Of a DNA stretch of 30,349 bases, positions 1 to 30,349 are shown in pieces. The position numbers and the translations under genes are program-made. The DNA is from a virus. The stretch spans positions 1-30,349 of the IMG/VR virus record IMGVR_UViG_3300024054_000385. One strand, 5' to 3'. The notes below the pieces were generated by a model. The model was not told the DNA's origin and made no database searches. It saw nothing but the letters and a program-made list of their open reading frames with translations. The stretch's first letter is position 1, and each line of letters begins with the position of its first letter.

Positions 1-1353
1 CGCCTCGGCGCCGCCGCGGCGCTCACACCGCCGATGCCGTACCGGCTCGTAACGTTGGCTGAGAGTCATTGGTAACCAAGATTCCTTTTGCGGGTCGACC
101 CAGCTCCAGCCCTGCGGGATCCACTTGGCCGACTGGTACTGCCGCTTGTCTTTGCGGTAGCCGGGCAGTTCGATCGCACCTTCCAGCACTGCCTGGTCCA
201 TCCAGGCACGCCAGATAGGCCGGCACAGCTGGTGCACGATCACGCCGTGCTGTAGGGCTTCGCAGCGGCGACGGAATTCCAGGAGGCCAGCCCGGATCGA
301 GGAGTAGTTCACCTGGGTCAAGTCGCCGGTGAGCATCTCGTAGGTGATGCCCATGGCAGCGGCCACGGCACGGAACTGCTGACGCATGAATTCGGCATAC
401 GACGAACCCACATCGGCCGGTGCTGAGAACTTGATGTCCTCTCCAGGCTCCAGGATCTGCAGCGTGCCGGGCTCCATGCCGGCCATGGCCACGCAATTGG
501 CGTCAGCTGCCGACTCGCCCATCAGGTTGTCTTCGGGTGCCATGCGGGTGATGAAGCCAGCGAACATCGCGGCGGTTTTCTTGCGCACCAACTCTGCGTC
601 GTCGTACTGGTCCAGCTCGTTGAGTTTCACGAGCGCACGCGTGAGCCAAGGCTCACCCCGGATCTGACCGGGACGCAAAGGGCGAAATAGGTGGATCACT
701 TCACTGGCGTCCACCCGCACGGTGTCCATGCCACCGTTGCTGGACATCGGGGCCAGCAGGCCGTCATTGGGATGCGATCGGTACAAGTGGTACGCCACCC
801 GGCGTCCCAGTCGGTCGAATTCGATGCCCGCGCGGATCACATTCCCACCGGGCAGATCGCGGTTCATGGTGTTGGGCAGGTGTTCTGCTTCCAGCACCTG
901 GATTTGCAAGGCAACTGGCAGACCATCCTCGACACGCCGATAGCGCAGTCGGACCAGTGCCTCGCCGCCTTCGAGCATGGCGCGCGTGGCCAGCGCTTGC
1001 AGTCCGTAGAAATCAGTCAGGCCTGCCGCATCGGCCTGCTCGCACCAGTCCCACCACAGGCTGTGGATCGCTTCGCGTGTGGCCTGGTCTTGCAACATGC
1101 TCTGGGGTTTGATGCCAGTACCGATGGCATTGACCACGAAGGCTTCGATACCAGCCGCTGCCCAGGCGTTGCGCCGCACGAGATCACGGCTCTTGGCACG
1201 CAGTTCGTCTTGCGCCATTGACAGTGCCGAGACAGCACCGGGATTGCTGGGCATCCAGGCCAAGGCGCGGCGACCGCTACCGGTGCCGTCATAGACCGGC
1301 GGGCCGCCGAACATGCGTCGGCTGATCCGGGTCATGGTTTTGAGCCAGGCCAT
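1..1353 (-). CDS. Phage portal protein, lambda gpB family (partial at window edge)
   Basis: The frame is open from an ATG at 1353 to base 1 (451 codons, no stop), so the end lies outside the window. It forms the dodecameric portal through which DNA enters the capsid. The N-terminal region (DLVRRNAWAAAGIEAFVVNAIGTGIKP, read in two pieces) and the middle part with VIHLFRPLRPGQIRGEPW and ITYEMLTGDLTQVNYSS are hallmarks of lambda gpB-type portals. The start overlaps the gpW-like stop as TGATG, so translation is coupled. After the conserved WVDPQKE near residue 420 the sequence becomes Arg-rich and lacks the usual GLKSR-like helix, although lambda gpB (533 aa) continues for about 80 residues. The visible C-terminus may therefore be frameshifted, recombined or an assembly edge. 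Family call is firm; integrity is not. Confidence 0.93.
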   Translation of the reverse strand, partial: MAWLKTMTRISRRMFGGPPVYDGTGSGRRALAWMPSNPGAVSALSMAQDELRAKSRDLVRRNAWAAAGIEAFVVNAIGTGIKPQSMLQDQATREAIHSLWWDWCEQADAAGLTDFYGLQALATRAMLEGGEALVRLRYRRVEDGLPVALQIQVLEAEHLPNTMNRDLPGGNVIRAGIEFDRLGRRVAYHLYRSHPNDGLLAPMSSNGGMDTVRVDASEVIHLFRPLRPGQIRGEPWLTRALVKLNELDQYDDAELVRKKTAAMFAGFITRMAPEDNLMGESAADANCVAMAGMEPGTLQILEPGEDIKFSAPADVGSSYAEFMRQQFRAVAAAMGITYEMLTGDLTQVNYSSIRAGLLEFRRRCEALQHGVIVHQLCRPIWRAWMDQAVLEGAIELPGYRKDKRQYQSAKWIPQGWSWVDPQKESWLPMTLSQRYEPVRHRRCERRGGAEA

Positions 1354-1574
1354 CAGAGTGCCTTGCTGGTGGTGACACGGATCTGCCGCGATTTGGCGGC
1401 ACCGGATTCACGGGCAATGGTGGCTTCGACTTCAACGATCGCGGATTTCAGATCAGCCACACTGCGGTACTCGATGCTTTTGCCTTCGTAGGTCACGCGG
1501 TGCTCGCCGCTGGCCAGGGCTTCGCGCAAGGCCTGCAAGTGTTCTGGTGTGTAGGTCATGTTCAGGTCATCCAT
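1353..1574 (-). CDS. gpW-like head-tail joining protein
   Basis: This 73-aa protein has the pattern of the lambda gpW family (68 aa): an N-terminal helix (TPEHLQALREALASGEH), a short beta hairpin (HRVTYEGKSIEYRS) and a second helix (VADLKSAIVEVEATIARE). gpW fills the capsid vertex below the portal and is needed before tail attachment. It lies between terminase and portal, exactly as in lambda (A-W-B). The longest start at 1574 overlaps the terminase stop by 13 bases. An ATG at 1559 (MTYTPEHLQ) just past the terminase stop fits the family length better, and I cannot decide between them because neither has a strong ribosome binding site. Confidence 0.85.
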   Translation of the reverse strand: MDDLNMTYTPEHLQALREALASGEHRVTYEGKSIEYRSVADLKSAIVEVEATIARESGAAKSRQIRVTTSKAL

Positions 1575-3544
1575 CGGCTGCGCACGACCCGACGTGGATT
1601 CGGTTTGGCGCTGGCAGAAGTAGTAAGGCCACCGTCGAACTGCTGTTCTCGGGTGGCCTCAGGGGCTGTGATTTGTTGGGCGTCGACCGGAGGGCCAGCG
1701 CCGAGTTGTTTTTCCAATTCGAGCCAGTGCCGGTCTTCGAACCGGTCCAGGCCCGCAGCGGCTGCCGCCGCCCGGGCGTAGACGTAGCAATCCAGCGCCT
1801 CGTTGCGCTCGCGCATCTTTTGCCACTCGCGGTTGGCAAAGCCGTTGCGGTCGCGCCGGGTGATCAGCTGTTCGGCACAGAGCTGTTGCAGGTATTCGGC
1901 GTCGACCTTGGGTAGATGCACGAAGCCTGCCGGGTAGATGGGCGTGACGCCGTCCTCGGCCACCTCCGCGCTTTTGCGCAGGTTGTTGTAGAACTCCAGC
2001 TTGGCAATGCCGCCAGCGACCGGGAACACCTTGATGCCCCGGCGCAGCTTCTTGCCGCTGGCGGTGGCATCCACCGCCGTAGGCGTGCCGATCAGCGCTG
2101 CACCACCGCCAATACCTTTGATCGGCATGAGCCTTGTGTCGCGCACGCTGCGCACGAAGGCATAAGCCTCCTGGGTCGCGTAGCCGGTGTCCAGGGCCAC
2201 ACGCGCCAGGCTCAGCTGACAGCCACTGCTGTGGGTCCAGGTCTCACCCATCAACTTGGCCAGGGCTGACCAGACCTCGGTGCGGGCGGTGTCGCCCATC
2301 AGCACGCGGTGCTCGATGAGCCAACATTCCTTGCCACGCCCGTAAGCCCAGACCGATAGTTCGATGCGGTCCTTCTGCACGTCGGCACCAGCGGTCAGCA
2401 GCAAGCCACCTGCGGGCACGCTGCCGACACGGTAATCCTCACGCCGCTCCAGCAGACGCTGCCAATCGGGTGCTTCGCCTTCCTCGACCCAGGTCTCACC
2501 CAGTTCGGTGTTCTTGAAGGTCTTGATGGCAGAGGCCGAACGGGTGTCGGACATGGCGGCCGACTCCCAGGCCCGTGCAATGTCTGCCCAACTGCGCCAC
2601 CCCACCGGGCTGTACAGGGATGAAAGATGAAACCCAGCGGTGCGTCCTGCACTCTCAGGCGCACATGCCTGCCACTGGCCGTTGTCCAGCATCCAGGTCT
2701 TGTGGTGCTCGGCGATTGGCTGGTTGCACGACTCGCAGATGTAGACGGCCGTCTCCGGCTGCCCCCGCTCCCAGCGCAGTTGTTCAAAGCGCAGCCACTG
2801 GTTGTGATCGCAATGTGGGCAAGGCAAAAAGTAGCGGCGCTGGTCCGAGGCTTCAAATTCCCGGTCGACCGCACTGGCCCCGGCAATCGTCGGCGTGGAA
2901 ACGATCAGGATCTTGCGCCGAGCAAAGGTACGGGTACGCGCCTCTGCCAGCGAAATCGCGTCACCTTCACCCTCCACGTCCAGCGGGTAGCCATCGACCT
3001 CATCGAGAAACAGGTAGCGCACCGGCATCGAGCGCAGACCCACCGCACTGTTGGCGCCGGTCATCACCAGCACGCCGCCGTGGAATTCTTTGGCCAGGAT
3101 GGTGTTGCCTGAGTCCCGGCTGCGGGCCGGGGCAATCCGCTCCTGGATGGCGGGGCTTTCTTCGATCAGCGCATCAATGCGCTGTTTCGACGCCCGCTTG
3201 GCCATTTCGACCGTCGGCCACACCGCCATCATGGGACCCGGCGCATGGTGAATGACGTAGCCGACCCAGTTCAGACCCAATTCCGTGCCGCCGACCTGCG
3301 CGCCTTTCATGAACACCACGCGTTCGATCGGTGACATGGGCGACAAGCAATCCATGATCTCGCGCAGGTAGGGCGTGCGACTGGTGCGCCAGCGCCCCGG
3401 TTCCGACGCGGCTTTGCTGGAGAGCACCCGGTGCTTATCGGCCCACTCAGAGACAGTCAGCAGCGGATCGGGTGTCAGGCCCTCGCGCCAGGCACGCTCG
3501 ATGGCGTCCCAGCCTTCGTAGAAGAAATCGTTGTTGCCGTCCAT
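1562..3544 (-). CDS. Phage terminase large subunit, lambda gpA family
   Basis: A 660-aa ATPase/nuclease that cuts concatemeric phage DNA and pumps it into the prohead. Lambda gpA has 641 aa. The packaging ATPase is seen as a Walker A-like segment (KGAQVGGTE, about residues 80-88) and Walker B (RYLFLDEVDGYP, about 176-187). A Cys cluster follows (CPHCDHNQW and CESCNQP, about 240-275). The C-terminal nuclease has an acidic entry strand (GADVQKDRIELSVWAYG, about 388) and later D-T-G-Y. A TTG at 3550 is possible, but the ATG at 3544, two bases after the small-subunit stop, is the better start. It is followed by gpW and portal in the same operon. High confidence. Confidence 0.96.
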   Translation of the reverse strand: MDGNNDFFYEGWDAIERAWREGLTPDPLLTVSEWADKHRVLSSKAASEPGRWRTSRTPYLREIMDCLSPMSPIERVVFMKGAQVGGTELGLNWVGYVIHHAPGPMMAVWPTVEMAKRASKQRIDALIEESPAIQERIAPARSRDSGNTILAKEFHGGVLVMTGANSAVGLRSMPVRYLFLDEVDGYPLDVEGEGDAISLAEARTRTFARRKILIVSTPTIAGASAVDREFEASDQRRYFLPCPHCDHNQWLRFEQLRWERGQPETAVYICESCNQPIAEHHKTWMLDNGQWQACAPESAGRTAGFHLSSLYSPVGWRSWADIARAWESAAMSDTRSASAIKTFKNTELGETWVEEGEAPDWQRLLERREDYRVGSVPAGGLLLTAGADVQKDRIELSVWAYGRGKECWLIEHRVLMGDTARTEVWSALAKLMGETWTHSSGCQLSLARVALDTGYATQEAYAFVRSVRDTRLMPIKGIGGGAALIGTPTAVDATASGKKLRRGIKVFPVAGGIAKLEFYNNLRKSAEVAEDGVTPIYPAGFVHLPKVDAEYLQQLCAEQLITRRDRNGFANREWQKMRERNEALDCYVYARAAAAAAGLDRFEDRHWLELEKQLGAGPPVDAQQITAPEATREQQFDGGLTTSASAKPNPRRVVRSRWMT

Positions 3545-3546
3545 GA

Positions 3547-4128
3547 TCAATCTACCTTGGGCTGCACATCGCCAAGATCCTGCAGCTGCTCGCGCACGGC
3601 GGCATCCAGTGCCACGTGCAAGGCATGCGGTTCCACACCAAGCCCTGCCGCCATCTGCGCCGAGATGCGGGCTGGCCAGTTGAGCCAGGCATCGCGTTCG
3701 GCCCGAGCCAGCTTGAACACGTGAGCCACGGCCTGCGCCCGATCAACCAGTTCGCCCTTGAGTTGGGCCAGGCGCACCTTGTTGGTCTGCGCCTTGACTA
3801 CCTCGTTGACGGTGCGCGCCTGCAGCAGCGACGTGCCGCCGGACGACAGTGCCGGGGTGGGCGGCTCTGGCGTTTCCCTTTGTGGCCGTGCGGAAGCTTG
3901 CGGCATCTCGCGGGCGGGTGCTGAAACCTGCGGGGCTTGCTTGTCACTGGGCATGTCGGCTACCGACCGTCTGGTCGGCGTGGTGTTGGCCGCCCACTGG
4001 GCATCGGCCACCACCGGATCGATGGTCCCGTCCGGCAGTTGGGTGATGCGCCCCGTGTCGATGGCCTTCTTGACGGCCACGTGCGACACGCCGCGATGGC
4101 GCGCGTAGGCGCGAATGGACAGTCCCAT
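3547..4128 (-). CDS. Terminase small subunit-like protein (Nu1-type)
   Basis: 193 aa, close to lambda gpNu1 (181 aa). The N-terminus is a winged-helix/HTH (LSIRAYARHRGVSHVAVKKAIDTGR, residues 3-27, read in two pieces) followed by IDPVVADAQWAANT, the usual start of proteins annotated as Nu1-like or elements of external origin. A Pro/Ala-rich linker (about 55-100) leads to a C-terminal helical part that would contact the large subunit. It should recognise the cos/pac site and position the large subunit. The stop sits next to the terminase start. Upstream lies a 115-base gap facing plus-strand genes, so the packaging genes must be transcribed from there or by read-through from 7.4 kb. Good confidence from position and HTH. 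Confidence 0.8.
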   Translation of the reverse strand: MGLSIRAYARHRGVSHVAVKKAIDTGRITQLPDGTIDPVVADAQWAANTTPTRRSVADMPSDKQAPQVSAPAREMPQASARPQRETPEPPTPALSSGGTSLLQARTVNEVVKAQTNKVRLAQLKGELVDRAQAVAHVFKLARAERDAWLNWPARISAQMAAGLGVEPHALHVALDAAVREQLQDLGDVQPKVD

Positions 4129-4215
4129 GGTGTTGATCTACTCAGTGCAAGTGGGTGGCCTCCGAAATGCGATTTGTCATGCAAAGGCGAGTGAATCACC
4201 CGGGATAAGAAAGAG

Positions 4216-4245
4216 CTTGGCTTCGGGTTGGAAGAGCGCGTGAAT
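4216..4245 (+). promoter_or_regulatory. Shared leader element, copy 1
   Basis: CTTGGCTT (4216-4223) and AGCGCGTGAAT (4235-4245) recur with exactly the same spacing at 5857-5886. Each copy lies 30-50 bases before the first gene of a plus-strand unit. Conserved halves one turn apart suggest a shared promoter/operator or leader RNA signal; the function is inferred. Confidence 0.45.
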
Positions 4246-4291
4246 GCGGATGTCGATTGACAAGCAACTCACCACCACCAAGGAGCCCGAA

Positions 4292-4570
4292 ATGCCCAAG
4301 ACACGAAACACCGACACCGTTTTGTCCCCTGATGAGATCGAATTGCTGTTTGAATCCATCGCCCTGGACCACCTGTTCATCGAGACGCTGGTGACCCAGC
4401 ACAGTGACCGCCTGGATTTCCACGACGTCAGCGTCTGGGGTGTGAAATCCGCCTTGCAAGCTGCGTTTGATGCCGGGCTGCGCGCTGCCAGTGTCACACC
4501 GAAACAACGGATGCACCGCACCCGCAAAGCACACAAGACCATCGTCAGCGCCATTGCCCTGCAAGCGTGA
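4292..4570 (+). CDS. Hypothetical protein, first gene of plus-strand block
   Basis: A 92-aa acidic-then-basic protein starting MPKTRNTDTVLSPDEIELLF and ending in a basic helix (PKQRMHRTRKAHKTIVSAIALQA, read in two pieces). I do not recognise a family. The start at 4292 is chosen over an ATG at 4250 and the in-frame 4244 because AAGGAG lies at 4280-4285 with six bases of spacing. The next gene begins eight bases after the stop. It is transcribed against the flanking phage late genes, so it is probably accessory cargo rather than a structural gene. Confidence 0.65.
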   Translation: MPKTRNTDTVLSPDEIELLFESIALDHLFIETLVTQHSDRLDFHDVSVWGVKSALQAAFDAGLRAASVTPKQRMHRTRKAHKTIVSAIALQA

Positions 4571-4577
4571 GGGCACC

Positions 4578-5126
4578 ATGGCCACGACACTCAACACCAA
4601 CCAACAGGCCATCCTGGAACGCGCCGTGCATGACAGCGGCGGCAAAATCGCCTGGTTTCCCGAGCACATCAAAGGTGGCGCACGCGCTAAGGTGCTCGAG
4701 AGCATGTTCAAACACGCCCTGATCACGCCCGATGGCGATGACTGGGTGGTGGCGGCCGAGGGCTATGACGCCTTGGGGCTTCCACGTCCGGGGGTCTTGC
4801 CTCCGACCATCACACTGGAAGATCCAGAACTTGAATCGGCAGTGGTCACGGCCGAAGTCAGTTGGCAGTCGGCCAAGGACAAGCGGCATCGCATCCGCTC
4901 CGACAGCAAGCAGGCGCTGGTCATTGCACTGTTGCAGCGCCCCGAAGGCGCCACCATCGCGCAGTTGATGGCAGCCACACAATGGCAACAGCACACATGC
5001 CGTGGCACGTTGGCCGGCAGCCTCAAGAAACGGCTGGGCTTGACCATCACATCCACCAAAGAAGTGGGCGGTCAGCGTGTCTATCGCATTGAGGCCAACA
5101 CGCCCAACCAGACGGAGGCCACATGA
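4578..5126 (+). CDS. DUF3489 domain-containing protein
   Basis: 182 aa. The N-terminal half (about 1-75, TLNTNQQAILERAVHDSGGKI onward) looks like a winged-helix module with W-F-P-E and a WVVAAEGYDALG ending. The C-terminal half (about 110-172) matches the DUF3489 pattern: SDSKQALVIALLQRPEGATI, then AQLMAATQWQQHTCRGTL, SLKKRLGL and RVYRI. This layout suggests DNA binding, but no biochemical role is established to my knowledge. The start at 4578 has GAGGG just upstream; a longer in-frame start at 4467 would run through the previous gene. It overlaps the next gene as ATGA. Domain call good, function unknown. Confidence 0.85.
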   Translation: MATTLNTNQQAILERAVHDSGGKIAWFPEHIKGGARAKVLESMFKHALITPDGDDWVVAAEGYDALGLPRPGVLPPTITLEDPELESAVVTAEVSWQSAKDKRHRIRSDSKQALVIALLQRPEGATIAQLMAATQWQQHTCRGTLAGSLKKRLGLTITSTKEVGGQRVYRIEANTPNQTEAT

Positions 5127-5482
5127 ACGCACGCCCCAACTTTGCACGCATCGATGAACTGGGGCAGCGCCTGGCCGACCAGGCGTTTCGCACCCTGATC
5201 AGCCTGTGCCCCGAAATCCGCAGCGCCAGCCCGGCGCGCCAGGAGGCGGTGTGTGCCGCGATGCGCGCCAAGGTGGCGCCAAGCATCGACAGCCTGCTCG
5301 AAGACGCGCGGCTCGCGCCCTGTTTGGCAGAGGCGGCGTTTCACAACGCCGTGCTGACCCTGTCACTGGCCGGCGTCGAAGCCTTGCAGGCCAAGGTCGC
5401 CAGCCCCAAGTACCGATCCAACAGCCCAACCACCACACCAACCAGAAACGCCCGTCATGCCCAGCATGTCCATCACCATTGA
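5123..5482 (+). CDS. Hypothetical helical protein
   Basis: 119 aa, mostly helical (RIDELGQRLADQAFRTLI, ARQEAVCAAMRAKVAPSIDS, SLAGVEALQAKVAS), ending in a Thr/Asn/His-rich tail. No family recognised. The start is coupled to the DUF3489 gene by an ATGA overlap, with GGAGG placed seven bases before it. The 3' end overlaps the next gene by 26 bases. The low-complexity His-rich tail partly reflects that overlap. Confidence 0.65.
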   Translation: MNARPNFARIDELGQRLADQAFRTLISLCPEIRSASPARQEAVCAAMRAKVAPSIDSLLEDARLAPCLAEAAFHNAVLTLSLAGVEALQAKVASPKYRSNSPTTTPTRNARHAQHVHHH

Positions 5483-5816
5483 ACGCACCCCGATGACCCT
5501 CCAGTGGGAGGGCCAGGAAATTCAAGTCGAGCAGCTCGGCATCCGGCTGCCCTTTGCGCGCAAGCCCGAGAACCTCAAGGACATGAGCGCCAGCGGCGAC
5601 TACAGCGTCTACGTCACCGAGACCCGGACCATGACGCCCGAGGAATTCGATGGCTTTGCCGCCAACCTGCTGGTCTCGCGCGAATGGCTGGCGGGCAAGG
5701 GTGGCTATGTTGGCCAGGGGCGTTTGTGCGTGGAAGTTCACGCCCCCGGTCGCCCATACCTGTATGTCGATCCGTCTGGCGGGGACTACGCCCGCTACGC
5801 GGCCCGACTCGGGTAG
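5457..5816 (+). CDS. Hypothetical protein
   Basis: 119 aa with a beta-rich N-terminus (SITIERTPMTLQWEGQEIQV) and a later TMTPEEFDGFAANLL helix, then YLYVDPSGGDYARYAARLG. I recognise no domain. It could begin at 5457 or at the ATG at 5466 (MSITIER). It is the last gene of the first plus-strand unit: a 100-base gap with its own leader element separates it from the next gene. No membrane segment or signal peptide. Confidence 0.6.
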   Translation: MPSMSITIERTPMTLQWEGQEIQVEQLGIRLPFARKPENLKDMSASGDYSVYVTETRTMTPEEFDGFAANLLVSREWLAGKGGYVGQGRLCVEVHAPGRPYLYVDPSGGDYARYAARLG

Positions 5817-5850
5817 TGGCTGTACCGCCACGCTGTCCATATTCTTCCAT

Positions 5851-5886
5851 CAAAGCCTTGGCTTTGCATCGAAACAGCGCGTGAAT
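5851..5886 (+). promoter_or_regulatory. Shared leader element, copy 2, with short palindrome
   Basis: The second copy of the element at 4216-4245: CTTGGCTT (5857-5864) and AGCGCGTGAAT (5876-5886) at identical spacing. Here the first half sits inside an exact inverted repeat, CAAAGCC-TT-GGCTTTG (5851-5866). Probably a regulatory signal for the gene starting at 5920. Confidence 0.45.
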
Positions 5887-5919
5887 AGAGCCATCGCCAA
5901 CACAGACGCGGAGCCGATG

Positions 5920-6285
5920 ATGAACACCACCAAGATGCCAGCGACGAACAACCCCGATTGGGGATTTTTTGGCAGCCTGCGCGACCAAGCCGAGGTGGCC
6001 TGGCCCATCGCCATGACGGCGATTTCAGACGCCACCCACCAGCCCGTTGAATCCGTACGCGCCTTTCTCGACAGTCGCCACGGCCGCCACTTTGCCGACG
6101 ACGTGCACAACGGGCTGTACGCCGGTGCCAACCTCAAGGACGCCATCGAGCAGGCCACCCAACGCTGGATGGGCTGGACCATTGGCCGCCTGACCAGCAA
6201 GCAGCACGGCATCCCGCGCGGCATGCCTTACCTGATTGGTTTTGTGATTCACTGCGAGATCATTGAAGAGGCGCTCGTAGACTGA
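5920..6285 (+). CDS. Conserved hypothetical protein
   Basis: 121 aa. The core (residues 15-115) is a compact conserved-looking domain: DWGFFGSLRDQAEVAWPIAM, SVRAFLDSRHGRHFADDVHN, IEQATQRWMGWTIGR and a hydrophobic end PYLIGFVIHCEIIEEAL. Similar proteins occur on mobile elements of proteobacteria, as far as I recall, without known function. Of the two ATGs at 5917 and 5920, 5920 has the better spacing to GGAG at 5910-5913; longer in-frame starts overlap the preceding gene. The stop is six bases from the convergent Fic gene's stop. Confidence 0.7.
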   Translation: MNTTKMPATNNPDWGFFGSLRDQAEVAWPIAMTAISDATHQPVESVRAFLDSRHGRHFADDVHNGLYAGANLKDAIEQATQRWMGWTIGRLTSKQHGIPRGMPYLIGFVIHCEIIEEALVD

Positions 6286-6291
6286 AGGTGC

Positions 6292-7413
6292 TCAGCCAAC
6301 CAGACCCAGCTCATAACTGGTGCTGCGGCCACTGGCCTCGGACTTCTTCAGCGCCCCGCGTTCAACCAGATCGGAAATGTCACGCAGCGCCGTGTCTTGC
6401 GAGCACTTGGCAATTGCGGCCCACTTGCTGCTGGTGAGTTTCCCATCGAAGCCATCAATCAACTTGTTGAGCAGTTTGATCTGCCGATCGTTCATCGGTA
6501 CACCTACCCAGTGCTGCCAAAAGCGCGCCTTGGCCAGCACCGACGCCAGAGTTGCCTCGGCCCCTTGGATGGCCCTGAGCAGACACCCCAGGAACCACTC
6601 AAGCCATGAGGTGACATCCATGCCCCCTTTTTGAGTGTCTTCCAGGCGATCGTAGTATTCCTTGTACTCCTGCCGAATCTGGGCAGACAAGCTGTAAAAG
6701 CGTTGGCTTGACTGCTCCGCACGCGCCAGCGCCATGTCGCCCACAGCACGTGCGATACGGCCATTGCCATCCTCAAACGGATGGACAGTCACGAACCACA
6801 AGTGCGCCAACCCCGCCTTGATTACCGGATCATCTTGCTGATCCAGATTGAACCAATTGAGGAAGTCGCCCATCTCCGCATCCAATAAATATGCTGGTGG
6901 CGCCTCGTAATGAACTTTCTGGCGTTGGATCGGGCCTGAGACCACTTGCATGGGTCCCTGAGCATCATCTCGCCATTGGCCCACGCGGATTTTGGTGAGA
7001 CTGCTGTAGCCGGTGGGAAACATGGCCGCGTGCCAGCCAAACAAACGTTCAGCTGTCAGATGTGTGTTGTGGCGCTGGGTAGCATCGAGCACCATGTCCA
7101 CCACGCCATCCACATGCCGGTCCGTCGGTGCCAGGGCACCGATGTCCACACCCAGGCGGCGGGCGATGGACGACCGCACCGAGTCGGGGTTGAGCCTCTC
7201 GCCTTCGATTTCGCTGGTCTTGAGCACATCCTCGGTCAAGACACGCAAAGTGGCCTGATCGCGCACATCGAGCCCCAGGTCGTGCATGCGGCCGAGCAGG
7301 TGGCCCTGCGCCATGTGAACCTGGGCGAGCAACGGTGCCAGCCGCTTGTGGTCGTAACCCCAGTGCGGCCAGTCGTTTTGCTCCCAGATGTACCGTTTAT
7401 CTTCGCTTTCCAT
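6292..7413 (-). CDS. Fic-family protein (putative AMP-transferase), class II
   Basis: 373 aa. The catalytic loop HPFEDGNGRIAR (residues 211-222) matches HPFx(D/E)GNGRxxR completely, so it should transfer AMP (or another nucleotide moiety) from a nucleotide to a target hydroxyl. The N-terminal helix carries TSEIEG (66-71), the S/TxxxE(G/N) inhibitory motif, placing it among self-inhibited class II enzymes with no separate antitoxin needed. The N-terminal region resembles the DUF4172 extension, and a winged helix fills the C-terminus (about 305-373). The ATG at 7413 is preferred over a GTG at 7437. A possible promoter (TTGACG, 17 bases, CACAAT) would start transcription almost at the ATG. It converges with the plus-strand block, so it looks like accessory cargo. 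Confidence 0.95.
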   Translation of the reverse strand: MESEDKRYIWEQNDWPHWGYDHKRLAPLLAQVHMAQGHLLGRMHDLGLDVRDQATLRVLTEDVLKTSEIEGERLNPDSVRSSIARRLGVDIGALAPTDRHVDGVVDMVLDATQRHNTHLTAERLFGWHAAMFPTGYSSLTKIRVGQWRDDAQGPMQVVSGPIQRQKVHYEAPPAYLLDAEMGDFLNWFNLDQQDDPVIKAGLAHLWFVTVHPFEDGNGRIARAVGDMALARAEQSSQRFYSLSAQIRQEYKEYYDRLEDTQKGGMDVTSWLEWFLGCLLRAIQGAEATLASVLAKARFWQHWVGVPMNDRQIKLLNKLIDGFDGKLTSSKWAAIAKCSQDTALRDISDLVERGALKKSEASGRSTSYELGLVG

Positions 7414-7473
7414 GCGGTGATTGTGGGCGGTTTTCACCGCAGCGTCAAGTCAATCTCCGCACTTATTGCGTCT

Positions 7474-7734
7474 TTAAACCGATGGATTCGCCGCATCAGC
7501 GGCTATCCGTTGGGCGCCCTGACGCACCCGCAGGGCTTCAAAGCTGCGGCGCAATGCGTAACTTCGAATGATCGATACGCCGGTAAAGACGAGGCCAATC
7601 AGCAGATTCTCGACAATGGTCACTGCCAGTCCGAACAGCGGGAACACCACCACTTGCGTGAGCACCGCCACGCCGTAGCCCACCAGCACATTGGCCAGCG
7701 ATTCCACCAGAGACATCAGACGCGACTGCTTCAT
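7474..7734 (-). CDS. DUF7220-type small membrane protein
   Basis: 86 aa beginning MKQSRLMSLVESLANVLVGY, the signature of the DUF7220 family. Two hydrophobic helices (about 12-32 and 35-56) are joined by a short turn, followed by a basic cytoplasmic tail (RSYALRRSFEALRVR), so it should be an inner-membrane hairpin. Its start overlaps the stop of the methyltransferase gene by four bases (ATGA). Function is unknown; its size, topology and closeness to an endolysin-like peptidase allow a holin-like role, but the same family also occurs in non-lytic settings. Confidence 0.8.
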   Translation of the reverse strand: MKQSRLMSLVESLANVLVGYGVAVLTQVVVFPLFGLAVTIVENLLIGLVFTGVSIIRSYALRRSFEALRVRQGAQRIAADAANPSV

Positions 7735-9017
7735 GCGGCCACCTCGGCGTCATCCCCGGCGACATTGACGACACCGGCCAGGTCATTGAACTTCACCGCA
7801 TCAGCTTCCCGGTACGCCTCTTGCCCGCTCCAGTCCTGCCAGCGGCGCACGATCACGTCGACGTACTTGGGGTCGAGTTCGATCAGCCAGCCGATGCGGC
7901 CAGATTTTTCTGCTGCGATCAGGGTGGTACCGGAGCCGCCGAACGGGTCCAGCACGATGTCGCCAGGTCGGCTTGAATTGCGGATGGCGCGCTCGACCAG
8001 TTCCACCGGCTTCATGGTCGGGTGCAGATCGTTCTTTTGCGGCTTCTTGATATTCCACACGTCGCCCTGGTCACGGTCACCGCACCAGTGACGGTTCTGA
8101 CCTTCCGGCCAGCCGTAGAGGATGGGCTCGTACTGCCGCTGGTAGTCCGCGCGGCCGAGCGTGAAGGTGTTCTTGGCCCAGATGATGAAAGTGGACCATT
8201 TGCCACCGGCGGCTCGGAAGGCCGACTGCAGTGTGTCCAGTTCGCTGGAGGACATAGCCACATAGACGGCACCGGTGCAGCGTTGCAACATCGGGGTCAG
8301 GGCTGCCTTGAGGAAGGGTTCGAAGTCTTCCCCCAAGTTGTCGTTGAGAATCGGCCGGTGCGTACCGCGCAGCTTGTCCTTGGCACTGTTGGCGTAATTC
8401 ACGCCATAAGGCGGATCGCAAAAAACCATGTCAGCCGTGGAATCAGCCATCAGAGCCTCATAGCTCTTTGGATCGGTGGCATCGCCGCACACCAGTCGGT
8501 GATTGCCCAGTTCCCAGACATCGCCGGGGCGAGAGATCGGTGTAGCCGAGACTTCGGGCACGGCATCGTCGTCCGTATTGCCATCGACCGTGATCTCTTC
8601 TCCCGCCATGATCTCGGCCAGTGCATCGGCATCGAAGCCGGTGATGTCCAGGTTGAAACCATCCTCCTGCAAGGACTGCAGCTCGATGCGCAGCATGGCG
8701 TCGTCCCAGCCTGCGTTTTCTGCAATGCGGTTGTCCGCGATGATGAGGGCCCGGCGCTGGGTGGGCGTCAAGTGATCGAGCACGATCACCGGCACCGTTT
8801 CCAGGCCCAGCTTTTGTGCAGCGGAGACACGCCCATGCCCAGCCACAATCACGCCATCGGACCCAGCAAGGATCGGATTGGTAAAGCCAAACTCAACAAT
8901 GCTGGCGGCGATCTGCGCCACCTGCTCATCTGAATGGGTACGGGCATTTCTGGCATAGGCAATGAGCTTTGCGGTGGGCCAGCGTTCAATGTGGGTAGAG
9001 AGCCAGGGTTCAGACAT
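7731..9017 (-). CDS. ParB-domain DNA methyltransferase (DPPY type)
   Basis: 428 aa. Residues about 10-105 form a ParB/Sulfiredoxin-like domain (ARNARTHSDEQVAQIAASIV, then GHGRVSAAQKLG). A DNA methylase N4/N6 domain follows, with catalytic motif IV as CDPPYG (about 200) and the S-adenosylmethionine motif as DPFGGSGTTLIAA (about 370). Motif IV before motif I is the beta-class order, and DPPY suggests N6-adenine as the target. No partner nuclease is visible, so it is probably an orphan phage methylase that hides phage DNA from host restriction or marks it. The start overlaps the M15 peptidase gene by eight bases. It is a paralogue of the protein at 9446. Confidence 0.95.
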   Translation of the reverse strand: MSEPWLSTHIERWPTAKLIAYARNARTHSDEQVAQIAASIVEFGFTNPILAGSDGVIVAGHGRVSAAQKLGLETVPVIVLDHLTPTQRRALIIADNRIAENAGWDDAMLRIELQSLQEDGFNLDITGFDADALAEIMAGEEITVDGNTDDDAVPEVSATPISRPGDVWELGNHRLVCGDATDPKSYEALMADSTADMVFCDPPYGVNYANSAKDKLRGTHRPILNDNLGEDFEPFLKAALTPMLQRCTGAVYVAMSSSELDTLQSAFRAAGGKWSTFIIWAKNTFTLGRADYQRQYEPILYGWPEGQNRHWCGDRDQGDVWNIKKPQKNDLHPTMKPVELVERAIRNSSRPGDIVLDPFGGSGTTLIAAEKSGRIGWLIELDPKYVDVIVRRWQDWSGQEAYREADAVKFNDLAGVVNVAGDDAEVAA

Positions 9018-9459
9018 GGATCAGCCCCGGTTCGTAAACAGTCTTGCCCTGAGCAAACTTGGCGGTGAGCAATTGGGTGCGTTCGTTGGAAGCGGCGACC
9101 GACAGGTGTGCCCACCGGCCAAACTCGTGAATGATCTGCACGCAGGGCAGCTTCAACTGGTTGACTGCTTGGCACACAGCCAACGGCGTCATGCCCGGCA
9201 CGATGATGTCGGCGGCACGCCCTTGCATGTGGTGGCTGGTCGGACTGCCACCGACGGCACGGTTCAGTGCCAGCGAACGATAGCCACTGGTGATCACCAC
9301 CGGGCACGCCAATTTGACACGCAGGGGTTCCAGCACCGACTGACACAGCCGACGCAGGTTCTCGACGGCATCAATCGGTGGCTCGTTGACGATGCCACGG
9401 CGGGCCGCCGTTTCCGAGACCAAAAACTCGGCCAGTTCGAAATGTTCAGACAGTTGCAT
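9010..9459 (-). CDS. Peptidase M15-type D-Ala-D-Ala carboxypeptidase/endolysin
   Basis: 149 aa of the Peptidase_M15_3 type. LSEHFELAEFLVSETAARRG opens the domain, and the zinc site is seen as SHHMQGRAADI (about 75-85) plus a late histidine in EFGRWAHLSV. Such enzymes cut peptidoglycan cross-links, and in phages they serve as endolysins or virion lysins. There is no signal peptide, so it would need a holin or other route out. The ATG at 9459 is chosen because GGGAAG precedes it; a start at 9492 would overlap the upstream methylase more deeply. Being embedded between two paralogous methyltransferases is unusual. Confidence 0.88.
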   Translation of the reverse strand: MQLSEHFELAEFLVSETAARRGIVNEPPIDAVENLRRLCQSVLEPLRVKLACPVVITSGYRSLALNRAVGGSPTSHHMQGRAADIIVPGMTPLAVCQAVNQLKLPCVQIIHEFGRWAHLSVAASNERTQLLTAKFAQGKTVYEPGLIHV

Positions 9460-10852
9460 GTTCTTCCCGCCGCTGGGCAGCGACGACCTCAAAGGGTTCT
9501 CCGGTGGCGGCCAGGGTGACTGGCACGCCAGGAAAGTTCTGTTGGAAACGGATCAGCGCCACGTCGACGTACTCGGGCGCGATCTCTACGGCACGGCCAA
9601 TGCGACCGGTACGCTGTGCCGCCATCAGCGTGGTGCCACTGCCGCAAAATGGCTCAAACACGATCTCGCCTTCATCGGTGTAGGTCTCGATAACTTCCAC
9701 CGGCAGCGTCACCGGGAAAACGGCGGGGTGATCGATGTCCTTGCCGATCTTTCCCTTGTGGCGCATGACGCGGATCACAGAATCGGGAATGCGGTGGTCT
9801 TGCGTGGGCTGACCCGCAGCGGTCCAGCCGTTGACCTGACCGTCCTTGCCACGCATCGCGGTCGATGAGCCGTCGGCGCGCAGGTGCGTTTCCTGGCCGG
9901 CGAACTTGCAGGGCACCGTCTTGTTCGGTTTGCGCGTCTGCCGGTTGAAGTGAAAGATGAATTCGAAGCTCGGGGCCAGGCGGCCTTGCCAGTCACCCGG
10001 CATGCCCGGCCCTTGATCCCACACGTACCAGGCAAAACGCCGCCAACCTTGGCTGCGCATCCAATCGAGCCACGCGTCCCAATACGGGATGAACTCGTTG
10101 TCGCGGTGGATGAGCCCGAGGTTGACCAGCACCTGGCCATCGTTCGCGATAGGCACCTGCGCGAACACGCCATGCATCAGGCCATCCCAGTCGGCAATGC
10201 CACCGGAGGTGTAGTCGCGCTGGTTGCCATAGGGTGGCGAGGTGAAGCACAGGCTGGCCTGCTCGCCTTGCATCAGCTTGGCGATCACGGACGGATCACT
10301 GGCGTCGCCGCAGATCAAGCGGTGCGAGCCAAGCTGCCAAACGTCACCGGCCCGCGTGATGGCCTGCTTGGGTGGTTCTGGGACATCGTCATCTGCTTCG
10401 GCGTCCGATTCATCATCGGCACCGTCAGCATCGGGTTCGTCCAAGTCGGCCACCATCTTGGCGAGCTCGTCATCGTCGAAGCCAGTGAGCTGCAGGTCGT
10501 AACCGGCCTCGGACAGCTCTGCCAGTTCGAGCGCCAGCAACTCATCATCCCAGCCAGCGTCCAGCGCCAGGCGGTTGTCAGCGATGACATAGGCACGCTT
10601 TTGCGCCGGGGTGAGGTGACCCAGTTCAATCACCGGCACCTCGGTCAGTCCCAGCGTGCGTGCCGCAGCCAGACGACCATGGCCACAAAGAATTCCATTG
10701 CCACCATCGACCAGGATCGGCTGGGTCCAGCCAAATTCCACGATGCTGGCCGCGATCTTGGCAATCTGCGCCTGGGAATGCGTGCGCGGATTTCTCGCGT
10801 ACGGCAGCAGCGCATCGATCGGGCGGTATTCGATCTGCAGGTTTGGCGTCAT
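9446..10852 (-). CDS. ParB-domain DNA methyltransferase (SPPY type)
   Basis: 468 aa, the second paralogue. A ParB-like domain (about 8-105; ARNPRTHSQAQIAKIAASIV, GHGRLAAARTLGL, VIADNRLALDAGWDDELL) is followed by an acidic linker (about 135-155, rich in Asp/Glu) and a methylase with TSPPYGN (about 205) and EPFCGSGTTLMAA (about 425). SPPY in place of DPPY is typical of N4-cytosine enzymes, so the two paralogues probably modify different bases. The ATG at 10852 is more likely than the TTG at 10861. A terminator-like hairpin ends only eight bases before it and no Shine-Dalgarno is evident, so expression may be controlled by read-through. Confidence 0.94.
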   Translation of the reverse strand: MTPNLQIEYRPIDALLPYARNPRTHSQAQIAKIAASIVEFGWTQPILVDGGNGILCGHGRLAAARTLGLTEVPVIELGHLTPAQKRAYVIADNRLALDAGWDDELLALELAELSEAGYDLQLTGFDDDELAKMVADLDEPDADGADDESDAEADDDVPEPPKQAITRAGDVWQLGSHRLICGDASDPSVIAKLMQGEQASLCFTSPPYGNQRDYTSGGIADWDGLMHGVFAQVPIANDGQVLVNLGLIHRDNEFIPYWDAWLDWMRSQGWRRFAWYVWDQGPGMPGDWQGRLAPSFEFIFHFNRQTRKPNKTVPCKFAGQETHLRADGSSTAMRGKDGQVNGWTAAGQPTQDHRIPDSVIRVMRHKGKIGKDIDHPAVFPVTLPVEVIETYTDEGEIVFEPFCGSGTTLMAAQRTGRIGRAVEIAPEYVDVALIRFQQNFPGVPVTLAATGEPFEVVAAQRREEHATV

Positions 10853-10859
10853 GGAATGC

Positions 10860-10892
10860 AAAAACCCGCCGAGCGTTGCCGCCGGGCGGGTT
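10860..10892 (-). terminator. Intrinsic terminator-like hairpin before the methyltransferase operon
   Basis: On the minus strand AACCCGCC pairs with GGCGGGTT around a 14-base loop and runs into five Ts. It would stop transcripts arriving from the early operon. It sits directly upstream of an ATG, so an attenuation or antitermination switch for the late genes is possible. Confidence 0.5.
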
Positions 10893-11151
10893 GGAAATTT
10901 TGAGTGGGTGGTAACTGTCTTGGGCGGTGGTAACCGCAGGCCGGTAACCTGGCCGGGTGGTAACCTGTTTTTGTGGTCAGACGCTATCGAATTCTCGCGC
11001 TGTTGCCCCCCGCATACCGTTTTGGCCAGGAAGGACCCATCAATTTTCCGCAGGACTCCGCAATCGTCTGATTGGCATCAGCCATCAGGGGTTTGCATCA
11101 CTTCGAATCTGTCGGGGTGCAAGGTTGCAGTCGGAAGATCACGCCCGCTGC
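10893..11151. other. Non-coding control region between early and late genes (candidate cos/late promoter)
   Basis: No convincing gene is present in these 259 bases. On the minus strand, in transcription order, they hold GGGTCCTTCCTGGCC (11038-11024), a G-run TGCGGGGGGC (11014-11005), an A-rich stretch and then the GGTTACC repeats. A G-rich tract next to repeated sites upstream of late genes recalls the cosN/cosB layout of lambdoid phages. This is inference from layout only; terminase lies 6.8 kb away. Confidence 0.35.
10907..10964. repeat. Cluster of four GGTAAC repeats
   Basis: GGTGGTAAC occurs at 10907, 10926 and 10956, and CCGGTAACC at 10941; the GGTAAC cores start at 10910, 10929, 10943 and 10959, spaced 14-19 bases. 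They lie in the non-coding region upstream of the methyltransferase operon and are candidate binding sites for a phage regulator or for terminase. Confidence 0.6.
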
Positions 11152-11232
11152 TCACACCGCTGTCCTGACCATAGCTGAACTGTAGGCCGAAACCGGGTAA
11201 AACGCGACAGGGGGTGTTTTGGCATCTGTCAT
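11152..11232 (-). CDS. Possible 26-aa peptide
   Basis: A short frame from an ATG at 11232 encodes MTDAKTPPVAFYPVSAYSSA followed by MVRTAV and a TGA. It lies 49 bases past the DUF6362 gene on the same strand. The composition is protein-like, but there is no strong ribosome binding site and no recognised family. It may be a real micro-gene or chance; low confidence. Confidence 0.25.
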   Translation of the reverse strand: MTDAKTPPVAFYPVSAYSSAMVRTAV

Positions 11233-11281
11233 TACCAACCCGCACCACCCCACGCGCTCCATCAACTTGCCGCGACTTCAC

Positions 11282-11674
11282 TCAGTGGCCCTTGTTCAGG
11301 TGCAGAGTGACCAGGTGGATAGCTGCGTCGTACCGTCGCTGTGCAGTGCGAGCCGCGCAGGCAAACCGCCGACCGATCTGCTCCCAGCGATAGCGGTTCG
11401 ACCGCATCCAGACCAGGTGCCGCTGCTCCACCTCCAGCCACTGCACCCAGCGCATGGTCTCGAGCATCCGCTCCACAGCTTGCGGGCTGGGCGGCATGGG
11501 CCGGTACAGCCGCTCGGGATCGGGGTAGCGCTCGGGTACCTGCATGGCCAGCGTCATCCAGGGGTTGAAGTAGCCGCCCGGTCTGACACGGGGCAGCTTG
11601 TGTGCGGTCTCGGCAGCGTCGGCAAATCGGGTAGCCACATCCTCAACAGTCCATTGGGTCATGGTCTCAGTCAT
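11282..11674 (-). CDS. DUF6362 family protein
   Basis: 130 aa: WTVEDVATRFADAAETAHKL, PGGYFNPW, then two helical parts (PQAVERMLETMRWVQWLEVE and RYRWEQIGRRFACAARTAQR) ending in YDAAIHLVTLHLN. The second part is a helix-turn-helix (WEQIGRRF...RTAQRRYD), so DNA binding is likely. This matches the DUF6362 pattern from prophages, where it closes the replication operon ahead of late genes, so a late-gene regulator role is possible but unproven. The start at 11674 has GGGAGG upstream; longer starts run through the previous gene, which it overlaps by eight bases. Confidence 0.85.
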   Translation of the reverse strand: MTETMTQWTVEDVATRFADAAETAHKLPRVRPGGYFNPWMTLAMQVPERYPDPERLYRPMPPSPQAVERMLETMRWVQWLEVEQRHLVWMRSNRYRWEQIGRRFACAARTAQRRYDAAIHLVTLHLNKGH

Positions 11675-11876
11675 GGCGCTTGCCTCCCTCACCGTAGAGG
11701 CGTTCGCCCAGCCTGCGCACGAACTGTTTCTCCATCCAGTCGAGCCGTTCGTCGTGCTCGGAGACCACCAGGATGTGGTCATTGCGCCAACCCTCGCGCT
11801 TGACGGCGTCCAGATCCGGCGTGGTCGGCTGCAGATTGCCCAGGGGGCAACGGTAGCGGTATTGGGGTACTTTCAT
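11667..11876 (-). CDS. Hypothetical 69-aa phage protein
   Basis: Starts MKVPQYRYRCPLGNLQPTTP and continues with a WRNDHILVVSEHDERLDWME helix and a basic end (KQFVRRLGERLYGEGGKRHD). No family recognised. The ATG at 11876 follows the RuvC-like stop by one base, with GGAGG at the end of that gene serving as ribosome binding site. The 3' end overlaps DUF6362. It is always read as part of the RuvC-69aa-DUF6362 unit here. Confidence 0.65.
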   Translation of the reverse strand: MKVPQYRYRCPLGNLQPTTPDLDAVKREGWRNDHILVVSEHDERLDWMEKQFVRRLGERLYGEGGKRHD

Positions 11877-11877
11877 C

Positions 11878-12351
11878 TCACTCGCCCTCCACAGCCATGT
11901 CACGGGCCAGGTACAACAAGGCGATGGCATCCGCCTCGTTGTCATCTACCGGGGCGTGGCCATGGGCACGGACGGCTGCCACCATCTCGTCCTTGCTGGC
12001 GTTGCCTTTGCCGGTGGCGTGCTTCTTGATCGTGCCGACCGGGATGCCCTGGTACGGGATCTGGTGGTGCTCGCACCAGGCCGTCAGCTGGCCCATGAAG
12101 CCACCGTAGGCATGGGCGGCGTCGACACCGACGTGGCGACGGACTTCTTCGAAGACCATCTGGTCGATGCCGTCGTTGCACTGCTTGATGTCGGTGAGCC
12201 AGCGCTTGAACCGAAGAAAGCGCATGCCACCGCCTTCGAAGCGTTGAGGTTTGAAGGATTGGCTGCCACTGGTGATGCTGCCGTCGCGGCTGGCCAGTGC
12301 CCAGCCGGTTTGGGTACCCAGGTCAAGGGCGAGGATGGTCATTGTGTTCAT
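11878..12351 (-). CDS. RuvC-like Holliday junction resolvase
   Basis: 157 aa with an RNase H-fold signature. The first strand carries ILALDLGTQTGWAL (Asp at residue 10), a central strand MVFEEVRRH supplies the glutamate, and the C-terminal helix has DDNEADAIALLYLA with the last acidic pair, as in RuvC-type endonucleases. It should cleave four-way junctions made during phage replication and recombination, clearing branches before packaging. GGAG lies six bases before the ATG. The preceding 143-base gap contains a large dyad. It is smaller than bacterial RuvC (about 170 aa), as usual for phage forms. Confidence 0.88.
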   Translation of the reverse strand: MNTMTILALDLGTQTGWALASRDGSITSGSQSFKPQRFEGGGMRFLRFKRWLTDIKQCNDGIDQMVFEEVRRHVGVDAAHAYGGFMGQLTAWCEHHQIPYQGIPVGTIKKHATGKGNASKDEMVAAVRAHGHAPVDDNEADAIALLYLARDMAVEGE

Positions 12352-12378
12352 TGGTCACTCCATGCGTTTTTGGCATCT

Positions 12379-12470
12379 GGTGACCGAAGGTGACCCGTTT
12401 ATCGTTAACCGCTCGCGCCTGCGCGCGTACACGTGTAGAGAGATAACGATATGCCGGTCACTTTCGGTCA
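12379..12470. repeat. 92-bp symmetrical dyad with GGTGACC iterons
   Basis: Positions 12379-12407 are complementary to 12442-12470 at 25 of 29 positions around a single centre (12424.5). Each arm carries two GGTGACC-type heptamers 10 bases apart (12379 and 12389; inverted at 12454 and 12464) and an inner TATCGTTA/TAACGATA pair. The 34-base loop includes the palindrome TACACGTGTA (12426-12435). The length and the 10-bp periodicity fit a protein-bound operator or a replication origin rather than a terminator, since no T-run follows. Confidence 0.75.
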
Positions 12471-12494
12471 CCCATTTCGGTCGGTTGATTGGGG

Positions 12495-14807
12495 TCAGTC
12501 GTCTCGATAGGGCATGTAGCCGCCCGGTTCGCGGGGTTTGAGCGACAGGCCTGACAGGGCTTTTGCCCCGCCATGCAGGCGAGTTCGCGCAAACCCACGG
12601 TTGATGAGTTGCTGGGTCAGCCAGCGGCTGGTGCCCACGTATTCGCCGCGTCGCTCGGCCCGCTCGCGCCAGCGCTGGTAGATCGCGGAAATCGCTTCAC
12701 GCGCCACGGTCGACTGCTGGCAGTCCTCGTCCAGGAACTCGCCGATCGCGTCCTCTTCTTCGAAGTACTCATCGGTGGCATCGAGCACCTGCTGGGGTGG
12801 GTCGAGCCGGCCCTGACGCTGCCACTCCAGGCAGCCTTGAACCGCCCAGGCCAGGATCCCATCCCGTTCAGCTAGGAGCTTTTGCTGCAGGTGCTTGTCA
12901 CGCCTTTCCGGTGGGACAGTGATCGTGAATGGGATCAGATGGAGCCGCCGCTTCATCGCTTCGTCGATGTTGCGAATCGCCGGCTTGTGATTGCCTGCCA
13001 CGATCAGCTTGAACTGCGGCATGAACTCGAAAAAATCCTGGCGCATGAAACGCGCAGAAATCTTGTCGCCACCGGTCAGGCTCTTGACCTTGGATTCGGC
13101 CCAGCGCCGACCTTGCTCGGTCTCGATGGCGGCGACAAACCGGGCCCCACGCAGGCTGGCCATATCGGTGGGATGCCGGTCCGTGCGGGTTTCCATGAAC
13201 GTGTCCATGGGTGCATTGGTGGCGTAGTCGCCCAGGATGGTGGCCAGGGTGTTCACGAACACCGATTTGCCATTGGCACCCGTGCCATATAGAAAGAAGA
13301 GCGCGTGCTCGCGTGTCGACCCGGTCAGGGCATACCCTGCCATCCGGGCAAGATAGGCCTGCAGAGGTTGATCACCGCCCGTGACCTCATGGATGAAGTG
13401 CCGCCAGGTGGGGCAATCCCCTTCGGGGGTGGCTGTCGTGATCTTGGTCAGTCGGTCCAGACGATCGTGGGGGCGCAGCACGCCATTCTTGAGATTTACC
13501 ACGCCGCCTGGCGTGTTGAGCAGCCAGGGGTCGGCATCCCACTCGTCGGCAGTAGCGGCATGACGCCGATCGGAGCGTGCCAGTCGCTCTAACCCGGCCA
13601 CGGTGCCACTGCTGGCGAGCTTGGCGGCAACCCGGTGCGAATCGGCCTTGAGGGCGGCCTCCCGACAGATCTGGCGCATCAGGTGGTGCGCGGCCAGGGT
13701 CTCCTCGGTTTGCCAGCGCTTGCCAGTCCAGAACACCCACTTGCCCCACAACGCGACATAGCGCCAGTCCTGGGCGTACCGCCCCGAGAAAGTCAACGCC
13801 AGCGCGTCTTCAGTGGCCCACACCGATTGCTCCGTTGGGTCGACTGGCTGCGTGGCATCTGCCGTCGACGGCTGGAACTGGATACGCTCACCATGGGCAA
13901 GGAAGGCCTCCACATCAAAGCCCTTAGCGATGGCATCCGCCGCATCCCAGCCATCCGCACTCCCTTGAGGATCTTGCGCCGTGGGATTGGACGGCGGCAG
14001 CAACACCGCGCAGTGCAAAGCACCCGCTGCCATGACCGCCTCGGCGGCATTCATGGCGTACTCCCAGCCGGGTTTGTCACGGTCAGGCCAAATCAGGACA
14101 TGCTTGCCCTGCAGCGGAGACCAGTCGGTCTTGTCGATGGGCGCGTTGGCACCGTGCATCGCGGTGGTGGAGCAATGGCCAGCGTCGATCAATGCCTGGG
14201 CGCATTTTTCGCCTTCGACCAGAATCACCCGTTCTGCATTGGCAATGCCTGGCTGATTGAACAACGGCCGGGGATCGGGCGGCGCCATCTTGCGACGCTT
14301 GGCGTCCCAGGGACGGAATTCTTTGCGCCCAGGGCTAGGTTCATAGCGATACACGCAGGCAATCAGACTGCCGTCGGCGGCCAGGTAGTCCCACTTGGCG
14401 GTGGCTGGACCCAATTCATCCACCGGCGCGGTCGCCTTGCGTTTGCCAGACGACACGGCAGGTGCACGACCAAGCAGTTCCCGGGCGAAGTCCAGCACAG
14501 CAGCGAAATCACGATGAGTGTCCCAGTGCCGATGTGCGGCAATCAGACCAAAGATATCGCCACCATTGCCCGTGGCGCGGTCGATCCACAGGCCCGCTCG
14601 TTCGCCATTCAGTTCGATTTCCAGGCTGCGGCCCGGACTGCCCAGCACATCGCCAACGACGAATTTGCCGTGTGTCACCTTGCCAGCCGGGAACAAGGCA
14701 AACAGCACCCCCTCGAGCCTTGCCAACAAGGCCGATCGCAATTCATCCCGCTCGGCATTCCCGTTGGGTGATGGAACAGCGGGGTCTTGGTCATTGAAAT
14801 CAAGCAT
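12495..14807 (-). CDS. Phage primase-helicase (Toprim + D5/SF3 helicase)
   Basis: 770 aa, near the size of P4 alpha (777 aa). The N-terminal half has a Toprim-type primase core with VILVEGEKCAQALIDAG (about 195-211) and VLIWPDRDKPGWEYA (about 240-254). A D5-type linker region (about 340-490) is followed by the SF3 helicase: Walker A FLYGTGANGKSVFVNT (about 510), Walker B-like FVAAIETEQGRR and sensor motif KLIVAGNHKP. It should prime and unwind phage DNA at its origin. AAGGAGGT precedes the ATG at 14807 by four bases, which rules out the GTG at 14813. It overlaps the 114-aa gene by eight bases, and the dyad follows its stop by 24 bases. Confidence 0.95.
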   Translation of the reverse strand: MLDFNDQDPAVPSPNGNAERDELRSALLARLEGVLFALFPAGKVTHGKFVVGDVLGSPGRSLEIELNGERAGLWIDRATGNGGDIFGLIAAHRHWDTHRDFAAVLDFARELLGRAPAVSSGKRKATAPVDELGPATAKWDYLAADGSLIACVYRYEPSPGRKEFRPWDAKRRKMAPPDPRPLFNQPGIANAERVILVEGEKCAQALIDAGHCSTTAMHGANAPIDKTDWSPLQGKHVLIWPDRDKPGWEYAMNAAEAVMAAGALHCAVLLPPSNPTAQDPQGSADGWDAADAIAKGFDVEAFLAHGERIQFQPSTADATQPVDPTEQSVWATEDALALTFSGRYAQDWRYVALWGKWVFWTGKRWQTEETLAAHHLMRQICREAALKADSHRVAAKLASSGTVAGLERLARSDRRHAATADEWDADPWLLNTPGGVVNLKNGVLRPHDRLDRLTKITTATPEGDCPTWRHFIHEVTGGDQPLQAYLARMAGYALTGSTREHALFFLYGTGANGKSVFVNTLATILGDYATNAPMDTFMETRTDRHPTDMASLRGARFVAAIETEQGRRWAESKVKSLTGGDKISARFMRQDFFEFMPQFKLIVAGNHKPAIRNIDEAMKRRLHLIPFTITVPPERRDKHLQQKLLAERDGILAWAVQGCLEWQRQGRLDPPQQVLDATDEYFEEEDAIGEFLDEDCQQSTVAREAISAIYQRWRERAERRGEYVGTSRWLTQQLINRGFARTRLHGGAKALSGLSLKPREPGGYMPYRDD

Positions 14808-15144
14808 GGACACCTCCTTCGTCGGTGTCCGCAGGGTTCAAGTAGCCCGCCTTGGTCGCGATCTCCCGCATGAATTCAGGCGACAAGTCGATCAGGTCGC
14901 ACCAAAGTTCCAAACGCCCGTCCTGGAAAAATCGTCGGGCCTCGGCACGCTGATGCTTCGATGGTGAGCAAAGGTCGACGAACGCCTGTTTGATCACCGC
15001 CACAATCAGCCGCGACTCCGGGCATACGACCGAGACATGACGCAGAAGTAGGCGCTCCAGCAGGGATGCGCCGATCAGGGGTTTCTGGCGACGGGTGGTC
15101 ACCGTCAATGCCTCGATGGCAGGTTGAGGAAGACGTGCATTCAT
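14800..15144 (-). CDS. Hypothetical 114-aa phage protein
   Basis: Sequence MNARLPQPAIEALTVTTRRQ, then LLERLLLRHVSVVCPESRLI and a helical C-terminus (QRAEARRFFQDGRLELWCDL, PEFMREIATKAGYL). The FMREIATKAGY ending looks like a small helical motif, but I do not recognise the family. The ATG at 15144 overlaps the nuclease stop as ATGA. It sits between nuclease and primase-helicase, so a role in replication or recombination is likely. Confidence 0.7.
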   Translation of the reverse strand: MNARLPQPAIEALTVTTRRQKPLIGASLLERLLLRHVSVVCPESRLIVAVIKQAFVDLCSPSKHQRAEARRFFQDGRLELWCDLIDLSPEFMREIATKAGYLNPADTDEGGVHA

Positions 15145-15923
15145 GACTGCACCCCCGATGCGTTTACACCCTGCTCGCTCCAGCACCGACGTGCCCATGA
15201 ACAGAATTTGCACTCGTAGTAGCTGGGTTCATTGGCCACGCGCGGCAGCAATTCACCGGCTTCGGTGGCCTGGATGACCTTGACTGCCCGATCAGACATG
15301 CGCTGCGCCAGCGCTGCATCAAACGGCACCAGTTCCAGCCAGAGCTCCTGGGTGTCCTTGTTGATGGCGGTGAACAGTGCCGGATGGGAGGCGATGCCAG
15401 GGATGCTCGGCTCCATGTAGGCTTGGTAGATCGCCATTTGCGCGGCGTAGACTGGCTTGGTCACGGTCACACCCTTCTTGGCGGTATCGCGCCAGTTCTT
15501 GTCGTTCATGGTCTTGCACTCCCAGAGCATGGGAAACGACAAGCCGAGCTCGACAGGAGCGCCAGCAATCACACCATCGACATGCCCCTGGATGCGGCCA
15601 CCCGCAACTGAGAAGCCAAATTGTTCGCCATCCTGCTTGCGGGTGTAGAGGTCGAAGCCGGCAAGACGCAGCCAGCGAATGGCCAGGTCCTCCATGACAT
15701 GACCGACTTCAAAGATCCGCAGCGTGCGACCAGGCAGCTCGGCACCGTCGTCCAGCGGTGCGTCGACATACTCGTATTGCAGGGCGCGCTCGCAAGGCAC
15801 ACCAAGGCGTGAGGCGCCCAGATAGCGCCGCCGGGCCTGCTGGCCGCGCTCGGCTTGCAGGGCAGCATCCAGCAGCATTGACACCTGCTCGTGAAATTTC
15901 GGTTGATGGTTCAGATCGATCAT
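15141..15923 (-). CDS. PD-(D/E)XK nuclease, Cas4-like with Fe-S cysteines
   Basis: 260 aa. The nuclease core has GHVDGVI (Asp116) and LWECKTM (Glu135, Lys137), the D...ExK site of RecB/Cas4-type exonucleases, and QMAIYQAYM matches the QhxxY motif. One cysteine lies early (GVPCERALQYEY, Cys44) and three at the C-terminus in C-x2-C-x5-C (ECKFCSWARRC), the arrangement that holds a 4Fe-4S cluster in Cas4/AddB/Dna2. It should resect DNA ends to feed the single-strand annealing protein encoded at 18699. The ATG at 15923 overlaps the DUF6511 stop (TGATG). Confidence 0.9.
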   Translation of the reverse strand: MIDLNHQPKFHEQVSMLLDAALQAERGQQARRRYLGASRLGVPCERALQYEYVDAPLDDGAELPGRTLRIFEVGHVMEDLAIRWLRLAGFDLYTRKQDGEQFGFSVAGGRIQGHVDGVIAGAPVELGLSFPMLWECKTMNDKNWRDTAKKGVTVTKPVYAAQMAIYQAYMEPSIPGIASHPALFTAINKDTQELWLELVPFDAALAQRMSDRAVKVIQATEAGELLPRVANEPSYYECKFCSWARRCWSEQGVNASGVQS

Positions 15924-16369
15924 CAAAATGGAATCCTGTGGTGATCGCCACCCGTGCTGGCAGTGGCCTTGCGGCTGGCGAGTTGTTCAAAGAAAGTGCG
16001 GTCGCGCTCGACCATGCGTTCGTGCTCGGCCAGCATGTGGGCCTGATACGCGTCGACCACGACCTCCACCAGGCGCAGGACTTCGTCCTTGCCGTAATCG
16101 GCCAAGGGGCGATCCATGCCAATGGAAGCGACGTACTCGCCCAAGGGGGCAAGTGCGGATTGCATAGCGGCGAGCTCCATGTCACTGGGGTCAATCACGG
16201 CGTCCTCCTGAAACTGGGTCAGGCGTTCCATGACTCTGGAAAAAGCGTTCTGACAACGCATGGAGCAGAACACCCAGCGATCGCTGTAGCGACGGGGGTC
16301 GGAGCGCCGCAAACGCGGGTTGAAATACCCCAGGCCTTTGGCTTGGCGGGAACACACAGCACATCTCAC
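15923..16369 (-). CDS. DUF6511 zinc-binding protein
   Basis: 148 aa starting at GTG (16369), with GGAGG four to five bases upstream and a GTGA overlap with the helicase stop. The N-terminus has two Cys pairs (RCAVCSRQAKGLGYFNP and VFCSMRCQNAF), a likely zinc ribbon; the middle and C-terminus are helical (DEVLRLVEVVVDAYQAHMLA). This matches the DUF6511 pattern found in replication modules of prophages. The function is unknown; position suggests an accessory for helicase or nuclease. Confidence 0.85.
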   Translation of the reverse strand: MRCAVCSRQAKGLGYFNPRLRRSDPRRYSDRWVFCSMRCQNAFSRVMERLTQFQEDAVIDPSDMELAAMQSALAPLGEYVASIGMDRPLADYGKDEVLRLVEVVVDAYQAHMLAEHERMVERDRTFFEQLASRKATASTGGDHHRIPF

Positions 16370-18054
16370 GCTACCTCCCGAAACTCGGTCATCACCGCAT
16401 CGTTGGCAGCCGTCACCAGGCGCTGGATGGCTGCCTTGTTGAACTGGAAGGTCAACAGCGCCGAGGCCTGATAGCGGGTCAGGCTGAAATCCGCGCGCAG
16501 CGGCGCAGGCAGGTAACGCAGCTGCCCAGGTGTGGGCGACTCCTGCAACCAGCGACGGGTTTTGTGAGCGGCATCGTCGACCTCCTGGTCATTGAGCCAG
16601 TCATTGGCCTGCGCCAGACACACCGTGCGCTCACCGGCGCCCAGCAAGCGGGCGGGAAGTTTCTCGGCACCACCTACCGCGTACCAACGCCCGCTCAGGA
16701 AGAACACACCCGCCCAGGCCTTGAAGCCCGTGGCCAGCAGTGCGCAGTCATCTCCAAACAGATCGCACCAAGCAAAGTTGGAGCGCTTGAGCAGATCGAT
16801 TTCGGTCATCACAAAATCGCTTATCTGATGACGCGTCTCCTCGATCTCCTTGGCAAAGCTATGACCACACAGCGGACACTCTCGACTGGCCATCGGCACT
16901 TCGGCATCACACTGAGGACAGCGCTTGGTCGGCGCCTCGCCGTCACCGGCAAAACCGTCCAGATCGACTTCCTGCTCCAGACTGCCGTGCCGCAGGGAGG
17001 CGGTGCCAAAGTCCAGCACCACGCAATCCGTCTTGATCACACCCGGGTGTTCAGTTGGGTCGACCACGCGCAGGCCACGCCCGACCATCTGGATCAGGGG
17101 CGACTTGTAGGAACTGGGCCGCAGCAGGACGATGCAGGAGGTCGGGGTGTAGTCGTACCCTTCCGTGAGCACGGCCACGTTCACCAGCACCATCACATCG
17201 CCGGTTTCATACGAAGCCAGGGTGGACTGCCGCTCGGCAGGTGTCATCTCGCCATGAACCACAGCGGCCCGAACACCCGCCGCGTTGAAGGCCTGGCAGA
17301 CGGCGTAGGCGTGATCCACTGTGGCAGCAAACGCAATGGTCTTGCGCCGGGCCGCATGCTTCTGCCAGTGCTGGACCACCGCTGCATTGACGGGCGTGGT
17401 GTTCATGATCGATGCCACGGCATTCATGTCGTAGTCGTCGGTCAGTTTGCGCACGCCGTCAAGGGCGTCGCGCGTTCCGACATCGACCACGAAGGTGCGC
17501 GGTGGCACCAAATGGCCGGAGCGAATCAGCTCGCCCAGCCGGATCTGGTCCGCGACGTTGGAGAACACCTCGCGCAGGCCCTTGCCGTCCCCACGATTGG
17601 GCGTAGCGGTCACGCCATAAATCAGCGCATGCGGGTTCTTTGCCCGGACCGAGTCGATAACCAGCCGATAGGTCGGCGCGGCACAGTGGTGGGCTTCATC
17701 GATGACCAGCATGTCCAGCGTGGGCATCTGCTCCAGGTTGCGTGCCAAGGATTGCACCATGGCAAAGGTGGCCTGACCCGACCAGGACTTCTGGTGGGCA
17801 TCAAACACCGAGGTGCTGACATGCGGATTGACGCGGCCAAACTTGGTCAGGTTTTGCGCGGTCAATTCGTCCCGGTGCGCCAAGATGCAGGCCTTGGCGT
17901 CCGGGTGTTGAAGAAACTCCCCGGCGGTGCCGGACAGGCAGATCGTTTTGCCTGCACCGGTCGGCGCCACGCCGAGGGTGTTGCCATGGGCCTTCAGGGC
18001 CGTGACGCAGCGGGTGACAAATTCCCGCTGCCGAGGACGCAGCATCATCGCCAT
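16366..18054 (-). CDS. DEAD/DEAH-box helicase (SF2)
   Basis: 562 aa with the full SF2 set: Walker A GVAPTGAGKTICLSG (about 28-42), DEAH in MLVIDEAHHCAAPTYR (about 115), motif III-like YGVTATPNRGDGKGL, motif V VLTEGYD and motif VI QMVGRGLRVV. A C-terminal zinc ribbon (CPQCDAEVP and CPLCGHSF, about 385-405) follows. It resembles phage and RadD/RecQ-like repair helicases and should unwind phage DNA during replication or recombination. AAGGAGGG lies directly against the first ATG, so the in-frame ATG at 18048 (MMLRPRQ) is the likelier start. Reliable family call. Confidence 0.96.
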   Translation of the reverse strand: MAMMLRPRQREFVTRCVTALKAHGNTLGVAPTGAGKTICLSGTAGEFLQHPDAKACILAHRDELTAQNLTKFGRVNPHVSTSVFDAHQKSWSGQATFAMVQSLARNLEQMPTLDMLVIDEAHHCAAPTYRLVIDSVRAKNPHALIYGVTATPNRGDGKGLREVFSNVADQIRLGELIRSGHLVPPRTFVVDVGTRDALDGVRKLTDDYDMNAVASIMNTTPVNAAVVQHWQKHAARRKTIAFAATVDHAYAVCQAFNAAGVRAAVVHGEMTPAERQSTLASYETGDVMVLVNVAVLTEGYDYTPTSCIVLLRPSSYKSPLIQMVGRGLRVVDPTEHPGVIKTDCVVLDFGTASLRHGSLEQEVDLDGFAGDGEAPTKRCPQCDAEVPMASRECPLCGHSFAKEIEETRHQISDFVMTEIDLLKRSNFAWCDLFGDDCALLATGFKAWAGVFFLSGRWYAVGGAEKLPARLLGAGERTVCLAQANDWLNDQEVDDAAHKTRRWLQESPTPGQLRYLPAPLRADFSLTRYQASALLTFQFNKAAIQRLVTAANDAVMTEFREVA

Positions 18055-18060
18055 CCCTCC

Positions 18061-18684
18061 TTATTGCGCCCAGGCAGGACGGGTGGGAACGGCAGGCGCC
18101 GATGATACAGGAGGCGTACCGGTGGGCGGAGCCGCGGACGCGTGACTGGGGGTGCGCATAGGCTGCCCCATCAGCGCGGCATACTCCTTGTGATCCGGCT
18201 GAATGGCGGCCTTGATCACGTTCTTGTCGTCGCCGTTCTGATCCTTCTCGACATCGATGCGAGCGACAAACTCCACGCCATCCAGATCGGCAAACCCCTT
18301 TATGCGGCGCGCACTCTGCGCCTGCGGCGAGTTGTCGGCCGGATGGATACCCCGTGCCGAATTCAGGATGGCGCGCAGGAAGCTGCGGCCGATGTTGGTC
18401 CACTCAGGACCCTTCGGGCTGGACAGACCGATCAGGCCAAACACCACCCTCTTGGCAAACGGCCCCTCCAGAATGGTGAACTTGGCGTTGAGATAGATGG
18501 CGCCGGTTTTGTCGGAACGGGTCGCGTAGCCGCCCGTCCAACCCTGGCTCGGATCGTCATAACCGCCCGGGCGTATGGCCATGATGACCTTGGCCAGGGT
18601 TTTGGGTGGAATCAGGGCGTACTCGCGCTGGTCCTCGGCATCGTTGAAGTCATTCCAGGCGGCGTTGTTGCTGTAGCTGTTCAT
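18061..18684 (-). CDS. Conserved phage protein, possible SSB-like
   Basis: 207 aa. The folded part (about 20-160) is beta-rich: YALIPPKTLAKVIMAIRPGG, GAIYLNAKFTILEGPFAKRV, VFGLIGLSSPKGPEWTNIG and VEFVARIDVEKDQNGDDKNV. A disordered Pro/Ala-rich tail ends in RPAWAQ. The architecture (OB-like beta core, flexible tail) and its place between a Sak4-type ATPase and a helicase point to a single-stranded DNA-binding protein, but I see no diagnostic motif. GGAGA precedes the ATG by six bases. Moderate confidence in a DNA role, low in the exact one. Confidence 0.6.
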   Translation of the reverse strand: MNSYSNNAAWNDFNDAEDQREYALIPPKTLAKVIMAIRPGGYDDPSQGWTGGYATRSDKTGAIYLNAKFTILEGPFAKRVVFGLIGLSSPKGPEWTNIGRSFLRAILNSARGIHPADNSPQAQSARRIKGFADLDGVEFVARIDVEKDQNGDDKNVIKAAIQPDHKEYAALMGQPMRTPSHASAAPPTGTPPVSSAPAVPTRPAWAQ

Positions 18685-18698
18685 GAGTACTCTCCTGC

Positions 18699-19502
18699 TT
18701 ATTGCGCGCGCGGCGCAGTGATCTTGGAAATGAGCCGGCCCAGATGCGGCTCCTCGACGACTTCCAGTCGTCCGGAACGGTCTTTGGCGGGGTAGCCCCA
18801 GGGGTTGATGTGCTGGCAGACAAAGGCCCGATAAGGAGTGCCGTCATCCGACTTGAGCACCACCATCGAGATGACCTGATCAACGATGCCGGGCAGCTCC
18901 AGCGCAGCTTTGGAGCCTTCGATCTGCGGACTGAACACCTTGCGATTGAAGTCGTCGAGCTTTTCGTCGAGGATCCCAACCAGCCAGATGTCCTTGTCAC
19001 GGACATGCTGCAACTGGGTGAGCCACCCGACCAGTTCGCTGGCATGCAGACCATAAGCACCCCGCGTGTCGGGCTTGCCAGTTTTTTCGGAGAAGGCCTG
19101 CGGTTGCCCTTTGGCCCATTGCAGGCACAGGCGCCCGGCGACCGTGATCGAGTCCACGAAGATCAGCGAGTACTTGGCCAGCATGGCGGGATCGCCATAC
19201 TGGGCGCACACTTGGTCGTAATGCGCCTGGCTGTAGGACTGGTCGTTGCGCAGTGCGGGATTCGGGCCACCGATGTAGCAGGCCAGATCCCGGCATTCCT
19301 GCCAGGTGCGCGGACGCACGCTGTCACCAGGCCAATCCAGCACCGCCAGATCGCCGGCCTCCAGGTCGATGAACAGGGTGTGCGCCGCATCGGCAGTTTT
19401 AAGAAGCGTGGTTTTGCCCACACCCGAGGGCCCAAGGATGACGCCCTTGGAGCCACGCTTTTCTGCGAGGCGCTGCTCGGCGGAGATGAATGGGAAGCTC
19501 AT
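18699..19502 (-). CDS. AAA_24-type RecA-like ATPase (Sak4-like recombinase)
   Basis: 267 aa. Walker A GVILGPSGVGKTTLL (about 20-34) and Walker B YSLIFVDSITV (about 123-133) sit in a RecA-core ATPase of the AAA_24 type, the group that includes phage Sak4 single-strand annealing proteins. The ending PWGYPAKDRSGRLEVVEEP is typical of these phage proteins. It should load on single strands and promote annealing or strand exchange with the nuclease at 15141 and the putative SSB at 18061. The ATG at 19502 is set by GGGGAGG six bases upstream; the longer frame to 19718 overlaps the previous gene. Confidence 0.9.
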   Translation of the reverse strand: MSFPFISAEQRLAEKRGSKGVILGPSGVGKTTLLKTADAAHTLFIDLEAGDLAVLDWPGDSVRPRTWQECRDLACYIGGPNPALRNDQSYSQAHYDQVCAQYGDPAMLAKYSLIFVDSITVAGRLCLQWAKGQPQAFSEKTGKPDTRGAYGLHASELVGWLTQLQHVRDKDIWLVGILDEKLDDFNRKVFSPQIEGSKAALELPGIVDQVISMVVLKSDDGTPYRAFVCQHINPWGYPAKDRSGRLEVVEEPHLGRLISKITAPRAQ

Positions 19503-19503
19503 T

Positions 19504-19788
19504 TCAGACCTCCCCACCAAAGATCTCGGTGACTTTGTCCGTGCCGAGCGCACCTCGGGCGCGCGCCAGGTCATGCAGGCGGCGCAGGGAATGCAACTGG
19601 CAGGAGATTTCGGAAGAACGCGCTTCCAGCCCCTGGATGGCAAAGGCGAGGTCATCGACCGATGCTTGGTCGAGCGGAAGGCGAGCGATCTCGGTCTGCC
19701 CGGCGTGGCCCGGCACACGGATGGTTTCCGGCAGGTCCGACAGGGACAGGGTTTTCTTGCGCAGGGATTCGATGAGGTTTTTGAACAT
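19504..19788 (-). CDS. Hypothetical 94-aa phage protein
   Basis: Sequence MFKNLIESLRKKTLSLSDLP, then helices VDDLAFAIQGLEARSSEISC and QLHSLRRLHDLARARGALG. A coiled-coil-like helical region occupies residues 40-75. No family recognised. The ATG at 19788 has GGAG eight bases before it and begins five bases after the preceding stop. Member of the early operon between the 160-aa protein and the Sak4-like ATPase. Confidence 0.65.
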   Translation of the reverse strand: MFKNLIESLRKKTLSLSDLPETIRVPGHAGQTEIARLPLDQASVDDLAFAIQGLEARSSEISCQLHSLRRLHDLARARGALGTDKVTEIFGGEV

Positions 19789-19793
19789 GGTGA

Positions 19794-20276
19794 TTACTCC
19801 GAAAGCAGGGCGAGACGGAAGCTGGGCTTGCCCACCTTCACGGTTCGTGCGGGAATGAATTGCTCGCGCAAGGCGGTTGCCCAAGCGGAGAACTTGGTCT
19901 CTGAGACGCGGTAGCTGACCTCGATGTATTCACGCGGGTTGTCGCCATTGGCGGCAATGCGTGCATCCAAGTTGGTCAGCAGCGCCTGATCCCACTCGAC
20001 CTTCTTGGGCAGGTCGGCTGTGATGCGCACCTCGCCATCGTCGAAATGCACGACACCACTGTCCTTGCCAGCGACCATGCGCAGGTGCTTGGCGCGCTCG
20101 GCGTACTTGAGATTGAGGGCGTGTTCGATGTGATCGACCTGTGCCTTGGCGGTGGCCAGGCGGTCGGCGGCCAACGTCTTCAGTTGGAACAAGCTGCGAG
20201 CATCGAATGCGGCCAGTTCGGTGGCCGGGATGGACAGAACGTCCTGGTGTTGCGGGGGCAGATGGGTTTGGCTCAT
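19794..20276 (-). CDS. Hypothetical 160-aa early phage protein
   Basis: Helical N-terminal half (FDARSLFQLKTLAADRLATA, KAQVDHIEHALNLKYAERAK), likely a coiled coil over about 25-65, and a beta-rich C-terminal half (GVVHFDDGEVRITADLPKKV; YIEVSYRVSETKFSAW). The second half fits a compact phage-specific domain that I cannot name. GGAGG seven bases before the ATG is ideal, and the start overlaps the AlpA-like gene as ATGA. It probably acts early, with the recombination genes. Confidence 0.7.
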   Translation of the reverse strand: MSQTHLPPQHQDVLSIPATELAAFDARSLFQLKTLAADRLATAKAQVDHIEHALNLKYAERAKHLRMVAGKDSGVVHFDDGEVRITADLPKKVEWDQALLTNLDARIAANGDNPREYIEVSYRVSETKFSAWATALREQFIPARTVKVGKPSFRLALLSE

Positions 20277-20485
20277 GCCACACCTCCTGCGACCACACGC
20301 GACGAAGTGCTGCTGTGCAGACTCCTCGCCTCGTACTCCTCGATGTCCTCGACGCGGTAGAGGACACGGCCCTGTAATTTCAGGTACACCGGCCCGATAC
20401 CGGCGGATCGCCAGCGCTCGAGCGTGGCCTCCGCGACATTCCAGCGCTCAGCCAGTTGGCGCTGATTCAGGTGTTTGACACTCAC
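20273..20485 (-). CDS. AlpA/excisionase-like HTH protein 1
   Basis: 70 aa with a MerR-type winged HTH: LNQRQLAERWNVAEATLERW then RSAGIGPVYLKLQGRVLYRV and EDIEEYEA (HTH_17/AlpA pattern). Such proteins act as excisionases or small transcription factors. The start is GTG with AAGGAG six bases upstream. It opens the early operon. It is a paralogue of the protein at 20653 (same LNQ-QLAERW, ERWR, GP-YLKL-GRV-YR and VE-YE positions). The 167 bases upstream hold a repeat array it might bind. Confidence 0.88.
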   Translation of the reverse strand: MSVKHLNQRQLAERWNVAEATLERWRSAGIGPVYLKLQGRVLYRVEDIEEYEARSLHSSTSSRVVAGGVA

Positions 20486-20539
20486 GTTTATCTCCTTTCA
20501 GGTGATTGCGAAAACGTGAGTGCAGTTTGGAATTCAGGG

Positions 20540-20581
20540 GGTGGGCAAACCGGTGGGCAAGGTGGACGGAAAGGGTGGGCA
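20540..20581. repeat. GGTGGGCA repeat cluster upstream of early operon
   Basis: GGTGGGCA starts at 20540, 20552 and 20574, with a degenerate GGTGGACG at 20561. Spacing is 9-13 bases, close to one helical turn. It lies between the two AlpA-like genes, before the start of the early operon, so it is a candidate operator array for one of them or for the repressor. Confidence 0.55.
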
Positions 20582-20652
20582 GAACTGGCAATTGATGCCC
20601 GTGCCGGTCTAAACGGGACTGTTCTTGGCGATTCGACCTTGCAAGGCCTGGA

Positions 20653-20859
20653 TCAGGAACTTGCGCTGTTGACCTGAGGCCGCATGCTTTGCAAGCAGCG
20701 CAACTCGTATGCCTCTACGTCTTGCAGTCGGTACATAACCCGACCATGCAGCTTGAGGTAATCGGGTCCGATTTTTTCGTGTCGCCAGCGCTCAAGAGAT
20801 GCTTCGCTGACCTGCCAGCGTTCAGCCAGTTGCTTTTGATTCAAGTGACGGATTTCCAT
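20653..20859 (-). CDS. AlpA/excisionase-like HTH protein 2
   Basis: 68 aa, the second of the pair: LNQKQLAERWQVSEASLERW, then GPDYLKLHGRVMYRLQDVEA and YELRCLQ. The winged-HTH core aligns with the protein at 20273 over about 55 residues without gaps; the C-termini differ. It starts at an ATG with only a weak ribosome binding site and is separated from its neighbours by 167 and 121 bases, so it may have its own control. Candidates are excisionase partner of the serine recombinase or early-gene activator. Confidence 0.87.
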   Translation of the reverse strand: MEIRHLNQKQLAERWQVSEASLERWRHEKIGPDYLKLHGRVMYRLQDVEAYELRCLQSMRPQVNSASS

Positions 20860-20945
20860 GGTGACTCACTGCTGTTGAATGACCACCATTGAGGCGCTGA
20901 TTGGCATTGAAGCCAAGCGCTTTAGCCGTGCCGGGAGAGTATCTG

Positions 20946-20965
20946 CAGCACAAAAGCGTGTGCTG
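20946..20965 (-). terminator. Weak terminator-like hairpin after the WYL-like gene
   Basis: CAGCACA (20946-20952) pairs with TGTGCTG (20959-20965) around six bases, 15 bases past the last gene of the defence-like operon. No T-run follows, so if it ends transcription it does so poorly or protects the 3' end. Confidence 0.3.
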
Positions 20966-20980
20966 TACTCGGACAAAAAT

Positions 20981-21268
20981 TCAGATCTGCGCGTCGATTC
21001 GCAGAAAGGCTTTGTCGTTCCGTTTGTAGTCCGGGCGCGGGCCGAAAAATTTACCCGGGAGAATCGTGAGCTGCCGAATCTCGCGGATGTGGAATAGCTT
21101 CCAGCCCACGTACTCCCCGGATTCACTCCCGCCTTGCATTTGGTAGGCCCGAAGTGCAGGATGGCCTTTCTTGTCCGTACCGCAACAGTGGGGCTCAACC
21201 ACCCTTGGAAATCCGTCATACGTGAAGGACAGTAGGTGGCGGTCGTGGATGGCAGATGAGATGGTCAT
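20981..21268 (-). CDS. Minimal WYL-like domain protein
   Basis: 95 aa: SSAIHDRHLLSFTYDGFPRV, VEPHCCGTDKKGHPALRAYQ, GEYVGWKLFHIREIRQLTIL and a C-terminal GPRPDYKRNDKAF. The strand order and the FTYDG, P--YG-----G and W-LFH-REI pattern recall a lone WYL domain, a ligand-sensing Sm-like fold normally fused to an HTH. No HTH is present here. AGGAG lies six bases before the ATG at 21268, chosen over 21298. It starts 26 bases after the RloB-like stop, so it is probably co-transcribed with the ATPase/RloB pair and may sense a nucleotide or nucleic acid for them. Confidence 0.7.
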   Translation of the reverse strand: MTISSAIHDRHLLSFTYDGFPRVVEPHCCGTDKKGHPALRAYQMQGGSESGEYVGWKLFHIREIRQLTILPGKFFGPRPDYKRNDKAFLRIDAQI

Positions 21269-21294
21269 GGCATGCTCCTGGTCAGTTTCAAATT

Positions 21295-21801
21295 TCAACG
21301 CCCCTCGAAGGCCGTCAGCAGCTGGTCCAATTCGAGGATCTTCAATCTGGCGGCATCGAGCACCGTCTTCGGAAAATGCTTGGCATAGCTCTGACGTTCC
21401 GTCAGATCGACGTCGATCAAATGCTGAATCGCCTTTTTACAGTCCGCACATTGGTCGGCTGGGCGTCTTCCCAGAATCGACAGCAACAGACCTTCGAAGC
21501 AAGGTATCGAGCCGACCATGTCGATCTTGGCTTTTCGAGCATCCTTCTTCAGTTTGTCAGTCCATGGAATGTCTGTATCAAGCAGGGCAGCACGTGCGTC
21601 ATAGCTGTAAATTCTGGCCTGCCGTGCCGCGTGATCAATGACGTTCTCCGGGCCTTTGCCGTGTGCATTGCGCACGGTCACAGCTACGCCAGCGCCACCA
21701 GAGCAATAAAGATCACGCAGATGCTTGAGGAAGGCCTCCTCCGAGTCACCTTCGCCAACGATCAGCAGCGTTTTACGAACCCGATGTTGTTTGCGAGCCA
21801 T
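21295..21801 (-). CDS. RloB-like Toprim-fold protein
   Basis: 168 aa. LLIVGEGDSEEAFLKHLRDL at the N-terminus supplies the glutamate of a Toprim-like site; the second strand has RAALLDTDIPW with the acidic DxD, and IPCFEGLLLSIL follows in the usual RloB position. Two Cys (QCADCKKA) could bind metal. RloB proteins pair with an ABC-type ATPase (RloA/AbiL type) in phage-defence and restriction-linked loci and are thought to be metal-dependent nucleases. It begins nine bases after the ATPase stop; the ATG at 21801 follows AAGGGA. Family call fairly sure; nuclease activity is inferred. Confidence 0.8.
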   Translation of the reverse strand: MARKQHRVRKTLLIVGEGDSEEAFLKHLRDLYCSGGAGVAVTVRNAHGKGPENVIDHAARQARIYSYDARAALLDTDIPWTDKLKKDARKAKIDMVGSIPCFEGLLLSILGRRPADQCADCKKAIQHLIDVDLTERQSYAKHFPKTVLDAARLKILELDQLLTAFEGR

Positions 21802-21810
21802 CACCGTCCC

Positions 21811-22995
21811 TTACAACTGGGGGATGGCGCCGTAAGCACCCGCCATGTATTTGGCGTACAGGTTGTCATCGGCACGAACACCCTTGACGCTGTCCAGTCG
21901 CCAGGCATCGCTCTCGCAGTTATCGTCTTTTTCGACCAGTACCACCTGCGCCTTGTGCAGCAGGCTCAACACCTCGATGGAATGGCAGGTAAAAATGATC
22001 TGCGCATTGTGCGGGTTGGTTTTCTGAGAAAAGTACAAATCCAGTAGCGGGGTGAGCATGTGCGGATGAAGATCCGCCTCGAGCTCATCGATCACGACCA
22101 GACCACCGTGCTGCAGCGCCGGCAAGATGCGGGACAGCAAAATGAACGCGCCCTGGGTACCGCTGGATTCATGCAAAAACATCAATGGATGTTCTTTGTC
22201 GCCCACGCGGTGAATGCCGAAGGGGATGTGAATCTCTTCGGTTTTGCCACTTTCACGTGTCACCGTGTGTTTCTCGACACGCACATCCGACAGGCCAAAA
22301 TCCCACTGATGCAACAGGGTCGCCATCTGGCTACGAATGCCAATGTTTTTGGCATAGAACTCGGAGGCGCGCATGATCTGATCATGATCCATGGCCTGAC
22401 GACCCAGGCCATAGACGTTACTCAGCACATTGGCAGACACCAGTTTCAAGGCCAAATCCACTTCGTACTGTGCGGCCGTCGAAATCAGCGATGCGTTTTC
22501 GCGAACCTTCTCAGCTTCCTTTTGAAGCATGCCGAACTGCTGCTGTTTGACCGTATAGCCCTTGCGTTCAGGATTCCATTCGCGGGTAAAGACATACGAG
22601 AAGGCACGGCTTTGTTTGCTGTACAGCGACTCGTGGTAGACGCGATCCCTTGAGGCAATCAGACGGTAGCGCCATTCACGGCCGTCGAACTCGAACTCCA
22701 CCTCGAAGGTGCTGGGCTCGGTCGTTGCCGAAAAGTGGGCTGCCAGGGGAATCTGATCGTCTGGCTTGGCATGAAACGAGTGCTTGACGAACCAGTCGAC
22801 GAAGACCAGCGATTTGATCAAGGTTGTTTTACCGCTTGCGTTGGCGCCTACGACCGCGATGGCTTTGGAAAGGCGGGTGCCAAGAGCAGACGTGCAGGAC
22901 CGGCCATCCTCAGGGGTGTGGCGGTTCAGTTCCAGCGATATCTGCACGGGCTCTCTGAACGACTGGAAGTTTTGCAGGGTGAATGAGCGAAGCAT
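21811..22995 (-). CDS. OLD/COG1106-type ABC ATPase (AbiL/RloA-like)
   Basis: 394 aa. LRSFTLQNFQSFREPVQISL opens the ABC/SMC-like fold; Walker A is AVVGANASGKTTLI (47-60), the signature segment LHESSGTQGAFILL (about 276-289), Walker B GLVVIDELEADLHPHML (about 300-316) and the switch histidine IIFTCHSIEVL. This is the COG1106/AAA_15 type seen in two-gene abortive-infection systems with RloB-like partners. It should sense invading phage and gate the partner's activity. It has its own promoter with a palindromic spacer and codon use visibly less GC-rich than neighbouring phage genes, so it was probably acquired as a cassette. Confidence 0.93.
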   Translation of the reverse strand: MLRSFTLQNFQSFREPVQISLELNRHTPEDGRSCTSALGTRLSKAIAVVGANASGKTTLIKSLVFVDWFVKHSFHAKPDDQIPLAAHFSATTEPSTFEVEFEFDGREWRYRLIASRDRVYHESLYSKQSRAFSYVFTREWNPERKGYTVKQQQFGMLQKEAEKVRENASLISTAAQYEVDLALKLVSANVLSNVYGLGRQAMDHDQIMRASEFYAKNIGIRSQMATLLHQWDFGLSDVRVEKHTVTRESGKTEEIHIPFGIHRVGDKEHPLMFLHESSGTQGAFILLSRILPALQHGGLVVIDELEADLHPHMLTPLLDLYFSQKTNPHNAQIIFTCHSIEVLSLLHKAQVVLVEKDDNCESDAWRLDSVKGVRADDNLYAKYMAGAYGAIPQL

Positions 22996-23031
22996 GACGT
23001 GACTCTTAGGGCGATTTCAACAAGTTTTTGT

Positions 23032-23060
23032 ATGTTACGCCTTTAGACTGGTCTAATCAA
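23032..23060 (-). promoter_or_regulatory. Promoter with palindromic operator for the ATPase/RloB/WYL operon
   Basis: On the minus strand TTGATT (23060-23055), a 17-base spacer and TAACAT (23037-23032) form a plausible sigma-70 promoter 30-40 bases before the ATPase start. TTAGACTGGTCTAA (23043-23056), an inverted repeat of 6 with a 2-base centre, fills the spacer, so a bound repressor would block polymerase. Confidence 0.5.
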
Positions 23061-23098
23061 GCCGTGAAATACGAAATTCAACAAAATACTGTTCAAAT

Positions 23099-23578
23099 TT
23101 AGATGGCGGGCTGGTTTTGTGGACAAAAGCCCAGCAACCGCCGCTGCTCATCCCAGTCCACAGGCACGTCCGCCTGCCGACCCCGGACTGCGTGAAGATT
23201 GAGGTGGCGCGGCTGCCGGCCATCCAAAATAGCCTGCACGATGTCGGGTGCCAGGCGTGTGAGCCGCAACACCTCGGCGACCCAGCCTGGCTCCAGCTTC
23301 AATTGCCGCGCCAGTTCGGTGGCATTGGCGACCTCGCCGCTATCGAGCAGCTTTTGCCAATAGAAAGCCTTGCCGATCGTGCGGATCATGGGCAAGTCGA
23401 ATGATGATCGGACCTTGGCATCTTCCTGGCCAGGCGGCGCAATCAGCAGTTTGCGGGTGTGCCGGCGCTTGATGGTCAAGGGGACAAAAGTTACAGCCGA
23501 GCCCTGGCTCAGGTATTCACGCGACGGACCCGACACCGATATCTCGATCTTGCAACGCTGCCGGTTTGCCTGGGTCAT
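23099..23578 (-). CDS. KorB/ParB-like HTH partner of the recombinase
   Basis: 159 aa with an HTH of the KorB/ParB type: LARQLKLEPGWVAEVLRLTR, then LAPDIVQAILDGRQPRHLNL (about 85-130), with a basic N-terminus (PLTIKRRHTRKLLIAPPGQ). The end VDWDEQRRLLGF is common in small proteins encoded right after serine recombinases. It overlaps the recombinase stop as ATGA. It probably binds att DNA or controls the module as an architectural or directionality factor; that role is inferred from context. Confidence 0.75.
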   Translation of the reverse strand: MTQANRQRCKIEISVSGPSREYLSQGSAVTFVPLTIKRRHTRKLLIAPPGQEDAKVRSSFDLPMIRTIGKAFYWQKLLDSGEVANATELARQLKLEPGWVAEVLRLTRLAPDIVQAILDGRQPRHLNLHAVRGRQADVPVDWDEQRRLLGFCPQNQPAI

Positions 23579-25023
23579 GCCAGTGCCTCCTCTTCAATGC
23601 CGAGTTGCCCCAAGGCTGACACCTGCTTTTGTTCCGCGACGAAGGGATGTTGTGCCAGTTCGCGTCGGAAGCGTTGCCACCCATCTTCCCGCCAAACGAT
23701 ATCGAGACCATCCTGGTGCAGTTGCACACGCTCAACCAAGAGCCGCATGATGCGGTGCTGCTCTACCGGGAACATCTGCGCCCAGATGTCGCCAATGCGG
23801 CGCATGGCCACCACGATCATGGCTTCATCGAGATCGGGTTGCTCCTGCATTGCCAGCACTTCGCGCCACACGCCGATGATCATCTCGGGCTCCTGCAATA
23901 CGCACAGGACCTGCATCAGTACGGCTGACTCGATTTCAGCGGCGGGCATAGGACCCATGCTGCGCTGGCCGGGGATGCGTGATGCACCCGCCGTCTGTCG
24001 CTTTTCCAGGTAAGGGACGTAGTAGTGGTAACGCTTGCCGTTTTTCTTCTGCGTGTAGGTTGGCAGCATGCGCTGGCCGTCAGGGGCGTAGAGGAATCCC
24101 GCCAGCAGTGCCGGGGCCTCGTTGTACCGGTCACGGCTCGTGCTGCGTTTGCGTTGCGCAACGATTGCGTCGACCGCTTCCCATTGCGCCGCCGAGATGA
24201 TGGGCTGGTGTTGACCTTTGAAGACATCGCCCTTGTGCGAGATCTCACCCAAGTACAGACGGTTGCGCAGAAGCTTGAACAGGTACTGCTGATCAATGAT
24301 GCGGCCGTGGTGGAATTTGCCGGTCTGTGTCTCCCAGGACTTTGTGGTGTGCCCTTCAACCTGGAGCTCACGTACCAGACGAGCAGCCGATCCGTGTTCT
24401 GCGTAACGGGTAAAGATTTCGCGCACCAGTGCCGCCTCCCTTTCGTTGACGACGAGCTTGCGATCTTTGACGTCATAACCCAAGGGCGGCACGCCGCCCA
24501 TCCACATTCCCTTGGCCTTGCTGGCGGCGATCTTGTCGCGGATCCGCTCACCCGTGACCTCACGTTCGAACTGGGCAAAGGACAGCAGGATGTTGAGCGT
24601 CAGACGTCCCATCGACGTCGTGGTGTTGAACTGCTGGGTCACGGATACGAACGAGACCCCGTGCCGATCGAACACTTCCACCAGCCGCGCGAAATCCGGC
24701 AGGCTGCGCGTCAGGCGGTCAATCTTGTAGACCACGACGATGTCGATCTTTCCGTCCTCGATGTCGGCCATCAATCGGCGCAACCCCGGCCGCTCCATAT
24801 TGCCTCCGGAGAAACCGCCATCGTCATAGCCATCGGCCACAGCGATCCAGCCTTCATGGCGCTGACTGGCAATGTAGGCAAGCCCGGCATCACGCTGCGC
24901 CTCCAGGCTGCTGTATTCCATGTCCAAGCCTTCATCGGTGGACTTGCGGGTGTAGACCGCACAGCGCCGCTTGGGGGTGGTGGCAGGCGTTTGCGTGTTT
25001 GGGTAGGGCGTGGGTTTTCTCAT
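23575..25023 (-). CDS. Large serine recombinase (integrase)
   Basis: 482 aa. The resolvase catalytic domain (about 18-165) has the nucleophile serine in YTRKSTDEGL, DGGFSGGNMERPGL and the arginines of KIDRLTRSLPDFARL; then ITGERIRDKIAASKAKGMWM-type helix E (here VTGERIRDK). A Recombinase domain (about 180-300) includes GYDVKDRKLVVNE and LLRNRLYLGEISHKG; the rest is helical. It should integrate and excise the element by rotating four cut strands at short att sites. It is at the short end of the large serine recombinase range. The ATG overlaps the DUF2924 stop (ATGA). Confidence 0.96.
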   Translation of the reverse strand: MRKPTPYPNTQTPATTPKRRCAVYTRKSTDEGLDMEYSSLEAQRDAGLAYIASQRHEGWIAVADGYDDGGFSGGNMERPGLRRLMADIEDGKIDIVVVYKIDRLTRSLPDFARLVEVFDRHGVSFVSVTQQFNTTTSMGRLTLNILLSFAQFEREVTGERIRDKIAASKAKGMWMGGVPPLGYDVKDRKLVVNEREAALVREIFTRYAEHGSAARLVRELQVEGHTTKSWETQTGKFHHGRIIDQQYLFKLLRNRLYLGEISHKGDVFKGQHQPIISAAQWEAVDAIVAQRKRSTSRDRYNEAPALLAGFLYAPDGQRMLPTYTQKKNGKRYHYYVPYLEKRQTAGASRIPGQRSMGPMPAAEIESAVLMQVLCVLQEPEMIIGVWREVLAMQEQPDLDEAMIVVAMRRIGDIWAQMFPVEQHRIMRLLVERVQLHQDGLDIVWREDGWQRFRRELAQHPFVAEQKQVSALGQLGIEEEALA

Positions 25024-25490
25024 GCCAATGCCCCCTGACGCTTGGGTGCGGGTTGGCGAAGTCCGAAAAATGCCGGTCCCGACCAGGCGGTGCCGGTGAT
25101 GGCTTTGGCCACCCCGGACAAGCTCTTGTAGGCACGTGCCTGGTATTCGAAACGCCCATCGTCCAGGACTTTGACCTGATGGGTGATGCCGTTGTACTCG
25201 CGGATCAGGGTGGCGCCCGGTGCGAGCTGGTTTTCTGCGCGGCGCTTCTGGTTGGGCACCTCGCCGGTCTCACCGATTTTTTCCAGGCGACGTTTGAGCG
25301 ATTGCGACATTGCGCCGAACGCCTCTTCCTGGATCTTGTACGCCAGCCGACTTTCAAGCCAGGTCCGATGGTGGTGGCCGGGGCGGCGATCGAAATATTG
25401 ATCCCAGAGCGCCCAGAGGTTTTCCATCGGTAGATAGGGCAATTGCGCCAGGCGCGCGGCGACCGTTTCTTTGCTTGCGTGCGTCGTCAT
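25020..25490 (-). CDS. DUF2924 protein
   Basis: 156 aa: LPMENLWALWDQYFDRRPGH, RTWLESRLAYKIQEEAFGAM, then the late conserved block GATLIREYNGITHQVKVLDD and SLSGVAKAITGTAWSGPAFF. This is the DUF2924 pattern, almost always next to a serine recombinase, as here. It is coupled by ATGA overlaps to both neighbours, so the three proteins are made together. The GxxxxREWxGxxHxVxVLxDGxxWxG-like block resembles a DNA-binding beta sheet; a role in recombination is likely but not proven. Confidence 0.93.
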   Translation of the reverse strand: MTTHASKETVAARLAQLPYLPMENLWALWDQYFDRRPGHHHRTWLESRLAYKIQEEAFGAMSQSLKRRLEKIGETGEVPNQKRRAENQLAPGATLIREYNGITHQVKVLDDGRFEYQARAYKSLSGVAKAITGTAWSGPAFFGLRQPAPKRQGALA

Positions 25491-25723
25491 ACGGGAACTC
25501 CTTCTTGTTGAGACGGGTTCGTATGAACGCGCTGGTGGCCACTAAAGCCAAGCGCAATGTCGCCGGCCGTGGCTTCATGCTGACGCTGGTTTTCTGTGGA
25601 GACGCGCGTGCGGGCCCGGAGAATGCCGGCGGCGAGCAACTGCGCGATTTCCTGGCAAGGGGAGCGCCCAAGCTTACGGGTGTCGCGATGGGCAGGATTG
25701 GAGTGGTGTTCGATGGGTGACAT
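25487..25723 (-). CDS. Small hypothetical protein of the recombinase operon
   Basis: 78 aa. Central helix PCQEIAQLLAAGILRARTR, then polar and likely disordered tail (GFSGHQRVHTNPSQQEGVPV). Proteins with this L--LLA-G-LR-R core commonly precede DUF2924 genes. It is the first gene of the integration operon, coupled to DUF2924 by ATGA. No strong ribosome binding site and no known function. Confidence 0.7.
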   Translation of the reverse strand: MSPIEHHSNPAHRDTRKLGRSPCQEIAQLLAAGILRARTRVSTENQRQHEATAGDIALGFSGHQRVHTNPSQQEGVPV

Positions 25724-25884
25724 GGCAGGCTTTCGTGATGAAAAACTGCCACCATTTCACTGGCAAGCCACAGGAATTCCGAGCAGGAAATTGCTGCCCG
25801 TTGCGGGCCGTTGCGAACGGAGGCCTTCGACTGCTGGTTGGTGCGTGCTGGTGACAAATGACGGAGCCACGCACTGTTGTGACG
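25724..25884. other. Gap between integration module and regulator pair
   Basis: 161 bases with no convincing gene. It lies before the recombinase operon and would hold its promoter; I see no good -35/-10 pair. It is the nearest non-coding DNA to the recombinase start and so a place to look for an att core. Confidence 0.4.
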
Positions 25885-26841
25885 TCAACGCACCGGCGGC
25901 TGGCCCTTGCGCACGAAACGATCGAAGGTGTTTTCAAGGCCATCGTCGTCATCGTCCGTCTTGTCGCGCTCCCAAGGCTTGACCTCGGGCGGGAGGACCA
26001 GCAGGGTCATCGTTTGGCGATAGAGGTCGGATGCGATGCGCATCTCGCGCGCCACCATGCCCTCGGGCTCCTGCGGAAACCAGATGCGCGCATCTATCGG
26101 CGTGCCCAACCGATCGACGTTGGTGTCCGTGCCCAAACGTGTGGCACTCCTGGCTGGCAATGGCCGGCGCTGACGATTGGCCAGCCGTTTGTTCAGATAA
26201 ATGGAGAGCCATTTGCCTGACTCGCTTCCGCAAGCCCACTGGACGACCCCATTCTGGGACATGACCAGCACCGCACGCTGGGGCGTTAGCTCCAGCCACT
26301 TCAGAATGGCCGAAGTCATGGACACGCCATACCGATCCGCGCATGCACCGAGCACATCCAGATCGATGGTTGCCCCCTGGATCTGCCGACGGTAATCATC
26401 CGCAGGCATCAGCAGGTAGGACGCAAACGTATTCGCCTCAAATTCAATCTGGCGCTCTTCGCTGTCCCATTGGGTGGTATCGACTTCGCTGCAGTTGAAA
26501 GACGGCTGCAGATGGCGATGCACCAGGTAATGTCCGAGCTCGTGTGCCAGCGTGAACCGTATCCGCCCAGGGGAACTGATCGCCTGGTTGTAAATGATGG
26601 CCCAGTTGCCCTTGCCCGGCGCATCGGCATTCAGGTTGAACAGCGCCCCTTCGAACTCCGGGTCCATGGCTTTGCCCTGGATGGCGATCGGCTCCCCAGT
26701 CTGGAAGGTTGCCGGCACCTCCGGAATCAGCGCCTCAACATCGACAGGGAAACGGTCGCCGCCATGGACAGCATGGAGCTGATCCAAGATTTTGTTCAGT
26801 CGAATGGCAACTGCCTTCGGTTTGCTGGGCAGCTCGATCAT
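25885..26841 (-). CDS. ImmA/IrrE family metallopeptidase
   Basis: 318 aa. The zinc site is HELGH (100-104) with the third ligand in FEANTFASYLLMP (Glu135). The N-terminal part resembles the COG2856 domain; a long C-terminal extension (about 190-318) ends in an acidic run (DKTDDDDDG). In ICEBs1 and related elements ImmA cleaves the XRE repressor encoded next to it to derepress the element. Here it follows the XRE gene with an ATGA overlap, so the same anti-repressor role is probable. The extension could carry a sensor. Confidence 0.93.
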   Translation of the reverse strand: MIELPSKPKAVAIRLNKILDQLHAVHGGDRFPVDVEALIPEVPATFQTGEPIAIQGKAMDPEFEGALFNLNADAPGKGNWAIIYNQAISSPGRIRFTLAHELGHYLVHRHLQPSFNCSEVDTTQWDSEERQIEFEANTFASYLLMPADDYRRQIQGATIDLDVLGACADRYGVSMTSAILKWLELTPQRAVLVMSQNGVVQWACGSESGKWLSIYLNKRLANRQRRPLPARSATRLGTDTNVDRLGTPIDARIWFPQEPEGMVAREMRIASDLYRQTMTLLVLPPEVKPWERDKTDDDDDGLENTFDRFVRKGQPPVR

Positions 26842-27164
26842 CCTTGGGTCTTCTTGAGGGTCTTCAGGATTTCAAGGAGCTGATGCTTGGTCTCGGGTTT
26901 GAGCATCTTGTAGTTTCGGAAGAACGCCTTGTCGAAGGCATCCACCGGCTGGTCTGCCTGCTCGTTGTGGGCCAGGAACTCTGGCGTGACGTTCAGGACA
27001 GCGGCGATGCTGGCCAGTTTTTCCATGGTGGGGTTGGCGTCGTCGTTGTTTTCCAACTCCCAGAGATAGCTCTTGCTCATGCCGGCGGCGGCGGCCAGTG
27101 CGTCGAGACTCAACTTCTGCTCACGGCGCAGCCTGCGAATTTTGTCGCCAAGTGGGGTTGCCAC
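26838..27164 (-). CDS. XRE-family repressor
   Basis: 108 aa starting at GTG (27164), with AGGAG about five bases upstream. HTH_3 motif LGDKIRRLRREQKLSLDALA then AAAGMSKSYLWELENNDDAN (about 5-45), followed by a helical tail probably for dimerisation. It should repress its own promoter and the divergent promoter of the 411-aa gene, and be cleaved by the ImmA-like protease. The intergenic region of 266 bases is ample for operators. Fairly high confidence for the family. Confidence 0.92.
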   Translation of the reverse strand: MATPLGDKIRRLRREQKLSLDALAAAAGMSKSYLWELENNDDANPTMEKLASIAAVLNVTPEFLAHNEQADQPVDAFDKAFFRNYKMLKPETKHQLLEILKTLKKTQG

Positions 27165-27262
27165 GGTTTCTCCTGTGTTCTCTCAGCCCTGCTTGAACAG
27201 GGTCTGGGTAGCGTTTTGCACAGACCGAGATATTACGTTATTTCGAACGAATCAGCACCGGC

Positions 27263-27291
27263 TTGACAACACAATCATCGACCGTTAAATT
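27263..27291 (+). promoter_or_regulatory. Sigma-70-like promoter for the divergent operon
   Basis: TTGACA (27263-27268), a perfect -35, is 17 bases from TAAATT (27286-27291), a fair -10. The first gene starts about 130 bases further on, so the leader is long and could hold further control. A likely target for the XRE repressor. Confidence 0.5.
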
Positions 27292-27430
27292 CCATCAAAC
27301 ACCCGATATAGCGAACAAATACATTTTGCTTTGTTGTGCGATGCGGTGTTGAGAACAGTGTAACCAACCCAGGCCTCTCGCGCACACCAGAAATCATCGG
27401 CACGGCGGCCCAACAAAAAGGAAAAACAAG

Positions 27431-28666
27431 ATGGCCGCCTTCAACTACCGCCAACTCATCCGCCAAGTGCCAGCGCACGCTTGGAAGTTCTACTTGCAGT
27501 CTCGCAAGCTGGAACTACCCGCCGATCTTGTCGACGACAAGCTGGTCAATGCCGTTACCGAGATCATCGATGCCCTGCCTACCGTCCAACGAGAGGTGTT
27601 GTACGCCGAGATGCGGCGCGTGCATGACTTGGCCAACGGGCGTGGTGTCGATGCCCTGCGCAACACCGCCCCACCGGACTCCGCGATCCATGAGGATTTC
27701 ACGAAGTTCTCCAGCGATGCCGAGCGCGCCTTGTGGATCATGGCCAACTGGCCTGACCTGTTCGCCACGGCCGAGGCCATCTACGCGGTGAGCCTGCGCA
27801 TTGGCAAGCGCGGCTGGAAACGCTTGCAAGTGTCGCCGGTCGATGCGCTGTTCCGGGGCCAGGAAGACATTCATGCCCTCGAGGTCGCACTGGCCACCGC
27901 ATTCACGCCGCGCAAGGGAACGCCGCGCGCCTGTCAGATCGAAACCCTGGACCGGCATCTGGATGGCGGCGTGCAACTGGGCATCCTCATCGAGGACAAC
28001 GCACAGCGTCAGCTGGAATTCGGCGACGACAACCGGGCGCACTGGCGCGACATCCGACCACCCATGGCCATGGATGTCGTCATCTACCCGGCCAGCGGGG
28101 TGATTGATGTGCTGGCGCCCGGTGGTGCCAAGACACAGCAGACCTTGCTGGAGCACCTCGGCAAACATGTCTTCAAGAAAGTGCTGCAGCCCAAGGACAT
28201 CGAGAAGCCGATGTTTTTCCTGAACCGACTGCGGGATGGCTTCGAGCTTTTCGATGACAGCGCATGTGACTTGGCGGCTCACCGGGTCGAACGCATCCGT
28301 TTGTCGCAAGCCAAAGTGCGGGCCATTCATCCCCCGATCTGCGACTACCAGATCAAACCGCCCGGGGAAAAAGATGCACCCGATGTGCTGGCCTGTCTCG
28401 CTGCCCAGCAAATCAGCCCCATTCTGATGGGGCAAGGCTTCAACATCATCGACGCCGTGGTGTCGCTGTATTTTGAGCCGGTGCAGTCGGGAAAAGCCAG
28501 CCGGGTGCTGCATGTTGACCTCAAACAAAACGGGATCAGCAATCTGCGCGACATGGAAGAAGCTGATGCCCGCCTGGTGGAATCGCTGCTGCGCGTACTG
28601 GGTGTCATGCAGTCACCAGCATCGACCGAGCCAGTCGAGGTACCCGAGGGAGCCGTGCATGCATGA
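27431..28666 (+). CDS. Uncharacterised 411-aa protein
   Basis: No family recognised. The N-terminal third is helical (FNYRQLIRQVPAHAWKFYLQ, EIIDALPTVQREVLYAEMRR). The middle is beta-rich (GVQLGILIEDNAQRQLEFGD; AMDVVIYPASGVIDVLAPGG, then a helix QQTLLEHLGKHVF). The last third has FFLNRLRDGFELFDDSACDL, VERIRLSQAKVRAIHPPICD and a beta-helix end. AAGGA precedes the ATG at a spacing of about nine. No catalytic motif, signal peptide or membrane segment. It is the first gene of a three-gene plus-strand operon divergent from XRE-ImmA and overlaps the next start, so the two are likely partners. Confidence 0.75.
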   Translation: MAAFNYRQLIRQVPAHAWKFYLQSRKLELPADLVDDKLVNAVTEIIDALPTVQREVLYAEMRRVHDLANGRGVDALRNTAPPDSAIHEDFTKFSSDAERALWIMANWPDLFATAEAIYAVSLRIGKRGWKRLQVSPVDALFRGQEDIHALEVALATAFTPRKGTPRACQIETLDRHLDGGVQLGILIEDNAQRQLEFGDDNRAHWRDIRPPMAMDVVIYPASGVIDVLAPGGAKTQQTLLEHLGKHVFKKVLQPKDIEKPMFFLNRLRDGFELFDDSACDLAAHRVERIRLSQAKVRAIHPPICDYQIKPPGEKDAPDVLACLAAQQISPILMGQGFNIIDAVVSLYFEPVQSGKASRVLHVDLKQNGISNLRDMEEADARLVESLLRVLGVMQSPASTEPVEVPEGAVHA

Positions 28667-29633
28667 GGCCGTCGCAGTCATGAACGACCAGGGGCTGGCA
28701 GAGATCTGCCGCCTACTGGAACGCGAAGACATGCTGATCTCGCCCGACGCGGTCTGGCTTTCGAGTCGCCCCGGCATATATGGTCATCTGCTGGCGCTGG
28801 ATGCTATCGCCGTCAGCCGTGAGCGGGCCCTGGACATCCTCTGCCCTGAGTGTGGCATGGAGTCCATGCGGCCAAAGCCACACGACGCGCAAGATTCGCA
28901 ACCCTATCGCGGCTACTGCCCGGAGTGTGGGTGGGTAGGTCTGGCGAATCAACTGGCGCACTATTGGCAGGTGCAGCCCCAGAAGCTGGCCAAGTGGTTG
29001 TCAGCCGGACTGGGGCTGGCCCCGCGCTATGCCGTCGAGCCCATCGTGGATCACGTCTTGTGGCGACTGGGTGAGTTCGAACATCGGCGCCGACGCCACA
29101 CGGTTTTCTTTGGACGTCGCCTGGGCGCGATGTCCGATCAGGTGGCAGCCAAGCTGGCGCAACTGGTCGCGCCCGGCGCTGAGGTGATCATCACGGCGGG
29201 TGAGCCAGCATCCTTGCGCGGTACCGCCTTGAGCGATCGCCTGTTGGTTCCGCTGAGGGCCATTGCCCACATCCGGAAATCCGGTCTGGTGATTGAGAAC
29301 CTTGAGGCGTACCTGACACGCCCGGTAACGGTGACGGAGTCTGGGGAAACATCGCTACGTTTGATGCACACCCAGCGCGTGGCGCTGATCGACGGCGAGG
29401 CCATCGATCTGTCTCCTCAGGTCTATCTCTTCTTGAAAATTTTGGAAGACGCTGATGGTGATGAGGTGCACAAGCGGCACATTGCCGAGGGGCTTGGCAT
29501 CGAGCCTGGGGCCAGCTTCCGGACCGCGGACATATTCAAGCGCCACAAGCAGGTCTACGCCACCTTTGTCGATAAAGACGACAAGGGGCACTACTGGCTC
29601 AAGCCTGACTTCGTAATCTTGGAAAGGGGGTGA
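28659..29633 (+). CDS. Uncharacterised zinc-ribbon protein with possible winged helix
   Basis: 324 aa. Two CPEC-type knuckles (LCPECGMES, Cys62/65, and YCPECGW, Cys87/90) form a zinc ribbon. The following region is helical and basic (LGEFEHRRRRHTVFFGRRLG). The C-terminus (about 245-324) is a possible winged-helix module: IDLSPQVYLFLKILEDADGD, HKRHIAEGLGIEPG, FKRHKQVYATFVDKDDKGHY. Overall a nucleic-acid-binding protein seems likely. The start at 28659 has GAGGGAG seven bases upstream and overlaps the previous stop; an ATG at 28680 is possible. I do not recognise the family. Confidence 0.7.
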   Translation: MHEAVAVMNDQGLAEICRLLEREDMLISPDAVWLSSRPGIYGHLLALDAIAVSRERALDILCPECGMESMRPKPHDAQDSQPYRGYCPECGWVGLANQLAHYWQVQPQKLAKWLSAGLGLAPRYAVEPIVDHVLWRLGEFEHRRRRHTVFFGRRLGAMSDQVAAKLAQLVAPGAEVIITAGEPASLRGTALSDRLLVPLRAIAHIRKSGLVIENLEAYLTRPVTVTESGETSLRLMHTQRVALIDGEAIDLSPQVYLFLKILEDADGDEVHKRHIAEGLGIEPGASFRTADIFKRHKQVYATFVDKDDKGHYWLKPDFVILERG

Positions 29634-29691
29634 TTCGACAGCCTACCCCCCCTGACTTCCAGCATCCATCCAACCTTGAAAGGATTTTGAA

Positions 29692-29916
29692 ATGGCCGGT
29701 AAAAACCAACATGTAGTGAAGCGCGACGACGGCTGGGCCGTGCGTGGCGAAAACAACCAGCGTGACACCTCGCACCATCGCACCCAGTCCGAGGCCGAAC
29801 GGGCCGCCCGTGACATCGCCATCAACCAGCGCAGCGAGGTGTTGATTCATGGCGAGAATGGTCGCATCCGCGAGCGCAACAGCTACGGCAACGATCCGCA
29901 CCCGCCCAAGGGCTGA
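29692..29916 (+). CDS. DUF2188 family protein
   Basis: 74 aa: KNQHVVKRDDGWAVRGENNQ, RTQSEAERAARDIAINQRSE and VLIHGENGRIRERNSYGNDP. This is the DUF2188 pattern, a small beta-alpha-beta fold with HVVP--DGW-V----- at the start. AAGGA precedes the ATG by eight bases. It is 58 bases downstream of the zinc-ribbon gene on the same strand. Function unknown; it is widespread as a small stress- or mobile-element-linked protein. Confidence 0.92.
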   Translation: MAGKNQHVVKRDDGWAVRGENNQRDTSHHRTQSEAERAARDIAINQRSEVLIHGENGRIRERNSYGNDPHPPKG

Positions 29917-29980
29917 CGATCGCTGACTTTGCAGTCATCGTGTTCGACTATTACAGCAAGTGGTCCGTGCGTCGAACCCG

Positions 29981-30133
29981 ATGCAGCGCATCAATGGCAA
30001 GCGCTTGTCACGAAAGGGTTTCTGCGTGTACTCTGCTGGCAAAGTTCTGGCCGATTTTTTGAGAACCGAGGGCAGAAAAGAGTCAAACTACGCGGGCTGG
30101 CAGGCGTTTTCTGGTTGGCGCGCCAGTGCCTGA
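29981..30133 (+). CDS. Possible 50-aa protein or gene remnant
   Basis: An ATG at 29981 opens a frame to a TGA at 30131: MQRINGKRLSRKGFCVYSAG, then KVLADFLRTEGRKESNYAGW and QAFSGWRASA. Basic and protein-like, but no ribosome binding site and no family. It could be a small gene or the tail of a decayed one at the element's edge. A longer overlapping frame at 29929-30219 looks less protein-like. Low confidence. Confidence 0.25.
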   Translation: MQRINGKRLSRKGFCVYSAGKVLADFLRTEGRKESNYAGWQAFSGWRASA

Positions 30134-30187
30134 GGCACACGCAAAATCGACAGAATCCCCGCACAGCGCGGGGAAAGTCCAGATGTG

Positions 30188-30217
30188 AAAAAGCCCAACC
30201 GATAAGGGTTGGGCTTT
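30188..30217 (-). terminator. Rho-independent terminator of the tRNA gene
   Basis: AAGCCCAACC pairs with GGTTGGGCTT (10 bp, 6-base loop), followed on the minus strand by five Ts. It starts six bases after the 3' end of the tRNA, so it ends that transcript. Confidence 0.88.
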
Positions 30218-30222
30218 GAAAG

Positions 30223-30298
<76 letters not shown>

Positions 30299-30349
30299 GA
30301 AAGAGGGGCGGATTATAGCCGGTTTTGGGGGGCGGCCGCCAGTTACCCC

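Follow-up and report, generated by a model that had tools for sequence, protein, structure and literature searches.

The window and its genes

The window, by which we mean the whole stretch of DNA analysed, is a virus record of 30,349 bases with phage genes, including those for a large terminase and a serine recombinase (Table 1). The P4-family primase-helicase scored 367.4 bits against the TIGR01613 profile, above the curated cut-off of 108.7, and its residues 132-306 matched phrog_239 ('DNA primase/helicase'). No Pfam Toprim match was obtained in this protein, and its EGEK and DRD motifs, which we take to be of Toprim type, were spotted by eye only. Several other genes of the window deserve mention. 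The adjoining AbiLii/RloB and AbiLi/AAA_21 matches form a phage-borne cassette of abortive-infection type, while the M78 peptidase and the HTH repressor that it adjoins look like a peptidase-repressor pair. The serine recombinase is possibly the prophage integrase. Two methyltransferase genes, near each other, are found downstream of the dyad region described below, and the window also has a Fic-domain gene.

Table 1. Features of the 30,349-base window, with positions and strands.
Feature	Position	Strand	Remarks
Fic-domain protein	6292-7437	-	With DUF4172; matches SoFic
First methyltransferase gene	7731-9017	-	ParB_N and N6/N4 DNA methyltransferase matches
Second methyltransferase gene	9446-10861	-	ParB_N (under the curated cut-off) and N6/N4 DNA methyltransferase matches
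RuvC-like Holliday junction resolvase	11878-12351	-	phrog_159; downstream neighbour of the primase-helicase
Gap, primase stop to RuvC-like start	12352-12494		143 nt; holds the dyad
Whole dyad (proposed origin core)	12379-12472		94 bp, two inverted arms
Arm 1	12379-12407	+	GGTGACC at 12379-12385 and 12389-12395 (10-bp step); inner box TATCGTTA at 12400-12407
Alternating purine-pyrimidine tract	12420-12437		TGCGCGCGTACACGTGTA, 18 nt
Arm 2, inverted	12444-12472	-	Inner box TAACGATA at 12444-12451; GGTCACT at 12456-12462 and GGTCACC at 12466-12472
P4-family primase-helicase	12495-14813	-	772 aa; D5_N; TIGR01613
C-terminal domain, predicted winged helix	12498-12893	-	Codons 641-772
Helix with residue 730	12600-12629	-	Codons 729-738; residue 730 is Arg in the window
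AbiLii/RloB match	21295-21804	-	
AbiLi/AAA_21 match	21811-22995	-	
Serine recombinase	23575-25023	-	Resolvase and Recombinase domains
M78 peptidase	25885-26841	-	Matches capP
HTH repressor	26838-27164	-		

Anatomy of the dyad

The sequence-only reading had placed in this gap a dyad of 92 bp ending at 12470 and centred on 12424.5. The dyad is real, while its length, end and centre had to be corrected to 94 bp, 12472 and 12425.5. Its arms of 29 nt each, complementary at 25 positions and separated by 36 nt, are those already described, and each arm has two GGTGACC-type heptamers at a distance of 10 bases, as earlier given. The inner boxes of both arms are also present, as is the loop string TACACGTGTA (12428-12437), the latter displaced by 7 bp from the dyad centre. 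Between the dyad and the primase stop (ORF end 12495) there are 22 bases and not 24 as earlier given, and the RuvC-like start is 27 nt from the dyad.

The GGTGACC word alone is not rare, with 7 occurrences in the window against 5.3 expected. The paired word, when up to two mismatches are allowed, occurs 10 times, a count reached in none of 100 shuffles, and all of its matches with no or one mismatch are inside the two arms. The best inverted repeat of the gap scored 19, whereas none of 30 dinucleotide shuffles scored above 8, and the dyad was the sole inverted repeat with a score of at least 13 and a loop of 30-90 nt found in the whole window. Neither promoter-like nor terminator-like sites (a G+C stem followed by a T-run; 0 found) were detected in 12200-12700. 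GC skew, which had been suggested as a check, showed no turn at 12.4 kb in this 30-kb fragment. When the dyad alone was compared with a phage collection, the matches listed were only short ones, with E of about 6.

Of the 60 bp that separate the inner words, 33 are G+C, so that this core is not AT-rich. It includes the alternating purine-pyrimidine tract of Table 1, which may serve in melting or priming or as a Z-DNA element.

Conservation of the dyad in relatives

Primase scans provided 80 loci from genomes (87 relatives found) and 80 from viral contigs (296 found), a set that is consequently not exhaustive. The relatives in genome records belonged to many Burkholderiales, Lysobacterales and other proteobacteria. 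Together with the window, the 160 fetched loci gave 161 primase-bearing loci. In 147 of them the gap from the primase to a RuvC-like gene could be measured, and these gaps were grouped into 59 distinct clusters. Eleven loci were left out because of contig ends or the lack of a RuvC match, and three more because their gap was only 15 nt. Among the eleven, L081 and L106 carry the dyad. The contigs of L005, L002 and L117 stop within an apparent dyad, and those of L053, L100, L101, L110 and L121 end before the dyad position; the eleventh locus is L029, described below.

The gap was 115-160 nt long in 144 of the 147 loci. Its best inverted repeat exceeded all 30 shuffles in 56 of the 59 distinct gaps, failing to do so in L043, L072 and L057, and a score of at least 13 was reached in 54 of the 59 gaps against none of 354 control stretches from the same loci. 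The outer 17 bp of the dyads had a median of 16 paired positions, and the median outer span was 97 bp. In the lineage of L060, L063 and L065, in which both the primase and RuvC genes are present and separated by the 15-nt gap, no such dyad was found in the 12 kb examined; the sole near-threshold repeat there was one of 12-13 bp, free of tandem words and within the primase gene. In L029, at 7244, the primase match ends at residue 745, and neither a dyad nor a RuvC match follows; this locus is probably a decayed or rearranged prophage. The sequence after its truncated primase resembles, by eye, the methyltransferase of the window. Relatives that keep the primase and have lost the dyad or let it decay, which the sequence-only reading regarded as the evidence against its proposal, were therefore few: the L060/L063/L065 lineage, L043, L072 and L057, to which the truncated L029 may be added.

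In the comparison of relatives that the same reading had proposed, the arms change and keep their symmetry. The loop does not simply drift but retains the alternating tract: the median run is 21 nt in the relatives, shuffles giving some 6 nt, and runs this long are significant for their composition (p ≤ 0.01) in all but 4 of the 59 gaps.

Words vary between lineages on a constant layout of two TGAC-type words per arm, mostly 9 or 10 bp apart. We sorted them into four broad classes of our own making, 49 of the 59 gaps being assigned by rule (with hand overrides for two of these, L076 and L077) and 10 by hand. Class A (TGACCGA type, 13 clusters) has a 10-bp step in 11 of 13, class B (TGACGCA type, 20 clusters) a 9-bp step in 16 of 20, class C (22 clusters, a mixture of TGACGG and TGACAG words) a 9-bp step in 20 of 22, and class D (TGGC type, 4 clusters) a 9-bp step in all four. 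The window belongs to class A, L125 to class B and L153 to class C. The outer and inner words of one arm agree on average in 2.0 of their 3 variable letters, compared with 1.1 between loci of different class, and none of 2000 permutations reached this agreement (55 of 59 gaps scored). Likewise, tandem repetition within an arm was above that of shuffled arms (p ≤ 0.05) in 45 of 59 gaps. Base pairing alone would not demand such tandem words.

Word class and the primase C-terminal domain

These phages are mosaic, which helps to tell linkage from function. Taking one protein region at a time, we assigned to each locus the word class of its closest relative, the agreement expected by chance being 0.30. 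With residues 641-772 of the primase, the prediction was correct in 55 of 58 cases, while the remaining parts of the protein gave 28/53 (residues 1-140), 31/53 (141-330), 40/59 (331-500) and 40/58 (501-640). In windows of 30 residues, the agreement peaked at 723-752 (55.8/58). The RuvC-like protein gave 23/59, its first 60 residues 27.6/59, and five other neighbour genes ranged from 0.28 to 0.59; one of these, encoding a DUF6362 protein, was the one nearby candidate regulator scored (20/47). An upstream 137-aa protein was left unscored, with only 6 usable relatives.

Trees gave a similar picture. On quick trees (58, 58, 59, 53 and 54 rows), the fewest class changes needed were 7 with the C-terminus, 16 with each of two middle parts of the primase, 18 with the N-terminus and 22 with RuvC; removal of columns 726-739 raised the changes on the C-terminus tree from 7 to 10. 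Additionally, pairs of loci alike in RuvC (at least 88%) and divergent in the C-terminus (below 75%) had a common class in only 1 of 16 cases, against 28 of 30 for pairs alike in the C-terminus (at least 88%) and divergent in RuvC (below 80%). RuvC was accordingly rejected as the reader of the dyad (23/59 agreement, 22 tree changes, 1/16 pairs), and so were the five other neighbours, given their agreement of 0.28-0.59. The words and the C-terminus are close together, and linkage helps them to travel jointly. In this regard, the RuvC start and the primase end are at 27 and 22 nt from the dyad, so proximity alone does not account for the difference between both genes. These sequence relationships show that the word class is co-inherited with the primase C-terminal domain, and not with the other genes tested.

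The 40 most class-informative columns of the primase included 36 within residues 641-772; among the best 30 of these 40, seven were in 728-735 and most others across 686-767, with two (313 and 333) outside the domain. Residue 730 was the best primase column scored, the runner-up reaching 84%. It is Lys when GG follows TGAC or TGGC, and otherwise Arg, in 56 of 58 rows, a rule stated post hoc since the trait was picked after looking at the data and its word label was that of the outer right word, selected by our closeness rule. GG was seen in the two outer words in 0 of 34 Arg rows and on at least one side in 23 of 24 Lys rows. On the tree, residue 730 and the word trait change 9 and 10 times, and of seven independent pairs 5.5 went in the same direction and none in the opposite one (median p 0.031, range 0.031-0.0625).

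The model of the C-terminal domain (pLDDT 86) contains helices at 708-722 and 729-738, followed by two strands. In structural alignments it matched best the DNA-binding domain of RFX (Z 9.1-9.9) and the C962R tail of ASFV (Z 7.5), the latter being described as similar to the P4 origin-binding domain and to RFX1 (PMC10516667). Foldseek returned nothing at E ≤ 0.001 with this model (best 0.0016), and PDB sequences searched with a profile of the C-terminus gave nothing relevant (best E 1.4). The solved P4 domain was not among the structure matches listed, which is no evidence against kinship. On the basis of the model, the C-terminus of the primase is predicted to be a winged helix like those of RFX and the C962R tail.

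Comparison with known systems

In SaPIs and other PICIs, the origin is reported to be located directly 3' of the initiator helicase gene (rep), to have a core with a set of short iterons on either side, and to be recognised by the C-terminal domain of the initiator (PMC6092414, PMC7581432; the location and iteron sets of PICIs in the former). The layout of the window is alike, and the co-variation described above is a parallel to that recognition. The window differs in belonging to a tailed phage or prophage, in having mostly two inverted words per arm and other words, and in a core with an alternating purine-pyrimidine tract that is not AT-rich.

Phage P4 resembles the window in its P4-family primase-helicase, alpha, and in having crr right 3' of the alpha gene. 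Within each 120-bp crr repeat, a pair of 8-bp type 1 repeats with a spacing of 9 bp is followed by an inverted pair with a spacing of 18 bp, and by one further copy. Two such crr repeats and a separate annotated origin are present in P4, whereas the window has one dyad with regular steps. In SCCmec, the D5-type helicase Cch2 likewise binds repeats that lie immediately 3' of the gene encoding it; the difference is that this binding needed the direct repeats (three iterons), deletion of the inverted repeats being without effect (PMC7581432).

The archaeal plasmid pRN1 has a 21-bp inverted repeat with a 58-nt loop, 53 nt 3' of its P4-family primase gene, and the family of the window resembles this layout 3' of the primase gene, with its 17 outer bp paired at a median of 16 positions and its median outer span of 97 bp. 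The pRN1 stem-loop is reported to be required for replication; the authors say that iterons are missing from it, and they observed no specific binding (PMC4234260). In our analysis, a 9-bp tandem was present in the arms of pRN1 (p 0.006) and pHEN7 (0 of 1000 shuffles), and that in the arms of pRN2 (p 0.19) and pDL10 (p 0.45) was not significant; in pSSVx, no dyad was found in positions 1-500. The pRN family differs from the window in its archaeal-type primase domain and AT-rich loop.

Sixteen distant P4-family phages were also examined. Outside that count, AcaML1, whose primase is a close relative (64%), has the dyad. The full layout was found 3' of the primase in five of the 16, all of them mycobacteriophages (Murucutumbu, LilPharaoh, TClif, Angelica and Cheetobro). 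As in the window, they carry tandem words of 9-10 bp arranged as inverted pairs, the tandem being reached in 0 or 1 of 1000 shuffles; they differ in their longer loops of 83-91 nt and in their words (GCACAGAT, GAACAGAT and GGGGACAT). A small annotated ORF covers the dyad of TClif. A RusA-like resolvase gene comes directly afterwards in three of the five. In the mycobacteriophage loci L165, L179 and L181, the primase gene is followed by a word-rich gap of about 400 nt and then by a RusA-like resolvase gene; the succession from initiator through an origin-like gap to a resolvase is that of the window, although the resolvase itself is another one. A literature search revealed no published origin for the five mycobacteriophages.

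The full layout was missing 3' of the primase in the other 11 phages. An inverted repeat above 40 shuffles was present in Lactobacillus T25, Listeria B025 and Sebastisaurus, with no tandem in the arms of T25 and B025. That of Eponine was weak (reached by 0 of 40 shuffles in one run and 4 of 40 in another), and no inverted repeat above shuffles was seen in Kaylissa, phiMiGM15, Bachaco, RcCronus, DSP2, BoostSeason and Samy. As a separate observation on loop sequences, the core of the window (12430-12441) and the loop of Murucutumbu (L165, 2974-3381) both contain CACGTGTAGAGA, their words and hosts being different, and the pHEN7 loop contains the similar CTACACGCGTGTAG.

Interpretation of the dyad

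The dyad is very probably a replication start, because in related phages its words change with the DNA-binding tail of the primase and not with the neighbour genes tested. In our view it would be a double-stranded replication origin, located 3' of the gene for its own initiator and bound by the winged helix of the primase-helicase. The comparison of loci shows the anatomy of the dyad, its conservation, the joint change of its words, their co-inheritance with the C-terminus and not with the other genes tested, and the association between residue and word, and this co-variation argues that the C-terminus of the initiator sets origin specificity. Of the two possibilities earlier offered, an origin or a cooperative operator, the former is thus favoured, since the word class follows the primase C-terminus.

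The main rival is a primase-bound accessory or copy-control site like the P4 crr, required for replication without being its start. In P4, crr is directly 3' of alpha and has type 1 repeats in both orientations, and some 4.5 kb separate it from the annotated origin, so the window dyad could be auxiliary in the same way; moreover, co-variation shows only who reads the dyad. However, the window, which may be a fragment, yielded only a single dyad of this type, and the 3' site is the origin itself in PICIs and pRN1. We consider this alternative unlikely.

Tandem half-sites on one helix face combined with symmetry are usual for operators, and the dyad is upstream of the RuvC-like gene, so that a phage regulator could bind it cooperatively and control transcription of the RuvC-side genes. 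Nevertheless, the stretch 12200-12700 offers no promoter-like site that would give the operator positive support, and the class follows the primase C-terminus in 55 of 58 cases, as opposed to the DUF6362 protein (20/47) and four other neighbours. An operator is for these reasons very unlikely.

It is also most improbable that recognition by the primase depends on an extruded hairpin or cruciform, that is, on structure over sequence. With DNA parameters, the minus strand does fold much more favourably than its shuffles (z -4.9), and the authors of the pRN1 study favour a stem-loop (PMC4234260). Against this, the tandem words within the arms (p ≤ 0.05 in 45 of 59 gaps) are not needed for pairing, and the letters of these words follow the primase C-terminal domain. 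Finally, an RNA hairpin in the operon transcript (a processing site, attenuator or terminator) is scarcely credible: the gap is within the operon and the transcript-sense fold reaches -53.5 kcal/mol (z -5.2), but the outer-arm mismatches in the transcribed sense (A.C 103, G.T 78) show no G-U preference or tolerance, which argues against an RNA role, the region holds no terminator-like site, and the one Rfam match was sub-threshold (18.5 bits vs 197).

Returning to the origin, its way of working may be proposed by analogy with SaPI/PICI, P4, pRN1 and SCCmec Cch2, from which binding, double-ring loading, melting and bidirectional replication are inferred. The C-terminal winged helix would bind the four TGAC-type words as iterons, two in tandem per arm at about one helical turn, with the arms facing each other. 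Owing to this symmetry, the 60-bp core would receive two SF3 helicase rings of opposite orientation; it would then melt, the N-terminal primase domain would prime, and forks would leave in both directions.

Significance for the phage family

Many tailed phages lack a known replication origin, and such sites are difficult to recognise by sequence. A literature search revealed no description of the origin of this phage family. The kind of origin proposed is already known, and what the family adds is a variant that differs in its core and whose mosaics amount to an uncommonly clear natural test of specificity. A wider idea, which we offer tentatively and regard as rather doubtful, is that of an initiator-origin code. 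According to it, the primase tail and the inverted iteron dyad would be exchanged as one module, with Lys or Arg at residue 730 setting the letters after TGAC. The 2+2 plan, with a class-specific step of 9 or 10 bp, would be common to archaeal pRN plasmids, mycobacteriophages and proteobacterial prophages, and in the proteobacterial branch a Z-DNA-prone tract would take the place of the AT-rich melting region. If this were true, the pRN origin, read until now as a bare stem-loop, would have the same 2+2 plan.

With the dyad as origin, the replication start of this proteobacterial phage family would be predictable from its location and the primase tail, and the natural mosaics would serve as a test of specificity. 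The dispute on pRN1, in which either a hairpin or duplex iterons are recognised, would become testable, and the association between residue 730 and the word opens the way to a direct and cheap binding experiment.
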